From positions 688,001-752,000 of the forward strand of contig CP058647.1 of assembly GCA_014323545.1 (NCBI GenBank): a stretch of DNA of 64,000 nucleotides, given 5' to 3'. Below are positions 1-64,000 of this stretch, piece after piece. The notes beneath the pieces were generated by a model. That model saw only the letters and a list, made by a program, of their open reading frames with translations. It made no database searches and was not told where the DNA came from. This stretch comes from Hyphobacterium sp. CCMP332 (GTDB lineage Bacteria > Bacteroidota > Bacteroidia > Cytophagales > CCMP332). Numbering within the stretch: the first letter of the stretch is position 1; each line of letters starts with the position of its first letter. The translations under genes and the position numbers were made by a program.

Positions 1-817
1 CGCAAAGAACCGGAGAAAAAGACATGTCAATTACTGCTTTTCTCACAGCTGCCATAACTTCTTCAGCTGTTATAGAATCGGGATCTTCATCAAATTTCAT
101 GAAGAGTTCCTCATCGTAAAGCGCCACGTTTTCAATTAATTCAGTTCTCCATTGAAGAACATCTTCTTTTAAGTCTTCAGGTATGTCAACTACTTTATAG
201 GTCATTCCAAGATCTTCATCATTCCAGATGACGGCCTTGTTTAATACCAGGTCAACAACTCCTTTAAACGAATCTTCTGCTCCTATTGGAACCTGAAGAG
301 GAACCGGGTTTGCACCTAATTTCTCTTTAATTTCTTTAACAACATTGAAAAAATCAGCCCCTACTCTATCCATTTTGTTAACAAAACAGATTCTTGGAAC
401 ACGATATTTATCGGCCTGACGCCAGACTGTCTCAGATTGTGGTTCAACTCCGGATACTGCACAGAATAGTGCGACAGCACCATCAAGCACACGCAAAGAA
501 CGCTCTACTTCAACTGTAAAGTCAACGTGGCCGGGAGTGTCAATAATATTTACTTTATAGTCCTCAGTCTCAGCCGTAGCTTGTCCCTGTTGTGTCGGGT
601 ATTTCCAGAATGTAGTTGTGGCAGCACTGGTAATCGTAATTCCTCTTTCCTGCTCCTGCTCCATCCAGTCCATGGTAGCGGCACCATCATGCACTTCACC
701 AATTTTATGAGTTAGTCCGGTATAATACAGTACTCTTTCTGTTGTGGTTGTTTTTCCGGCATCAATGTGTGCCATGATACCGATATTTCTCGTATGTTTT
801 AAATCGACTTTAGCCAT
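1..817 (-). CDS. fusA: Elongation factor G (N-terminal part, cut by window edge)
   Basis: Translational GTPase that moves tRNAs and mRNA through the ribosome. Only the first ~272 residues are in the window; the rest lies beyond the left edge. The G domain is intact: P-loop AHIDAGKTT at residues 16-24, DTPGH at 93-97 and NKMD at 147-150. A short extra loop between residues about 72 and 87 ([13 protein letters not shown]) precedes the G3 strand. The ATG at 815-817 follows rpsG by 6 bp, so it is the third gene of an rpsL-rpsG-fusA str operon. Unlike in enterobacteria, tuf is not the next gene on the visible side; it lies at 13.4 kb. The family assignment is certain; whether a second fusA paralogue exists cannot be seen. 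Confidence 0.97.
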
Positions 818-823
818 TATTAA

Positions 824-1291
824 TTAGAATCTAAAATGAGAAAATGCTTTGTTTGCTTCAGCCATACGATGTGTATCATCTTTTTTCTTCACCGCAGAAC
901 CTTCGCCTTTTGAAGCAGCAATAATTTCACCTGCAAGTCTTTCGGTCATTGTTTTTTCATTCCGGGCTCTTGCAAATTTTATCATCCACTTCATCCCTAA
1001 TGCTACTTTTCTTGAAGGTCGAACCTCGATAGGCACCTGGAATGTGGCCCCTCCTACTCTTCGGCTTTTCACTTCAACTGAAGGCATGATATTATTCAAT
1101 GCTTTTTTCCAGGTTTCCAATCCGTTCTCACCTGTTCTTTCTTCAATTAGTTCACAAGCGTCATAGAAAATTGCATATGAAACATTTTTCTTGCCTCCCA
1201 ACATCAAGTTGTTTACAAATTGAGTGACCAATTCATCTTTGAATTTAGGATCCGGAAGGAGTGGTCTTGCTTTTGGTTTTAATTTTCTCAT
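824..1291 (-). CDS. rpsG: 30S ribosomal protein S7
   Basis: Primary 16S rRNA-binding protein that nucleates assembly of the 30S head and lines the E/P sites. It has 155 residues, the usual S7 length, beginning [17 protein letters not shown] and ending KAFSHFRF. The conserved region [16 protein letters not shown] lies near residues 78-93. It sits 13 bp after rpsL and 6 bp before fusA, the standard str order. In enterobacteria S7 represses its own operon; no such site is apparent here. Confidence 0.98.
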
Positions 1292-1304
1292 TTCCCTTTA
1301 GAAA

Positions 1305-1679
1305 TTATTTTTTGGGTCGTTTTGCGCCGTATTTTGATCTTCTCTGAAGCCTACCGTTTACACCCGCTGTATCCAATGCACCACGGATAATGTGATATCT
1401 CACACCCGGAAGATCCTTAACTCTTCCACCTCTGATTAAGACAATAGAGTGTTCCTGAAGATTGTGTCCTTCACCAGGGATATAAGCATTCACTTCTTTA
1501 CCGTTTGTCAACCTCACCCTTGCTACTTTTCTCATTGCAGAGTTAGGCTTCTTAGGTGTAGTTGTATATACTCTGGTACATACCCCTCTTCTTTGAGGAC
1601 ATGAATCCAAAGCCGGAGACTTAGATTTTGAAATCAAAGTCTTTCTTCCTTTTCTTACAAGTTGCTGAATTGTAGGCAT
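1305..1679 (-). CDS. rpsL: 30S ribosomal protein S12
   Basis: Decoding-centre protein of the small subunit. It has 124 residues, standard length. The streptomycin-relevant segment [17 protein letters not shown] is unmutated, with Lys at residue 43, and the second conserved segment reads KDLPGVRYH. It is the first gene of the rpsL-rpsG-fusA unit and is preceded by a good Bacteroidota promoter at 1720-1750, separate from the rpoBC-DUF3467 unit upstream. The sequence is basic throughout and ends in GAKRPKK. Confidence 0.98.
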
Positions 1680-1719
1680 TTATAATAATATTTTTGTTTC
1701 AGCCAAAATTTTTGGACTG

Positions 1720-1750
1720 CAAAACTATTTAAAAACTTAATATTTACCAA
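1720..1750 (-). promoter_or_regulatory. Promoter of rpsL-rpsG-fusA
   Basis: On the minus strand a TTG (1748-1750) is separated by 20 bp from TAGTTTTG (1720-1727), matching the Bacteroidota sigma-A form TTG-N19-21-TAnnTTTG. Transcription would start near 1714, about 35 nt before the rpsL ATG. The -7 box continues as TTTGCAGTCC, an extension shared with the tRNA-Trp and ahcY promoters in this window. Confidence 0.7.
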
Positions 1751-1774
1751 TCGATTTTAGAATTAATATTGAGA

Positions 1775-2095
1775 TCAGGCCTCACCAACTGGTCCACCAA
1801 AATTCATTGGAATCTTCATTTCACCGTCAGCCTGCTTGATCTCTCCAAAATTTTCTTCGTATTTGCGAATATTATCATTTAAAGCACGCATTAATCTTTT
1901 GGCGTGTTCGGGTGTGATTACGATTCTAGATTTAACCTTGGCTTTCGGTGTACCCGGCATCATTTTAATAAAATCAATCACAAATTCGCTCGAAGAATGA
2001 GCGATCATTGCTAAATTAACATAGATGCCCTCCGCCATTTCGTCGGAGAGCTCTATATTTATCTGATTTTTCTCTTTCTTTTGCTGATCAGCCAT
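1775..2095 (-). CDS. DUF3467 domain protein
   Basis: Small protein of 106 residues that matches what I know of the DUF3467 family: an acidic/basic N terminus (ADQQKKEKNQINIELSD), then a predicted alpha-beta body with EGIYVNLAMIAHSSSEFVIDF and a conserved RIVITPEHAKRLMRALNDN segment. Its function is not known. The start lies 2 bp after the rpoC stop, so it is very likely co-transcribed with RNA polymerase. No signal peptide or membrane segment is visible, so it should be cytoplasmic. The family is widespread in Bacteroidota and usually sits beside rpoC, which suggests a link to transcription or growth control, but that is inference from position only. Confidence 0.85.
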   Translation of the reverse strand: MADQQKKEKNQINIELSDEMAEGIYVNLAMIAHSSSEFVIDFIKMMPGTPKAKVKSRIVITPEHAKRLMRALNDNIRKYEENFGEIKQADGEMKIPMNFGGPVGEA

Positions 2096-2097
2096 AA

Positions 2098-5000
2098 CTA
2101 TTCAGAGACTTTTTCATCGCTCAATTCAGCTTCTTTTTCCCCTTCCATAAGAAGATCATAATCATCTGCTGAACCCACAATTACATCTTGAAAATCTCTA
2201 AAACCTGTACCGGCAGGTATCTTGTGACCAACAATCACATTTTCTTTAAGACCTTGCAGATCATCAGCCTTTCCACGTATTGAAGCTTCGCTTAATACTT
2301 TTGTTGTTTCCTGGAATGATGCTGCAGAAATGAAACTTTCAGTTCCCAAAGAAGCTTGAGTGATTCCCTGTAGTGCAGGACTTGCCAATGCAGGCTTTGC
2401 ATCCCTTACTTTTACGGGTTTCATATCTTTTCTCTTCAAACTTGAGTTCTCATCTCTGAGTTTTCTCAAAGAAACAATTTGACCTTGTTTCAAATTTTGA
2501 GAATCTCCCGGATCTTCAACTACTTTCATTTCAATGATGTTATCATTTTCTTCCATGAAAGCAAATTTGTTAACATTCTGTCCTTTGAGGAAGCTGGTAT
2601 CACCTGAATCGATAATTTCAAGCTTCTGCATCATTTGACGAACGATAACTTCAATATGTTTATCGCTAATTTTTACACCCTGAAGTCGGTATACTTCCTG
2701 AATTTCATTAACGATATATTCCTGAACAGCTGTTGGCCCTTTAATGGATAAAATATCAGACGGTGTTATTGCTCCATCCGAAAGTGCATACCCGGCTTTA
2801 ACAAAATCATTATCCTGTACAAGAATATGTTTTGACAAAGGCACAAGGTATTTTTTCTTCACTTCATCCTTAGACTCAACAAAGATCTCTCTGTTTCCCC
2901 TTTTGATACCACCAAAAGAAACTACACCATCAATTTCACTAACCACCGCCGGGTTTGAAGGGTTTCTAGCCTCAAATAACTCAGTTACTCTTGGAAGTCC
3001 ACCCGTGATATCCCTTGTTTTACTTGTAGATCTTGGAATTTTTGCAAGAATGTGACCAGCTTTAATTTTTTGACGCTCGTTCACATTAATGTGGGCACCC
3101 ACAGGAATATTGTATCCCTTGCTTTCCCCTTTAGAATCACTAACAATAATTGCAGGATTCTTGGTTTTATCTTTGGTGTCAACAATCACTTTCTCTCTGT
3201 GACCTGTTTGCTCATCAGACTCTTCTCTAAAAGTAATCCCTTCTTCAATTGACTCATAGGCAATTTCTCCCGGAAATTCTGATAAAATAACAGCATTGTA
3301 AGGGTCCCAATAACACAATTCCTCTCCTTTCTTAACTTTCTGTTTTTCCGTAACCTTTAAGAAAGCACCATAAGGTACATGATTCGTAATTAAGGTCTTT
3401 TTAGACTTAGGATCGATAATTTTTATCTCACCCATTCTAGACATAACTACTTCAGAATCGTTATCATCTTTGTCTTTTGTGGTAACAGTTTTTAAATCTT
3501 CGAATTCTACAACGCCTTCAAACTTGGCATGGATTGAAGCTTCAGTTGCAATATTTGACGCTGTACCACCAACGTGGAACGTACGTAAAGTCAGCTGAGT
3601 ACCTGGCTCACCAATCGATTGAGCTGCAATAACACCAACAGCCTCACCTCTTTGTGCCATATCTCCACTGGCAAGATTTCTACCGTAGCACTGAGCACAG
3701 ATTCCCTTTTTAGAATCACAAGTCAATGCCGATCTGATTTCCACTGTCTCAATACCGGAGTTGTCAATTCTATCTGCTATTTCTTCGGTAATTTCCTCAT
3801 TCGCTTTTAGAATTAGTTCTTCGGAAATAGGATCAATGATATCATTCAAGGCAACTCTACCCAAAATTCTTTCAGATAATGGCTCAACTACTTCTTCATT
3901 ATCTTTTAAAGCGGAAGTACTGATACCTCTTAAGGTGCCACAATCTGCCTCGGTAATTACAACATCCTGAGATACATCTACCAATCTCCTTGTCAAATAT
4001 CCCGCATCAGCAGTTTTCAATGCTGTATCAGCCAGACCTTTTCTTGCGCCATGTGTAGATATGAAATATTCAATTACATCAAGACCTTCTTTGAAATTCG
4101 AAATAATTGGGTTTTCAATAATACCACCAACACTACCAACTAAGTTTTTCTGTGGTTTGGCCATCAATCCTCTCATTCCACCCAACTGACGAATCTGCTC
4201 TCTTGATCCTCTGGCTCCAGAGTGCATCATCATATATATACAATTGAAACCCTGCTCATCAGTTTCCAATTGTTTCATCAGCGTGTTTGTGATTTGAGAA
4301 TTGATCCTGGTCCAGATGTCTATCACCTGGTTATATCTTTCATTATCAGTAATCAGACCCATCATATAATTCTGGGAAACTGCTTCTACCTCTTCTTTTG
4401 CTTTAACTATCAATTCCTCTTTCACAGAAGGTATGATAATTTCAGATAGTCCCATTGACAATCCTCCTTTGTAAGCATTTTGGAATCCTAATTCCTTGAT
4501 GTCATCCAGGAAGTTTGCTGTTCTTGATACACCACAAGTTTTGTAAATAGAAGAAATGATTTTTTGCAGCTTTTTCTTTGTCAAAAGCTCATCGATAAAC
4601 CCTACTTCTTCAGGTACATACTGGTTGAAAAGAACTCTTCCTGCAACTGTCTCAATTAATTTTGTTTCAAGCTCACCAGCTTCATTTCTTACATTCGTAC
4701 GTACTTTAATGTGAGCATGCTTGTTTAATCGCCCTTCGTTAATGGCAATTATTACTTCTTCAGGACCGTAGAAGGTCATTCCTTCGCCGTCTATTGGATA
4801 TTCTTTTGTATGCTTTCTTCCTTTCGTCAAATAATACAATCCCAATACCATATCCTGTGATGGGACAGCAATAGGTGCACCATTGGCAGGATTTAAAATA
4901 TTATGACTGGCCAACATTAGCAACATCGCTTCCAATACGGCGCCATGTCCAAGAGGTACATGAACTGCCATTTGGTCACCATCAAAGTCAGCGTTGAATG

Positions 5001-6408
5001 CAGTACAAACCAATGGATGTAACTGAATAGCTTTACCCTCTATTAGTTTTGGTTGAAAGGCCTGAATTCCCAATCGGTGCAAAGTTGGTGCACGGTTAAG
5101 CATCACAGGATGTCCCTTCAATACGTTTTCAAGAATATCCCAAATTACAGGATCCTTCCTTTCAACAATTTTCTTCGCTGATTTTACGGTCTTTACAATT
5201 CCTCTTTCGATTAATTTTCTAATCACGAAAGGTTTGAAAAGCTCAGCCGCCATATTTTTAGGAAGGCCACATTCGTGCATTTTCAGTTGTGGGCCTACAA
5301 CGATTACTGATCGACCCGAATAATCAACTCTTTTTCCTAAAAGGTTTTGACGGAAACGACCTTGTTTCCCTTTAAGCATATCACTTAAAGATTTCAAAGC
5401 TCTGTTACCTTCAGCTCTTACTGCATTTACTTTTCTTGAATTGTCGAAAAGTGAATCAACTGCTTCCTGAAGCATTCTTTTTTCATTTCTAAGAATAACT
5501 TCCGGCGCTTTTATTTCTATTAATCTTTTTAAACGGTTATTTCTAATAATAACCCTTCTGTAAAGATCATTTAAATCTGAAGTGGCAAATCTTCCACCAT
5601 CCAAAGGCACAAGTGGCCTTAATTCTGGTGGAATAACGGGAACCATTTTAATGACCATCCATTCAGGACGATTTTCGATTCTTGTTCTTGCTTCTCTGAA
5701 TGCTTCAACAACTTTAAGTCTTTTAAGCGCTTCGGCTTTTCTTTGTTGTGAAGTATCATTGGCAGCCTGATGACGCAATTGATAAGACAAGCTATCAAGG
5801 TCCAGTCTACTCAAAAGCATTTCAAGTGCATCTGCACCCATTTCAGCGATAAATTTATTAGGATCGCTGTCATCGAGACTTTGATTTTCCCTTGGAAGTT
5901 TATCCAGAATGTCCAGATACTCATCTTCTGTTAAGAAATCCAAATAATTGACTCCGTCCTCTTCTTTAATACCGGCCTGAACTACCACATATCTTTCATA
6001 ATATATGATCTGATCCAGTTTTTTAGTAGGTAATCCTAAAAGGTATCCTATTTTATTTGGCAAAGACCTGAAATACCAGATATGAGCAACAGGAACAACC
6101 AATTCGATATGTCCCATTCTTTCTCTTCTGACTTTCTTTTCAGTAACCTCAACTCCACATCGGTCACAAATGATTCCTTTGTATCGAATTCGCTTGTATT
6201 TACCGCAATGGCACTCATAATCCTTTACGGGCCCGAAAATTCTTTCACAGAATAATCCTCCCATTTCCGGTTTATAAGTTCTGTAATTTATGGTTTCCGG
6301 CTGAGTTACTTCTCCGTAAGAACTTTCCAGGATAGACTCCGGCGAAGCCAGACTGATCGTAATTTTATTAAAATCACTTTTTATTTTCTTATTTCTTCTA
6401 AAAGCCAT
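2098..6408 (-). CDS. rpoC: DNA-directed RNA polymerase subunit beta'
   Basis: Catalytic clamp subunit of RNA polymerase, 1436 residues. The N-terminal zinc ribbon has Cys66, Cys68, Cys81 and Cys84 ([10 protein letters not shown]... CDRCG). The absolutely conserved Mg-binding NADFDGDQ is near residue 472. A second zinc site uses Cys near 820 and the [11 protein letters not shown] group near 895-905. The trigger-loop region contains [18 protein letters not shown]. It lies 24 bp after rpoB. The C-terminal tail of about 80 residues is acidic ([15 protein letters not shown]). Nothing is missing; the subunit is not split or fused. Confidence 0.99.
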
Positions 6409-6432
6409 AATGACAATTTAAATCTTAAATAA

Positions 6433-9400
6433 TTAGTCGAGTGTAACCTCTAATGCTAATCCCCTTAATTCATGCACAAGTACATTAAATGATTCGGGAA
6501 CATTTGGTGTTGGAGTATTTTCGCCTTTTACGATTGATTCGTAAGTTTTCGCTCTTCCAATCACATCATCCGATTTTACAGTCAACATTTCCTGTAAAAC
6601 ATTAGAAGCACCAAATGCTTCAAGTGCCCATACCTCCATTTCACCAAATCTCTGACCACCAAACTGAGCTTTACCTCCAAGTGGCTGTTGAGTGATGAGT
6701 GAGTATGGTCCAATTGATCTCGCGTGCATTTTGTCATCTACCATGTGACCTAGTTTCAACATGTAGATTACACCAACAGTTACCGGTAAATCAAATTGAT
6801 CACCAGTTAAGCCATCGTATAAATAAGCCCTTCCGTAATCAGGCAATCCTGCTTCTTTTAGCTCATTTTCAACTTCTTGGGCTGTAGCACCATCAAAAAT
6901 TGGGGTTGCATATTTTTTACCCATTTTAAGCCCGGCCCATCCAAGAACAGTTTCATAAATCTGGCCGAGGTTCATACGGGAAGGCACACCCAATGGATTG
7001 AGCACAATATCAACCGGAGTTCCGTCTTCCAGGAATGGCATATCCTCTTCTCTCACAATTCTTGCAACGACACCTTTGTTTCCGTGTCTACCTGCCATTT
7101 TATCCCCTACTTTCAGTTTTCTTTTCTTAGCGACATACACTTTGGCAAGGCTAACAATACCGGTTGGCAATTCATCGCCTACCTCTAAGGTGTATCGCTC
7201 TCTTTTAAATGATCCCATGAACTTGTTTCGCTCCAATGTGAAATTCTTCACCAGTTGCTTAACTTTAGTGTTCAATTTCTCATCATCTGTCCAGTTTTCG
7301 TGAATCAAATCACTGAGTAGGTTTGCTTCTTCCGGTACCGAGTAATTACTCTCGTCCCGATAAACATTCTTTTCAGGGAAGATCTTTTCACGAATATTAT
7401 TTTCAGTAAATTTCGTTCCCTTAGGTATGATATCATCCCCAAATTTGTGTTTTACACCATTTGATGGTTTACCAGCAAGAATTTCTGCCAATTTCTTAAC
7501 CGCTCTTGCTTTGAGTTCAGTTAATTGATTGCCGTATTTTTGCTTTAAGATTTCAACTTCTTTTTTAGCTTTTACTCTTGAATCTTTATCTCTTTTAGGT
7601 CGAGAGAATAATTTGGTGTCAATCACGACTCCTTTTAGAGAAGGAGGTGCTTTCAATGAAGCGTCTTTAACATCACCGGCTTTATCTCCAAAGATTGCTC
7701 GAAGTAATTTTTCTTCCGGAGTCGGATCAGATTCCCCTTTCGGTGTTATTTTACCGATAAGGATATCGCCTTCTTTAATCTCCGCACCTACACGAATGAT
7801 ACCGTTCTCATCCAAATTAGCTACGGCTTCTTCACTTACGTTAGGAATTTCAGAGGTTAATTCCTCTTCACCCCTTTTGGTATCACGAACTTCGAGTTCA
7901 AATTCTTCAATATGAACTGATGTAAATACATCGTCTTTTACAACTCTTTCTGAAATTACGATTGCATCTTCAAAGTTATATCCCTGCCAAGGCATAAAGG
8001 CTACGAGCATATTTTTACCAAGGGCTAACTCTCCGTTTTCAGTTGAGAAACCTTCACATAAAATATCGCCTTCCTTAATTTTCTGCCCTTTTTTGACAAT
8101 AGGTTTAAGGCTTACGCAAGTGTCCTGATTGGTTCTTCTGAATTTGATAAGATTGTATGTCTTCTCGTTTTCTTCAAAATTCACCAATTCCTGCTCTGCA
8201 GTTAAGGAATATCGTATTGTGATTTTTTTAGCATCAACGAAAATTACTTCTCCATCTCCTTCAGCTCTAATAAGGGTTCTGGAATCACGGGCTGCTCTTG
8301 CTTCCATTCCTGTGCCCACTATTGGAGCTTCAGGAATTAAAAGTGGAACTGCCTGACGTTGCATGTTAGATCCCATAAGTGCTCTGTTGGCATCATCGTG
8401 TTCCAAAAATGGAATTAAAGAAGCGGCAACAGATACAATCTGGTTTGGAGCAATGTCCATTAAGGCAATTTTATCAGGCTCAATAACAGGAAAATCACCT
8501 TCAAGTCGTGCTTTTACTTTGTCATTTATAAATTTACCTTTCGCATCTACCGGTGCGTTTGCCTGAGCGATGAAGGTATCATCTTCTTCTTCAGCTGTAA
8601 GATATTTAACCTCACCGTTGATATCTACAACTCCTTTTTTAACCTCTCTATACGGTGTTTCAATAAATCCCATGTTATTCACTTTGGCATGAACACAAAG
8701 TGAAGAGATCAGTCCAATATTCGGACCTTCAGGTGTTTCAATGGTACACAGCCTTCCATAGTGAGTATAATGAACATCCCGAACCTCGAATCCTGCTCTT
8801 TCTCTTGAAAGTCCTCCGGGTCCTAAAGCCGACATTCTTCTTTTATGGGTTATCTCAGCCAAAGGATTTGTTTGATCCATGAACTGAGATAGCTGATTTG
8901 TTCCAAAGAATGAATTGATGACCGATGACAGCGTTCTCGCATTAATAAGGTCAACAGGTTTGAATTCCTCATTATCACGAACATTCATTCTCTCTTTAAT
9001 AGTACGAGCCATTCTGGCCAGTCCAACTCCGAATTGAGAATACAATTGTTCTCCAACAGTTCTTACACGTCTGTTGCTCAGGTGGTCAATATCATCCACC
9101 ACTGCTTTTGAATTAATTAAACCAATAAGATACTTTACAATTAAAATAATATCCTGATTGGTTAGAACTTTCACTTCAGAATCGATATCAAGACCCAATT
9201 TCTTATTGATTCTATATCGACCTACTTCACCCAAATCGTATCGTTTATCTGAGAAGAAAAGATTTTGAATTACCTCACGAGCCGTAGCTTCGTCTGGTGC
9301 TTCGGTATTTCTCAGCTGACGATAAATTTGCTCAACGGCCTCTTTCTCAGAGTTTGAATTGTCCTTTTGAAGTGTATTGTAAATAATCTGGTAATCGGCA

Positions 9401-10308
9401 ATGTTAACATCTTCTTTATGAAGAATTACAGATTTTGAACCGGATTCTACAATAAGCTCTATATCATCTGCCTCAATGGCGGAATCCCTTTCCAGTAAAA
9501 CTTCATTCCTATCGATTGAGATTACCTCACCGGTATCTTCGTCCACGAAATCCTCTGTCCAGGTTCTTAAAACCCTCGCCGCTAGTTTTCGGCCAATAAT
9601 TTTCTTAAGATTTTTCGCTGTCGCCTCGACTTCTTCAGATAAACCGAATAATTCAAGTATTTCTTTATCTGAACCGTATCCGATAGCTCTTAAAAGAGTA
9701 GTGACAGGAAATTTCTTTTTCCTGTCGATGTATGCGTACATGACATTGTTGACGTCTGTAGCAAATTCTATCCAAGAACCTTTAAATGGAATAATTCTGG
9801 CAGAATATAATTTGGTTCCGTTAGTATGTTTACTCTGAGCAAAGAATACACCCGGAGATCTATGTAACTGAGAAACGATTACTCGTTCAGCTCCGTTGAT
9901 CACAAAAGATCCCTTGGGAGTCATGTAAGGAATATTACCAAGAAATACTTCTTGTTCAATAGTCTCAAATTCCTCGTGTTCCTCATCATTACATGAAAGC
10001 CTTAGTTTAGCTTTCAAAGGGACAGCATATGTTAGTCCTCTATCGATACACTCATCGATGTCGTATTTTGGAGGGTCAATGACATAGTCAATGAATTCCA
10101 ATACGTAGACTTCTCTGGAATCTGAGATAGGAAAGTTCTCACAAAATACTTTGTAAAGACCTTCTTGCAATCTGTTTTCCGGATTGGTATCCAACTGGAA
10201 AAAATCTCTGAAAGATTTTAACTGGACATCTAAAAAATCCGGATATTCTATTGATGATTGAGTGGAAGAAAAATTAATTCTTCCGGTTGTTTTATCTACA
10301 CTAGCCAA
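6433..10308 (-). CDS. rpoB: DNA-directed RNA polymerase subunit beta
   Basis: RNA polymerase beta subunit, 1291 residues. The rifampicin pocket near residues 465-490 reads [19 protein letters not shown], the sensitive type at the positions I recognise. The conserved [12 protein letters not shown] active-site segment lies near residue 1060 and the C-terminal clamp region ends in [15 protein letters not shown]. It is transcribed with rpoC 24 bp downstream. The 98-bp gap to rplL holds a weak hairpin (10351-10376) that may partly terminate, as is known between rplL and rpoB in other bacteria. Confidence 0.99.
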
Positions 10309-10350
10309 GGCTCGGGTTTTTTAATGAAAAATTATTACTAGGTACAAACA

Positions 10351-10376
10351 GGAAAAGACCTGACGCAAGCCAGGCC
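10351..10376 (-). terminator. Possible attenuator hairpin between rplL and rpoB
   Basis: On the minus strand GGCCTG (10376-10371) can pair with CAGGTC (10362-10357) around an 8-nt loop, with one G-U pair, followed at once by TTTTCC. The stem is only 6 bp and the T run 4 nt, so termination would be partial at best. Its position suits the known ribosomal-to-polymerase attenuation point, but the structure is read by eye. Confidence 0.35.
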
Positions 10377-10406
10377 TACAATGGACTAAATTTCCTTTGA
10401 GAGCTC

Positions 10407-10790
10407 TTATTTTAATTCTACTTCTGCTCCTGCTTCTTCTAATTTTGCTTTTAAAGCTTCCGCTTCATCTTTAGGTGCACCTTCTTTTACTGCTTTTGGC
10501 GCTCCGTCAACGATTTCCTTAGCTTCTTTCAAACCTAAACCAGTTACTTCTTTAACTAATTTTACAATTTGAAGTTTAGCTCCACCTGGTGATTTAAGGA
10601 TTACGTCGAATTCTGATTTTTCTTCAGCTGCTCCTGCGCCTTCACCTGCTCCACCACCTGCTACCATTACTGGAGCGGCTGCTGCTGCCGGTTCGATACC
10701 ATGTGTTTCTTTTAAATAGTCAGCTAATTCATTAACTTCTTTAACTGTTAATTCTACAAGCTGATCCCCTATTGCTTTTACGTCTGCCAT
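10407..10790 (-). CDS. rplL: 50S ribosomal protein L7/L12
   Basis: Stalk protein that recruits translational GTPases, 127 residues. It has the N-terminal dimerisation domain (residues 1-33), an Ala/Gly-rich hinge with many Ala and Gly around 34-60, and the C-terminal domain with [18 protein letters not shown]. It lies 27 bp after rplJ, the expected partner in the L10(L12)4 stalk. Very acidic, as usual. Confidence 0.98.
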
Positions 10791-10817
10791 TTTAAAAAGT
10801 ATTTATTCCGTTATTGT

Positions 10818-11345
10818 TTAAGATTCTTTTTCTGATAAAGTTTTTACTATACCTGCGATGTTATTTTTGCCGCTCTGCAGACCGGACATAACATTCGCCA
10901 TTGGTGATTGAAGTAAACTAATGATTTCTCCAATGAGTTCATTTTTAGATTTCAGATTACTTAATGCTTCTAATTGATCTTCACCGATATAAAAAGCATT
11001 TTCAATTGAAGCTGCTTTCAATTTCGGTTTTTCACCCTTGCCTTTGCGATAATCTTTAATCACTTTGGCGGGCAAATTTCCAACCTCTTTAGAGAACATA
11101 ATCCCTGAAAATCCTTTCAGAACATCATACAGTTCGCTATAATCACCTTCTATTTCTTCAAGTGCCTTTTTTATAAGCGTATTTTTAACCACTTTGTATT
11201 CAATGCCAGCCTTATGACAAAGACTTCTGAATTCATTGGTTTGATCCACAGTCATACCAGAAGCATCCGCAAAATAGAAATGGTTTGTTTCTGATAACTT
11301 AACTTTAAGATCGTCTATAATTTGTGCTTTTTCCTCCCTAGTCAT
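10818..11345 (-). CDS. rplJ: 50S ribosomal protein L10
   Basis: Stalk base protein that binds 23S rRNA and carries L7/L12 dimers, 175 residues. It begins MTREEKAQIIDDLKVKL and contains the conserved FYFADASGMTVDQTNEFR and EYKVVKNTLIKKAL segments. It lies 6 bp after rplA and 27 bp before rplL. L10-L12 commonly represses its own mRNA; a leader site cannot be assigned from sequence alone. Confidence 0.97.
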   Translation of the reverse strand: MTREEKAQIIDDLKVKLSETNHFYFADASGMTVDQTNEFRSLCHKAGIEYKVVKNTLIKKALEEIEGDYSELYDVLKGFSGIMFSKEVGNLPAKVIKDYRKGKGEKPKLKAASIENAFYIGEDQLEALSNLKSKNELIGEIISLLQSPMANVMSGLQSGKNNIAGIVKTLSEKES

Positions 11346-11351
11346 GATTCC

Positions 11352-12041
11352 TTAAGCTAATGTTTTGTGGTCAATTTTAATGCCCGGACTCATTGTACTC
11401 GAAAGAGTAATACTTCTGATGTATTCTCCTTTTGATGAGGCGGGTTTTAATTTATTAATGGTGCCCATGATTTCTTTGGCATTATCAACTATTTGATCTG
11501 CGTTAAAATCCATTTTGCCAATGCTCATATGAATGATTCCAAACTTATCTACTTTGAAATCAATTTTACCAGCTTTTACCTCGGTTACAGCTTTTGCAAC
11601 ATCAGGAGTAACAGTTCCAGACTTTGGATTCGGCATTAAACCTCTTGGACCAAGAACACGACCCAGTTTTCCAACTTTTGCCATTACTGCAGGCATGGTG
11701 ATAACTACGTCAAAATCGACCCATCCACCTTCAATTTTTTTAATCATGTCGTCAAGGCCCACATGATCCGCACCGGCAGCTTTAGCTTCTTCTTCCTTAT
11801 CTGGAGTACAAAGAACTAAAACTTTAACCTCCTTACCGGTACCATGAGGTAACGTGGCTACGCCTCTTACCATTTGATCGGCTTTTTTCGGATCTACTCC
11901 CAGCCTGATATCCATGTCTACCGAAGCGTTAAATGATGTATAACTCACCTCTTTTAAAAGAGAAGCAGCTTCTGAAATGCTGTATTCTTTTAATTTATCT
12001 ACTTTAGAGAGAGCCTCTTTTCTTTTTTTAGAAAGTCCCAT
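11352..12041 (-). CDS. rplA: 50S ribosomal protein L1
   Basis: L1-stalk protein that helps release deacylated tRNA. The ATG at 12039-12041 gives 229 residues starting [17 protein letters not shown], the usual L1 length. A longer frame reaches back to 12083 but would overlap rplK by about 30 bp and add residues not found in L1, so the inner start is preferred. The signature [17 protein letters not shown] is present near residues 135-151. It lies 10 bp after the rplK stop. Confidence 0.96.
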
Positions 12042-12051
12042 TTTAATAATA

Positions 12052-12495
12052 TTAGTTAGCCCAAGGAGCTTTACCTTTAACATTTAAACCCATGCTTCTG
12101 GCAGTACCTGCCACTTGCTTCATTGCTGACTCAACTGTATGAGCATTTAAATCCGGCATTTTAATTTCCGCGATTTCTTTCACCTGATCCCATGTTACTG
12201 AACCAACCTTTTTTCTATTGGATTCAGGACTGCCTTTCTTCTGCTTCGATTTCTCCAGCAAGAGTGTTGCAGCGGGAGGTGTTTTAATGACAAAATCAAA
12301 GGATTTATCAACATAAACCGTCACTACAACGGGTAGCAATTGTCCTCTTTTATCCTCGGTTCTTGCATTAAATTGTTTGCAGAACTCCATGATATTAACT
12401 CCTTTAGCACCTAAAGCAGGTCCTACCGGAGGAGATGGGTTTGCTGCTCCACCTCTGACTTGTAATTTTAAAAAGCCACTTACTTCCTTTGCCAT
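12052..12495 (-). CDS. rplK: 50S ribosomal protein L11
   Basis: Protein of the GTPase-associated centre, needed for stringent-response sensing by RelA-type enzymes. It has 147 residues, with the proline-rich hinge region [20 protein letters not shown] near residues 20-39 and the C-terminal rRNA-binding domain ending in [13 protein letters not shown]. It lies 1 bp after nusG, and rplA follows 10 bp later. Confidence 0.98.
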
Positions 12496-12496
12496 C

Positions 12497-13051
12497 TTAT
12501 TTTATTTTCTCGACTTGCATATAGTTAAGTTCCACTGGGGTATTTCGCCCGAAAATCTTAACCATTACATTTAATTTCTTTTTATCTTCAAAAACTTCCT
12601 GAACAGTTCCGGTAAAACCGTTGAACGGCCCATCCATTACATTAACCTCTTCACCTACTATAAAAGGTTGATCCAACTTCATTTCCATTTCTTCACTTTC
12701 ATCAACTTTCCCAAGTATTCTATTTACTTCGGTTTGTCTCAATGGAACAGGTTCCTTGGAAGCTCCTTTTTCGTTACCCAGAAATCCCAATACACCGGGT
12801 ATTCCTTTAATAACATGAATTACTTCGCCATGCGATGGATCCATTTGAACCAAAACATAGCCAGGAAAGAAATTCTTCTCCCTGATTCTTTTCTTGCCAT
12901 TCCTCATTTCATAAACCTTCTCAGAAGGAATAAGAATTTGCGGTATGACTTCAGTCAGATTTTCTCTGCCAATTTCATTCTCCAGGTAAGTTTTAACTTT
13001 CTTTTCCTGTCCAGAAATCGCCTTAACTACATACCAATTCAAATCTGACAT
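12497..13051 (-). CDS. nusG: Transcription antitermination/elongation factor NusG
   Basis: Links RNA polymerase to the leading ribosome or to Rho. It has 184 residues: an NGN domain (residues about 5-110, with [16 protein letters not shown] and [10 protein letters not shown]) and a C-terminal KOW domain (about 128-184, with [18 protein letters not shown]). It is 9 bp downstream of secE and 1 bp before rplK, the classical order. Confidence 0.98.
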
Positions 13052-13060
13052 ATTCTAAAA

Positions 13061-13252
13061 TTAAAATTCCCGGTAAAACCAGGTCATCACGTTATCAAAA
13101 GCCAGATCCATTACCCCAATAATTAAGGCGAAGATCAAGGATGCAACCAAAACCAGAATGGAACTTGATTGAAGATCACCATATTTTGGCCAAGACACCT
13201 TGTATCTCATTTCGTTTACTGACTCTAATATATACGCTCTAATCTTATTCAT
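13061..13252 (-). CDS. secE: Preprotein translocase subunit SecE
   Basis: Small essential subunit of the SecYEG protein-export channel. It has 63 residues and one membrane segment (residues about 32-54, SSILVLVASLIFALIIGVMD), after the conserved amphipathic stretch ESVNEMRYKVSWPKYGDLQ. This is the short single-span form common outside Enterobacteria. The gene begins 13 bp after tRNA-Trp, so the two are probably made as one transcript and cut by RNase P/Z. Confidence 0.96.
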   Translation of the reverse strand: MNKIRAYILESVNEMRYKVSWPKYGDLQSSSILVLVASLIFALIIGVMDLAFDNVMTWFYREF

Positions 13253-13265
13253 TACTCATTTTTAG

Positions 13266-13338
13266 CACGGGTGGCAAGAATCGAACTCGCGACCTTTGGT
13301 TTTGGAGACCACTGCTCTACCAGCTGAGCTACACCCGT
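13266..13338 (-). tRNA. tRNA-Trp (anticodon CCA)
   Basis: A 73-nt cloverleaf. The acceptor stem ACGGGTG pairs with CACCCGT, discriminator G, and no CCA is encoded. The anticodon loop CTCCAAA gives CCA. The T-arm contains GAGTTCGAATC. It lies between tuf and secE, as in many bacteria. Confidence 0.97.
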
Positions 13339-13356
13339 ATGCAGAAAAAAGGACTG

Positions 13357-13388
13357 CAAAATTACGACTGTAGGATCAAAAAAACAAA
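13357..13388 (-). promoter_or_regulatory. Promoter of tRNA-Trp-secE-nusG-ribosomal protein operon
   Basis: On the minus strand TTTG (13388-13385) is followed after 20 bp by TAATTTTG (13364-13357), a strong match to the Bacteroidota consensus. The -7 box continues as TTTGCAGTCC. The -33 box lies inside the tail of the tuf terminator, so the two elements overlap. Confidence 0.75.
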
Positions 13389-13417
13389 TGCCTCCGCTAA
13401 TTATTTGCGGAGGCATT
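13378..13417 (-). terminator. Rho-independent terminator of tuf
   Basis: A perfect 11-bp inverted repeat, AATGCCTCCGC with GCGGAGGCATT (13387-13397 and 13407-13417), around a 9-nt loop. On the minus strand it is followed by TG and then seven T. It begins 17 bp after the tuf stop codon. Confidence 0.9.
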
Positions 13418-13434
13418 ATTTATGTGAAAATGGC

Positions 13435-14622
13435 TTAGTTTAAAACTTCAGTTACCTGACCGGCTCCTACAGTTCTACCACCTTCTCTGATAGCGAAACG
13501 CAATCCTTTTTCCATCGCTACAGTACTGATCAATTCAACAGTAATTGTAACGTTATCACCAGGCATTACCATTTCAACGCCATCAGGTAGCATGATTTCT
13601 CCTGTAACGTCAGTAGTTCTGAAGTAAAACTGAGGACGATACTTGTTAAAGAATGGAGTGTGTCTTCCACCTTCTTCTTTTTTAAGTACATAGATCTCAG
13701 CTTTGAATTTATCGTGAGGAGTAACAGAACCCGGCTTACAGATTACCATTCCTCTCTTGATTGATTCTTTTTCTATACCTCTAAGTAGAAGTCCGGTATT
13801 ATCACCAGCTTCACCTCTATCTAATATTTTACGGAACATCTCTACTCCGGTAACTGTAGACTTCAAGTTTTCAGCACCCATTCCGATGATATCAACAGAA
13901 TCACCAGAGTTGATGACACCTCTTTCAATTCTTCCTGTCGCAACTGTACCTCTACCAGTAATTGAGAAAATATCCTCAACAGGCATTAAGAAATCAAGGT
14001 CAACAAGTCTTTCAGGAATTGGAATGTATTCATCAACAGCATTCATCAATTCTTCAATTTTTTCAACCCACTTGCCTTCGCCATTCAAACCACCTAAGGC
14101 CGAACCTTGAATTACAGGTATGTCATCGCCAGGAAAATCGTAAAAGCTAAGAAGCTCTCTGATTTCCATCTCAACTAATTCCAATAATTCCGCATCATCA
14201 ACAAGGTCAACTTTGTTCATAAATACAACGATTGCCGGAACACCTACCTGACGGGCAAGAAGAATGTGCTCTCTGGTTTGAGGCATTGGACCGTCAGTCG
14301 CAGCCACAACCAAAATTGCTCCGTCCATCTGTGCAGCTCCGGTAACCATGTTTTTAACATAGTCAGCGTGACCCGGACAGTCTACGTGAGCATAGTGTCT
14401 GTTTGCAGTTTGATATTCAATGTGCGAAGTATTAATTGTAATACCTCTCTCCTTTTCTTCCGGAGCATTATCAATTGCATCAAAATCTTTTTTCTCAGCA
14501 AATCCTTTATCAGATAATACTTTAGAGATTGCTGCTGTTAATGTTGTTTTGCCATGATCCACGTGTCCTATAGTACCTATGTTAACGTGGGGCTTATCCC
14601 GTTGAAATGTTTCCTTAGCCAT
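13435..14622 (-). CDS. tuf: Elongation factor Tu
   Basis: GTPase that brings aminoacyl-tRNA to the ribosome, 395 residues. Motifs seen: P-loop GHVDHGKT at residues 19-26, DCPGHADY near 81-88, NKVD near 136-139 and the C-terminal FRTTDVTG segment of domain 3. It is preceded by three tRNA genes and followed by a strong terminator, so tRNA-Tyr, tRNA-Gly, tRNA-Thr and tuf form one unit, like the thrU-tufB operon of E. coli. This is the only tuf in the window; it is not next to fusA. Confidence 0.99.
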
Positions 14623-14697
14623 TTCTTATTTCAATTTTAATTATTAAAAATTTTACAAATTACGTTTTACTTTCCTTAAATCCTATTTTATCAGCAG

Positions 14698-14769
<72 letters not shown>

Positions 14770-14784
14770 TTTAAAAATTATAAG

Positions 14785-14857
14785 AGCGGGAGACGAGGTT
14801 CGAACCCGCGACCTACAGCTTGGAAGGCTGTCGCTCTACCAGCTGAGCTACTCCCGC
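14785..14857 (-). tRNA. tRNA-Gly (anticodon TCC)
   Basis: A 73-nt cloverleaf. The acceptor GCGGGAG pairs perfectly with CTCCCGC, discriminator T. The anticodon stem ACAGC/GCTGT closes the loop CTTCCAA, giving TCC. It lies 15 bp before tRNA-Thr in the same unit. Confidence 0.97.
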
Positions 14858-14896
14858 TTATAATGTTCATTGCTGAACTCAAGATAGATATCAAAG

Positions 14897-14979
14897 TGGG
14901 GAGAGCAGGATTCGAACCTACGAAGTCGTAAGACAACAGATTTACAGTCTGCCCCAGTTGGCCGCTTTGGTATCTCCCC
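14897..14979 (-). tRNA. tRNA-Tyr (anticodon GTA)
   Basis: An 83-nt class II tRNA with a long variable arm (TTGTCTTACGACTTCG). The acceptor GGGGAGA pairs with TCTCCCC, discriminator A. The anticodon loop CTGTAAA gives GTA. First gene of the tRNA-tuf unit. Confidence 0.97.
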
Positions 14980-15040
14980 CTCTCATCAAATTCAAGAACT
15001 TTTTGGCATATAAAATGCCGCTCCAATTTTTTTGGAGATG

Positions 15041-15071
15041 CAAAAGTAGATGCTTTTTTAATTTATTCAAA
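15041..15071 (-). promoter_or_regulatory. Promoter of tRNA-Tyr-tRNA-Gly-tRNA-Thr-tuf
   Basis: On the minus strand TTTG (15071-15068) and TACTTTTG (15048-15041) are 19 bp apart, an excellent match to the Bacteroidota consensus; the -7 box continues as GCATCTCC. The leader to tRNA-Tyr holds two small inverted repeats, CTCCAA/TTGGAG (15021-15037) and GGCAT/ATGCC (15005-15019). Confidence 0.75.
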
Positions 15072-15094
15072 CTTTGTATAATATTTTTACAAAG
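15072..15094 (-). terminator. Weak hairpin after the M1 aminopeptidase gene
   Basis: A perfect 7-bp AT-rich inverted repeat, CTTTGTA with TACAAAG (15072-15078 and 15088-15094), around a 9-nt loop, 15 bp after the stop codon. On the minus strand only TTTGAATAAATT follows, so it would be a poor terminator. It directly abuts the -33 box of the tRNA-Tyr promoter. Confidence 0.4.
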
Positions 15095-15109
15095 AGTCTT
15101 TTTTTACTT

Positions 15110-17638
15110 TTATAACATATTGGAAAACCACTTTCTGATAGCATCGGAATCCTCCTTTTTTAATATATCAATTAACTGTTTTTTCACAAGAGGTCTGTCC
15201 AAATAAACTAGCAAGGATTGATATGCCATTACACGGTTGAACGAATACTTATCGTTTGTGGCAATATTGTATAATAAGTTAAGCGCCTGTTGCTGTTCAA
15301 CAGAGTCAGCATTTAGCATTCCCAAACCGTAATAGCCTAATATGGCATATTTATTTTGATCTGAAATTATATTCAACTTCTCTTTAAACCAATCAGATTT
15401 ATCTATGGATAAGGAAGCATAATAAGATGCCACTACATTTAACACATGCGGATTATTTGATTCTTCGAATGCCTGAACAATTTCCATTTTTTCCGCACTA
15501 TCTTTTTTTATATCAATCAATGCATCGAGCGCTATAGCATTGACATACCAGGAAGAGTCTTTAAGGAAAGCTTCATAAAAAATTGTGTCCGGTTCAACTA
15601 TATACATTAGGGTTTCAAGAGCCGCTCCTCTTACGTAAGATTTGTTTGAGGTTTTAGCTATTTCTATAATCCGCCTTTTTGTATCGGCACCTATTATATC
15701 ATATTCTCTTTCAATAAAATCCAAGGTCAATTCCTGAATCGTGTAAGAGCTATCCAGTAAAAACACCTGTGATATTCCCGTACTTTTTACTCTTTCCGGG
15801 AAGCTATCGCGTAAGAGCATAAAAGCATCATAACGATTTAGAAAATCATTGCTATTGTAATATTGCAAAACCAATTCATCGTATGTTTTTTTAATTGAAA
15901 CTTCAATCAAAAGATTGTGATCCGGATCAGCTATTAATGTGCCCCCCAATGCTTCCAATTCCAATTTGAAATTTGTGCTTTTTTGGCTAATTACAATCAC
16001 AGTATCAAAAGGAATTCTATCCCGATATAAATAGCGCAATTTCAAGGGTATTCTAAAAGCATCTTCTTTTTGAATTTGATTAATTTCTATGCCTAAAATA
16101 TTCGGCTCCATTTCCTCATATTTTATTTTTAATTGCGGGTGACCAGGTCTTTCAAACCACTGTTCAAAAAAATAATGAAGGTCTTTTCCTGAGAGGTCTT
16201 CAAATACCTTTCTCAAATCGGATAGTTCCACATTTTGGTATTTAAATTTTTTCAGGTAAACACTAATGCCTTCAAAAAATAAATCATCACCCAATTCCTT
16301 TCGAAGCATATGGATTACAAAACCACCTTTTGAATAGGAATGGGCGTCAAATAAATCTCCCGCATAATCATATCTGTGGCGAATAATAGGTGCCCGGTAG
16401 TCGCGCGCCTCTGAAAAATAATCATCGAGTTCAGCCAGGCGAACTAAAGCAGCGGCTTCTTCACCGTATTTATATTCTGACCATAAGTACTCTCCATAAT
16501 TTGCAAATGATTCATTCAAACTGACATATGGCCAGGATTCGCAAGTCACCAGGTCTCCAAACCATTGATGAACCAATTCGTGGGATATAATCCAATCAAA
16601 ATTTTCATCTGTTAATTCTTTTTTATCAACATATAAGTTACTCATGAAAACAGATGCACTTGTATTTTCCATGGCACCTGTGATGAATTGGCGCACCGGA
16701 ATTTGAGCGTACTTTTCCCAGGGAAATGGATAATTAAAAAGCGAGGAATAGAAATTGATCATCTCTGAGGTGTTTGCAAAAACATCATCCATGGAATTTT
16801 CATATTCCCTTTCTGTGTAAACATAAAGTGGAACCGATTCAGATTTTAATTCAAGAATTTTCCAAGATCCTACGGCTATCATTGTCAAATATGCAGAATG
16901 AGGCAGTTGTTGTGACCAGTGATCAGTTCTTGTACCATTCTCATTAAACGTTTTTGCCTTTAACTTTCCATTGGATAATGTTACCATCGAAGTGTCAACA
17001 GTAAGATAGATATCCTGAGTAAATTTTTCATCGGGTCGATCCAAAGTCGGAAACCAAACAGAATTATAACTGGTCTCACCCTGTGTCCAAATCTGAGGTG
17101 AAATACCCTGAATGGTGTCTAGTGGATCTACAAAAAACAAACCTTTGTCTTCAGGTGAAAGTGAATCGTAGAAGCGATTTGGCTTAGCGCGATAAGCTAT
17201 GTTAATTGTAAGAACATCATATTTATTTAAGGCTGTATCTACTTTAAAATAAATTCTGTCATTTCTGTAATTGTATTGCCAATTAAATCTATCAAGTGGT
17301 TTTATGGACACGTTTAATATTTCCATGCTTTTAGCATCGAGATAAAATTCTTTGATGTCCTTAACATTTGGCTTTATTGTTAAAACAGCTAATCCTCCAA
17401 CCTCCTGTTTTTGCCAATCGAATGAAAGCTGTAACTCGGTATGCAGGATATCAACTATTTTTTGATCCTGGATTTGAAGGGGTTTTTCCTCTAAAAGTTC
17501 AACTTTTTTGGCAAGCGCTTTTTGAGCACTTATCTCTGGCTTGGATTTCTTCATACAAGAAGCCATAAGCGTTAGAATCGCAATTAAAAAGACTAAACTT
17601 GTCTTTAAATTATAGAATTTCAATTTGGATATTTTCAT
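15110..17638 (-). CDS. M1 family aminopeptidase, lipoprotein
   Basis: Zinc aminopeptidase of the PepN/ERAP-like M1 family, 842 residues from the ATG at 17636-17638. This start begins MKISKLKFYNLKTSLVF and leads directly into a lipoprotein signal with LMASC as the lipobox; an earlier start at 17665 would overlap the divergent biotin-carrier gene. The exopeptidase motif GAMEN is near residue 320, the zinc motif HELVH near 350-354 with the third ligand Glu (NESFANYGE) about 20 residues later. The C-terminal half has the helical-repeat character of ERAP-type domains. It should be anchored in the envelope and degrade peptides there. A single gene with the tRNA-tuf unit downstream. Confidence 0.9.
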   Translation of the reverse strand: MKISKLKFYNLKTSLVFLIAILTLMASCMKKSKPEISAQKALAKKVELLEEKPLQIQDQKIVDILHTELQLSFDWQKQEVGGLAVLTIKPNVKDIKEFYLDAKSMEILNVSIKPLDRFNWQYNYRNDRIYFKVDTALNKYDVLTINIAYRAKPNRFYDSLSPEDKGLFFVDPLDTIQGISPQIWTQGETSYNSVWFPTLDRPDEKFTQDIYLTVDTSMVTLSNGKLKAKTFNENGTRTDHWSQQLPHSAYLTMIAVGSWKILELKSESVPLYVYTEREYENSMDDVFANTSEMINFYSSLFNYPFPWEKYAQIPVRQFITGAMENTSASVFMSNLYVDKKELTDENFDWIISHELVHQWFGDLVTCESWPYVSLNESFANYGEYLWSEYKYGEEAAALVRLAELDDYFSEARDYRAPIIRHRYDYAGDLFDAHSYSKGGFVIHMLRKELGDDLFFEGISVYLKKFKYQNVELSDLRKVFEDLSGKDLHYFFEQWFERPGHPQLKIKYEEMEPNILGIEINQIQKEDAFRIPLKLRYLYRDRIPFDTVIVISQKSTNFKLELEALGGTLIADPDHNLLIEVSIKKTYDELVLQYYNSNDFLNRYDAFMLLRDSFPERVKSTGISQVFLLDSSYTIQELTLDFIEREYDIIGADTKRRIIEIAKTSNKSYVRGAALETLMYIVEPDTIFYEAFLKDSSWYVNAIALDALIDIKKDSAEKMEIVQAFEESNNPHVLNVVASYYASLSIDKSDWFKEKLNIISDQNKYAILGYYGLGMLNADSVEQQQALNLLYNIATNDKYSFNRVMAYQSLLVYLDRPLVKKQLIDILKKEDSDAIRKWFSNML

Positions 17639-17639
17639 A

Positions 17640-17647
17640 TATCTTTG
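17640..17647 (+). promoter_or_regulatory. Candidate -7 box for the biotin carrier-pyrH-frr unit
   Basis: TATCTTTG matches TAnnTTTG and ends 17 bp before the ATG at 17665. No TTG is seen at the proper -33 distance, so support is partial. It overlaps the first codons of the divergent aminopeptidase leader. Confidence 0.4.
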
Positions 17648-17664
17648 GCTCAAAATTCGGATCA

Positions 17665-18174
17665 ATGAATCAGGTCACAATAAACGGAAAAAAACAGCAC
17701 AAGGTCGATAAGGATAGTGATGGAAATTTATTGATTGATGATAAAATAGTTGATTGGGATTTACACAAAGTCAACGACAAGCTATTTCATATAATATTCG
17801 AGAACGAGTCTTTTATTTCTGAAATCCTATCAATAGATACAGAAAACAAAAAAGTATTGTTCCGAATCAATGGAGAATTATTGGATGTAGCTTTAAAAGA
17901 CAAATTCGACATTTTACTGGAAAAGCTTGGAATGGCACATATGACTAGTAAAAAAGTCAATGATATAAAAGCACCAATGCCGGGATCAATTCTAAATGTA
18001 ATGGTAAATGAGGGCGACACCGTTGCAAAAGATCAGGCGATATTGATTCTTGAAGCTATGAAAATGGAAAATGTTATTAAATCTCCGATTGATGGTGAAA
18101 TTGCAACTGTACTTGTGAAAACCGGAGAGAATGTTGAAAAAAATCACAAATTGATTGAATTCAAGTCAGAGTAG
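17665..18174 (+). CDS. Biotin carboxyl carrier protein of an acyl-CoA carboxylase
   Basis: Carries the biotin that shuttles CO2 between carboxylase and carboxyltransferase subunits. It has 169 residues. The biotinyl domain occupies about 98-169 ([17 protein letters not shown]), with the biotinylation motif EAMKMEN and its Lys near residue 132. The N-terminal part (1-95) resembles the BT-type domain found in propionyl-CoA or methylcrotonyl-CoA carboxylases more than the Pro/Ala-rich linker of AccB, so a partner in propionyl-CoA-type carboxylation is more likely than fatty-acid synthesis; this is inference. The ATG at 17665 is chosen because an upstream in-frame ATG at 17599 would lie deep in the divergent gene. 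pyrH begins 1 bp after its stop. Confidence 0.85.
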
Positions 18175-18175
18175 A

Positions 18176-18883
18176 ATGAAATATAAAAGAATCCTATTAA
18201 AACTCAGCGGTGAAGCACTGGCCGGAAAACACGGTCATGGCATTGAAACTGAAATTCTTGATCGCTTTGCACTTGAAATAAAAGAAGTTGTAAAAGCCGG
18301 TGTTGAAGTGGCCATAGTAATAGGTGGTGGAAATATAATGCGCGGTGCCGATGCTGAAGCACTCGGAATCGATAGAGTTCAGGGTGACTATATGGGCATG
18401 CTTGCCACGCTTATAAATGGAATGGCCATACAAAGTGTTCTTGAAAAAAATGGTGTTTATACACGACTTCAATCCGGAATTAGAGTCGACCAGGTCTGCG
18501 AACCATTTATCAAACGTCGTGCCGTACGTCATTTGGAAAAAGGACGTGTTGTAATTTTTGGAGCCGGAACCGGAAATCCTTATTTCACGACTGATTCAGC
18601 TGCGAGCTTAAGAGCAATAGAAATAGAAGCAGAAGTGGTTCTCAAAGGAACCAGAGTTGATGGTGTATATAATGCCGATCCTGAAAAAGATCCTGAAGCC
18701 ATTAAATTTGATCACATTTCTTTTGAGGAGGTAATTCTGAAAGGATTAAAAGTGATGGATATGACGGCTTTTGCTTTGTGTAAAGAAAATGAATTGCCAA
18801 TAATTGTATTCGATATGAATAGATCGGGCAACTTACTCCGAATTGTTAAAGGGGAAGAAGTAGGCACATTGGTTACTAATTAA
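18176..18883 (+). CDS. pyrH: UMP kinase
   Basis: Phosphorylates UMP to UDP; hexameric and usually allosterically controlled by GTP and UTP. It has 235 residues from ATG 18176 ([17 protein letters not shown]), 1 bp after the carrier-protein stop. Motifs: KLSGEAL for phosphate binding at residues 9-15, GGGN near 44-47 and [13 protein letters not shown] near 129-141, all typical of PyrH rather than of other amino-acid kinases. frr follows by 8 bp, the widely conserved pyrH-frr pair. Confidence 0.98.
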
Positions 18884-18891
18884 TAATACAA

Positions 18892-19452
18892 ATGGAAGAA
18901 ATAGAAATGATATTGGAGTTGACTGAAGAAAGCATGGATAAGGCAGTCGCTCATACCAAATCTGAATTAGCAAAAATTAGGGCGGGGAAGGCCAATCCTT
19001 CAATACTTGAAGGTGTAATGGTCGAATATTATGGTGCGATGACTCCATTAAATCAACTCGCAAGTGTTAACACTCCGGACGCGCGTTCATTTTTAATCAA
19101 GCCTTTTGAAAAATCAATATTAGCCGATGTTGAGAGAGCGATAATCAATTCAAATCTTGGCTTAAATCCACAAAACGACGGAGAAAATATTAGAATCAAT
19201 TTACCTCCACTTACAGAAGACAGGCGTATTCAATTGGTTAAACAAGCGAAATCGGATTGTGAACAAGGTAAAATTAGTATCCGAACAGTAAGAAAGGATA
19301 TGAATGATGAACTGAAAAAATTACAAAAAGATGGTGCTCCCGAAGATCTGATCAAGGATGCAGAAGGAGAAGTTCAAAAAATCACAGATAAACACTCAGA
19401 AAAGTTAGATGAAATTTTTAAGGTCAAGGAAGAAGAAATAATGACCATCTAA
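18892..19452 (+). CDS. frr: Ribosome recycling factor
   Basis: Splits post-termination ribosomes together with EF-G. It has 186 residues; the signature region SELAKIRAGKANPSILEGV lies at residues about 24-42, and RKDMNDELKKLQKDG is in the C-terminal helix of the three-helix bundle. It is 8 bp after pyrH and convergent with nadD. Confidence 0.98.
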   Translation: MEEIEMILELTEESMDKAVAHTKSELAKIRAGKANPSILEGVMVEYYGAMTPLNQLASVNTPDARSFLIKPFEKSILADVERAIINSNLGLNPQNDGENIRINLPPLTEDRRIQLVKQAKSDCEQGKISIRTVRKDMNDELKKLQKDGAPEDLIKDAEGEVQKITDKHSEKLDEIFKVKEEEIMTI

Positions 19453-19460
19453 TTTTTTGG

Positions 19461-19485
19461 ATCAATTTGATAATGATCATTTGAT
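19461..19485. terminator. AT-rich hairpin between convergent frr and nadD
   Basis: ATCAA and TTGAT ends with an inner TGAT/ATCA pairing and loop AATG form a 5+4-bp hairpin in the 51-bp gap between the two stop codons. Runs of A and T flank both sides, but no clean T tract follows at once, so function in either direction is uncertain. Confidence 0.3.
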
Positions 19486-19503
19486 TTAAAAAAAATTCAT
19501 CAA

Positions 19504-20076
19504 TCAGGAATAAATTTTATTGCGAATAATGTATTCCTCTACATCCGGATGCACAAGATATCTGATCGATTGATTATTCCGCACACAATCTCTAATAAAT
19601 GTCGCTGATATTTCCATTAAAGGCGCTTCAATCATTTTGACTGATTCCCCATAATCTTCTAATACTTCCGGCGTGTTGGGTCTTGGGTAAACTAATAAAC
19701 GATGGTATTTTAAAATCGCTTCGTAATTTTTCCACTTGTTGAAATGTACAAGATTATCTTCCCCAATTATCAGTGAAAACTCCCTTTCCGGATATTTTTC
19801 CGTTAAATACGCCAACGTGTCAACCGTATAGCTCGGTTTCGGCATATGAAATTCAATATCTGATACTTCAAACTCCAAATTATCATAAATAGCCAGTCGG
19901 ACCATTTCAAGTCTGTCGTATTCGGGAATAAGTGAAGTATTTTTTTTAAAAGGACTTTGAGGAGAAACAACAAACATTACCTTTTGAATATCTGTTTTCT
20001 CCAAAATTGTATTGGCAATAATTAAATGTCCAATATGGATGGGATTAAAAGAGCCAAAAAATAGTCCTACTTTCAA
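19504..20076 (-). CDS. nadD: Nicotinate-nucleotide adenylyltransferase
   Basis: Makes nicotinate adenine dinucleotide in NAD synthesis. It has 190 residues. The nucleotidyltransferase motif GSFNPIHIGHL is at residues 8-18 and the second motif ISATFIRD near 155-162. The start overlaps the gmk stop by 4 bp (ATGA-type junction), so translation is probably coupled. Confidence 0.97.
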   Translation of the reverse strand: MKVGLFFGSFNPIHIGHLIIANTILEKTDIQKVMFVVSPQSPFKKNTSLIPEYDRLEMVRLAIYDNLEFEVSDIEFHMPKPSYTVDTLAYLTEKYPEREFSLIIGEDNLVHFNKWKNYEAILKYHRLLVYPRPNTPEVLEDYGESVKMIEAPLMEISATFIRDCVRNNQSIRYLVHPDVEEYIIRNKIYS

Positions 20077-20645
20077 GTGAGAAATTTGTTTATGTATTTT
20101 TCGGCTTCCTGAACGGCATGATCCAGATTATCATTTTCTATCACCACATCAAAATGCGAAGCATATTTCATTTCTGACTCGGCCTTATTAATTCTTTCCT
20201 GCAGACTTTTATCATTTTCGCTTCCGCGTTTTTTTAGTCTTTCTTCTAAGGTTTGAACTGATGGAGGTTGTACAAAGATTGCTAATGCTCTATCGCCGTA
20301 TTGTTTTTTAATGTTCAAACCACCTTTTACATCAATATCAAAAATCACATGGCGGCCCTCAGTCCATATCCGCTCCAATTCAGACTTTAGCGTACCATAA
20401 AAGGCGTTTTCATATACTTCTTCCCATTCGACAAATTCCTCATTTTTTATTTTTTCTTTGAATTCATCCAATGTCAAAAAATAATAGTCCTTACCGTTTT
20501 GTTCACCCTCTCTTATGGTATTGCGGCTGGTGGCCGATATTGAAAATCCAATATTGGGGTATTTTGAAAGAATCCTTTTTACTATGCTCGTCTTACCTGC
20601 ACCAGATGGCGCAGAAAAAATGAGAAGCTTACCTTTTTTACTCAT
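20073..20645 (-). CDS. gmk: Guanylate kinase
   Basis: Converts GMP to GDP. It has 190 residues, with P-loop SAPSGAGKTS at residues 11-20 and the GMP-binding SATSR and EGEQNGKDYYF segments. It overlaps the upstream anti-sigma-like gene by 4 bp and nadD by 4 bp, so sigma factor, anti-sigma-like protein, gmk and nadD look like one operon. Confidence 0.98.
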   Translation of the reverse strand: MSKKGKLLIFSAPSGAGKTSIVKRILSKYPNIGFSISATSRNTIREGEQNGKDYYFLTLDEFKEKIKNEEFVEWEEVYENAFYGTLKSELERIWTEGRHVIFDIDVKGGLNIKKQYGDRALAIFVQPPSVQTLEERLKKRGSENDKSLQERINKAESEMKYASHFDVVIENDNLDHAVQEAEKYINKFLT

Positions 20646-20926
20646 GCGATCGTTATTTCCCGAAGCTTCAGCTGGATTGCTTTCACCAGTTTATCAGGAA
20701 CTCTAACATTTCCACATTTTTCTTTGAGGACAGCACGGATATTTTGCTCTTCCATATAGTGGTCCTTGCAATCCTTACTTCCCTCAACATGAGCTAAAAA
20801 TAATTTTTCTTCTTCAGAATTTGCTTCTCCATCCATTACGAGGTGAGCCAGTTTCATGAACTCAGGACATAAAGTATATTTTTCACCGTCATTCATTCCA
20901 TTTTCATTAGTAGTAGTTTTATTCAT
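20642..20926 (-). CDS. Putative anti-sigma factor
   Basis: A 94-residue soluble protein directly downstream (4 bp) of an ECF sigma gene, the usual place for a cognate anti-sigma factor. It has no membrane segment. A region at residues 46-60 (HVEGSKDCKDHYMEE) resembles the HxxxCxxC zinc-binding motif of zinc anti-sigma factors, but the spacing is longer and the last position is His instead of Cys. Further Cys lie at residues 19, 70 or so. Function is inferred from position and this partial motif; it could instead be a regulator that no longer binds zinc. Confidence 0.6.
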   Translation of the reverse strand: MNKTTTNENGMNDGEKYTLCPEFMKLAHLVMDGEANSEEEKLFLAHVEGSKDCKDHYMEEQNIRAVLKEKCGNVRVPDKLVKAIQLKLREITIA

Positions 20927-20930
20927 AAGC

Positions 20931-21533
20931 CTAACTCTTATAACCTAAAGTCTTAGCGTACATTTTTAGTTTCTCTTTAAGCAAATTTCTTGCTCTGTGA
21001 AGTCGTGATCTCACCGTGCCAATCGGTATATCAAGTATTTTGGACATCTCTTCATAAGTGAATCCTTCCAGATCACACAATATGATTGCAGTTCTAAAAT
21101 CAACATCAAGCGCATTTAAAGCTGTGGCTACTTCATCACCAATTTTATCTCTTTCAGTTTCAGTTCTTAAATCAACCGTTTTATTTGAATCTGCATCCTC
21201 AGAGTTATAAGTGTGCTCTAAATCGCTATAATCAACCTTTGTTGGTTGCTTGCTTTTCTTGCGAAATTCATTGATGAAACTATTTTTCAGGATGCGGAAC
21301 AACCATGCTTTAGCATTGGTTCCCGGCTCATATGAATCAAAAAAACGATAAGCTTTTAAATAGGTGTCCTGAACCAGGTCATTGGCGTCATCTTCATCCA
21401 GGGTTAGTCGGTATGCAAAATTGTAAAGTGAATCCAGATAACCCATAAACTCATCAATAAAAAGTTTATGTCTTTTTCCACCTTTGAGGTTAATTTGAGG
21501 TCTATTTGAAATATCCACTTTTTTTTCTGCCAT
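20931..21533 (-). CDS. ECF (sigma-70 family) RNA polymerase sigma factor
   Basis: Alternative sigma factor of 200 residues. Region 2 spans about 35-105 (FAYRLTLDEDDANDLVQDTYLKAYRFF, with AWLFRILKNSFINEFRKK) and region 4 about 135-190 (FRTAIILCDLEGFTYEEMSKIL, then IPIGTVRSRLHRARNLLK). There is no extra C-terminal domain. The ATG lies only 5 nt after a TATTTTTG box, which suggests a leaderless or nearly leaderless mRNA. The neighbour 4 bp downstream is its likely anti-sigma partner. The regulon cannot be read from the window. Confidence 0.94.
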   Translation of the reverse strand: MAEKKVDISNRPQINLKGGKRHKLFIDEFMGYLDSLYNFAYRLTLDEDDANDLVQDTYLKAYRFFDSYEPGTNAKAWLFRILKNSFINEFRKKSKQPTKVDYSDLEHTYNSEDADSNKTVDLRTETERDKIGDEVATALNALDVDFRTAIILCDLEGFTYEEMSKILDIPIGTVRSRLHRARNLLKEKLKMYAKTLGYKS

Positions 21534-21538
21534 TGTTT

Positions 21539-21565
21539 CAAAAATAAGAATTCTATTTAGATCAA
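21539..21565 (-). promoter_or_regulatory. Candidate promoter of the sigma factor operon
   Basis: On the minus strand TATTTTTG (21546-21539) exactly fits TAnnTTTG and ends 5 nt before the ATG. A TTG at 21565-21563 lies 16 bp upstream, slightly short of the usual 19-21 bp. Confidence 0.45.
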
Positions 21566-21715
21566 GCCATTTTAAGTTTTTATAATACCCATTAATTGTC
21601 GCAGGCTCTACTTATTATATTAATTAACTAAACATCAATTATGTTTGCTTGTGATTGAAATGATATTACGATACTATTGATCTTATATTTCATTGATAAT
21701 GGCTAATATTGAGCT

Positions 21716-22492
21716 ATGGAGGCAACAGATGTAAAGATATCTTTAGTGATTATTGCATTCAATGAAGAAGACAAGCTGGCCAATTGCATCAATAGCGCCA
21801 AGGAAGTAGTTGATGATATTTTGGTCGTTGATTCTTATTCCACAGATCAAACGGTCCTAATTGCAGGATCACTAGGTGCAAGAGTGATTCAAAACACTTT
21901 TGAAGGACATATTGAACAGAAAAATTTCGCCCTTCAAAATGCATATTACGAACATGTCCTTTCTTTAGATGCCGATGAAGCACTATCTGAACAGCTAAGA
22001 AAAAACATCTTGAAAATAAAGTCTGGTTGGCAAGCCGATGCCTATAAAATGAATCGATTGACAAGTTATTGTGGAAAATGGATTCGTCACGGGACCTGGT
22101 ATCCTGACCGCAAAATAAGACTTTTTAAAAAAGATGCAGGATCCTGGAAAGGATCAAATCCACATGACCGTTTTGATGTCATGGAAGGAAAAGAAATAAG
22201 CTTTATTAAAGGAGATATACTTCATTACACCATGGATAATATTTCAGACCATTTAAAACAAATGGATTATTTCACTGAAATCATGGCCAGAGATCTACAT
22301 AAGGCCGGTAAAAAATCAAACTACTTGAAATTAATTTTTAGCCCTATGATTAAATTTGTTATGGCTTATTTTGTCCGCTTGGGATTTTTAGATGGCTATT
22401 ACGGTTTGGTAATTGCCTTGAATTCAGCCCATGCTTCATTTTTGAAATATGCGAAATTGATGGATTTTAATCGCAGGGGGATTGACAAATAG
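21716..22492 (+). CDS. Family 2 glycosyltransferase (WaaE/KdtX-like)
   Basis: Transfers a sugar from a nucleotide donor, most likely onto the lipopolysaccharide core. It has 258 residues, GT-A fold: ISLVIIAFNEEDKLANCI at 8-25, donor-binding VVDSYSTDQT near 37-46 and LSLDADEAL near 80-88 (metal-binding DxD). The region HGTWYPDRKIRLFKK resembles WaaE-type lipid-core transferases. It is the first of three envelope genes (GT2, GT9, MsbA-like) with 3-bp or overlapping junctions. A near-consensus -7 box (TAATATTG, 21704-21711) lies 4 nt before the ATG. Confidence 0.88.
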   Translation: MEATDVKISLVIIAFNEEDKLANCINSAKEVVDDILVVDSYSTDQTVLIAGSLGARVIQNTFEGHIEQKNFALQNAYYEHVLSLDADEALSEQLRKNILKIKSGWQADAYKMNRLTSYCGKWIRHGTWYPDRKIRLFKKDAGSWKGSNPHDRFDVMEGKEISFIKGDILHYTMDNISDHLKQMDYFTEIMARDLHKAGKKSNYLKLIFSPMIKFVMAYFVRLGFLDGYYGLVIALNSAHASFLKYAKLMDFNRRGIDK

Positions 22493-22495
22493 AAT

Positions 22496-23491
22496 TTGGA
22501 AGAATTGAAGTTGTCACGAATTGCAATAAGCCGAACCGATGCCATTGGAGATGTAATCCTCACCTTACCACTATGCGGGTATCTCAAATCCCTCAATCCT
22601 GAAATTAAGATTGACTTTATTGCAAGAAATTATACTAAAGCCATAATACAACGTTCAGAAAATATCGATTCGGTAATACTAGATACAGAAGTTGATGAAT
22701 ATTTCAACAAGAATAAACCGGATGCGATTATTATAGTATTCCCAGATAAAAAAATATCATTGCTGGCTAAAAAATATAAGGTCAAAACAAGAATTGGGAC
22801 TTCACATCGATGGTGGCATTGGTTGCATTTGAATAAAAGAGTTGATTTCACCAGAAAAAATTCGAGTTTACATGAGTCTCAACTCAATTTTGAATTGCTA
22901 AAGGGATTGGAAATTGATTTCGTCCCTGAATTAGATGAAATACCTAGCTATTTAGGAATTAAAAGAAAATCCAAGGAAAAATCGACAAAAAAAAGGATTC
23001 TTTTTCACCCTAAATCAAGAGGCAGTGCCAGGGACTGGCCACTGGGCAATTATAAAAAACTGGCCTTACTTCTTCCCGATGATGAATTTGAAATTATAGT
23101 TACAGGCACTGAAAAAGAAGAGGAGATTATAAATCAGGAAGATCCGCAATTTTTTATTGATTCAGGTGTAAAAAATCATATGGGGAAATACAGTCTGGAA
23201 CAATTGTTTGACTTTATTGGAGATTCTGATGCGGTAGTAGCTTGCTCAACTGGCCCCCTGCATATCGCAGCCATTCAAAACGTTTTTGCCCTTGGGCTTT
23301 ATCCACCAATTAAGCCGATGCACCCTGGCAGATGGGCTCCTATAGGAAAATATGTTAAAACATTGACAGGAAAATCGAATTGTATTAATTGCCCCATTCC
23401 TTCAAATTGCGATTGTATGAAGAAGATAAGTCCTGAAAAAGTTACATCAGAGTTAGTTTCATTTTTTAATTCACGAGATTTACAGGAATGA
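22496..23491 (+). CDS. Family 9 glycosyltransferase (heptosyltransferase-like)
   Basis: A 331-residue GT-B enzyme of the ADP-heptose:LPS heptosyltransferase family. Near the N terminus it has SRTDAIGDVILTLPLCGYL, the acceptor-side signature, and a C-terminal half with FHPKSRGSARDWPLGNYKKL and CSTGPLHIAA (residues about 251-260), the sugar-nucleotide site. No ATG is available; the frame opens at TTG 22496, 3 bp after the GT2 stop. Cys-rich segment SNCINCPIPSNCDC near 300-313 is typical of some family members. It overlaps the next gene by 4 bp. Confidence 0.87.
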   Translation: MEELKLSRIAISRTDAIGDVILTLPLCGYLKSLNPEIKIDFIARNYTKAIIQRSENIDSVILDTEVDEYFNKNKPDAIIIVFPDKKISLLAKKYKVKTRIGTSHRWWHWLHLNKRVDFTRKNSSLHESQLNFELLKGLEIDFVPELDEIPSYLGIKRKSKEKSTKKRILFHPKSRGSARDWPLGNYKKLALLLPDDEFEIIVTGTEKEEEIINQEDPQFFIDSGVKNHMGKYSLEQLFDFIGDSDAVVACSTGPLHIAAIQNVFALGLYPPIKPMHPGRWAPIGKYVKTLTGKSNCINCPIPSNCDCMKKISPEKVTSELVSFFNSRDLQE

Positions 23492-25320
23492 AAACTTATT
23501 TCAGATTATTAGGTTTTGCCCCTTCGATAAAGAAGTACATACCAATCTACTTTCTTTTCTCACTACTGTATATTGTTTTCAGTCAATTTAATTTTATTCT
23601 GATCATGCCCCTTTTGGATCTATTATTTGGAAAGGTCCAATCCACACCTGCAGAACTCATCGAACCGGGGGCATTTGAATTTTCTATTGAGTACTTAAAA
23701 AATTCATTTAATTATTATCTCAAAAATATAATTATAGAAAGCGGTGCTTTTGAGGCTTTAAAGGTTATTTGCCTTGTAGTAATTGCAGCTACTTTTCTCA
23801 GCAATGTGTTTCGGTATTTATCGCAAAGACTGGTTGAAACCATTCGCGCTTCAATCGTTAGAAACATCAGAGAAAGGGTATATAATCATACGATTTCACT
23901 CAATATTGGATTTTTCACAAATGAGCGAAAGGGAGATATAATTTCACGAATAACCACCGATATACAAGAGATCGAAAACAGATTAACCAGTACAATATCA
24001 GTCATTATCAAAGATCCATTAATGCTTTTGGGTTATTTCTTTATTCTGTTCTCACTATCAATTAAACTCACACTGTTTTCTCTAATTATTATACCGGTCA
24101 TGGGTGGGATGATTGGCGTATTGGTAAAACAGCTCAAAAAAGATTCACAAAACACCCAAAATTCATTAAGTCGCTTAATTAGTATGATGGATGAAACCTT
24201 TTCAGGCTTAAGGGTTATAAAAGCATTTAACGCGACGGGGTTTATTAAAAAGAACTTCAAAAAAGAAAATGACTATTATGCTCACAAAGTCAGAAGAATG
24301 AATGTGAAAAAAGAACTGGCGAGTCCAACTTCAGAATTTTTAGGCGTTCTTTTGGTATCAGGTATATTACTTATAGGTGGGTATTTTGTTTTGGCAGATC
24401 AAAGTTCATTAAGCGCCTCCGAATTTATCGCATATCTGGCTGTATTTTCTCAAGTTATGCGTCCTGCAAAATCAATAACCGAGGCATTTAGTTCAGTTCA
24501 AAGAAGTTTGGTTGCCGGTGATCGTGTGATTGAATTGATGGAAAAGAAGAATCCAATTGTTGAATCGGATAATCCTGTTTTTATAAAAGATTTTAATGAC
24601 AAAATAGAATTAAAAAATATCAATTTTTACTACGGTGAAAAGCAGGTATTGAAAAACATAAACTTCGAAGTCAAAAAAGGCAAGATGGTCGCGCTTGTTG
24701 GGCCTTCCGGTGGTGGTAAGTCTACATTGGCCGATCTAATTCCCCGTTTTGCAGATCCTAAAAGTGGTCAAATCCTGGTTGACGGCTATGAATTAAAAGA
24801 AATTGACATCCAATCGCTCAGAAATCTAATGGGCATTGTTACACAGGAGGCGATTTTATTTAATGACAGTATTTTCAACAATATATCATTTGGAATAGAA
24901 GCCAGTGAAGAAGCGGTCATTCGGGCTGCAAAAATTGCCAATGCACATGATTTTATCATGGCGACTGAAGACGGCTACAATACCACAATTGGCGATCGCG
25001 GTATGCGACTTTCCGGCGGACAAAGACAACGCATAAGTATTGCGAGAGCAGTGCTTAAAAACCCTCCCATACTTATTTTAGATGAAGCCACTTCTGCTCT
25101 GGATACCGAATCTGAAAGAATGGTTCAAGAGGCATTAAATAAATTGATGATGAATCGAACTTCATTGGTAATTGCCCATCGTTTAAGTACCATTCAGGAA
25201 GCCGATGAAATTATAGTTCTTCAGGAAGGTGAAATCATCGAAAGAGGTAATCATTTTGATCTGATTGAAAATAAACACGGGTTATATACGCGATTAAAGC
25301 AAATGCAAAGCCTCAACTGA
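23488..25320 (+). CDS. ABC exporter, MsbA-like lipid flippase
   Basis: Half-size ABC exporter of 610 residues: a transmembrane domain with about six spans (residues 1-340) fused to an ATPase domain (370-610). Walker A GPSGGGKST is near 408-416, the signature LSGGQRQR near 510-517 and Walker B ILILDEATSALD near 530-541, with H-loop IAHRLST near 568. With two LPS-type glycosyltransferases upstream, export of lipid A-core to the outer leaflet is the most likely job; drug export cannot be excluded. The first cytoplasmic and periplasmic loops are longer than in E. coli MsbA. Confidence 0.85.
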   Translation: MKTYFRLLGFAPSIKKYIPIYFLFSLLYIVFSQFNFILIMPLLDLLFGKVQSTPAELIEPGAFEFSIEYLKNSFNYYLKNIIIESGAFEALKVICLVVIAATFLSNVFRYLSQRLVETIRASIVRNIRERVYNHTISLNIGFFTNERKGDIISRITTDIQEIENRLTSTISVIIKDPLMLLGYFFILFSLSIKLTLFSLIIIPVMGGMIGVLVKQLKKDSQNTQNSLSRLISMMDETFSGLRVIKAFNATGFIKKNFKKENDYYAHKVRRMNVKKELASPTSEFLGVLLVSGILLIGGYFVLADQSSLSASEFIAYLAVFSQVMRPAKSITEAFSSVQRSLVAGDRVIELMEKKNPIVESDNPVFIKDFNDKIELKNINFYYGEKQVLKNINFEVKKGKMVALVGPSGGGKSTLADLIPRFADPKSGQILVDGYELKEIDIQSLRNLMGIVTQEAILFNDSIFNNISFGIEASEEAVIRAAKIANAHDFIMATEDGYNTTIGDRGMRLSGGQRQRISIARAVLKNPPILILDEATSALDTESERMVQEALNKLMMNRTSLVIAHRLSTIQEADEIIVLQEGEIIERGNHFDLIENKHGLYTRLKQMQSLN

Positions 25321-25332
25321 ATTTAGAATTGA

Positions 25333-25474
25333 CAATTACGGATTACGAATAAATTTAGGGTTGATTCAATATTCAAAAAATATATAGCTCGCAATTAAAA
25401 TTTCGTAATTGATAATTCGTCATTGATAATTCGTAATTGATAATTCGTAATTGATAATTCGTAATTCGTAATTG
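25333..25474. repeat. Long inverted repeat enclosing the tandem array
   Basis: The 18 bp at 25333-25350 (CAATTACGGATTACGAAT) is the reverse complement of 25457-25474 with one mismatch. The array of 14-bp units lies in the enclosed loop. It fills the convergent gap between the MsbA-like gene and moaE and could act as a bidirectional transcription stop, though it lacks a GC-rich stem. Confidence 0.6.
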
Positions 25475-25475
25475 A
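25399..25475. repeat. Tandem 14-bp repeat (TAATTCGTAATTGA)
   Basis: Five full units and one 7-bp half unit occur head to tail: 25399-25412 (diverged), 25413-25426 (one change), 25427-25440, 25441-25454, half unit 25455-25461, 25462-25475. Each unit contains TAATT and AATTG sub-palindromes. The array ends directly at the moaE stop codon. There are no spacers, so it is not a CRISPR array. Confidence 0.85.
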
Positions 25476-25892
25476 TTAAGGGTGTGTAGCTACCCATACT
25501 TCACCATCTTCAAAGAACTCTTTTTTCCAGATTGGAACGTTTTCTTTTAATGTATCTATAGCGTATTGACATGCTTCGAATGCGGCTTTTCTGTGTGGAG
25601 TTGAAATAGCAATTACTACTGCCGTTTCCCCGACTTCCAAAACCCCAATTCTATGATGTATGCAGATATTATGGGCATCCCATTTTGATTCAATAAATTG
25701 AGCAATTTTAAGCATTTCTTTTTCTGCCATTGGAATATAAGACTCAAATTCAAGACGTTCAACAGTTTTGCCATTGGTTTGATTTCTAACTGTACCAATA
25801 AAAGTGGCTATCCCTCCGGCTTCATGATGTCTGACAAAATCAAGACAGAATCCGCAATCTAATTTTTCCTCCTTTATCTTAATTTCAATCAT
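25476..25892 (-). CDS. moaE: Molybdopterin synthase catalytic subunit
   Basis: Large subunit of molybdopterin synthase; converts cyclic pyranopterin monophosphate to molybdopterin with sulfur from MoaD. It has 138 residues from ATG 25890-25892 (MIEIKIKEEKLD), 1 bp after the moaD stop; a GTG 12 bp earlier would overlap moaD. Visible are HHRIGVLEVGETAVVIAIST and RKAAFEACQYAIDTLKENVP, followed by IWKKEFFEDGEVW with the active-site Lys pair. It is the last gene of a two-gene unit. Confidence 0.95.
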   Translation of the reverse strand: MIEIKIKEEKLDCGFCLDFVRHHEAGGIATFIGTVRNQTNGKTVERLEFESYIPMAEKEMLKIAQFIESKWDAHNICIHHRIGVLEVGETAVVIAISTPHRKAAFEACQYAIDTLKENVPIWKKEFFEDGEVWVATHP

Positions 25893-25893
25893 A

Positions 25894-26136
25894 TTACCCT
25901 CCACTTACAGGTGGAATGATCACAACTTCTTCGTTTTCCTTGATCTGATATTCATCGGACTGATAATCTTCGTTTATTGCAAATTTTAGACTTCTAAGTT
26001 TATGAAAACCAGGATATTCATTTACCAGTTTGTTTTTTAGATCTGCTATTTTAGTGCCCGATTCAAGATGAAGAGTCAACTCCTTCTTTTTTAGTATTTC
26101 TTTTGCAATTCCAAAGGCCAAGAGCTTAACCTGCAT
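25894..26136 (-). CDS. moaD: Molybdopterin synthase sulfur carrier subunit
   Basis: Ubiquitin-like sulfur carrier of 80 residues ending in PPVSGG; the terminal Gly-Gly is adenylated and thiocarboxylated by a MoeB-type enzyme (the MoeB-like gene at 30.2 kb is the candidate). The ATG at 26134-26136 (MQVKLLAFGIAKEIL) is preferred to a TTG 9 bp upstream. A near-consensus box TTAATTTG (26150-26143) lies 6 nt before the ATG. Divergent from moaA. Confidence 0.93.
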   Translation of the reverse strand: MQVKLLAFGIAKEILKKKELTLHLESGTKIADLKNKLVNEYPGFHKLRSLKFAINEDYQSDEYQIKENEEVVIIPPVSGG

Positions 26137-26270
26137 AAAAATCAAATTAATGTCTAAATTTCAAAATATTGACAGTGTAAATTTAAAGCTTTGGTCTGAA
26201 TATCTTAATTTTTACCTTGCAAAGGATAATTCAATATTCACAATTAATCAGATTAAACTAAATCATTCCA

Positions 26271-27260
26271 TTGAGTCTTTTTGATAATCACGGTCGTAGA
26301 ATAAACTATTTGAGAATAGCTGTTACAGATCGATGCAATCTGCGATGCTTTTATTGTATGCCTGAAAATGGAATTCAATATGTGAAACGCACAGATTTAA
26401 TGTCATTTGAAGAGTTGTTAAGGACAATTCATGTATTTGCTTCAGCCGGTATTTCAAAACTTCGCATTACCGGAGGAGAACCTTTTGCCAGGAAGAATAT
26501 CATTGACTTTCTAAAAGAGGCTTCCAAAATTCAGAATGTAGAACAAATTCACATTACATCAAATGGGACTTTTGATAATGATGTTATTGATGAACTCCGT
26601 CGAATAGGAATAAAATCTCTAAACCTCAGTCTTGATAGTCTTGACAAGGAAAGATTTTATCAAATAACAAGAAAAAATCTATTCGAAAAAGTTTATTCAA
26701 ATTACCTGGAATTATTAAAATCAAAAATTGATGTGAAAGTCAATATGGTGGTCATGGACGGGAAGAATATTGAAGATATTTATCCCATGCTTGAACTTGC
26801 AAAAAAAGACAAGGTATCAATTCGTTTTATTGAAGAAATGCCATTTAACGGAACCGATGGCAGAGGAAATGCATCATTCTGGCCGATGAAGAAAATTCTC
26901 GATTTTATCCAATCCGAATACGAGATCCAAAAAATTCCGGATCCTGAATATTCTACATCCTACAATTATAGGATTAAGGGGTTCAAAGGTAGTTTTGGAA
27001 TAATCGCCGCCTATACCAGGACTTTTTGTGGAACTTGTAATCGGATACGAATCACACCTCAAGGCGATTTACGTACATGTTTGTATGGCAATGGTGTATT
27101 AAATATTCGAGACCTTTTAAGAAGCGAGATCGAAGATGAAGATTTACTAAAACATTTAAAAGTGGTCTTAAATCAAAGGGCTAAAAATGGATTTGAAGCT
27201 GAGAAACATATCAGAAGAGTCAATCAATCTTTTGAATCCATGGCAAGCATAGGAGGATAA
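26271..27260 (+). CDS. moaA: GTP 3',8-cyclase
   Basis: Radical-SAM enzyme that rearranges GTP in the first step of molybdenum cofactor synthesis. It has 329 residues. The radical-SAM cluster motif is CNLRCFYC at residues 24-31; the second cluster is formed by FCGTCNRIRITPQGDLRTC near 252-270; and the protein ends in Gly-Gly (ASIGG), which the enzyme needs. There is no ATG near the N terminus: the frame opens with TTG at 26271 (LFDNHGRRINYLRIAVTDR fits the family N terminus) soon after an in-frame stop. moeA starts 1 bp downstream. Confidence 0.95.
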   Translation: MSLFDNHGRRINYLRIAVTDRCNLRCFYCMPENGIQYVKRTDLMSFEELLRTIHVFASAGISKLRITGGEPFARKNIIDFLKEASKIQNVEQIHITSNGTFDNDVIDELRRIGIKSLNLSLDSLDKERFYQITRKNLFEKVYSNYLELLKSKIDVKVNMVVMDGKNIEDIYPMLELAKKDKVSIRFIEEMPFNGTDGRGNASFWPMKKILDFIQSEYEIQKIPDPEYSTSYNYRIKGFKGSFGIIAAYTRTFCGTCNRIRITPQGDLRTCLYGNGVLNIRDLLRSEIEDEDLLKHLKVVLNQRAKNGFEAEKHIRRVNQSFESMASIGG

Positions 27261-27261
27261 T

Positions 27262-28458
27262 ATGATCAGCGTTGAAGAAGCCGAAAAAATTCTATCCGAG
27301 AATTACAGAGATTTTGGGACCGAAAAAATCCCCATTGAAAAATCAGTCGGAAGAATTATAAGAGAAGATATAATAGCAGATCGCGATTTTCCGCCATTCG
27401 ATCGTGTAACAATGGACGGCATCGCTATTCGATATAATGCTATTGAAAAAGGCGAAAAAGATTTTTCTATAAGAGGTGCCGCTGCTGCCGGTGATCCGCA
27501 AAAATCATTGAGAGAAAAAGGGGCTTGTCTGGAAGTAATGACCGGAGCAATAATGCCAGATGGCCTGGATACGGTAGTCCCTTATGAAAAAATAGAAATA
27601 AGAGAAGGTAAAGCTTATCTGAAAACAGAAGAAATTAAATACAAACAGAATATTCACTTCAGGGTAGAAGATCGTAGAAAAGGGGATGTATTGATTAAAT
27701 CCGGAATGAAAATTTCAGCGGCTGAAATCGGCCTTTGTGCCACGGTTGGAAAATCTGTAGTTAAGGTCAGTCGGCTTCCAAAAACAATTATTATATCAAC
27801 AGGAAAAGAACTTGTAGGGATAAACGATAAGCCCGAGGCACATCAAATTAGAGAAAGTAATGTATATGCCATTCAGGCCCTTCTAAAAAAAGTTCAAATT
27901 GAAGCGAATACAATGCATTTACCGGATGATTATGATACCATAATCAAAATTCTCAAAGAACTTTTAAATGAATTTGAAATAATTATTTTAAGCGGTGGTG
28001 TATCGAAAGGAAAATTTGATTTTATCCCCAATGCGTTAGAAGAATTGGGCTTGAAAAAATGTTTTCACAGAATTGCGCAAAGGCCCGGAAAACCGTTTTG
28101 GTTTGGAACCCTCGAAAATAAGGTAAGTGTATTTGCACTTCCCGGAAATCCGGTTTCATCTTTTTTGTGTATCAATTATTACTTTTTCGATTGGCTAAAC
28201 GGTTCAATTGAAGCTTATAAAAACCAAAGGCCATTAGCAAAATTGGGTAGAGATATTGAATTCAAAGCAGATCTTACTTATTTTTTGGAAGTCAATCTGG
28301 AGTATACAGAAAAAGCTGAACTCATAGCTTTCCCAAACAAAGGGAATGGGTCGGGAGATCTTGCGAATTTAACCAACAACTCTGCTTTTACTATTCTTCC
28401 AAGGGGACGTGAAATTTATAAAAAAGGTGAAGTTTTTCCTGTCCTGATCTACCGATAA
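27262..28458 (+). CDS. moeA: Molybdopterin molybdenumtransferase
   Basis: Inserts molybdate into adenylylated molybdopterin. It has 398 residues with the usual MoeA order: N-terminal domains with DRDFPPFDRVTMDGIA at about 41-56, the MPT-binding domain with ILSGGVSKGKFDFIP near 244-258 and FALPGNPVSSFLC near 290-302, then the C-terminal domain IV. It follows moaA by 1 bp; the unit ends 29 bp before the convergent MobA fusion. Confidence 0.95.
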   Translation: MISVEEAEKILSENYRDFGTEKIPIEKSVGRIIREDIIADRDFPPFDRVTMDGIAIRYNAIEKGEKDFSIRGAAAAGDPQKSLREKGACLEVMTGAIMPDGLDTVVPYEKIEIREGKAYLKTEEIKYKQNIHFRVEDRRKGDVLIKSGMKISAAEIGLCATVGKSVVKVSRLPKTIIISTGKELVGINDKPEAHQIRESNVYAIQALLKKVQIEANTMHLPDDYDTIIKILKELLNEFEIIILSGGVSKGKFDFIPNALEELGLKKCFHRIAQRPGKPFWFGTLENKVSVFALPGNPVSSFLCINYYFFDWLNGSIEAYKNQRPLAKLGRDIEFKADLTYFLEVNLEYTEKAELIAFPNKGNGSGDLANLTNNSAFTILPRGREIYKKGEVFPVLIYR

Positions 28459-28487
28459 ATTATTTACTCAATTCAATTCCAATACTT

Positions 28488-29633
28488 TTACTTTGAAGAA
28501 TCTATTTTTGATCGGATTTTTGCCATTTCCTCAGGTGTATTGGCATTGAATAAATGTTCCTTATTCTCAATCTCCAACTCCTCAACATCTGAATTGATTA
28601 ATGCTTTTCTCGGACATGAGAATCCAAGCGATAGAAAGTTTAATAGGCGCGGATAAGATCTCGGTTCCCAAATGGTGATCAGCGGTTCGGGAAAATTGGT
28701 CTCAGGATTGTGAAAACAAGTGGCGTATTTTGAAGTGTTTCTATTACCTACCAGCTGATTGATCGTCTCTTTATTAAGCAATGGAATGTCTGTCGCTAAA
28801 ACAAGCCATGCGGCATTCGGATCATGTATAAACGCAGAAACAATTCCTGAATAAGGTCCCAATCCTGTGATTTTATCTTCTATCTGAGGAAGTTTTGAAT
28901 CAGATTTTTGGGCCACAGATAAATAGGTTTCTTCACAAAAACCCGAAATTAATTCATAGATATATTCGTTTTGAGGTTTGCCATGGTAATCGATCTTTGT
29001 TTTGTCTTTACCCATTCTCAAACTCTTTCCTCCTGCCAATACAAGGCCTTTTAATTTGGGTCTCTTTGTTTCTTCTATTCCTCTGATTAACGTTGCAATT
29101 CCTTCAATCCACCTAATTTTAAATGTTGGAATACTTTTCCAGTCTTTGATCGCTTCTTTCAGGAAATCATATATCTCAGTCTCTCCTTCAGCAAACACAA
29201 AAGCTACTACATTTTTAAGTCGGTCTAGTTTACGGCTTAGCGACTCTTTTTTCTTTTCATTGATTATGACAATTTGCTTATCACCCAAAAAATGATTTCC
29301 ATTAATCAATAAGAGGTCAAGATCCAGAAATTGCGAGCGCAGTTCGAATTCCGAATAATCACTTTTGAAATTGACCTGATGATGAGAGATTTTATCGGTG
29401 TAAGTCAAATTGAAGTCCAGGGCTTTTTCACCTTCCCCATGATCCGCATCCATGTAACCGACATTGATATTTTTCAATTTTGGACTGATGTCTTTTACTA
29501 AATCCTGAATTTCAACACAAGGAGCACCGATAAAGGCAATTTCATTTCTATGATATTTTCCTCCCAACGGCTTTTCCAGATCAGCGTGTTTTTTATGCTC
29601 TTTTGAAGTCACTTTTACCTCCTGTTTTTTCAA
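28488..29633 (-). CDS. mobA: MobB-like / MobA fusion (molybdenum cofactor guanylyltransferase)
   Basis: The C-terminal part (about 195-381) is MobA, which adds GMP to Mo-molybdopterin: LVLAGGKSLRMGKDKTK is the GTP-binding motif at about 198-214, and ATDIPLL near 281 replaces the CDMP-type metal site. The N-terminal part (about 28-185) looks like MobB (IAFIGAPCVEIQDLVKDI, then GYMDADHG and LLLINGNHFLGDK), but the P-loop GxxGxGKT is degenerate (GAPCVEIQ), so NTP binding is doubtful. The ATG at 29631-29633 overlaps the moaC end by 41 bp; no other ATG precedes the domain. Downstream of moaC in one unit. Confidence 0.85.
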   Translation of the reverse strand: MKKQEVKVTSKEHKKHADLEKPLGGKYHRNEIAFIGAPCVEIQDLVKDISPKLKNINVGYMDADHGEGEKALDFNLTYTDKISHHQVNFKSDYSEFELRSQFLDLDLLLINGNHFLGDKQIVIINEKKKESLSRKLDRLKNVVAFVFAEGETEIYDFLKEAIKDWKSIPTFKIRWIEGIATLIRGIEETKRPKLKGLVLAGGKSLRMGKDKTKIDYHGKPQNEYIYELISGFCEETYLSVAQKSDSKLPQIEDKITGLGPYSGIVSAFIHDPNAAWLVLATDIPLLNKETINQLVGNRNTSKYATCFHNPETNFPEPLITIWEPRSYPRLLNFLSLGFSCPRKALINSDVEELEIENKEHLFNANTPEEMAKIRSKIDSSK

Positions 29634-30072
29634 TCAGCATGGTTTGTTTTATCTGAATATTCTGAGAAAAGCCTTTGCACATATCGTATATAGTAAGTGC
29701 GGCAATACTGGCACCTGTTAATGCTTCCATTTCTACTCCAGTCTTTGCCTTTATTTTGGTTGAACACCTTATTTCGATCATTTTCTGATCATTTATTTTA
29801 ATTTCCACCTCACAGTTATCCAATTGAAGAGGGTGACAAAGTGGTATTAAATCGCTGGTTTTCTTGGCCGCCTGGATTCCCGCGATAATAGCCGTTTGAA
29901 ATACAGGTCCTTTTTTGGTGTGAATCTCGTCATTTTCAAGCCTGTTAATTATTTCCTGATCAATGCTTATCAGTGATTGGGCCACCGCCATTCTGTAGGT
30001 TTCACTTTTTTCGGTGACATCCACCATTTTGGGATCTCCGCTTTTGTTCAAATGTGTAAAATCCTTTGACAT
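29593..30072 (-). CDS. moaC: Cyclic pyranopterin monophosphate synthase
   Basis: Completes cyclic pyranopterin formation after MoaA. It has 159 residues. Visible family segments are DVTEKSETYRMA (about 18-29), KKTSDLIPLCHPLQL (about 71-85) and VEMEALTGASIAALTIYDMCK (around 112-132). Its 3' end overlaps the start of the MobA fusion by 41 bp in another frame. Divergent from the MoeB-like gene. Confidence 0.96.
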   Translation of the reverse strand: MSKDFTHLNKSGDPKMVDVTEKSETYRMAVAQSLISIDQEIINRLENDEIHTKKGPVFQTAIIAGIQAAKKTSDLIPLCHPLQLDNCEVEIKINDQKMIEIRCSTKIKAKTGVEMEALTGASIAALTIYDMCKGFSQNIQIKQTMLIEKTGGKSDFKRA

Positions 30073-30140
30073 GATATAAATTTTCTATTTCGAAGTTATG
30101 AATAGTATGAGACATATGTGCTGATCATTCCTGAATCTAT

Positions 30141-30148
30141 TACTTTTG
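30141..30148 (+). promoter_or_regulatory. Candidate -7 box of the moeB-mod operon
   Basis: TACTTTTG exactly matches TAnnTTTG and ends 5 nt before the ATG at 30154, so transcription would start at or next to the start codon. No good TTG is seen at the -33 distance. Confidence 0.45.
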
Positions 30149-30153
30149 ATTTT

Positions 30154-31278
30154 ATGTCGCTTTCAAAGGATGAGATATTACGTTATTCTAGACAAATTAT
30201 TTTGCCTGAATTTGGCAGGGAATCCCAGGAAAAATTAAAAAATTCCAGCGTTCTGGTCGTTGGTGCCGGTGGCTTAGGCACTCCTCTTTTGATGTATTTA
30301 GCAGCAGCAGGAATTGGGACAATTGGAATCGTAGATTTTGACATTGTCGATGTTTCCAATCTTCACAGACAAGTTCTTTACGGCACTTCTGATCTTGGGA
30401 AAAAGAAAAGCAGGCAAGCCATAAAAAAGCTAAAAGACAATAATCCACATATAAATTATAAGATTTTCGATGAAAAACTGAGCTCAGATAATGCCTTGAG
30501 AATCTTTCAAAATTTCGATGTGATTGCCGATGGAACAGATAATTTTCCAACGAGATATCTTGTTAATGATGCTTGTGTTTTAACAGGTAAGGTAAATGTC
30601 TTTGCTTCTATTTTTCAGTTTGAAGGTCAATTGAGTGTTTTTAATTACATGGGAGGTCCAAATTATAGGGATTTGTTTCCTAAGCCGCCACTTCCCGGAA
30701 TCGTACCAAACTGTGCTGATGGTGGTGTTTTGGGCGTCTTGCCGGGGATACTTGGAACCATGCAGGCACTAGAAGTTATTAAGGTGCTATCGGGCATTGG
30801 AGAACCACTATCGGGCAAACTTCTTTTGGTTGAAACCAAAGACATGGAATTCAGGAAAATAAATATTCAAAAAGACACCGACAATCCAATCAGCGGAAAG
30901 AAACCTCTTATAAAAGAACTCATCGACTATGAGGAATTTTGTGGATTAAAGTCAAAAAAAATGAAAAGCATTGATGTTCAAGAATTTAAAAAATGGAAGG
31001 AGAATAATAAAGAATATCAACTCTTCGATGTTAGGGAAATTAATGAGCATACACTTTCCAATCTCGGAGGACAACACCTTCCGATGTCGGAAATTCAAAA
31101 TAGTTACAAAGAGATACCTAAGTCTGGCAAAGTCATACTCTACTGCAAAAGCGGTCAGAGAAGTGCAACGATTATCAAATTTTTAAGTGAGAAATACGCT
31201 TATGATAATCTAATTAACCTTGAAGGAGGAATAACGGCATGGAAAAATCATTTCGATCCTGATCTGATAATTGCCTGA
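30154..31278 (+). CDS. moeB: MoeB/ThiF-type adenylyltransferase with C-terminal rhodanese domain
   Basis: E1-like enzyme expected to adenylate the MoaD C terminus, with a rhodanese domain for sulfur transfer, the plan of eukaryotic MOCS3/Uba4. It has 374 residues from ATG 30154 (MSLSKDEILRYSRQI); a GTG 36 bp earlier is less likely. ATP site GAGGLGTP is near 37-44; VPNCADGG keeps the catalytic-type Cys near 186; rhodanese loop CKSGQRS is near 330. Both CxxC pairs of the usual zinc site are missing: the first position reads NYRDLFP and the second NPISGKKPL. Its stop overlaps the modA ATG by 1 bp. Confidence 0.88.
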   Translation: MSLSKDEILRYSRQIILPEFGRESQEKLKNSSVLVVGAGGLGTPLLMYLAAAGIGTIGIVDFDIVDVSNLHRQVLYGTSDLGKKKSRQAIKKLKDNNPHINYKIFDEKLSSDNALRIFQNFDVIADGTDNFPTRYLVNDACVLTGKVNVFASIFQFEGQLSVFNYMGGPNYRDLFPKPPLPGIVPNCADGGVLGVLPGILGTMQALEVIKVLSGIGEPLSGKLLLVETKDMEFRKINIQKDTDNPISGKKPLIKELIDYEEFCGLKSKKMKSIDVQEFKKWKENNKEYQLFDVREINEHTLSNLGGQHLPMSEIQNSYKEIPKSGKVILYCKSGQRSATIIKFLSEKYAYDNLINLEGGITAWKNHFDPDLIIA

Positions 31279-32030
31279 TGGATCATCGGTTTTATTCTTT
31301 TCTCGCCATTGTAATCAACGGCATATTATTCATTTCATGCGAGAAGACAGAAGAAAAATATTTGAGCATAGCTGTATCTTCAAACGCACAGTTTGTCGTA
31401 AAAGCCTTGGTGGAAGAATTCGAGATAACTGAAGATGTAAATATTGAGATAATAAGTTCGTCCAGTGGAAAACTCGCCGCTCAAATATTACAGGGGGCGC
31501 CATACGATATATTTATTTCTGCCGACCGGTATTATCCCGATTTCATTTACGGAAAGTATGCCAATTGCCTGCCTCCAAAAAATTACGCGAAGGGGAGTTT
31601 GATATTATGGTCAACTGTCCTAAGTGAAAAAATAAGCTTGGAACAATTAAAATCCGAAAGCATCGAAAATATTGCAATCGCCAATCCGCAACTTGCACCT
31701 TATGGAAAAGCCACTGTAGAATTTTTACAAGCTATTAATCAATACGAAACACTAAAAAGTAAATTAGTGATTGGAGAAAATATTTCGCAAACGGCTTTAT
31801 TTATACAAAGTGGAGCTGTACAGGCTGGATTTACTGCGAGATCATTAATGTATGGTTCCTCATTTAAAAACGAATCCAATTATTTAGAAATTGATACAAG
31901 TCTTCATTCTCCAATTGTTCAGGCTTTTATTGTTCTTAAACCAGATACTATTTCCAATCGCTTTGCCAATTTTATTCTTTCAAATGATGGCCGCAAAATT
32001 CTATCAGAATTTGGTTATTTTCGACCATAA
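31278..32030 (+). CDS. modA: Molybdate-binding lipoprotein (ABC transporter)
   Basis: Periplasmic binding protein for molybdate/tungstate, 250 residues. N-terminal lipoprotein signal with lipobox LFISC at about residues 17-21, then the ligand-binding core: SISSSSGKLAAQI-like segment at about 59-70 and GAPYDIFISADRYYP at 74-88. The oxyanion-site region GAVQAGFTARSLMY follows near 183-196. ATG overlaps the previous stop as TGATG. Supplies molybdate to the ModBC permease encoded two genes further on. Confidence 0.9.
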   Translation: MDHRFYSFLAIVINGILFISCEKTEEKYLSIAVSSNAQFVVKALVEEFEITEDVNIEIISSSSGKLAAQILQGAPYDIFISADRYYPDFIYGKYANCLPPKNYAKGSLILWSTVLSEKISLEQLKSESIENIAIANPQLAPYGKATVEFLQAINQYETLKSKLVIGENISQTALFIQSGAVQAGFTARSLMYGSSFKNESNYLEIDTSLHSPIVQAFIVLKPDTISNRFANFILSNDGRKILSEFGYFRP

Positions 32031-32428
32031 TGAATCGTTTTAAATCGATAATTGAAGAAGTTGAATCGGAAGGATCCATGAGTCTGGTCAAATTGAAATC
32101 GGGAAATAACTTTTTTACAAGTATTGTTTTAGACAATCCCCAGAACTCAAATTATCTTTTCATAGGCAATGAAATAGAAATATTATTTAAAGAAACTGAA
32201 GTAATTATTGACACAAATACAAATCATAACAGCAGTTTAAGAAACCGCATTTTAGGAAATATTGAAAAAATAGAACATACTGCCATACTTTCGAAAATAG
32301 TTCTTAAAACAGAGGTGGGTACTATTACCTCTATAATCACCAGGGGTTCAGCCGAAAGACTAAATCTTAAGATTGACGATACGGTTTTCGCCATGATTAA
32401 AACCAATGAAATTATTTTATCGCATTGA
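32030..32428 (+). CDS. Di-Mop (TOBE) molybdate-binding protein
   Basis: A 132-residue protein with the character of two tandem Mop/TOBE domains (about 1-62 and 70-132). The second reads LGNIEKIEHTAILSKIVLKT with TRGSAERLNLKIDDTVFAMIKTNEIIL, close to the molbindin consensus, while the first is more diverged. There is no helix-turn-helix, so it is not a full ModE repressor. Inside the mod operon (overlaps modA by 1 bp and modB by 4 bp) it probably stores or buffers molybdate. Whether it also regulates is unknown. Confidence 0.75.
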   Translation: MNRFKSIIEEVESEGSMSLVKLKSGNNFFTSIVLDNPQNSNYLFIGNEIEILFKETEVIIDTNTNHNSSLRNRILGNIEKIEHTAILSKIVLKTEVGTITSIITRGSAERLNLKIDDTVFAMIKTNEIILSH

Positions 32429-33084
32429 TCGATCTAAATCCCATATGGCTTTCGCTAAAACTGGCTTTTTTTAGTTCATTAATTTTGATGTTAATAGGCA
32501 TTCCCATTGCTTATTGGCTCGCCTTTAGTAAAAATAAAATTAGATCATTTATCGAAACCCTGGTGAGCATGCCTTTGGTTTTGCCACCTACTGTCTTAGG
32601 ATTTTACTTTCTTTTTTTTTTCAGTCCTGATAAATTTCCCGCTTCTTTCTTAAAAGAATATTTTGGGATCGATATCCTTTTTTCGTTTCAAGGTCTTGTA
32701 TTTGCATCTGTGGTTTACAGCATGCCATTTATGGTAAATCCAATTCGTTCCGCTTTTGCCAGTATGGATAAATCCATCATCGAAGCTTCATGGGTACTTG
32801 GCAAGTCAAAGCTGAATACGATTTTAAATGTCATTATCCCGAATACCAAGAATTCCATAATTACTGCCTTTGCTATGGCTTTTGCTCACACATTAGGAGA
32901 ATTTGGCCTCGTATTGATGATTGGAGGAAATATTCCTGATAAAACCAGGGTAGCGTCTATTGCAATTTACGACAGCGTTGAAGCCCTGGATTACAATAGT
33001 GCCAATATCTATTCTCTTGTGATTATTGTAATTGCATTTCTCATATTATTTGGACTAAATCTATTCAATAAAAGAATTCTGTAA
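32425..33084 (+). CDS. modB: Molybdate ABC transporter permease
   Basis: Inner-membrane permease of 219 residues with about five to six hydrophobic spans. The cytoplasmic coupling loop EASWVLGKSKLNTILNVIIP (about 118-137) matches the EAA motif, and the region LGEFGLVLMIGGNIP is characteristic of ModB. It starts at a TTG (32425) that overlaps the preceding stop; no ATG fits the N terminus. modC follows 1 bp later. Confidence 0.93.
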   Translation: MIDLNPIWLSLKLAFFSSLILMLIGIPIAYWLAFSKNKIRSFIETLVSMPLVLPPTVLGFYFLFFFSPDKFPASFLKEYFGIDILFSFQGLVFASVVYSMPFMVNPIRSAFASMDKSIIEASWVLGKSKLNTILNVIIPNTKNSIITAFAMAFAHTLGEFGLVLMIGGNIPDKTRVASIAIYDSVEALDYNSANIYSLVIIVIAFLILFGLNLFNKRIL

Positions 33085-33085
33085 T

Positions 33086-33964
33086 ATGATAAATATCAAT
33101 GTCAAAAAGCAATTGAATTCTTCTGAAGGAAAACTTGAATTGAAGGTGAATTTCAATATCAGCAAAGGCCAACTACTTTGTCTTTTTGGAGCATCGGGTT
33201 CAGGAAAAACCTCTATCCTGCGAATGATATGTGGACTAATGAAACCCGATGAAGGGCAAATTATAAAAGGAGAACAAATTTTATTTGACTCCGAAAAGAA
33301 AATAAATATGGCCGTCCAAAAAAGGAAAATTGGATTTCTCTCCCAGGACTATTCCTTGTTTCCCAATATGTCGGTTGTTGAAAATTTAAAATACGGTTTG
33401 GATAAAGGCGTAAATCCAATTCTTGTTAACTCAACCCTGGATTTACTGGGCTTAAAAGGGCTTGAAAAGCAAAAACCTAATCAACTTTCCGGAGGTCAAA
33501 AACAACGGCTTGCTTTGGGGCGAAGCATTGTCAATAAGCCTGATCTATTACTTTTGGATGAACCTCTATCTGCTCTTGATGGAAAGATGCGCAGTGAATT
33601 GCAGTCTTATATATTAAAAATTCATAAGGAGTTTGATCTAAGCATGGTGTTGGTGACACACGATGTATCGGAAATTCTAAAACTTTCCGATGTTGTTCAT
33701 ATTCTGGAAAATGGGAAAATAATTCGTTCCGGAACAGCAGAAGAAGTCTTTCTTAAGAATAAAATCAGCGCCAAATATCAATTTACCGGCGAAATTGTCA
33801 ACATCGAAAAGCAGGGTTTTATTTCCATTCTGCATGTACAGGTTGGGCAAAATTTGATAAAAGCTGTTTGTGAAAATAGCGAAGAAGACTTTAAACTTGG
33901 CGATAAGGTTAGTTTAGCATCAAAGGCATTCAATCCCATTGTAAGCAAAATTCTAAGGCCATAA
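33086..33964 (+). CDS. modC: Molybdate ABC transporter ATP-binding protein
   Basis: ATPase of the molybdate importer, 292 residues. Walker A GASGSGKTS is at about 36-44, the signature LSGGQKQR near 133-140 and Walker B LLLLDEPLSALD near 153-164. The last 60 residues form a single TOBE-like domain (FTGEIVNIEKQGFISILHVQ), shorter than in E. coli ModC. Last gene of the moeB-modA-Mop-modB-modC operon; a hairpin follows at 33,969. Confidence 0.94.
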   Translation: MININVKKQLNSSEGKLELKVNFNISKGQLLCLFGASGSGKTSILRMICGLMKPDEGQIIKGEQILFDSEKKINMAVQKRKIGFLSQDYSLFPNMSVVENLKYGLDKGVNPILVNSTLDLLGLKGLEKQKPNQLSGGQKQRLALGRSIVNKPDLLLLDEPLSALDGKMRSELQSYILKIHKEFDLSMVLVTHDVSEILKLSDVVHILENGKIIRSGTAEEVFLKNKISAKYQFTGEIVNIEKQGFISILHVQVGQNLIKAVCENSEEDFKLGDKVSLASKAFNPIVSKILRP

Positions 33965-33992
33965 AAAACCACGAAACTTAATTGCTTCGTGG
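33963..33992 (-). terminator. Terminator of ahcY (may also stop modC)
   Basis: CCACGAA and TTCGTGG (33969-33975 and 33986-33992) form a perfect 7-bp stem around a 10-nt loop. On the minus strand it is followed by six T, a good intrinsic terminator 60 bp after the ahcY stop. On the plus strand, 4 bp after the modC stop, only CTTTCTC follows, so it would be weaker there. Confidence 0.8.
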
Positions 33993-34052
33993 CTTTCTCA
34001 GTTTAATCTACCCAATTGCACAATAGGGCAGACTTAATTCTATAAAAATGAA

Positions 34053-35360
34053 TTAGTATCTGTATTGTTCAGACTTGAATGGCCCTTTAGTGTCCACTCC
34101 GATATATTCAGCCTGTTCTTTACTGAGTGTAGTTAGCTCCACTCCTATTTTATCAAGATGAAGCATTGCTACTTTTTCATCCAAATGCTTTGGCAAAATG
34201 TATACTTTGTTTTCGTATTTATCATTGTTATTCCAAAGTTCCATTTGTGCTAATGTCTGATTTGTAAATGAATTTGACATCACAAAAGACGGATGACCCG
34301 TAGCACATCCAAGGTTTACCAAACGTCCTTCGGCAAGAAGAATAATTTCATTGCCATTGACATTGTACACATCAACCTGTGGCTTTACGGTGTATTTAGA
34401 ATTACCATGATTCTTATTTAACCAGGCTACATCGATTTCATTATCGAAGTGACCGATATTGCAAACAATTGTTTTATCGTTCATCATTTGGAAATGCTCT
34501 CCTGTCAAAATATCCTTATTTCCGGTAGCAGTAACAATAATATTGGCTCTTGGAATAGCAGTTTCCATTCGTTTTACTTCGAACCCATCCATTGCTGCCT
34601 GTAATGCACAAATTGGATCAATTTCAGTTACAATTACACGAGCACCGGCTCCTCTTAATGATTGAGCGGTTCCTTTTCCTACGTCACCATAACCGGCAAC
34701 TATTGCAACTTTCCCGGCCATCATAATATCAGTTGCTCTTCTGATAGCATCTACTGCAGATTCTTTGCAACCGTATTTGTTGTCAAATTTAGATTTAGTT
34801 ACTGAATCATTTACATTAATAGCAGGCATCGGTAAAGTACCATTTTTTACCCTTTCATACAATCTGTAGACTCCAGTCGTTGTTTCTTCAGAAATACCTT
34901 TAATGTTCTGAGCTAATTCTGGATATTTGTCCAAAACAACATTGGTCAAATCTCCACCATCATCCAATATCATATTTAAAGGTTGTCCACCTTCAAAAGC
35001 ATGAAGTGTTTGCTCGATGCACCATTCGTATTCTTCTTCAGTCATACCTTTCCAGGCATAGACAGGAATACCGGCTTCGGCAATTGCTGCAGCTGCCTGA
35101 TCCTGAGTAGAAAATATATTACAGGAAGACCACGATACTTCGGCTCCTAATTCGATAAGTGTTTCAATTAGTACCGCAGTTTGAATGGTCATGTGAAGAC
35201 ATCCGGCTATTCTGGCTCCTTTTAAAGGTTTTGAACCTCCAAACTCTTCTCTTAGCGACATCAAACCGGGCATTTCGGCTTCAGCTAATTTAATTTCTTT
35301 TCTTCCCCAATCTGCCAGATTGATATCTTTTACTTTATAATTTTCTTTTGTTTCGATCAT
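34053..35360 (-). CDS. ahcY: S-adenosylhomocysteine hydrolase
   Basis: NAD-dependent enzyme that splits S-adenosylhomocysteine and keeps the methyl cycle running. It has 435 residues, the length of the long bacterial form. Seen: [13 protein letters not shown] near residues 57-69, the NAD-binding [18 protein letters not shown] near 218-235, and the C-terminal FKSEQYRY with the conserved Lys/Tyr pair. It has its own promoter (35391-35421) and terminator. No SAH riboswitch is apparent in the 30-nt leader. Confidence 0.98.
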
Positions 35361-35390
35361 TTTATTGGATTGATAATTTCAAATTGACTG

Positions 35391-35421
35391 CAAAAATAAA
35401 TTTATTAAAGGCAAATTCCAA
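35391..35421 (-). promoter_or_regulatory. Promoter of ahcY
   Basis: On the minus strand TTG (35421-35419) and TATTTTTG (35398-35391) are 20 bp apart, a full match to the Bacteroidota consensus. The start would be near 35386, giving a leader of about 25 nt. The -7 box continues as GCAGTCAA, like the rpsL and tRNA-Trp promoters. Confidence 0.7.
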
Positions 35422-35425
35422 CCTC

Positions 35426-36730
35426 TTAAAACTCCCAATGAGTTCTTGGCTCTATTTCAGCCTTTATTTGATTTAGTAAATTATATAAACCAAAATATGT
35501 TCTGTTTACATAAAGTGCATGTTGAGACCCCCTGGCAGTGCCTGCTTCTCGCAATTCTTTCATTGTCGCGGTTTTCTCACCCAAGTCATAAATGTCTTTA
35601 AAGTAGGAATTGTCACCAAAATCAAATTTCTCAGACCTGTAAGGTTTGGATAGCAAATCACCTAATTCTGCATAAATTTCAACAAAGAGATTTCTGATTT
35701 TTTGAGAATCTTTAGACGTAATTAATTCGATATCCTCAAGAATTTTTTCAAATTCTTCATTTCCTGTCAGACGATCAGCTCTAAGCAATTTGAAATAATT
35801 GATATAGAATTCTTCAGGAATAACTTTTACACATCCAAAATCCAGAATGGCTAATTTTCCTTCTTTTGTTATCATAAAATTCCCCGGATGAGGATCAGCA
35901 TGAACCATTTTCAGCTTATGCACCTGATAGTCATAAAAATCCCACATAATCTGACCCACTTTGTTTCTCATTATTTGATCAGGATTGGTGAGGAGCCATT
36001 CTTTTATATGTGCACCATCAATCCAATCCATTGTGAGAATTTTTCGCGCAGAAAACTCAGGATAATATTTTGGGAAAACAACATCTCCTATGTCCTTGCA
36101 GGCTTCTGAAATTTCCACGGATCGTTTTAGTTCTAATTCATAATCGGTCTCCTCAGTAAGTCTTTCTTCAACCTCATTCATATATTTGTCGAGGTCTTTA
36201 CCTTTTACATTCATTAATCGTTTGGCAAAAGGTTTGGCCATCTTCAAATCTGATTGAACGCTTTCTGCGACTCCCGGATACTGTACTTTTACAGCAAACT
36301 CTTTCCCATCTTTACTTGCTTTATGCACCTGACCAATTGATGCTGCATTGACCGCCTCCTTAGTAAAGGTGTCAAAAATATCTGAAGGTGATTTTCCAAA
36401 ATAACTCTTAAAAGTCTTCACAATTAGCGGGCCTGATAACGGCGGAGCACTGTATTGAGACATTGCAAATCGCTCCTGATAAGCTGTAGGAAGAATATTT
36501 TGATCCATACTCATCATTTGTGCTACTTTTAGAGCACTGCCTTTAAGATTGCTGAGCATGCCGTAAATCTCTTCGGCATTATCATTATGCAAGTCATCTT
36601 TAGATTTTTCCGGATTGACCGCTTTCTTAGCGTAATGCTTTACGTAGTTACCACCAACTTTTACTCCCGTCTTGACGAATGCAGTGGCTCTCTGAACCTT
36701 ACTTGCAGGTATACTTTCTTGTGATTTCAA
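35426..36730 (-). CDS. ABC1/UbiB-family atypical protein kinase
   Basis: Atypical kinase of the AarF/UbiB/ADCK family, 434 residues. The family's KxGQ-type segment appears as SNLKGSALKVAQMMSMDQNI (about 51-70); the nucleotide-binding Lys is in FAVKVQYPGV (about 144-153), and the catalytic region HADPHPGNFMITKEGKLAILDFGCVK (shown in part here: ADPHPGNFM) is near 275-300 with the metal-binding DFG. No C-terminal membrane spans are evident, unlike E. coli UbiB. It starts directly after the TetR-like gene, so the two are co-transcribed. A role in quinone or lipid metabolism is inferred from the family. Confidence 0.85.
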   Translation of the reverse strand: MKSQESIPASKVQRATAFVKTGVKVGGNYVKHYAKKAVNPEKSKDDLHNDNAEEIYGMLSNLKGSALKVAQMMSMDQNILPTAYQERFAMSQYSAPPLSGPLIVKTFKSYFGKSPSDIFDTFTKEAVNAASIGQVHKASKDGKEFAVKVQYPGVAESVQSDLKMAKPFAKRLMNVKGKDLDKYMNEVEERLTEETDYELELKRSVEISEACKDIGDVVFPKYYPEFSARKILTMDWIDGAHIKEWLLTNPDQIMRNKVGQIMWDFYDYQVHKLKMVHADPHPGNFMITKEGKLAILDFGCVKVIPEEFYINYFKLLRADRLTGNEEFEKILEDIELITSKDSQKIRNLFVEIYAELGDLLSKPYRSEKFDFGDNSYFKDIYDLGEKTATMKELREAGTARGSQHALYVNRTYFGLYNLLNQIKAEIEPRTHWEF

Positions 36731-37369
36731 TTATTTACTTTGATTTTGAAAGATGAATTTTGCGAAATCAATCGCTGAATCTAATGGTCCTTTTCCTATA
36801 AGTTCAAAAGCCAGATTAACTGATTTCTCAATGGCAGCATCTGTTTTTTCAAATCCTCTTGAATCGTCTTTGATCCAAAATTCAAGGATAAATAAAAAGT
36901 GAATCCAGAATACCCGAAAATACTGATCGGTGAGTCGTGGGCGATCGGCAATTTCTTCCTTTTCAATACCTTCCTCAACAATAGCTTTCATCCATTCCTC
37001 AAACTTTTCCTTAAATTTTTTAAGATCGGCTGTATCTTTAGCTGCTTTTATTAGTCGTTCATCTCCCCTTTTGAACAGAATATAACTGCGATAAGACTTG
37101 AGCATTTCAACAAGGGTATAGTAGAAAAACAGCACTTTTTCCCTCGCAGATCCATTGACATAGTTCTCTTCTTTCGAAAGGGAAGATTCCACTTCTCCAA
37201 AGATATGCTCCCAAACTGCTTTGTCAAGATCATTTAACGAATTGAAATGATTGTAAAATTCTTTTTCGTCAAGCTTTATTTTTTTACAAAAAGAAAGAAC
37301 TGAATTCAATGCTTCCTTATCCGTAAGAAGCATCTCCATATATTGCTTTAAAATTTTTTTCTTATCCAT
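36731..37369 (-). CDS. TetR-family-like transcriptional regulator
   Basis: A 212-residue all-helical protein. The N-terminal 50 residues (ILKQYMEMLLTDKEALNSVL, then KLDEKEFYNHFNSLNDLDKAV) have the layout of a TetR helix-turn-helix, including a YxHFxS-like segment, but the DNA-recognition helix is unusually acidic. The C-terminal part is a ligand-type helical domain. Its stop abuts the ABC1 kinase start. It could regulate that gene; DNA binding is not certain. Confidence 0.65.
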   Translation of the reverse strand: MDKKKILKQYMEMLLTDKEALNSVLSFCKKIKLDEKEFYNHFNSLNDLDKAVWEHIFGEVESSLSKEENYVNGSAREKVLFFYYTLVEMLKSYRSYILFKRGDERLIKAAKDTADLKKFKEKFEEWMKAIVEEGIEKEEIADRPRLTDQYFRVFWIHFLFILEFWIKDDSRGFEKTDAAIEKSVNLAFELIGKGPLDSAIDFAKFIFQNQSK

Positions 37370-37428
37370 TAAAAGAAAAACAGTTATTTATTGCTTTGGT
37401 TTCAGATTTATTAAATAAAAAAAGACAT

Positions 37429-37436
37429 TAGATTTG
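37429..37436 (+). promoter_or_regulatory. Candidate -7 box of the tRNA-Arg locus
   Basis: TAGATTTG, followed by CATC, matches TAnnTTTG. It ends 10 nt before the broken tRNA copy and 102 nt before the intact tRNA-Arg, which itself has no such box just upstream. No TTG lies at the right -33 distance. Confidence 0.45.
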
Positions 37437-37446
37437 CATCATAAAT

Positions 37447-37499
37447 GCACCCGTAGTTCAACCCACCTTCGCCAAGGCTTCGGTGGGCAAGCTGGATAG
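37447..37499 (+). pseudogene. Broken tRNA-Arg 5' fragment with palindromic insert
   Basis: GCACCCGTAGTTCAA (37447-37461) and CTGGATAG (37492-37499) together reproduce the first 23 nt of the intact tRNA-Arg at 37539 with one change (T for C). They are separated by a 30-bp insert within the D-loop. After CTGGATAG the similarity ends, so it cannot fold as a tRNA. Even the bases before it (AT-rich, ending ATG-free AAAT) resemble those before the intact gene, consistent with a tandem duplication. Confidence 0.75.
37462..37487. repeat. Palindromic insert in the tRNA fragment
   Basis: CCCACC (37462-37467) and GGTGGG (37482-37487) form the outer stem, an inner GCC/GGC pair closes around AA, and TTC/TTC are unpaired between them. 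The 26-bp element plus CAAG is inserted between CAA and CTGGATAG of the tRNA sequence. It is far more GC-rich than its surroundings. It resembles REP-type short palindromes; no second copy was noticed in this window. Confidence 0.65.
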
Positions 37500-37538
37500 C
37501 TATATGAATTAGTGGGGTTGAAGATTATTAATTTATAT

Positions 37539-37612
37539 GCACCCGTAGCTCAACTGGATAGAGCGCTGGATTTCGGCTCCAGAGGTTGAGGGTTCGACTC
37601 CTTCCGGGTGTA
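37539..37612 (+). tRNA. tRNA-Arg (anticodon TCG)
   Basis: A 74-nt cloverleaf. The acceptor GCACCCG pairs with CGGGTGT (the first pair is G-U), discriminator A; CCA is not encoded. The anticodon stem CTGGA/TCCAG closes TTTCGGC, giving TCG. The T-arm contains GGGTTCGACTCC. A terminator follows 10 nt later. Confidence 0.96.
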
Positions 37613-37622
37613 CTTCTATTCA

Positions 37623-37657
37623 AAAACCGTTGATATCAATTCGGCGGTTTTTTTTTA
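37623..37657 (+). terminator. Terminator of tRNA-Arg
   Basis: AAAACCG (37623-37629) pairs with CGGTTTT (37645-37651), and the loop contains the palindrome TTGATATCAA. The stem runs into a tract of nine T, a typical intrinsic terminator. Confidence 0.8.
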
Positions 37658-37752
37658 TTATTAAAATAAGTGTCCAAAAATACTTATCATAAATGTCCAT
37701 TATTCTACCTGCTTAAACAGAATACTTACTTTTACCCCAAAATAGAAGCAAG

Positions 37753-38715
37753 TTGCGTCTAAGAAAAGAAATAAAATACCACTTACTCGTTAATCTAATC
37801 AAAGGCTTCGTCAGCTTTGTGTCTTTTTTTCCTCGAAAAGTAGGACTTTTCTTTTTTACCTTTTATGGCCACCTTGCTTTTTTACTTGTTAAAAAACAAA
37901 GACAAAAAACGATCGCCAATATCCGCTTTGCGTTGGGTGATAAGCTTTCGGAAAAAGAAATTCACGAGATGGCAAAGAAAGTTTTTATCCATCAATCAAA
38001 AAATCTTGTGGATTATATGCATGCCATTAAGGTTAAAAGCAGGGAGGCATTCGCAAAATACGTTGATATTGTCGGTGAAACGCATTTAAAAACAGCCTAT
38101 GACCGCGGTAAAGGCGTGATTTGTCTTGTGAGTCATACGGGTTCATGGGAATTTTCAGCCATCACGCCATCTATTTTGGGCTATGAAACAACAGCGGTTA
38201 GCAAGGCATTAAGACATCCGAAAATGAATGATTTGATTGTAGGATACAGACAGAGCAGAGGTCTGAAAAATTTAAATCGAGGAGATACATACAAACAATT
38301 GGTAGAGGCTTTGAATTCCGGCGACTGTCTGATAATTATGATAGACCAGGATACCAAAGTCAAAAGTTGCTTTGTCGATTTCCTAGGACATCCCGCATAC
38401 ACCCCCGTTGGTGCTGCAATGTTGGCTTTGGACACAGAGGCTGCTGTCGTTCCCATGTCGATGCACAGAAAGAAAAACGACAAACACCAATTCACCATTA
38501 GACCGGAACTGGAATTAGTAAAAACCGGCAATCGCATTCATGACTTAAAGGAGAACACCAAACTTTTTAGTGCAGAAATTGAAGAGTTTGTTAAAATGGA
38601 TCTTTCGCAATGGGTATGGATGCATGAGAGGTGGAAGACAACTCCCGAGAGCATAAAAGAATTAGTAAAGGCAGGTATAGTTAAAGACACAAGTTTAGTT
38701 CAGGATTTCATTTGA
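37753..38715 (+). CDS. Lipid A biosynthesis acyltransferase (LpxL/HtrB family)
   Basis: Adds a secondary acyl chain to lipid A at the inner membrane. It has 320 residues. A hydrophobic N-terminal anchor lies at about 10-45 (NLIKGFVSFVSFFPRKVGLF), the catalytic HxxxxE motif is HTGSWE near 126-131, and the second conserved site reads DQDTKVKSCFVDFLG near 198-212. The frame opens at TTG 37753; there is no upstream ATG after the in-frame stop at 37714. It stands alone, between the tRNA-Arg terminator and the surface module. Confidence 0.87.
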   Translation: MRLRKEIKYHLLVNLIKGFVSFVSFFPRKVGLFFFTFYGHLAFLLVKKQRQKTIANIRFALGDKLSEKEIHEMAKKVFIHQSKNLVDYMHAIKVKSREAFAKYVDIVGETHLKTAYDRGKGVICLVSHTGSWEFSAITPSILGYETTAVSKALRHPKMNDLIVGYRQSRGLKNLNRGDTYKQLVEALNSGDCLIIMIDQDTKVKSCFVDFLGHPAYTPVGAAMLALDTEAAVVPMSMHRKKNDKHQFTIRPELELVKTGNRIHDLKENTKLFSAEIEEFVKMDLSQWVWMHERWKTTPESIKELVKAGIVKDTSLVQDFI

Positions 38716-38860
38716 TAATTAATGCAATCATTCTAAGTTTTATTATTTTCAAAAATTGGATTAAAATCATAACTAATTCATTTAAAGTAAAATAAGGCTA
38801 TAATTATAGGATATTACCAATTTTTGTTTTATTTGAGGCACATAAATTACTTTTCCTTTG

Positions 38861-41545
38861 ATGTATAAATGCTTAGCCTCTTTTATTTCGACAATATTAA
38901 TTGGAATTTTATCAGTATCAACTTACGCTCAACAGCGTATTGTCGTTCCCGATTTTCATTTTGAAAATACAACTAAACAGGGGAATACCTGGAGTCTGGA
39001 TATAAGGAATATCAATTTTGAGTATAAGTTTCCACAGTATGTCACTTCAAGAACTGATAAGTCCACTTTAACTGGGGGCTTTGCGGATGAGGGAAGCGTT
39101 AATATAGATGTTAAATACAGCCCTGTCCAATTTATTAATTGGAACGGACAAAATATTCCACTGTCTGATATAAAGGGGAGTAATTTTTTTCAATTCAGTG
39201 TAGGAAACTTTAAAGCAGAAATTTTTTCCGGAAATAGACTGATTAAAAGTACAGACCTTTCAACACAAGGTGGAATGTTTGGAAAATTAAATGGAGATAA
39301 TACTCAAAATGCCATACAACCCGTTTCATGGAAAACATGGCTCGGGGTATCTACGATGGAAGAGGTTAACAAAATATTTGATGGAGGCTTAAACCTTAAA
39401 AACGTAAAATTTGATATTAGCTTTTCCAGTTGGCAGATCGATTCTTATATCGACAAAATGGCCAAAGAACAGGGTTTATCCAATCAAACAACAAACACTC
39501 AATACACAAAAGAATCACCAGCGGGAAAACAATCAAATAATTCCAGCAGTTCTTCTGTCCAGAATCAATCAGAAAAAAATGAATTAAATGATTCCCAAAC
39601 ACTAATAACAGGTTCCAAATCTCCAACTGAAAGAACCAAAAACCAATATGAGTATAATCGCCAACGAGAAATCGAAGCATGGAATAGAAATTATGAAAGA
39701 GAAACTAGAGAGTTCTCAGAAGCTTTTTCAAGGAGACAGGAAGAAGCCTTAATAATGCGCCAGAAAAAAGATCAAATGGTAGATCAGGCGGCTCGAAATA
39801 TTGCCAATGTTATCATTCAAATTCAGGAACAGAAAGAAAGGGAAAGATTACAAGCGAAAAGTAATAAAATTCGCAGAACTCTGGATGAAATAGTAATTAC
39901 AGTCGAAAGATTTGGAGAGTATCATCAGAAGGAGATCATGAAAATAAGGGAAATAACTGCAAAACACAGTGCTAATCTTTCACTACAGACCTTAAGAAAG
40001 GCTGAAAAAGAGCTTGATGAAGCATATGAAGATAAGCTTCAACCAGTTGATGATTTCATTAAAGATTTTGAAAAACGGATGGAAGATATGAGGAAATTAG
40101 ATATGATGGACGACCCTGATTATTTTCCACTTTCCAGTTTTGAATATAGTTTGGAAAGTTTTCTGAATGAAAACAGAGGATATTATGATTATGGTATTCC
40201 AAACATATTGAGGGAGGCGCGCAGAGATCTTGAAGAAAACCCAAAAGCAGAACCTTACTATACAGAGCTTTCGAGAATTCATATTCCTCGCCTTATTAAA
40301 AATTGCAAATATTCAGATATAAAGTATCAGGTTTCAACTCTCATGAGAATTAACCAGTCGGCAGGTGAATCCTACACATACCAATTGGAAAAAGCTCTTA
40401 CAATAGCTGATGGGAAAAAAGCAATAAGTGAAGAAAATATGAGGCGAAAAAAGCTTTATGAGTCATTTCAAAATGATTACGCCAAAGTTAAAGTCCAGAT
40501 TAAAAACAATCCTAACAATATCTATTCCTACAATATTGGGAAAACAATTGACCCGAGTTTTGATACCCCCTCAGATCAACTTGAAAGGATAAAAAAGGCA
40601 AATTCGATTATAGGACAATGTGCATCCTCAAATGGCCTAAATGCCAGATATATAAACCCAAAAGATTTTAAAAATAATTCAAATGATTATCAATTAGTTG
40701 AGCCCGGAAATTTTACAATCCACGCTAAAAAAAGATACCATTTTCCAATAGACACATTTATAACCGTCAAAGCTCCTGAATCTTATTTAATAAGTCCAAA
40801 CTATTGGGTATATCGTGAGCATCCGCTTATGAAGCAATTCACCAGCGTAAGGAAACAGTATAAACCTAATAAGGATGTCGGTCTACAGGATCAAGCTTTT
40901 TATGGCTTTCTCAGCCCCAATGCAAAATGGAAAGTTGAATATGCTGTAAATGGGCATGGACACAATATTCAAATTCCATTCATAAACCTATATGCATTTA
41001 AACCCTATAGTATGGTGAATTCACCATTGTCATTTTATTATGGTGTTGGGCTCGATTTGAATGCAGGTATAAGCAATACGAATATAACCAGAAGTGAAAG
41101 TGTCATTGGCAAGCAGTCCGCTACTAAGGAAGAAAAATGGTCGCGTTTTGGTGGTGGTGCAAAATTTGAGATAGGATTTGTCTCATATATACTTCCAAGG
41201 TTATCATTGGATATCGATGCAAATGCATTTATAGATTTCAATGGGCTTACTTTTTATGAAAATATTCAATACACATTTGCCAATGAAAACTCCATAACTG
41301 AAAATAAAATTTTTACAGGTATGGTTATGGCAGCTATAAATCCGAATATCGGGTTTAACTACCAGGTTGGAGCTTCCACATTATATATAAAATACGGCAT
41401 TAATTATTTCATTCTAACAGAGATAATCGAAGATGAACTAACCGATTCTCCTTCTGATATTGAGCAAGAAAGACTTGCAAACATTCTTTCAAATTTCCCA
41501 AAAGACAACTTAAATGCATTTATCAAATTCGGCATTATTTTATAG
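38861..41545 (+). CDS. Large secreted coiled-coil protein with barrel-like C terminus, unknown function
   Basis: I do not recognise this 894-residue protein. It has a clear signal peptide (about 1-24, ending TYAQQ). An N-terminal beta-rich domain (25-175) contains no Cys. A Gln/Asn/Ser-rich linker (about 180-245) leads into a long charged helical region (about 250-460, with EIEAWNRNYERETREFSEAF and QEQKERERLQ). A C-terminal part (about 640-894) has alternating hydrophobic beta segments and ends FIKFGIIL, like an outer-membrane strand. It probably sits in the outer membrane with the coiled coil in the periplasm. ATG 38861 is preceded at 5 nt by TACTTTTC. It overlaps the next gene by 32 bp. Confidence 0.8.
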   Translation: MYKCLASFISTILIGILSVSTYAQQRIVVPDFHFENTTKQGNTWSLDIRNINFEYKFPQYVTSRTDKSTLTGGFADEGSVNIDVKYSPVQFINWNGQNIPLSDIKGSNFFQFSVGNFKAEIFSGNRLIKSTDLSTQGGMFGKLNGDNTQNAIQPVSWKTWLGVSTMEEVNKIFDGGLNLKNVKFDISFSSWQIDSYIDKMAKEQGLSNQTTNTQYTKESPAGKQSNNSSSSSVQNQSEKNELNDSQTLITGSKSPTERTKNQYEYNRQREIEAWNRNYERETREFSEAFSRRQEEALIMRQKKDQMVDQAARNIANVIIQIQEQKERERLQAKSNKIRRTLDEIVITVERFGEYHQKEIMKIREITAKHSANLSLQTLRKAEKELDEAYEDKLQPVDDFIKDFEKRMEDMRKLDMMDDPDYFPLSSFEYSLESFLNENRGYYDYGIPNILREARRDLEENPKAEPYYTELSRIHIPRLIKNCKYSDIKYQVSTLMRINQSAGESYTYQLEKALTIADGKKAISEENMRRKKLYESFQNDYAKVKVQIKNNPNNIYSYNIGKTIDPSFDTPSDQLERIKKANSIIGQCASSNGLNARYINPKDFKNNSNDYQLVEPGNFTIHAKKRYHFPIDTFITVKAPESYLISPNYWVYREHPLMKQFTSVRKQYKPNKDVGLQDQAFYGFLSPNAKWKVEYAVNGHGHNIQIPFINLYAFKPYSMVNSPLSFYYGVGLDLNAGISNTNITRSESVIGKQSATKEEKWSRFGGGAKFEIGFVSYILPRLSLDIDANAFIDFNGLTFYENIQYTFANENSITENKIFTGMVMAAINPNIGFNYQVGASTLYIKYGINYFILTEIIEDELTDSPSDIEQERLANILSNFPKDNLNAFIKFGIIL

Positions 41546-42557
41546 AGGCTTTGTACTTGCCTTAATCATTTTTATGGCAGCTTCCTGTTCTAGAGAGGAA
41601 GTAACCCGATTTGATCCACGCGTTACCATCAATACCGGAATGGAAGAATTAATAACTGCTCAGGTTTTAAGTGACGGGAAGGTAGTAGTTCTAGGATATT
41701 TGAGCGGGGCAATTGCGAGTATTACCTATGATACAAAAGGAAATCAAATAGCCGCCCGTGGTTTGGAAGTGAATAATGAAAACGCAACAATATTGGCCTA
41801 TCCGAACGCGACTTATTCTGTCTATAATTTGTATCCCGGAATAGTTGAAATCAGTAGAAGCATATACACCTCTACAAATGACTTATATTTATACTCATTT
41901 GAATTAGATATAAATCTAAGAGGTATTTTCCTCGATTGTCAAACATTAGGAACTAATACGGTATACTTATATACCCCAGAAATCAATGGGCGCCAAGATA
42001 ATAGAAGATTTATTACAATATTAAATGAAGTAGGTGAAATAATCTCATCTAGTGATGAGTTCAGCGAAACCCAAACCTTTGAAGGGAACATTTTGGTTCA
42101 GGAAAACTCAATCTACTACAACGTAGGAATATGGGATGAGGACCCTTCTAAATATGCATTAAGAAAAGTGGATATTAACCTAATTTCAGAATGGGGTTTT
42201 CTATATACATTCAATTACGATTTTAGGATTAAAGAACTGGCCGATAAAAAAATCCTTCTTTATAATCCTCAACCTTCTTCCCAATATCCACCAGAATATA
42301 TTACCATTTCCGAAGATGGTCTTGAATACACAGATGTCACAAATGAAACTAGATTACCTGATGATTTTGAATATTTACAATCTGGAGTATTCATTTATGT
42401 ATCTGGTACTTCATTGATGAAATCTGAAACTTATTTAGACCCTAAAACAGAAATATTTGAAGATTTTGGTCAGGAAATTTTATTTGCCGAGCCAATAAGA
42501 GATGGGTCAGTAATAGTAGGATTAAAGGACGGGACTGTTCAAAGATTATTTCCTTAA
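41514..42557 (+). CDS. Lipoprotein of unknown function
   Basis: A 347-residue protein with a lipoprotein signal (FVLALIIFMAASC, Cys near residue 25) and no recognised domain. The body is beta-rich and acidic, with repeating segments of about 45 residues (LSDGKVVVLGYL, ADKKILLYN, RDGSVIVGLKDGTVQRLFP) reminiscent of beta-propeller blades, although no strict repeat is seen. It overlaps the preceding secreted protein by 32 bp in another frame, so translation is likely coupled and the two proteins may work together at the surface. Confidence 0.75.
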   Translation: MHLSNSALFYRGFVLALIIFMAASCSREEVTRFDPRVTINTGMEELITAQVLSDGKVVVLGYLSGAIASITYDTKGNQIAARGLEVNNENATILAYPNATYSVYNLYPGIVEISRSIYTSTNDLYLYSFELDINLRGIFLDCQTLGTNTVYLYTPEINGRQDNRRFITILNEVGEIISSSDEFSETQTFEGNILVQENSIYYNVGIWDEDPSKYALRKVDINLISEWGFLYTFNYDFRIKELADKKILLYNPQPSSQYPPEYITISEDGLEYTDVTNETRLPDDFEYLQSGVFIYVSGTSLMKSETYLDPKTEIFEDFGQEILFAEPIRDGSVIVGLKDGTVQRLFP

Positions 42558-42572
42558 TAATTTAAGCTGTTA

Positions 42573-43100
42573 TCAATTCTTTTCGTAAGCTTCTTGTAAC
42601 CAGGAAATGACTTCTTGATCTATTTCATTTTTTTTCTCCAGTTTTACCCTATGTGTACACATGGTGCCAAATGGACCGGAGTGTTCCAATCTTCCCAAAG
42701 GTTCTTTACCTTTAATTTTTAAGCCTAAATCAATTCTTGTTTTTGTAGCCGGCTTAACCAGCGCAAATTGTTTATTTCTAATCAAGCTTACAGAATCCTT
42801 TTTGGGAGTTATGGTAATATCTTTTCCAAAGCCGGAAATCAACTTAATAATTTCATCGTAAATGGGCTTTAAATTTTCCTTGCCATTGTATTGATTTTTT
42901 AGAAGGCTGGCATCGTCAATACTTCCCGCATCTGCTTTTTTGGCTTTTAGGGCAACTGTATTGGCATAGCCATGGGTAAATCCATGTTCTGATTTTAGGT
43001 ATTTGACAATCTCACCATGCTTTTCAATGCCGGATTTATTTACTACTCCTATCCAATAATTTAAGTCATGCCCGGTTTTCTCGATAAGTCCCTTTTCCAT
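42573..43100 (-). CDS. DUF4287/DUF5655 domain protein
   Basis: A 175-residue cytoplasmic protein. The N-terminal half (about 1-55, KTGHDLNYWIGVVNKSGIEK and HGFTHGYANTVA) looks like DUF4287, and the C-terminal half (about 75-175, FALVKPATKTRIDLGLKIKG and FGTMCTHRVKL) like DUF5655. This combination is common in soil and marine bacteria; its function is not known. It stands alone and is convergent with the lipoprotein gene. Confidence 0.8.
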   Translation of the reverse strand: MEKGLIEKTGHDLNYWIGVVNKSGIEKHGEIVKYLKSEHGFTHGYANTVALKAKKADAGSIDDASLLKNQYNGKENLKPIYDEIIKLISGFGKDITITPKKDSVSLIRNKQFALVKPATKTRIDLGLKIKGKEPLGRLEHSGPFGTMCTHRVKLEKKNEIDQEVISWLQEAYEKN

Positions 43101-43194
43101 AATTCTTAAATTTTAGCGTTTAAAAGTTAATACTTTGAAATTTTGAAGACAAAGATTTTTTATCCCTTTCTCAATCAATTATCTTAAGTATTTT

Positions 43195-43659
43195 TCATAA
43201 TAATATGCCCACAATTTCCTGATGCCCTTCTTTTTTGGCTATTTCCGCGGCGGTTAAGCCGGATGAATCTATTGCGGATTTATTAGCCCCTTTGCCGATT
43301 AATAATTTGACCATTTCAAGTTGGTCGTATTTTGCAGCAAACATCAAAGCTGTTTCTCCGGCATTATTTTTTGTTTCAATATCAGCACCATTTGAAATAA
43401 GTAATTCAGCTAATTCAATTAGGCCTTTAAAACTCACGCCCATCAAAACCGTATTTCCCAAAACATCTTTATGATTGATTTCAGCCCCCTTTTTAATCAA
43501 ATATTCAGCAGCTTCCTGATTTCCAAAATAGGTGGCAAAAACCAATGGGCTAAATCCTCTTTCGTCTTTTGTGTTTATTAAATCGGGATTTGTTTCAATT
43601 ATTTTTTTCAATGTCTCCTGGTCTTTTGACTTAATTGCTTCATTCACAGATATATTCAT
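43195..43659 (-). CDS. Ankyrin repeat protein
   Basis: A 154-residue protein built of about four ankyrin repeats: GFSPLVFATYFGNQEAAEYL (about 39-58), GNTVLMGVSFKGLIELAELL, GETALMFAAKYDQLEMVKLL and a final GLTAAEIAKKEGHQEIVGILL-type repeat. The ATG at 43657-43659 (MNISVNEAIKSKDQ) starts just before the first repeat. An upstream start at 43752 would add 31 hydrophobic residues without similarity to the family, so it is not preferred. A protein-binding role is likely; the partner is unknown. Confidence 0.8.
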   Translation of the reverse strand: MNISVNEAIKSKDQETLKKIIETNPDLINTKDERGFSPLVFATYFGNQEAAEYLIKKGAEINHKDVLGNTVLMGVSFKGLIELAELLISNGADIETKNNAGETALMFAAKYDQLEMVKLLIGKGANKSAIDSSGLTAAEIAKKEGHQEIVGILL

Positions 43660-43793
43660 TCTAATCCTATTTAATATTTTTGAGAAATTTAATTTGAAAC
43701 CAAAACTTAAGAAAAATAAAGGCACATTTTTGACATATTGATTTTCTTTCAAAAGAATAATTCCTTTAACTTTAATTATATAAATTATATGAT

Positions 43794-45284
43794 ATGAGAA
43801 AACTGCTCTACTTTACTATCGCATACTTTATTTTCCATATAGGCTATTCGCAACACGAATTAGCAGATTTTCAAACCACCGCAAGAGCCGGTGTAGGAAC
43901 CACTTTTGCCGAAGAATACAATGCATTAGGTATTAATGCTGCCAATCTTGCAAGAGAACCATTCTTTTTTGAAAAGAAGACAACAATTGGCTTGCTGGCA
44001 TTCAACATGACCGTTTTTACAGCTCCGTTATCTAAAGAAGAGGCCATTGGAGCTTTTGGAGGAAATGATAATTTGTCTTACCAAGAAAAAGTAGAAAATG
44101 CGCTTGTTTTTATTGGAGAACCAATTAGCATGAATTTTGACTACATGCTATTCGGAGCCTATTATCAGCATCGAAAAGCAGGTGGTTTTGCTTTTACCAT
44201 TCGCGATAAAATCCAGTGGTATTCCGAATTTGACACCAAAGCTTCTGATCTGATGTTTCTGGGTTATAATTCACAGTATTTTGATCAGGTTCAGATTGAA
44301 AGGCCGGATGGATCAACTCAAATCATTCAAAATTCACCGGATTTATCCGATTCAGTAAGAGCTATGATTACCAAGGGAGTGCTGTCAGATACTACACAGG
44401 CCATTGATTATACTACACTCATTGGAAACACAAATCTTTCTATGGTGGCTTATAGGGAATACAGTTTGGGATGGGGTCGTGAAGCTTATAATAATGGCGA
44501 TCTTAAAATTGAAGGTGGTGTGGGAATCAGATATATCGCTGGTTATAACATGACTGAAATTAGAAATCGCGATGGAAAAATGGAGGCCTACGGTGCATTT
44601 TCACCATGGCTCGACATTGATTTTGGAGCCGCGGCGGCGACTAATCCAACAGCGATTAACAGTAAACGATTTGGTATAGGAGGATTTAATGTGGTTGGAA
44701 ATGGGTTTGGTTTTGATTTAGGGCTTAGCGTAGAATATAAAAAGCGGACAAATTTTGGTATTGCCCTTAACAATGTAGGCTTTATTACATGGAATAAAAA
44801 TTTATACGAAGCTGTTGATAAAGATTTGATAGACCTTGACAACGGTGGTTTTGAAACTCTAAACTTTTTTGAAGAAGCTCAAAAATTCGGCGGCGATGAT
44901 GGAATTTTTGAATGGGAAACTGGTAAAAAAAGAACAATAAATTTGCCCGCAAATCTTCGTATCGGTGCAAGTCAGGAAATAAGAAATACCATTCACGTAG
45001 GGCTTGATGTTATTATGCCCTTAAATGACCTCCCAGGTGCAATTGACAGACCAATTATTTCTATAGGTGGTGATTTCACACCCTTAAAATTAATCAGAGC
45101 AAGTACAGGATTCACTTATGGGGGTAACTTCGATTCGAGAGTGCTGATCCCAATTGGATGTTCTGTAATGCTTGGGCAGGGATCTTATGAAATTGGTGCG
45201 GCAACAAGGGATATTGTAACCTATTTTAGGCAAAAAGGCCCTGTGCTTTCGGCTGGTTTTGGATTTTTTAAATTTAGATTTTAA
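43794..45284 (+). CDS. Outer-membrane protein, DUF5723-like
   Basis: A 496-residue protein with signal peptide (1-19, ending GYSQ) and a beta-rich body. The N terminus after cleavage (FQTTARAGVGTTFAEEYNALGINAANLARE) carries the 'asparagine-alanine' motif of FadL/PorV/DUF5723-like outer-membrane proteins, and the protein ends in aromatic-terminated strands (AGFGFFKFRF), a barrel-closing pattern. I assign it to the DUF5723-like group with moderate confidence. No partner gene is adjacent; it is convergent with the AraC-type regulator, sharing 4 bp of stop codons. Confidence 0.7.
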   Translation: MRKLLYFTIAYFIFHIGYSQHELADFQTTARAGVGTTFAEEYNALGINAANLAREPFFFEKKTTIGLLAFNMTVFTAPLSKEEAIGAFGGNDNLSYQEKVENALVFIGEPISMNFDYMLFGAYYQHRKAGGFAFTIRDKIQWYSEFDTKASDLMFLGYNSQYFDQVQIERPDGSTQIIQNSPDLSDSVRAMITKGVLSDTTQAIDYTTLIGNTNLSMVAYREYSLGWGREAYNNGDLKIEGGVGIRYIAGYNMTEIRNRDGKMEAYGAFSPWLDIDFGAAAATNPTAINSKRFGIGGFNVVGNGFGFDLGLSVEYKKRTNFGIALNNVGFITWNKNLYEAVDKDLIDLDNGGFETLNFFEEAQKFGGDDGIFEWETGKKRTINLPANLRIGASQEIRNTIHVGLDVIMPLNDLPGAIDRPIISIGGDFTPLKLIRASTGFTYGGNFDSRVLIPIGCSVMLGQGSYEIGAATRDIVTYFRQKGPVLSAGFGFFKFRF

Positions 45285-46300
45285 ACTTTAAGAAGGTATT
45301 TCTTAGGCGTTACACCAAATTTCTTCTTAAAGGCAGCAATAAAATGACTAGGGTTGGTATATCCCACGCTATATGCTACATCTTTTATTTGTACATTGCC
45401 TTTGTCTAGAATTAATCTTGCAGAATCCATCCTGTGATTTACAAGGTAGCCATAAATGGTATTTCTAAATATCTTTTTGAAATTGCTCTTCAGCTTCATT
45501 TCATTTGTTCCCACCATTTTTGCCAACTCCGGAATTGAAGGCGGATTTGACATATTGGAAATCAAAATTTTTTCAACTCTTCTGATTTTCTCTTCTTCAA
45601 GATTATCGTGAATTACAGGGCAGGCATTGCTTTCGTTTTCAGAATAATTGCCTTGCTCCAAATACATGCTCATAATCTCCAGCACTTTGGCCTTTTCATA
45701 AATTCCGGAAAAACTATTTTTCAGGTTGTGCTCAAATAATTCATTACTCACTATTGAAAAGGCTGGTTTTTTTGCCCTTAAACTCAAAAATGTTTTAGAT
45801 CTATAATTCTTTGCTACCTCTCGTGGAGAAATCTTATCCTCAATGTCTAGATCAAATAATTCGTGAATTTTATGAATGGTAACGGCTATTAAACCAATTG
45901 AAGAATTGGATTTTAGATCAATAGTTATGCTCCAATCCTGAAAAGGAAATGCCAAAATTCCATAGTTGGATTCATCGAGATTCTTTTGAGTATTTTGAAT
46001 ATCAGATGCAATACTTAATTGACCTGAAAGAGGAATTACAAAAAGAATAATTTCTTTGGGGAAATTGAGATCTATGGAGATCGGTTTTTTTATTGAATTA
46101 TTAATTTTTATCCTGCCAAGTCCTTTTTCAATCAATTTATATTCCACTGCATTATCAATCAAAGGAGTATTTTCTAAAATCCCCGATCCGGAAATCTGAT
46201 GATAAATTTTGTTAAAAAGGTTTGATAGGTATTTGTCTAGGCTGATGTTCTCCAATTTCAATTTTATTTCAACACAAATCTCTTTCGCTGCTCTCTGCAA
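45281..46300 (-). CDS. AraC-family regulator (PchR-like), divergent from heme operon
   Basis: A 339-residue (maximum) regulator with a C-terminal AraC DNA-binding domain (about 235-339): ILISNMSNPPSIPELAKMVG and NEMKLKSNFKKIFRNTIYGY form the first helix-turn-helix, and QIKDVAYSVGYTNPSHFIAA the second. The N-terminal 220 residues are a sensing domain resembling the PchR type, which in many bacteria binds siderophores. The start is uncertain: the frame opens with TTG at 46300, but that codon lies inside a TAATTTTG box (46298-46305), so a TTG at 46261 or 46255 may be used. Two 11-bp direct repeats 84-115 bp upstream are its likely binding sites. Confidence 0.85.
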   Translation of the reverse strand: MQRAAKEICVEIKLKLENISLDKYLSNLFNKIYHQISGSGILENTPLIDNAVEYKLIEKGLGRIKINNSIKKPISIDLNFPKEIILFVIPLSGQLSIASDIQNTQKNLDESNYGILAFPFQDWSITIDLKSNSSIGLIAVTIHKIHELFDLDIEDKISPREVAKNYRSKTFLSLRAKKPAFSIVSNELFEHNLKNSFSGIYEKAKVLEIMSMYLEQGNYSENESNACPVIHDNLEEEKIRRVEKILISNMSNPPSIPELAKMVGTNEMKLKSNFKKIFRNTIYGYLVNHRMDSARLILDKGNVQIKDVAYSVGYTNPSHFIAAFKKKFGVTPKKYLLKV

Positions 46301-46383
46301 AATTATGATTTGAATTAGAATTCTAATGCATTTTTTAAATATATCTCTTGATTGAGTAAATTATTATTTGAACGGCCTTCTGA

Positions 46384-46415
46384 TTTGGGTATTTATTATC
46401 CGTTTTTGGGTATTT
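46384..46415. promoter_or_regulatory. Paired direct repeats, probable AraC-type operator
   Basis: The 11-bp sequence TTTGGGTATTT occurs at 46384-46394 and again at 46405-46415, in the same orientation and 21 bp (two helical turns) apart. This is the half-site geometry known for AraC-family proteins. They lie between the AraC-type gene and hemA, 18 bp before the hemA -7 box, where an activator would touch RNA polymerase. Confidence 0.65.
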
Positions 46416-46433
46416 CTACTCCTATTCCGCAAT

Positions 46434-46441
46434 TAAATTTG
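46434..46441 (+). promoter_or_regulatory. -7 box of the hem operon
   Basis: TAAATTTG exactly matches TAnnTTTG and continues as CATGC. It ends 1 nt before ATG 46443 and 7 nt before ATG 46449, so the transcript would start at or inside the hemA start region. A TTTTTGG lies 25 bp upstream, longer than the usual spacing, which fits a promoter that needs an activator. Confidence 0.5.
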
Positions 46442-46450
46442 CATGCAAAT
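46437..46450. promoter_or_regulatory. Perfect 14-bp palindrome over the hemA start
   Basis: ATTTGCATGCAAAT is fully self-complementary and covers the end of the -7 box and the ATG at 46443. It could be an operator for a dimeric repressor, or arise because TTTGCA -7 extensions are common here. Function is inference. Confidence 0.4.
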
Positions 46451-47693
46451 GCAAAACGATCATTCTGACAGTTTCCATGTTTATGGCATTCAGCATCAAA
46501 ATGCAGATATCTCGGTAAGAGAAGTCTTCAGTTTGTCCGAAGATCAAATTCTTAATATATACTCAGCTTCAGAAATTTCCGGAAATGGCATGATGATTTT
46601 GTCCACTTGCAACCGAACAGAAATTTGGGCCTATACGAATGATTTAAACCAATTAAAGAAAGTCTTAATTTCAAAGTGCTCCGGAAATAATTCGCTGCTA
46701 AACAAACACTCTTTTTGTTTGCAAGGCAATGAAGCTATAAAACATGTTTTCAAAGTGGCTGCTGGAATAGATTCCCAAATACTCGGTGATCTTCAAATAC
46801 AATCTCAAATAAAAAGGTCAACTAAATTGGCACAGGAGAAGAATGTATTAAATCCGGAATTAAACCGCCTGATTCAATTAGCACTTAGATTTTCTAAAAA
46901 GATTAAAAATGAAACTTCAATAAGCGAAGGTGCCGCTTCTGTTGCCTATGCTGCCGTTCAATATATTCTTGAAAATAGTTCAAATATCAAAGAACAAAGA
47001 GTGCTGCTATTCGGTACTGGTAAAATTGGTAGTCTGACTTGTGAAAACCTTCGAAAACATATTTACGAGAAAAATCTCGTTCTTACCAACAGGACAAAGG
47101 AGAATGCCGAAAAACTAGCTAGCAAAATTGGAGCAGAGGTAAAAGATATTAAAAACCTAAAAGAAGAACTGGATGCCTGTGACATATTGATCGTTGCCAG
47201 CGGAGCTTCAAATTATACAGTTGACCGTGAGCTTTTTAAGTCTGTAAGCAATAAGAAAAGAATTTTAATTGATTTATCGGTTCCACGAAATATTGATCCT
47301 GGTATAATTGAGGATTTTCATGTACAAATTGCCGATGTCGACTTCCTCAGTAAAATGCAGGAAAAGGCAATTCAAAAAAGACGTGCATCTATACCGAGAG
47401 CGATGGAAATTATAGATGAGGGCATTACTGAATTTGAATCGTGGATGAAAATTCGCCATCTGTCCCCTACCTTCAAAGCCATCAAATCCAAACTTCATGA
47501 AATCAGATTAGCGGAACTGGAATTTCATAAAAACAAATTCAATTCTGAAGATCAGTCAAAATTAGATGTGCTCACAGGTAGATTGATGGATAAAATTGCC
47601 CGACAAATGATTAATCACCTTAAGGAAAATCATCATTCGGATAGCGACCCTGTAAAAACACTTACTTCAGTATTGGAGATTAATAAATCCTGA
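46443..47693 (+). CDS. hemA: Glutamyl-tRNA reductase
   Basis: First committed enzyme of C5-pathway heme synthesis; reduces glutamyl-tRNA(Glu) to glutamate-1-semialdehyde with NADPH. It has 416 residues (414 if the ATG at 46449 is used). The catalytic Cys is in STCNRTEIW near residue 55, AGIDSQILGDLQIQSQIK lies near 112-129, and the NADPH site GTGKIGSLTCENL near 193-205. The C-terminal dimerisation helix is complete. hemC follows 2 bp later. First gene of a six-gene hem operon. Confidence 0.97.
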   Translation: MQMQNDHSDSFHVYGIQHQNADISVREVFSLSEDQILNIYSASEISGNGMMILSTCNRTEIWAYTNDLNQLKKVLISKCSGNNSLLNKHSFCLQGNEAIKHVFKVAAGIDSQILGDLQIQSQIKRSTKLAQEKNVLNPELNRLIQLALRFSKKIKNETSISEGAASVAYAAVQYILENSSNIKEQRVLLFGTGKIGSLTCENLRKHIYEKNLVLTNRTKENAEKLASKIGAEVKDIKNLKEELDACDILIVASGASNYTVDRELFKSVSNKKRILIDLSVPRNIDPGIIEDFHVQIADVDFLSKMQEKAIQKRRASIPRAMEIIDEGITEFESWMKIRHLSPTFKAIKSKLHEIRLAELEFHKNKFNSEDQSKLDVLTGRLMDKIARQMINHLKENHHSDSDPVKTLTSVLEINKS

Positions 47694-47695
47694 TT

Positions 47696-48598
47696 TTGCT
47701 AAAAATAGGAACCCGTGATAGCGCTCTTGCAATTTGGCAAGCGGAGAAAGTGAAATCTCTTCTCGATGAAATCCATATTGATTCAGAATTTATTTTTATA
47801 AAAAGTAAAGGTGACCTAAATACGGAAGCTCCGCTTCATCAATTGGGAACCGTTGGTGTTTTTACCAAAGCGCTCGACGAAGCCTTGCTCAAAGGTGAAA
47901 TTGACATTGCGGTGCATTCCTGTAAGGATCTTCCAACCAAGGAACCGAGCGGAATCCATTATGCGGCCTATTTGAAAAGAGCCTCATTTGAAGATGTATT
48001 GGTCACATCGGGAAATCAAACTAAGATCCCCCCAATTACAACTATAGCCACCGGTAGTATTCGAAGAAAAGCACAATGGTTGCATCGCTATCCTCAACAC
48101 AAAATCGAAAATTTAAGAGGCAATGTGAACACACGATTGCAAAAAGTTAAAGATAATGACTGGTTTGGAGCCGTATTTGCAAAAGCTGGACTTGAACGTT
48201 TGGGATATCAAAAATTACCTCATATTTCACTCAACTGGATGATTCCCGCACCGGCTCAGGGTGTGATTTGTATTGCTTGCAGAAAAAAAGACATAGAGAT
48301 TATCGGTAGGTTAAAAACAATTTCAGATCTGCACACCGAAATCACGAGTCTGGTTGAAAGACAACTTTTAAATGTTCTTGAAGGGGGATGCTCGGCGCCT
48401 ATTGGTGCCCATGCAAAAATTAATGATGAAAAAATTGAATTAAGCGCCGTACTGTTAAATGCAGATGGTAAAAAAAGAATTTTTAAGTCTAAAACGGTTA
48501 ATATATCCGATTGGCAAAATTTAGGAAAAGATTTAGCTAATGATATATTGAAAGACGGTGGGGATGCAATAATTGCTGAATTAAAAAATGCCAGATAA
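47696..48598 (+). CDS. hemC: Hydroxymethylbilane synthase (porphobilinogen deaminase)
   Basis: Polymerises four porphobilinogens into hydroxymethylbilane. It has 300 residues. The start is a TTG (LKIGTRDSALAIWQA fits the family's first residues), 2 bp after hemA. HSCKDLPTKEPSG lies near 81-93 and the Cys that carries the dipyrromethane cofactor is in EGGCSAPIGAHA near 232. It overlaps hemD by 11 bp. Confidence 0.97.
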   Translation: MLKIGTRDSALAIWQAEKVKSLLDEIHIDSEFIFIKSKGDLNTEAPLHQLGTVGVFTKALDEALLKGEIDIAVHSCKDLPTKEPSGIHYAAYLKRASFEDVLVTSGNQTKIPPITTIATGSIRRKAQWLHRYPQHKIENLRGNVNTRLQKVKDNDWFGAVFAKAGLERLGYQKLPHISLNWMIPAPAQGVICIACRKKDIEIIGRLKTISDLHTEITSLVERQLLNVLEGGCSAPIGAHAKINDEKIELSAVLLNADGKKRIFKSKTVNISDWQNLGKDLANDILKDGGDAIIAELKNAR

Positions 48599-49289
48599 AA
48601 TTAAAGTACTATACACTTCGGAATGGAGGGAATCAATAAAGAATTTTCCTTCTAAGCAATTTCTTGAAATTGATATCAGGCCTTTCATCCGAGTTAATAA
48701 AAATTTTGATAAAGAAAATTTCAAGGAATTGATCAGAATTATTACACCGGAATGTCTGGTAATAAGCAGCCAAAACGCCTTGCATGGATTATATGAAATC
48801 TCCGAATCAGATAAAGAAAAAATGTCAATTCTGACATTGAGTGAAAAAATCGCCAATCAAATTGAAGGAAATTTCAAAGCCATAGTATATTCTAAAGAAA
48901 ACAATGAAAATGGTCTATCAGATATGATAGAATTGTATTTTTCAAATCAAAGACTACTTCATCTCACGGGAAATTTGAGACAAGATTCACTGAAAAAACT
49001 GTTAAAATCCAAAGGAATCACAATTAAAAATTATCAGGTTTACAAGACCGAATTCATTCAACCTGAATTGAACCTTATGGATTATAAGGCGATCGTGTTC
49101 TTAAGTTATTCGGGCATAGACAGTTTTTTTTCAAAATACCATTTGACCAATAATATTCCTGTTTTTACTATAGGGATAAAAACCACCAAGTATCTTCAAA
49201 AGCATTTTGATGGCCCGATAATTACTGCCTCAAAAACTGATTCAAAAACATTAATCAAAGAAATTCATGAATACTTTTCCAATGATTGA
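48588..49289 (+). CDS. hemD: Uroporphyrinogen-III synthase
   Basis: Closes and inverts ring D of hydroxymethylbilane. It has 233 residues in two alternating alpha/beta domains. HemD is poorly conserved; recognisable here are the SQNALHGLY segment (about 63-71) and [10 protein letters not shown] (about 143-152), with [12 protein letters not shown] in place of the usual FTSPSGV motif. The hemC-hemE position makes the call secure. It starts 11 bp inside hemC and overlaps hemE. Confidence 0.85.
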
Positions 49290-50316
49290 CAGTCAAATAA
49301 AAAATGACTTGCTTTTAAAGGCATTAAAAGGAGAAGTCCTTGAAAGACCTCCTGTTTGGATGATGCGCCAGGCAGGCAGGTATTTGCCAGATTTTATGAA
49401 GCTCAAAGCCAAATATAGTTTTTTTGAACGGGTAGAGACTCCGGAACTGGCGACCGAAATTACAATTATGCCCGTGACTCAAATTGGTGTTGATGCTGCA
49501 ATCCTATTTTCAGACATTTTGGTTATCCCGCAGGCCTTGGGTATGGAGGTATTGATGACTCCGGGAAAAGGCCCACAATTACCCGGTCGGATTAAAAAGC
49601 CGGAAGATGTTCATAATATTATGTCTGTAGATATAAAAGAGCGATTACACTATGTTTTTGAAGCGATAAAACTCACCAAAAATGAACTCAATAATGAAGT
49701 TCCTTTGATTGGTTTTGCAGGTGCGCCTTGGACAATTTTTTGTTATATGGTCCAAGGAGAAGGTTCGAAAAATTTTGATAAGGCCAAAGCATTTTGTTAC
49801 AGATATCCGCATGAGTCGGGCTTACTTCTACAGAAAATTACAGATGCTACCAAAGACTATCTTAAAGCTAAAGTAGAGGCAGGTGTTGATGCCGTACAAA
49901 TATTTGATTCCTGGGCTTCTGTTCTTTCTCCTGAAATGTACTTCAAATTTTCCATGCCCTATTTTCTGCAGATTATAAATGCCTTAAATGAGATCACTTA
50001 TGTTATTTCATATCCAAAAGGATTGTGGTATGGATTGGAGGAATTCGCTCAAAGCGGAACACATGCTTTAGGTATTGATTGGACTGTTTCACCGGAGTTT
50101 GCACGCTCCATACTAAAGGACCGCATAACTATTCAGGGAAATTTTGATCCTTGCAATTTATATGCACCGATTCCGGAAATTATTAAGGCAACAAAGGACA
50201 TGGTTAACCGCTTTGGCAAGCAGGGTTATATTGCAAATCTTGGCCATGGAATTTTACCGGATATTCCTGTTGATCATGCCAAGGCTTTTGTCGACACTGT
50301 AAAATCAATGAACTAA
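49282..50316 (+). CDS. hemE: Uroporphyrinogen decarboxylase
   Basis: Converts uroporphyrinogen III to coproporphyrinogen III. It has 344 residues from ATG 49282 ([17 protein letters not shown]), which overlaps the hemD stop as ATGATTGA; an in-frame ATG at 49267 is possible but makes a longer overlap. The signature [14 protein letters not shown] is near 26-39, [13 protein letters not shown] near 146-158 and QGNFDP near 290. hemB's ATG overlaps its stop by 1 bp. Confidence 0.96.
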
Positions 50317-51293
50317 TGAACTATCCCACAACAAGAAACAGAAGGCTTCGCCAAAGTAATTCTATTCGAGCTTTAAGCCGAGAGCATTCCCTGAGTCCAG
50401 ATGATTTTATAGTCCCTGTCTTTATTGAAGAAGGTAAAAATCAAAAAAACGAAATTACTTCAATGCCCGGTTACTATCGGTATTCGTTGGATACTTTGAA
50501 AACTGAAATTAATCTGATTAAAAAACTGGGTTTAAAATCAGTATTGCTCTTTGTTAAAGTTCCGGATCACAAAAAAGACAATTTTGGCAAAGAAGCATTA
50601 AACTCCGATGGCTTAATGCAGCAGAGTATTAAAATGATCAAAGATTTGGCACCCGAATTATGCGTAATGACAGATGTAGCTATGGATCCCTATTCTGAAT
50701 TTGGTCATGATGGGCTTGTAGAAAATAAACAAATTGTAAATGACCCAAGCAATAAAATCCTTGCAAATATGGCCTTGAGTCATGCTCAGGCCGGTGCAGA
50801 TTTCGTGGCACCATCCGATATGATGGATGGCAGAGTAAAAATGATTAGGGAAAAACTTGAAGTCAATCAATTTCATAACACGGGAATACTTGCTTACAGT
50901 GCAAAATACGCTTCCTGTTTTTATGGTCCATTCCGCGACGCCCTTGACTCTGCACCGGGTTTTGGTGACAAAAAGACCTATCAAATGGATCCTGCCAATA
51001 GCAGAGAGGCTGTAAAAGAGGCTCAAATGGATCAGTTGGAAGGTGCAGATATATTAATGGTAAAGCCGGCCGGTCCTTATCTTGACATCATAAGTAAGGT
51101 GAAAGAAAATACGCAATTACCCATAGCCGCTTATCAGGTTTCAGGGGAATACGCCATGATAAAAGCCGCAGCCAAACAAGGATGGTTAAATGAAAAATAT
51201 GCAATGTTGGAATCAGTCTTGGGAATTAAAAGGGCCGGGGCCGATATGATTGCCTCTTATTTTGCCAAAGAAATTGTTAAAGAAATTTTATAA
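50316..51293 (+). CDS. hemB: Delta-aminolevulinic acid dehydratase (porphobilinogen synthase)
   Basis: Condenses two 5-aminolevulinates to porphobilinogen. It has 325 residues. The Schiff-base lysines are in SAKYASCFYG (Lys near 197) and MVKPAG (Lys near 250). The catalytic-metal segment reads VAMDPYSEFGHDGLVEN: the three zinc-binding Cys of the zinc-type enzyme are replaced by Ala/Asp, so this is the magnesium/potassium-dependent type. Overlaps both hemE and hemL by 1 bp. Confidence 0.97.
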   Translation: MNYPTTRNRRLRQSNSIRALSREHSLSPDDFIVPVFIEEGKNQKNEITSMPGYYRYSLDTLKTEINLIKKLGLKSVLLFVKVPDHKKDNFGKEALNSDGLMQQSIKMIKDLAPELCVMTDVAMDPYSEFGHDGLVENKQIVNDPSNKILANMALSHAQAGADFVAPSDMMDGRVKMIREKLEVNQFHNTGILAYSAKYASCFYGPFRDALDSAPGFGDKKTYQMDPANSREAVKEAQMDQLEGADILMVKPAGPYLDIISKVKENTQLPIAAYQVSGEYAMIKAAAKQGWLNEKYAMLESVLGIKRAGADMIASYFAKEIVKEIL

Positions 51294-52573
51294 TGGATAT
51301 ATCCAAAAGCAAGGAATTATTTCAAAAAGCACAAAATCACATTCCCGGGGGTGTAAACTCGCCCGTCAGAGCATTTAAAAGTGTTGGAGGACAGCCGATA
51401 TTTTTTCGAAAAGCCAAAGGGGCTATCCTGGAAGATGTCAACGGCAACGAATACATTGATTATATCTCTTCATGGGGTCCTATGATTCTGGGACATGCTC
51501 AGCCTGAAGTGGTTCAGGCAATACAAAAAGCAGTAGAAAATTCAACATCTTTTGGCGCACCTACGTCAGCAGAAATCGACCTCGCGGAATTGGTCTGTAA
51601 GATGGCACCGGGTATTGATAAAGTTCGTATGGTAAATTCAGGAACAGAAGCATGCATGAGCGCCATTCGTTTGGCACGTGGATTTACCAAAAAGGATAAA
51701 ATAATAAAATTTGAGGGATGCTATCATGGTCATGCCGATAGCTTTTTGATAAAAGCAGGAAGTGGAGCAAGTACACTCGGTATTCCTAACAGCCCAGGTG
51801 TTACCAAAGGAGTCGCTGAAGATACTTTAACCTGCTCCTTTAATAACGTTGAACAAGTGGAGGAGATATTTTCGCAAAATCCCAATCAAATAGCGGCCCT
51901 AATCATAGAACCGGTACCTGGCAATATGGGTTGCATTATTCCACAAGAGGGCTTCTTACAAAAGGTCAAAACTATTTGCCATGCCAATGATGCGCTTTTG
52001 ATTTTTGATGAAGTGATGACAGGCTTTAGACTCGCACCCGGCGGCGTGCAGGAACTTTTTGGAATTACCGCCGACCTCGTGACATATGGAAAAGTAATCG
52101 GTGGTGGAATGCCTGTTGGAGCATACGGTGGCTCGGCCGAGATAATGGATTATGTTGCACCGGACGGCCCTGTTTACCAGGCCGGTACGCTTTCAGGAAA
52201 TCCGGTAGCTATGGCTTCGGGCATTGCAACTTTAGAATTCCTTTTGGATAATCCTGAAATTTATTTAAGCCTCAATGCAAAAGCATTAATGCTAAAAAAT
52301 GGTATCTCAGAAATTCTTGAAACCAAAAATGCCGATTTTAGAATTAATCAACTGGGATCCATGCTATCTGTACACTTCACAAATGAAGATGTGCTTGATT
52401 TCGATTCTGCTGCGAAAGGGAATAATGAAACCTTTAAACGTTTCTTTCATCATATGCTGAACAATGGTATTTATTTACCTCCCTCAGCATTCGAATCCTG
52501 GTTTTTAAATGATGCCTTGAGCGAAATCCATATTAGAAAGACTTTGGATGCTGTTGAACGTTTTGATATTTAA
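51293..52573 (+). CDS. hemL: Glutamate-1-semialdehyde 2,1-aminomutase
   Basis: PLP enzyme that makes 5-aminolevulinate from glutamate-1-semialdehyde, the step after HemA. It has 426 residues. The N-terminal GGVNSPVRAFKSVGG is near 19-33, and the PLP-binding Lys lies in YGKVIGGGMPVGAYGG near 267, with DEVMTGFR near 239. It is the last gene of the operon, so enzymes for steps 2 and 3 (hemL, hemB) follow those for later steps. It shares 4 bp with the convergent CoA-binding gene. Confidence 0.97.
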   Translation: MDISKSKELFQKAQNHIPGGVNSPVRAFKSVGGQPIFFRKAKGAILEDVNGNEYIDYISSWGPMILGHAQPEVVQAIQKAVENSTSFGAPTSAEIDLAELVCKMAPGIDKVRMVNSGTEACMSAIRLARGFTKKDKIIKFEGCYHGHADSFLIKAGSGASTLGIPNSPGVTKGVAEDTLTCSFNNVEQVEEIFSQNPNQIAALIIEPVPGNMGCIIPQEGFLQKVKTICHANDALLIFDEVMTGFRLAPGGVQELFGITADLVTYGKVIGGGMPVGAYGGSAEIMDYVAPDGPVYQAGTLSGNPVAMASGIATLEFLLDNPEIYLSLNAKALMLKNGISEILETKNADFRINQLGSMLSVHFTNEDVLDFDSAAKGNNETFKRFFHHMLNNGIYLPPSAFESWFLNDALSEIHIRKTLDAVERFDI

Positions 52574-52932
52574 TAACTATCAAGAGACAGCAATACCAAG
52601 GTACAAGCATATTCGGTTTCTATGCCTTTTTCAGTTGCCAGTTTTCGCAATTCAGAGTTTTCAGTACCCGGATTAAAAATTATTCTTTTGGGTTTAATTT
52701 TAAAAATGTAGTCGTAAAGTTGGCTTTGATTTGATGTTCCCACGTAGAGGGTAATGGTGTCAATGTCATTATAGACCGGGAAGTCAGTTTCTATTTCTAC
52801 GCCTTCAATGTTACCTTTTCTTCTCCCAACCAGTACGATTTCATGCCCTTTGGCTAAAAGCTCTTCAGCCGCTAAGTAAGCATATCGCCTGGGATTTGGT
52901 GATGCCCCTAATACTAATGTTTTTCCTGCCAT
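52570..52932 (-). CDS. CoA-binding (Rossmann) protein
   Basis: A 120-residue Rossmann-fold protein of the CoA-binding family (YccU-like). It begins GKTLVLGASPNPRRYAYLA, with the nucleotide-binding Gly-rich loop at about 8-14, and ends in GIETEYACTLVLLSL with the conserved C-terminal Cys-containing segment. It lies 3 bp after the MORN-repeat gene in the same direction and overlaps the end of hemL by 4 bp. It may bind CoA or an acyl-CoA; the target is unknown. Confidence 0.85.
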   Translation of the reverse strand: MAGKTLVLGASPNPRRYAYLAAEELLAKGHEIVLVGRRKGNIEGVEIETDFPVYNDIDTITLYVGTSNQSQLYDYIFKIKPKRIIFNPGTENSELRKLATEKGIETEYACTLVLLSLDSY

Positions 52933-52935
52933 AAA

Positions 52936-54789
52936 TTAATTGTACAATGGTGATGGATTGTATTTGAAAACATAACCCACGGTAATTCCAATTCGAATTG
53001 GAATACTTATGGGATCTTGATTTACATCTCTATAAGCATTTGAAACAGCCGGAATATTTGTCCAGTTCCTGGAAATGCTTCGATATCCTACTCCCAATCC
53101 GCCCCAAACGTCCAAAGTAAATCCTTTATTGGCATGACTTTCCATTACTCTGTCACCAAATACTATACTGTATTCAACCAAATCTTCGTTTAATGATGGT
53201 TTAAAGAAACGGTTAAGTACAGGATCAGATAGATTGGCGCCATATGTACTTCGAGTGTATCGAATTTCATGGCCGAAATAAAGCAGTCCATAAATATTTT
53301 TTTCAAAATAGAACTTTTGGCGTAAATCGATATAAAAACCGCGCTCATAAGGCACATCAGTCGCAACCTGCCTGTTGGCGATATAAAATGGATTTCTGAT
53401 TAAGGCCACTTTCAATTCGTAACCCAACCGCTCCTGATAATAATATTCCAAAGCCACCGGAAAACTCCCAAAGAGTGTTTGTAGGGGATTTGAGCTTAAA
53501 ATAAAACTTCTATATTCATTGATCCGTGCTTGAAAATAGCTGATCCTCCTTCGTTGTTTGAAATTATAGGAGGGTTTGCTGCTCTCGGGTTCTTTTTTTG
53601 GTTCTTTTTTTACTACCGGATCTTTGGGTTCAACAACGACCGGTTCTTCTTTGTCATAATAGGTTTTGTATAAGCCGGCCAGTTTACCCTTTTCATCATA
53701 GAGTTGCCAAACACCGGTTTTAGCACCATTTTTTAATTTCCCCTTCATTTTGGGCTTGCCATTTTTATAAAAACCCGTGTATTCTCCTTCTCCTTGCTCA
53801 TAATTGCACTGACCTTCTATTGAACCATCCTCGTAAAAGAAAGTCCACGAAGAGTCATTTACCCCTTCTTTAACAAAACCCTTTACTTTGACTTTTCCAC
53901 TTTCGTAATATTCGGTGTATTTCCCGCTACCATCATCGTAAATACCTTCGGCAAGTGATGCTCCACTATTGTAAAATAATTTCCAATAACCTTCTTTTTG
54001 ATCAGCAATTAATTTTCCTTCAGCATTGAGAGCCCCATCGGAATAGTAATATTTCCATTTACCATTTTTCTGGCCATGTTCATAAGTTCCCTCGCTCTCT
54101 TTTTCACCAGATTCATGATAATACACCCATTTTCCTTCTTTTAAGCCATTTTTTTCTTCACCAACTGCCTTTAGATTTCCGTTTTTATAATAGTGCGTCC
54201 AGGTGCTATCACTTTTACCCGAACTAATTTTACCTTCCATTTTAAGTTCGCCGCTTGGATAAAACTCTCTATACCATGCGATGTCACCCTCATAAATTGC
54301 CTGGGCTTTGAGTGTGTTGTCTTCATAATAAATATTCCAGTTTCCCTCTCTTTTATCCTCTTTGTAATAGCCTTTGCTTTTTAGCTGTCCGGATTCATAA
54401 TAAAATTGCCAGAGGCCGGTTTTCTTTCCATCTTTTAATACGCCTTCCTGACTGATATTTCCGTTTTCAAAGTAATATTTCCAATAGCCGCCTTCATTTT
54501 CAGAAATCTCAGATTCCATTTTAAGTTTCGCATTTTCAAAATAATAATACCATTTCCCTGTCGGTAAATTATTTTGATACTGTCCTTTGGATTTTACATT
54601 CCCATTCAAATAAAATGAAGTATAAGGTCCATCTAGAATCAGTGGATTATCCTCTCTGACGAAATATTTTTCTTTTACCTGCTGATCAAGGGAATCAAAC
54701 ATTACGCGAACCTCTTTTAATTGCGCCGTTGATTCCACTGATAAAAACAATAAAACAATCAGCCCAAGATGTTTTGGCAGAAAATTCAT
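52936..54789 (-). CDS. MORN-repeat protein with C-terminal outer-membrane barrel-like domain
   Basis: A 617-residue secreted protein. Signal peptide 1-23 (ending VESTAQ). Residues about 50-385 hold 14 MORN_2-type repeats of 21-24 residues with the pattern W-x-Y-Y-x-x-G-x-L-x-x-G (for example KWKYYYSDGALNAEGKL). A Pro/Lys/Glu-rich linker (about 388-412) leads to a C-terminal domain (415-617) of alternating hydrophobic strands resembling an outer-membrane barrel, ending VGYVFKYNPSPLYN. Some databases label such repeats 'YwqK antitoxin', but there is no toxin partner here. It is probably a cell-surface protein; function unknown. Confidence 0.82.
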   Translation of the reverse strand: MNFLPKHLGLIVLLFLSVESTAQLKEVRVMFDSLDQQVKEKYFVREDNPLILDGPYTSFYLNGNVKSKGQYQNNLPTGKWYYYFENAKLKMESEISENEGGYWKYYFENGNISQEGVLKDGKKTGLWQFYYESGQLKSKGYYKEDKREGNWNIYYEDNTLKAQAIYEGDIAWYREFYPSGELKMEGKISSGKSDSTWTHYYKNGNLKAVGEEKNGLKEGKWVYYHESGEKESEGTYEHGQKNGKWKYYYSDGALNAEGKLIADQKEGYWKLFYNSGASLAEGIYDDGSGKYTEYYESGKVKVKGFVKEGVNDSSWTFFYEDGSIEGQCNYEQGEGEYTGFYKNGKPKMKGKLKNGAKTGVWQLYDEKGKLAGLYKTYYDKEEPVVVEPKDPVVKKEPKKEPESSKPSYNFKQRRRISYFQARINEYRSFILSSNPLQTLFGSFPVALEYYYQERLGYELKVALIRNPFYIANRQVATDVPYERGFYIDLRQKFYFEKNIYGLLYFGHEIRYTRSTYGANLSDPVLNRFFKPSLNEDLVEYSIVFGDRVMESHANKGFTLDVWGGLGVGYRSISRNWTNIPAVSNAYRDVNQDPISIPIRIGITVGYVFKYNPSPLYN

Positions 54790-54869
54790 TATTGAAATAA
54801 AATAATTTGTTAAGGCTTTGATATTTTATCGTTTTTTATTCTTTCGCATGCTGCTTCGCCGCATTTCAT

Positions 54870-54877
54870 TAACTTTG
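54870..54877 (+). promoter_or_regulatory. Candidate -7 box of gcdH
   Basis: TAACTTTG matches TAnnTTTG, 28 bp before the ATG at 54906. No clear -33 TTG at the right distance. Confidence 0.4.
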
Positions 54878-54905
54878 TAATTCCAAAAATACAAAAAGCA
54901 AACCT

Positions 54906-56129
54906 ATGTATATCCCTTCAAAAAACGGTGTCCAGATACAGGCAAAAGAAAATCATCAGGATCCATTTGAATCACCTGATTTTTACCAACTTGACGATTT
55001 ATTAACTGAGGAGCATAAGCTCATTCGCAGCTCGGTAAGAGATTTCGTTAAAAAAGAAATTATGCCAATTATTGAGGATTGTGCCCAGAAGGCCATCTTC
55101 CCTCATGACATAGTTCCAAAGTTTGGCGATGTGGGTGCATTTGGTCCTACCATTCCAGAAGAATACGGCGGTGGCGGTCTCGACTATATTTCTTATGGTC
55201 TTATTATGCAGGAAATTGAAAGAGGCGATTCCGGTATGCGATCTACAGCTTCGGTTCAGGGATCATTGGTAATGTATCCGATATATGCATTTGGCTCCGA
55301 AGAGCAAAAGAAAAAATTTCTCCCCAAGCTCGCTTCAGGCGAATTTTTAGGTTGTTTTGGACTTACAGAACCGGATCATGGATCGAATCCAAGCGGAATG
55401 GTCACCAATTTTAAAGACATGGGCGATCACTATCTATTAAACGGTGCTAAAATGTGGATTTCAAATTCCCCTTATGCTGACATAGCAGTTGTTTGGGCTA
55501 AAAATGAAGAAGGCAGAATTCACGGTCTGATCGTTGAAAGAGGAATGGAAGGATTCTCTACACCTGAAACGCATGGCAAATGGTCACTTAGAGCTAGTAC
55601 AACAGGTGAATTGGTCTTTGACAATGTAAAAGTACCAAAGGAAAATTTATTGCCCGGCGTTTCCGGATTGAAGGGGCCAATGCAATGTTTGGACAGCGCG
55701 CGATATGGAATTGCATGGGGAGCGATTGGTGCAGCCATGGATTGTTATGATACAGCCAAAAGATATGCCATAGAGAGAATTCAATTTGACAAACCCATTG
55801 CTTCGTTTCAATTGCAACAAAAGAAATTAGCTGAAATGCTCACAGAAATTACTAAAGCTCAATTGCTGAATTATCGGCTTGGCCAATTGAAAAATGAAGG
55901 AAAAGCAAGTACGGCTCAAATTTCCATGGCCAAAAGAAATTCCGTTGAAGTTGCATTGAATATTGGCAGAGAAGCAAGACAAATGCTAGGAGGAATGGGC
56001 ATTACCGGTGAGTATTCAATTATGAGACACATGATGAACCTCGAATCGGTAGTAACCTATGAAGGCACTCATGATATCCATTTGCTTATTTTGGGCAAAG
56101 AAATAACAGGAATTCAGGCATTTAAATAA
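54906..56129 (+). CDS. gcdH: Glutaryl-CoA dehydrogenase (acyl-CoA dehydrogenase family)
   Basis: FAD enzyme that oxidises and decarboxylates glutaryl-CoA to crotonyl-CoA in lysine/tryptophan breakdown, with a 407-residue chain. The hallmarks are glutaryl-CoA dehydrogenase-like rather than general: RSTASVQGSLVMYPIYAFGS near 112-131, GCFGLTEPDHGSNPSGM near 151-167 with the conserved Arg-facing region, SARYGIAWGAIGAAMD near 264-279, and catalytic Glu in TYEGTHDIH near 387. Single gene; its partners (transferase, electron-transfer flavoprotein) are not nearby. An isobutyryl- or butyryl-CoA enzyme is less likely. Confidence 0.85.
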   Translation: MYIPSKNGVQIQAKENHQDPFESPDFYQLDDLLTEEHKLIRSSVRDFVKKEIMPIIEDCAQKAIFPHDIVPKFGDVGAFGPTIPEEYGGGGLDYISYGLIMQEIERGDSGMRSTASVQGSLVMYPIYAFGSEEQKKKFLPKLASGEFLGCFGLTEPDHGSNPSGMVTNFKDMGDHYLLNGAKMWISNSPYADIAVVWAKNEEGRIHGLIVERGMEGFSTPETHGKWSLRASTTGELVFDNVKVPKENLLPGVSGLKGPMQCLDSARYGIAWGAIGAAMDCYDTAKRYAIERIQFDKPIASFQLQQKKLAEMLTEITKAQLLNYRLGQLKNEGKASTAQISMAKRNSVEVALNIGREARQMLGGMGITGEYSIMRHMMNLESVVTYEGTHDIHLLILGKEITGIQAFK

Positions 56130-57239
56130 TTATTCCCCTTCAGGTACATTTTTTTCTACCTGTGCTGTGATCTTTAATTGTACAACAGGGTTCAAAGGTG
56201 AATTGCTGTACACGGTGATAAATTTGTTTTGGAATCCATTTCTGTTTCTTGAATTGAAAGTGACCTTTATTTCTCCGCTTTCCCCAGGTTGATACAGGTC
56301 TTTATCTGCCACGCCCGCAGTACATCCACAACTTGCAGAGGTTTGTAAAATTTCCAGATTGTCCTTGCCTGTATTAGTGAATTTGAATTTTTTTTCTACA
56401 ATTTCTCCTTCGATCAATTTGCCAAAATCGTGTTGTAAGGATTCGAATTTAATATTGGCTGCATTCTTTTTTTCTAATTCGGTCATTTCCGGGAATGCGT
56501 ATAGCACATTAGCCGAGATATTGAGATACTTAATTGCATTTCGATTTAATTCATCTGTTGCAATTGTCAATAAATCCGAAGTAAAACCCAGCTTATTTAA
56601 TGCTTTGCTGTCAAATAATACCCTGATTTTTCCGGTCTGACCTGGATTTAATTTCATGGGTTCAATACTCACTTTGATATGTGAAGGGTGATTAATTTTG
56701 TCGAGAAAAGTCAGCACAGTGTCGGTATCATTATAAACATCAAAAGTTCTTTCTACGCTGCTATCGCTTTGAACCGGACCTATATTAAAATAATTCGACC
56801 TGAATCTGGTGCCCCCTATTTTCTTTTTGTAATAAGCTTTTGGATCACTAATACCGGGTACCACATTTCCAATAAGTCTCAAACGACTGGGGTTACTCAA
56901 TCCTTTAAATTTTACCAATATTTCTTTTTGAAAATTTCCCGACAAACCTTTGGGATTAAAGTTGGCCAGAACCGTCCCCGATTCATCGACTTCAATGCTG
57001 TCTTTGCTCCACTTAGAGCTAGTGCAACCACATTCAGGTTCAACTGTATCTATTTGAAGGATATTTGGGCCTTTGTTAATAAATACAAATTCATGGCTAA
57101 CCATTCCTTTGTCTTCCTCTACATTTCCAAAATTATAAATCAGCGATTCAAATTTTGGTACTGACTGCGCAGCAAGTTGAAGAGATAAAAAGCTTAAAAC
57201 TGAAATAAATAGAGTAAAAATCCTTTTTGAAATATTCAT
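56130..57239 (-). CDS. DUF1573 protein (two copies of the domain)
   Basis: A 369-residue secreted protein: signal peptide 1-24 (ending LQLAAQS), then two DUF1573 immunoglobulin-like domains at about 30-120 (YNFGNVEEDKGMVSHEFVF, with ECGCTSSKWS) and about 265-360 (HDFGKLIEGEIVEKKFKF, with SCGCTAGVAD), joined by a domain of similar type without the Cys pair. The CGCT motif is the hallmark. Function is unknown; found in the periplasm of Bacteroidota. The start codon lies 4 nt after a TAACTTTG box. Confidence 0.85.
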   Translation of the reverse strand: MNISKRIFTLFISVLSFLSLQLAAQSVPKFESLIYNFGNVEEDKGMVSHEFVFINKGPNILQIDTVEPECGCTSSKWSKDSIEVDESGTVLANFNPKGLSGNFQKEILVKFKGLSNPSRLRLIGNVVPGISDPKAYYKKKIGGTRFRSNYFNIGPVQSDSSVERTFDVYNDTDTVLTFLDKINHPSHIKVSIEPMKLNPGQTGKIRVLFDSKALNKLGFTSDLLTIATDELNRNAIKYLNISANVLYAFPEMTELEKKNAANIKFESLQHDFGKLIEGEIVEKKFKFTNTGKDNLEILQTSASCGCTAGVADKDLYQPGESGEIKVTFNSRNRNGFQNKFITVYSNSPLNPVVQLKITAQVEKNVPEGE

Positions 57240-57243
57240 GACC

Positions 57244-57251
57244 CAAAGTTA
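57244..57251 (-). promoter_or_regulatory. Candidate -7 box of the DUF1573 gene
   Basis: On the minus strand TAACTTTG ends 4 nt before the ATG (57239-57237), a leaderless arrangement. The nearest TTTG upstream is 28 bp away, longer than consensus. Confidence 0.45.
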
Positions 57252-57308
57252 GACAGCTTTTCTTTTATTTAAATACTAACAAAAATTAAATCCAAAACTT
57301 TCATTTTA

Positions 57309-57316
57309 TAGCTTTG
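57309..57316 (+). promoter_or_regulatory. Candidate -7 box of trpS
   Basis: TAGCTTTG matches TAnnTTTG and ends 16 nt before the ATG at 57333. No TTG is seen at the -33 position. Confidence 0.4.
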
Positions 57317-57332
57317 CTGGAAAAAAAGATCA

Positions 57333-58313
57333 ATGGCAAGAATCCTAACAGGAATTCAAAGTACGGGAAGGCCCCATTTGGGAAATATTTTAGGTGCAAT
57401 AAAACCGGGTATTAAAATGGCAGAAGAGGTGAATAACGACGCCTATTTTTTTATCGCGGATTTACATTCATTAACTACTATAAAAGATGCCGGACTAAGA
57501 GAAGAATATGTTCATGCCGTAGCTGCTTCCTGGTTGGCCTTTGGTTTTGACACAGACAAAAATGTATTTTACAGACAATCTGATATTCATGAAGTTGCGG
57601 AGCTGACATGGATTTTATCCTGTTTTACTCCCTACCCCATGCTTGCCAATGCGCATTCTTTTAAAGATAAATCGAATAATCTCCATGATGTCAATGCAGG
57701 CTTATTCACATACCCGGTACTTATGACCGCGGATATAATTTTATACGATGCGGATTTTGTACCCGTAGGAAAAGATCAAAAGCAACATCTTGAAATGTGC
57801 AGGGATATAGCCTCAGCTTTTAACAGAGTATACGATTCTGAAGTATTTGTTATTCCTGAAGCAATGATATCAAAAGACACTATGCTCGTTCCCGGAACAG
57901 ATGGAAGGAAAATGAGTAAATCCTATAATAATTATATTGACATTTTTCTGGCGGAAAAAGCACTTAAGAAACAAATTATGTCGATAGTAACGGATAGTAC
58001 TCCATTGGAAGAACCCAAGGATGCCGAGAATTGTCTGGTTTATCAATTGTTCAAATTAATTGCTTCTGAAACGGATGCCAATACAATGAAATCTAAATTG
58101 GAAGCAGGCAATTATGGATATGGGCATGCTAAAAAAGACCTTCTCGGATTCATAATTGATAATTATAAATCGGAAAGAGAAAAATTTGATGAATTTATGA
58201 AAGACAAAGCAATGCTGGAAATGAAATTACAGCAGGGAGCTGAAAAAGCCAGACTGGTAGCCCGGGAAGTCATCAAAAGAGTAAAAGATAAGACCGGTTA
58301 CAAGACTAATTAA
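57333..58313 (+). CDS. trpS: Tryptophanyl-tRNA synthetase
   Basis: Class I aminoacyl-tRNA synthetase charging tRNA-Trp (a gene for that tRNA lies at 13.3 kb). It has 326 residues, the short bacterial form. The HIGH-type motif is RPHLGNILGA at about 13-22 and the KMSKS motif KMSKS near 196-200; LTTIKDAGLREEYV is near 47-60. Its 3' end overlaps the convergent next gene by 8 bp. Confidence 0.97.
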   Translation: MARILTGIQSTGRPHLGNILGAIKPGIKMAEEVNNDAYFFIADLHSLTTIKDAGLREEYVHAVAASWLAFGFDTDKNVFYRQSDIHEVAELTWILSCFTPYPMLANAHSFKDKSNNLHDVNAGLFTYPVLMTADIILYDADFVPVGKDQKQHLEMCRDIASAFNRVYDSEVFVIPEAMISKDTMLVPGTDGRKMSKSYNNYIDIFLAEKALKKQIMSIVTDSTPLEEPKDAENCLVYQLFKLIASETDANTMKSKLEAGNYGYGHAKKDLLGFIIDNYKSEREKFDEFMKDKAMLEMKLQQGAEKARLVAREVIKRVKDKTGYKTN

Positions 58314-58734
58314 GATTAGCTCGCCACAATTCTTCTCTATCTCTGCGATCAACAATTAGCATGATTCTTACTGGATTCGGCAGAATGACCAATTTGGTGT
58401 CTTTATTTGGATAATCGTCAACCCCAACCGTCACACCCTGATCATTTTCCACCTCATATACTTTTCTGCCATCGCGCTTATTTCCGGTATCTATGTATTT
58501 TTTGGCTAAATAATCAATTGGACTTAACACATTGTCATCCGGACAGATTTCATCATGGACATCTTTCAATACCTCTTCTAGATAAATCCCGTATTGCTTT
58601 AAAAACTGTGATTCGCTTTTCCTTAATTCGGATTCAGTTTTCTTCATCAGATTGTTTTCCAAACCGGATTCGCTCACCATATTTCGGAGTTCTACAATTT
58701 TTGTAAGGTCATCATTTAATTTGGATATGTCCAT
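58306..58734 (-). CDS. Hypothetical cytoplasmic protein
   Basis: A 142-residue protein from ATG 58732-58734 (MDISKLNDDLTKIVELR); a TTG 18 bp earlier is less likely. The N-terminal half is predicted helical and charged (about 1-60, MKKTESELRKSESQFLKQYG), the C-terminal half mixed (DQGVTVGVDDYPNKDTKLVI, LPNPVRIMLIVDRR). No signal peptide or membrane span. It matches no family I can name. It overlaps trpS tail-to-tail by 8 bp. Confidence 0.65.
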   Translation of the reverse strand: MDISKLNDDLTKIVELRNMVSESGLENNLMKKTESELRKSESQFLKQYGIYLEEVLKDVHDEICPDDNVLSPIDYLAKKYIDTGNKRDGRKVYEVENDQGVTVGVDDYPNKDTKLVILPNPVRIMLIVDRRDREELWRANLN

Positions 58735-58922
58735 AGACTTAATTTTATGCAATTATTATAAGATTGTACTTATTCTTCAAGCAATTAGTTTCAAATAATA
58801 ACAATTTATTTTACATTTTGATTAACGGAATATAAGGCAAATATTATATCCTAATTGCTATCTTAAATTCTTTAATTTGCCATGTTATAATTAATATACA
58901 TCCCGCATTAATCATACCCGAA

Positions 58923-60671
58923 ATGAAACTACCTGAAAATCTTGATCTGCAAGTAAAATCCAAAATTGAAAAATGGATGAATTCTTCAATTGACGAGGCT
59001 CATAAAAGCAATTTGCGTGATTTGATTATTAAAAATGATGTAAAAGAACTGACCGAATGTTTTTATAAGGATTTGGAATTTGGCACCGGAGGACTCAGAG
59101 GTATAATGGGGGTTGGTTCAAACCGAATGAATAAGTACACCGTAGGAATGGCCACACAAGGCCTGGCAAATTATCTATTGAAATCTTTTCCCAATGAGGA
59201 CATAAGTGTTGCAATTGCTTACGACAGTAGAAATAATAGCGATGTATTTGCGGATATTGTATCGGATATATTTTCGGCCAATGGAATAAAAGTTTATCTG
59301 TTTGAAAGTTTACGACCCACGCCTGAATTGTCTTTTGCGATTCGCGAATTGAAATGCAAAAGCGGTGTTGTACTTACCGCTTCTCATAATCCCAAGGAAT
59401 ACAATGGCTATAAGGCTTATTGGGATGACGGCGGGCAGGTCATCGCTCCGCATGATAAAAATATAATTCGGGAAGTTCAATCCATTCAGTCATTTGATGA
59501 TGTGAAATGGCAAAGAAATAATGATTTGGTTGAATCGATAGGACAAAACATAGATAATAAATATTTGGATCATCTTATGGGTCTTGTTGTTGACCCCGAA
59601 CTAATAAAGCGGCAGTCGGATTTAAAAATACTTTTTTCACCGATACATGGAACGGGTGTTAGATCTGTTGGCCCTGCCCTTGAAAAGGCGGGATTCAAAA
59701 ATGTAAGAATTCTAAAGAGTCAAGCCAAACCCGATGGGAATTTTCCAACGGTGATCTATCCGAATCCGGAAGAAAAAGAAGCCATGAGCCTTGCACTTGA
59801 AGCGGCTAAAGACTGGGATGCTGATTTGATCATGGCCACTGACCCCGATGCTGACCGTGTGGGCATTGGTGTTAAAAATGATCAGGGTCAATTTGTTTTA
59901 CTCAATGGAAATCAGACAGGCAGTCTTTTAATCTATTATTTATTGGAAGCCTGGAAGCGAATGAACAAATACAAGGGGAATGAATTCATTTGCAAAACCA
60001 TTGTAACCACAGATCTAATAATAAAAATTGCCAATGCCTATAATGTCAATCATTATGAAACACTGACCGGTTTTAAATATATCGCTTCTTTGATCAAAGG
60101 TCTAGAGGGAAAAGAACAATTCATTGCCGGAGGAGAAGAAAGCTATGGTTATCTGATTGGCGATGCCGTGAGAGACAAGGACGCTGTTGCCAGCTGCCTT
60201 TTGATTTCGGAAATGACCGCCTGGGCTAAAGATAGTGGCATTTCACTCTACGACATGATGATTGATATGTATGTGAAATTTGGCTTCTACAAGGAGAATT
60301 TAATTTCTATTACAAAGAAAGGCAAAGAAGGTGCAGAAGAAATCGCTTCGATGATGGAAAACTACAGAAATAATCCTCCAAAAAGTTTGGGAGGAAGCGA
60401 AGTAATAGAAATGAAGGATTATAAGTCAGGCCTAAGTAAAAATTTAATAAGCGGAGAGCAGAATAAAATGAATTTTGAAAGCTCAAATGTTCTTCAGTTC
60501 ATTACGCTAGACGGAAGTAAAATATCTGCGCGGCCATCCGGAACTGAACCAAAAATCAAATTCTATTTTAGTGTAAACACCCGATTGGATAACAAATCAA
60601 ATTATTCCAGAAAAGAGCAGGAATTAAAAGATAAAATTGAAAAGATAAGTTCTGATCTTGGGTTGAACTAA
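58923..60671 (+). CDS. Phosphoglucomutase/phosphomannomutase family phosphohexomutase
   Basis: Alpha-D-phosphohexomutase of 582 residues, the long PGM2-like form. Four family motifs are in order: the phosphoserine loop TASHNPKEYNGYKAY near 152-166, metal-binding ATDPDADRVG near 304-313, sugar-binding GGEESYG near 402-408 and phosphate-binding RPSGTEPKIKF near 537-547. An FGTGGLRG segment at about 57-64 is typical of the PGM2 subgroup. It most likely interconverts glucose-1-P and glucose-6-P. It shares 4 bp of stop codons with the convergent next gene. Confidence 0.9.
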   Translation: MKLPENLDLQVKSKIEKWMNSSIDEAHKSNLRDLIIKNDVKELTECFYKDLEFGTGGLRGIMGVGSNRMNKYTVGMATQGLANYLLKSFPNEDISVAIAYDSRNNSDVFADIVSDIFSANGIKVYLFESLRPTPELSFAIRELKCKSGVVLTASHNPKEYNGYKAYWDDGGQVIAPHDKNIIREVQSIQSFDDVKWQRNNDLVESIGQNIDNKYLDHLMGLVVDPELIKRQSDLKILFSPIHGTGVRSVGPALEKAGFKNVRILKSQAKPDGNFPTVIYPNPEEKEAMSLALEAAKDWDADLIMATDPDADRVGIGVKNDQGQFVLLNGNQTGSLLIYYLLEAWKRMNKYKGNEFICKTIVTTDLIIKIANAYNVNHYETLTGFKYIASLIKGLEGKEQFIAGGEESYGYLIGDAVRDKDAVASCLLISEMTAWAKDSGISLYDMMIDMYVKFGFYKENLISITKKGKEGAEEIASMMENYRNNPPKSLGGSEVIEMKDYKSGLSKNLISGEQNKMNFESSNVLQFITLDGSKISARPSGTEPKIKFYFSVNTRLDNKSNYSRKEQELKDKIEKISSDLGLN

Positions 60672-61174
60672 AAATGTTTTCTGTTTAGAATTTCAGAAAG
60701 GATAATGGCTTTTCTGGGGCTGTCAGGGTCTTCAAAAATCAAGGAAGCATACTCATTTTCAGTTTCTTCCTCCTCTATTTCATTGCGTTTTTCAATTTTG
60801 TAATGCTCAAAACGCTCTATTTCTTTTTCTTTCTTTTTTGATTGTATTTCTGAGAGACGTTTGTCGTATTCGGAGAGTGTTTTATTTACTTTTTGACTAA
60901 AATCCTTTTTCACTTCAGGATTATAACCAAACTGCTCCTCAGGTCGATCCTCAACAAGCTCATCTTCATTTTTTAATTCCCGAATAATTTCATCGATTAG
61001 TGAGCGATCATTTGTTTTGGGCTCATCAAGGACCTCCTCATATTGTTCCATTTGAGCCTCGGATGCATTTTTTTGAGCTTCTTTTTGGGCTTTTAATTTC
61101 TTCTTGCGCGAATTCTGAATGATCACCCAAATGATCATAATCACTACATAAAGAATAATTTCAACAGCATCCAT
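60668..61174 (-). CDS. Membrane-anchored coiled-coil protein, unknown function
   Basis: A 168-residue protein with one N-terminal membrane span (about 4-20, VEIILYVVIMIIWVIIQN) followed by a highly charged tail (KKKLKAQKEAQK and many Glu/Lys) that should be cytoplasmic and partly coiled. The C terminus ILSEILNRKHF looks conserved in Bacteroidota. No family is recognised. It begins 7 bp after the next coiled-coil membrane protein, suggesting they work together. Confidence 0.65.
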   Translation of the reverse strand: MDAVEIILYVVIMIIWVIIQNSRKKKLKAQKEAQKNASEAQMEQYEEVLDEPKTNDRSLIDEIIRELKNEDELVEDRPEEQFGYNPEVKKDFSQKVNKTLSEYDKRLSEIQSKKKEKEIERFEHYKIEKRNEIEEEETENEYASLIFEDPDSPRKAIILSEILNRKHF

Positions 61175-61181
61175 CTTTTAT

Positions 61182-62114
61182 CTATTTAACAAGGAAGGGG
61201 GCTTCTCCAATCAGCACTTCTTCGCAATACAATTCAACTTTGTACTGTCCTTCTGCCCAATCGCTGCCCTTTATATATAAAAATTCAATCTGTGGCTTTC
61301 TATTATCAAAGAGAAAATCCTGTTTTAAGGTGAAAAATCTTTCCTTTCCATTCATTATAAAGGTACCTCCCCCATTGGCCAGATCATATAAAATAGTACC
61401 ATCCGGTTCTATAACCTGAAGATATACAATCTTAGTTTCCACTTTGGCCACTTTGTTTTCAGCTATATTAAATCTCACACGCAATTTCTCCAGTTTGCTG
61501 GCTTTAAGATCGGAACCTCTTTTATCCTTACTTATATTTCCGCGACGGTCGATAGACCTAATTTCAATATTTTCAGCCTTTAATTTTGAAGCGATATTCA
61601 CCTTTTGCTCCAATTGCTTTTTGGTTCCCTCCAGATCGGAAATATTTTCGCTTAAAGACATTTTTTCCTGCTTCAAACCCTGATTTTCAGATAAGAGGAT
61701 TTCATTCTGAGCTTGTAATTTCTCTATTTCCTTATCCTTATTGGCAAGTAAAATCTTAAATCCTTCCAATTTATCATCCAGTTTTTTCTTTTGGCCATAC
61801 CAATATTTTGCATTTTTCTCGGCCTTTTCTTTTAAATCAGAAATTTCAGCCAATGCAGCAACGAGACTATCTTTCTCACCACCGAGCTCTTCAATTGTTG
61901 CAAGTCTTTGTTTTAATTCGAATTCTACGCTATCAAGAGAATTCATTGCCTTAGCAATTTCTTCCCTGTTTGAATCAATTTCCTGCTCGTAAGCATTTTT
62001 TTCCGAATACCTTAGATACAACTGAATGGCATTGATTAATAAAAGTGCCACAATTGCAGCAATGACTGCAATTTTCCTACCTCCTGATGTTTTCTTTTTT
62101 GCTTCTTCGGCCAT
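61182..62114 (-). CDS. Membrane-anchored coiled-coil protein, unknown function
   Basis: A 310-residue protein: short basic N terminus, one membrane span (about 15-32, IAVIAAIVALLLINAIQL), then a coiled coil of about 130 residues (about 38-175; heptads with Leu, e.g. KLDDKLEGFKILLANKDKEI) and a compact C-terminal domain (about 180-310, with RVRFNIAENKVAKVETKIVY and the last part VELYCEEVLIGEAPFLVK). The topology puts the coil outside the membrane or in the cytoplasm; it cannot be decided. Function unknown; in tandem with the small membrane protein downstream. Confidence 0.7.
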   Translation of the reverse strand: MAEEAKKKTSGGRKIAVIAAIVALLLINAIQLYLRYSEKNAYEQEIDSNREEIAKAMNSLDSVEFELKQRLATIEELGGEKDSLVAALAEISDLKEKAEKNAKYWYGQKKKLDDKLEGFKILLANKDKEIEKLQAQNEILLSENQGLKQEKMSLSENISDLEGTKKQLEQKVNIASKLKAENIEIRSIDRRGNISKDKRGSDLKASKLEKLRVRFNIAENKVAKVETKIVYLQVIEPDGTILYDLANGGGTFIMNGKERFFTLKQDFLFDNRKPQIEFLYIKGSDWAEGQYKVELYCEEVLIGEAPFLVK

Positions 62115-62224
62115 AGAAAAATTAATTTTATAGGATTTAAAAATAAAGAATCATTTTTTAATGCAAATGAGCAAAAAATACTTCCTTTATTTCTTACATC
62201 GGGTTTAATTTGCCAGATAATATT

Positions 62225-63427
62225 ATGGCCTTCCCCAAAATAAATCCAAAAGACTTTTTATACCATCTTCCCCAGGATAAAATTGCAGAATCCCCATTGT
62301 CTGAACGCGATGCATCCCATCTTCTTGTTTATCGCAATGGAAAAATTTCAGATGCCATTTTTAAAGATCTGAATCAATTTCTTCCCGATAATTCCCTTTT
62401 GTTTTTTAACAACACAAAAGTAATTCCGGCTCGCATGCATTTTTTAAGAGAAAGTGGAGCAAGAATAGAAATACTTCTCGATAAGGCTCATTTTCCATCC
62501 AGAGACCCTCTTATTTGTTTAAATCAAAAAAAATCCTGCACGTGGAATGCAATAATTGGCAACAAAAAAAAATGGAAGGATCAGGAGTTTTTAAAGCTGG
62601 AGTTTCAATTGGATTCTAAAAAATATAAGCTTCAGGCCCGTTTGATAGAAAGAGAAAGCAATTTGGTAGAATTTTCCTGGTCGGGCGACTTAAGCTTTGC
62701 TTCTGTATTGGAGGCATTAGGTCATACGCCCCTTCCACCTTATATTCAAAGAGCTGAAAAAGAAGAAGACAAAGAATCGTATCAAACGGTTTATGCTAAA
62801 ATTAATGGCGCCGTAGCAGCGCCTACAGCCGGTTTACATTTTACCGACCATGTGATTGAAAATCTCAAAAGTGCCGGAATCAAAATGGATGAGTTAACAC
62901 TTCACGTGGGTGCAGGCACTTTTAGTCCGATTAAAAGTGAAAATGCAGCCGGGCATGACATGCATTCTGAATTAATCCAAATAAATCGAAAAAACCTGGA
63001 GTCAATCTTAAGCCACCAAGGCCCCATTATTCCTGTAGGTACCACGGCAATGCGAAGCCTGGAATCCCTTTACTGGTTTGGACAAGCGCTTGAACATAAA
63101 CACTTTGATTTATTCGAATGTAAAAAAGAGCTGCCCTATCAATTGAAAGCGGAAATAGAATTAAAAAAAGCGATGCAAAATATCATCAACTGGATGGGTC
63201 AAAAAGGAATTGAAGAATTTTCTGGTGATACTTCAATTTTTATAGTCCCGGGTTATCAATTTCAGGTTTGCAATGGAATAATTACCAATTTTCATCAGCC
63301 CGGTACCACGCTAATATTATTGATCGCCGCATTAATCGGAGAAAAATGGCAAGAAGTATATGAGCATGCCTTGAGAAATAATTATCGTTTTTTGAGCTAT
63401 GGTGATTCTTCTTTACTCTTGCCCTAA
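62225..63427 (+). CDS. queA: tRNA preQ1(34) S-adenosylmethionine ribosyltransferase-isomerase
   Basis: Transfers the ribose of SAM to preQ1 in wobble tRNA, making epoxyqueuosine. It has 400 residues from ATG 62225 (MAFPKINPKDFLYHLP); a TTG 15 bp earlier is also open. Family segments are SPLSERDASHLLVYR near 23-37, NNTKVIPARM near 65-74, and AAPTAGLHFTDHVIE near 198-212, followed by LHVGAGTFSPIKSENA. It is longer than E. coli QueA because of extra sequence in the middle and C-terminal part, as usual in Bacteroidota. The serB-like gene follows 9 bp later. Confidence 0.95.
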   Translation: MAFPKINPKDFLYHLPQDKIAESPLSERDASHLLVYRNGKISDAIFKDLNQFLPDNSLLFFNNTKVIPARMHFLRESGARIEILLDKAHFPSRDPLICLNQKKSCTWNAIIGNKKKWKDQEFLKLEFQLDSKKYKLQARLIERESNLVEFSWSGDLSFASVLEALGHTPLPPYIQRAEKEEDKESYQTVYAKINGAVAAPTAGLHFTDHVIENLKSAGIKMDELTLHVGAGTFSPIKSENAAGHDMHSELIQINRKNLESILSHQGPIIPVGTTAMRSLESLYWFGQALEHKHFDLFECKKELPYQLKAEIELKKAMQNIINWMGQKGIEEFSGDTSIFIVPGYQFQVCNGIITNFHQPGTTLILLIAALIGEKWQEVYEHALRNNYRFLSYGDSSLLLP

Positions 63428-63432
63428 ATTTG
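63425..63432 (+). promoter_or_regulatory. Candidate -7 box of the phosphatase gene
   Basis: TAAATTTG matches TAnnTTTG, overlaps the queA stop codon, and ends 4 nt before ATG 63437. No proper -33 TTG; a TTTG lies 30 bp upstream. Confidence 0.35.
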
Positions 63433-63436
63433 CCAC

Positions 63437-64000
63437 ATGGAAGACCGAGCCTATTATGTAATCGATTTTGACAGCACTTTTACCCAAGTAGAGGCCATGG
63501 ATATTCTTGCGGATATATCTCTCAAAAGCCATCCTGAAAAAGATTCCATAAAAAAAGAAATTGTCAGGCTAACTGATTTGGGCATGGAAGGCAAGCTGAC
63601 GGTTCGGGAATCGTTGATTAAAAGAATCGAACTTCTTAAAGCCAATAAAAATCATCTTCAGGAACTGGTAGAGCTTTTAAAAAAGAAAATCTCAAAATCA
63701 TTTAGAAGAAATGAGCAGTTTTTCTCAGAACACACCTCAAACATTTTGATCATATCCAATGGCTTTAAGGATTTTGTTGTTCCCGTAGTAACTGAATTGG
63801 GCGTGCTTCCCCAAAATGTCTATGCCAATTCCTTTGAGTACGATGAAAATGGAAATATTACGGGTGTGGATACCGACAATGTCCTTTCGGACAACGATGG
63901 CAAAGTGAAACAGCTTCAATCATTAAAACTGAATGGTGAAATATTTGTAATTGGCGATGGATTCACCGATTATGAAATAAAACAAAAAGGCATCGCTAAG
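63437..64000 (+). CDS. HAD-superfamily phosphoserine phosphatase-like protein (cut by window edge)
   Basis: Start of a haloacid-dehalogenase phosphatase; the first 188 residues are in the window and the rest runs off the right edge. HAD motif I DFDSTFT is at residues 10-16 (Asp10 nucleophile, Asp12 acid/base), motif II SNG near 107-109 and motif III/IV GDGFTDYEI near 173-181. The sequence fits the HAD-IB family (SerB-like). In many Bacteroidota this domain is fused in front of phosphoglycerate dehydrogenase, so the complete protein may be a bifunctional serine-synthesis enzyme; that part is beyond view. Confidence 0.8.
   Translation, partial: MEDRAYYVIDFDSTFTQVEAMDILADISLKSHPEKDSIKKEIVRLTDLGMEGKLTVRESLIKRIELLKANKNHLQELVELLKKKISKSFRRNEQFFSEHTSNILIISNGFKDFVVPVVTELGVLPQNVYANSFEYDENGNITGVDTDNVLSDNDGKVKQLQSLKLNGEIFVIGDGFTDYEIKQKGIAK

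Follow-up and report, generated by a model that had tools for sequence, protein, structure and literature searches.

Broken tRNA copies and candidate minimal GIY-YIG elements at tRNA and RNase P RNA genes of Bacteroidota: a reading that starts from one tRNA-Arg locus

How does a tRNA gene come to be preceded by a broken copy of its own 5' end, itself interrupted by a small palindrome? This question is raised by tRNA-Arg(TCG) of Hyphobacterium sp. CCMP332, in the 64,000-nucleotide stretch of the genome analyzed here (the window), where all features of the locus lie on the forward strand. At 37447-37461, GCACCCGTAGTTCAA reproduces positions 1-15 of the tRNA with one change, as seen in the sequence and in self-copy tests, and the AT directly 5' of this fragment likewise matches the bases preceding the intact gene. 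A GC-rich hairpin insert of 30 bp, CCCACC..GGTGGG followed by CAAG, then occupies the D-loop (37462-37491), after which the tRNA resumes with CTGGATAG, positions 16-23 (37492-37499; sequence and two-piece test). In total, the fragment comprises the first 23 bases of tRNA-Arg, with one change, split after base 15. A spacer of 39 bp (37500-37538), too short for a nuclease ORF, leads to the intact gene (37539-37613, tRNA gene call), and a terminator-like stem with a T run can be read 3' of it (37622-37657). The box TAGATTTG (37429-37436) fits TAnnTTTG, which we take to be the -7-type promoter motif of Bacteroidota; no TAnnTTTG was found within 50 nt of the intact gene. A preliminary description of this DNA was right in reporting a split 5' fragment upstream of the intact tRNA and a promoter-like box only on its far side. 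The unit folds with an MFE of -26.2, and GTGGGGTTGAA in the spacer (37512-37522) can pair with TTCAACCCAC at the border between fragment and insert (37457-37466).

The resemblance between fragment and gene is specific. Within the window, the 16-mer GCACCCGTAGCTCAAC with up to three mismatches occurs only in the fragment and the intact gene, with 0.10 occurrences expected. A two-piece test, requiring a 5' piece no shorter than 14 nt and with no more than one mismatch and then, after a gap, an exact match to the next 8 tRNA bases, identified an upstream broken self copy at 4 of the 33 tRNAs of the genome, that of the window included, compared with 1 of 1012 swapped tRNA/flank pairs. Inspection of the 39-bp spacer by eye revealed no ORF between the two copies and no recognizable ORF remnant, a PF01541 search of the genome (G000) gave no match in the span of the window, and an NCBIfam search with nine window proteins returned nothing bearing on the tRNA-Arg unit. 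No tRNA-Arg(TCG) was found in the loci fetched from two same-family relatives, leaving no counterpart of this locus against which to align the similarity. In G222, a tRNA-Arg(TCG) has an ORF cassette downstream and, in addition, a 5' piece that lacks an ORF and is interrupted after TCAA, as in the window unit.

The preliminary description considered this arrangement rare and datable. No dating evidence is contained in the data, and rarity is contradicted by the genome itself. When the 600-nt flanks of the 33 RF00005 tRNA genes in the one-contig, 3.33-Mb genome were scanned with other tRNAs masked, 14 of the 33 showed a partial copy of themselves, as against 5/198 (upstream) and 4/198 (downstream) in swapped-tRNA controls. 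The same scan detected such copies at 10/37 and 13/24 tRNAs in two genomes of the same family and, in partial sets, at 2/11 (G063) and 3/11 (G020). At a stricter threshold (13) with all swapped pairs as controls, the own genome and the two same-family genomes gave 11/33, 7/37, and 10/24 vs 0.6-1.2%. At this threshold, the values for genomes of other families, sampled as 20 stretches each, were 4/26 (G176), 1/28 (G211), 0/22 (G177), and 1/28 (G149), with controls of 0.7-3.2%.

Several features are shared by these broken copies. Upstream units mostly represent the 5' part of the tRNA and downstream units the 3' part, exceptions being, among others, the middle parts found upstream of Ser-TGA and Arg-CCT. 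Breakpoints fall in tRNA hairpin loops (D, anticodon, or T) in 75 of 127 cases, with 54.3 expected (p 1.6e-4, for edges that are not independent of one another), and in stems in 39 of 127. Tandem units are frequent; for example, tRNA-Pro(GGG) of the own genome (L028) is preceded by five fragments in a tandem array with 100-bp spacing, in which the reverse complement of the tRNA 5' end closes the units. Closed folds are formed by several upstream units, in which the tRNA 5' end pairs with a complementary stretch immediately before the intact gene. Most broken copies in the own genome lack an ORF, including the 209-bp tandem unit at Thr-TGT, as does a unit of only 56 bp at tRNA-Asp of G002. A filled and an empty tRNA site could be compared for ORF-less units only: two clear units and a degraded third lie between promoter and tRNA-Leu(TAG) in G002, and the site is empty in G001 of the same genus. 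The fMet units of these two genomes have retained the hairpin while both arms differ. TAnnTTTG occurs within 50 nt before the intact gene at 0/10 tRNAs with upstream units vs 13/23 others, and within 50 nt of the outer fragment at only 3/10, that of the window included; therefore, the units probably separate the promoter from the tRNA gene.

The hairpin inserts were also followed beyond the window. The preliminary description looked to further copies of the palindrome elsewhere in the genome, and these exist: the 3.33-Mb genome contains just two further matches to the core CTTCGCCAAGGCTTCG with at most one mismatch, of which the first lies within a broken tRNA-Leu copy and the second abuts a tRNA-Leu gene. 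A 17-mer of the insert with 2 mismatches added a single place, not near a listed tRNA. A second palindrome, CTGCCTGCCGNCAGGCAG, likewise occurs at 3 places, so that every place of the two palindromes tested is at a tRNA locus in the own genome (3/3 and 3/3). The idea of a high-copy dispersed repeat of the own genome was rejected on these counts. The insert belongs to the type CCCnCCTTCGCyrarGCTTCGGnGGGCAAG, the searched core of which is found in at least 117 stretches of genomes from many phyla and mostly away from tRNAs, 5 of 85 examined sites being within 300 nt of one. Members were seen in candidate phyla, Bacteroidota, PVC, Acidobacteria, and Proteobacteria (L187-L266 and further loci), and one locus, L226, contains six head-to-tail copies. 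The core sequences of this type were not found in the open-access literature. A long target-site duplication made by the palindrome was ruled out, as flanking direct repeats scoring at least 12 accompany 6/105 sites in other genomes and are no commoner than in same-contig controls (16/316), though commoner than with flanks swapped between contigs (5/627).

A CCTGCC..GGCAGG palindrome following CTGGATA recurs across three families in their Arg tRNAs, and hairpins resembling it are a recurrent feature of the Ser anticodon loop. TCCCGA..TCGGGA hairpins number 238 in the relative G004 vs 6, 9, and 15 in three genomes of the window's family; in G002, 9 of 15 listed places, two of which overlap, are near tRNAs as judged from their positions. 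At tRNA-Leu(CAG) of G002 (L136), repeated TCCCGA and TCGGGA arms form a nested hairpin resembling palindromes inserted into palindromes. In 20 x 12 kb plus the window, the density of simple hairpins near tRNAs was not clearly above that of other intergenic DNA, and most of the 17 intergenic hairpins look terminator-like by eye.

What distinguishes some of these loci is a protein-coding gene. At two tRNAs of the own genome, and also at loci in relatives, a small GIY-YIG ORF lies between the broken and the intact copy: tRNA-Arg(TCT) has fragment 1-22, the palindrome CCTGCCTGCCGGCAGGCAGG, the ORF, and the intact tRNA in this order, and at tRNA-Ser(TGA) a copy broken by three hairpins is followed by the ORF and the intact tRNA. 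Seven genomes yielded 53 PF01541 matches, and 30 loci from this search were examined: 17 of kind A, 7 of kind B (UPF0213-like), and 6 others (long proteins or unclassified). A tRNA is located within 420 nt at 15/17 kind-A loci, two tRNAs being counted twice as each is adjoined by two ORFs, and at 0/7 kind-B loci. Among the 14 loci of the kind-A set that were inspected, two pairs of which overlap, 10 have the intact tRNA on one side of the ORF and its broken copy on the other; three of the remaining 4 have fragments with the ORF not in between, and one has no fragment.

A broader survey covered 118 genomes of the phylum, each at least 90% complete, with a profile of the kind-A alignment A1. Matches at 1e-8 were obtained in 73/118 genomes, with up to 21 per genome; since kind B scores 42-59 bits with this profile, as against at least 78 for full-domain kind-A rows, this count also admits kind B. 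At 1e-18, a cut above every kind-B score seen, 52/118 genomes match. In the 30 loci taken from the best-scoring genomes, one each and two of them repeating loci of the seven-genome set, 27 hold a tRNA, and the ORF lies within 500 nt of it in 26/30, with a median gap of 25 nt. ORF and tRNA share the same strand in 27/27 loci, and a broken copy of the same tRNA lies beyond the ORF in 23/30. Of the three loci without a tRNA, one is at a contig end and two lie inside RNase P RNA. Elsewhere among the matches listed, G199:C34:6988-9766 carries eight tandem GIY-YIG ORF copies spaced about 365 bp apart. The number of ORFs as a predictor of the number of scars was not supported by G211, in which 11 profile matches (some perhaps kind B) were found, yet 1/28 tRNAs in the 20 stretches sampled has a broken self copy. 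G177 and G149 gave no nuclease-profile match at 1e-8.

The RNase P loci provide a second kind of target. In L352 and L361 (G200 and G211), the RNase P RNA gene contains the ORF close to its 5' end, within the loop of a long hairpin, in L361 between CCCAGCACATAACGTTCATTG and its complement. The flanks of the ORF in G200 match the gene of the congeneric G185, which is uninterrupted, giving a pair of filled and empty sites. The RNA gene is not duplicated here, and the ORF remains in the loop of a long stem; at tRNA loci, one copy is broken, mostly in a loop, while an intact copy persists beside it. Two further kind-A ORFs, L310 and L325 of the seven-genome set, have neither a tRNA nor RNase P RNA nearby and lie between inverted repeats of 12-14 bp. 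Flanking inverted repeats of the four kind-A ORFs away from tRNAs (the two in RNase P RNA, L310, and L325) score 24, 19, 12, and 14, and scores of at least 12 are reached by 4/294 shifted controls and 2/7 kind-B ORFs. The flanking inverted repeats of tRNA-linked ORFs are mostly terminators.

The kind-A ORFs of the seven-genome search match PF01541 over the Pfam cut-off. Y5, Y16, G18, R26, H30, and E62 are invariant in the 13 rows of A1; a conserved Tyr, a Tyr-x-Gly, an Arg, a His, and a Glu are the catalytic residues of GIY-YIG nucleases. A predicted kind-A model adopts the GIY-YIG fold (mean pLDDT 89.6), with UPF0213 (E 4.2e-4) and Slx1 (1.3e-3) as top Foldseek matches and I-TevI at E 0.22. 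Searches of NCBIfam and PHROGs with the nuclease returned weak matches only. A phage origin was rejected, as tblastn matches were weak (best E 1e-5, 39.7% identity; 2 and 10 records). The ORFs are under purifying selection, with a dN/dS of 0.15 in a Thr tandem pair; three other tandem pairs differ by only two to four changes apiece.

Groupings in the nuclease tree track tRNA isotype. Over 53 rows, counting kind B as "none" and including some tandem copies, the target labels require 22 changes vs 37.2 when shuffled (0/200 as low); with 39 labelled rows, one per locus and without "none", 18 changes are needed vs 26.8 (0/1000 as low). Rows from different families cluster together for Ser (eight rows, support 91) and for Arg (six rows from five loci, support 84), and kind B forms a separate clade. 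The tree has 77 columns only, and 29/50 inner branches lack resolution. The clustering by isotype could also stem from vertical descent.

On this evidence, it appears fairly likely that the window unit is an ORF-less member, or a decay product, of a family of minimal and probably selfish GIY-YIG elements. We adopt this reading because its anatomy, the position of its break, and its type of hairpin are common to the ORF-bearing cassettes; it has the layout of the family, with a broken copy of the same tRNA, a hairpin in a loop, and the intact tRNA on the same strand. That the unit formerly held an ORF is something we infer, and its absence is the main weakness of the reading. A complete element would consist of a GIY-YIG ORF of ~80-90 aa adjoining an essential structured RNA gene, usually with a second, broken copy of this gene that bears a stable hairpin, mostly in a loop (D, anticodon, variable, or T). 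In the likely mechanism, the nuclease would cut the RNA gene at a loop, and repair against the element-carrying copy, or a duplication started by the break, would then yield the broken copy, the ORF, and a complete copy, the host RNA surviving because the complete copy remains. The hairpin may mark an altered target that possibly can no longer be cut. Recombination between repeats would give rise to tandem arrays, and loss of the ORF to hairpin-broken stubs such as the window unit. In RNase P RNA, the ORF would occupy the loop of a long stem without duplication. Cleavage, homing or other mobility, the order of events, and transcription through the unit are putative and read from sequence.

This proposal competes with several other explanations. 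The preliminary description envisaged a palindrome that inserted after tandem duplication of the tRNA. A duplicated 5' piece is indeed broken by a palindrome; simple insertion of a dispersed palindrome is too simple an account, because at other loci a GIY-YIG nuclease gene is found within this architecture and because breakpoints favor tRNA hairpin loops. In its plain form, with tandem duplication, a dispersed palindrome entering the spare copy, and nuclease ORFs as later guests, such a history is unlikely. The tandem units are obvious, and the palindrome type is spread through many phyla mostly off tRNAs, both in its favor; however, the division into 5' parts upstream and 3' parts downstream, the restriction of both tested palindromes to tRNA loci in the own genome, direct repeats at the same-contig control level, and the joint presence of ORF and broken copy in 23/30 loci all weigh against it.

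In the classic attachment-site pattern, a restored tRNA is followed by a 3' tRNA fragment; the units could be relics of tRNA-targeting integrative elements, each a partial copy left where the copy brought by the element restored the gene. Given ORF-less units as short as 56 and 209 bp, near-identical tandem arrays (5 x 100 bp), hairpins inside the fragments, and a GIY-YIG nuclease as the ORF at many such sites, this origin is quite improbable. The closed folds of several upstream units and the fMet hairpin retained in G001 and G002 would also suit functional leader or trailer RNAs, acting as tRNA mimics or decoys and kept by selection. Such a role seems improbable for units that vary among tRNAs and genera, can be absent at an orthologous locus (Leu-TAG of G001), and, when downstream, lie beyond a terminator. 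The window fragment taken singly is short, as chance similarity or an assembly artefact would have it, an explanation rendered scarcely credible by the swapped-tRNA controls and the recurrence of the pattern in many independent genomes.

Returning to the element family as the preferred reading, a wider form of it is about evenly balanced between true and false: across the phylum, minimal GIY-YIG elements would colonize the loops of essential RNA genes, namely tRNAs and RNase P RNA, with one RNA per nuclease lineage. They would be tolerated because a full tRNA copy is restored or because the element stays in a removable loop, and recombination would leave arrays and stubs recording past visits. 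tRNA genes are familiar landing sites of large integrative elements; the elements proposed here span a few hundred bp, have one nuclease domain, and seem to reside in or next to tRNA and RNase P genes on the scale of a phylum. If confirmed, this would offer bacterial chromosomes a counterpart to phage SegB, account for broken tRNA copies and hairpins around tRNA genes, show how a nuclease can parasitize essential RNA genes without killing the cell, and open a testable route to changes in tRNA copy number.

Comparison with known systems helps to place the candidate elements. Bacterial rRNA intervening sequences are inserts that occupy a hairpin loop of a stable RNA and may be excised by RNase III. 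The RNase P insertions resemble them in position; unlike them, they concern RNase P RNA and contain a GIY-YIG ORF. REP/RAYT palindromes and Rickettsia palindromic elements are small palindromes inserted in genomes, with a GTAG-type tag and a RAYT gene as the hallmarks of REP elements. In contrast, the palindromes described here are tied to tRNA copies and a nuclease ORF, and the window insert ends in GGGCAAG, with no GTAG at its ends. Small GIY-YIG proteins of the UPF0213/Slx1 type (1zg2, 7cq2) are the closest solved folds and profile matches of kind A, whereas the UPF0213-like kind B falls in its own clade with 0/7 members beside tRNAs.

No description of GIY-YIG elements resident in bacterial tRNA or RNase P genes was found in the open-access literature, to which the search was directed, subscription papers being outside its scope; the tRNA passages of an article on the GIY-YIG superfamily (PMC1564403) contain none. 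According to two reports, SegB of phages T4 and T6 is a free-standing GIY-YIG homing endonuclease of the phage tRNA region (PMC13096335; PMC2988022), and in T6 a tRNA gene is part of the segment whose amplification SegB drives (PMC13096335). The present ORFs differ from SegB, which is described in phages, in being single-domain genes of bacterial genomes, and in that kind-A lineages tend to keep to one tRNA isotype or to RNase P RNA, in most cases accompanied by a copy broken by a hairpin or by a hairpin loop. They share with SegB a free-standing GIY-YIG gene beside tRNA genes and, as the tandem units suggest, tandem amplification of a tRNA segment. The amplification driven by SegB is the closest known behavior to that proposed for these elements.
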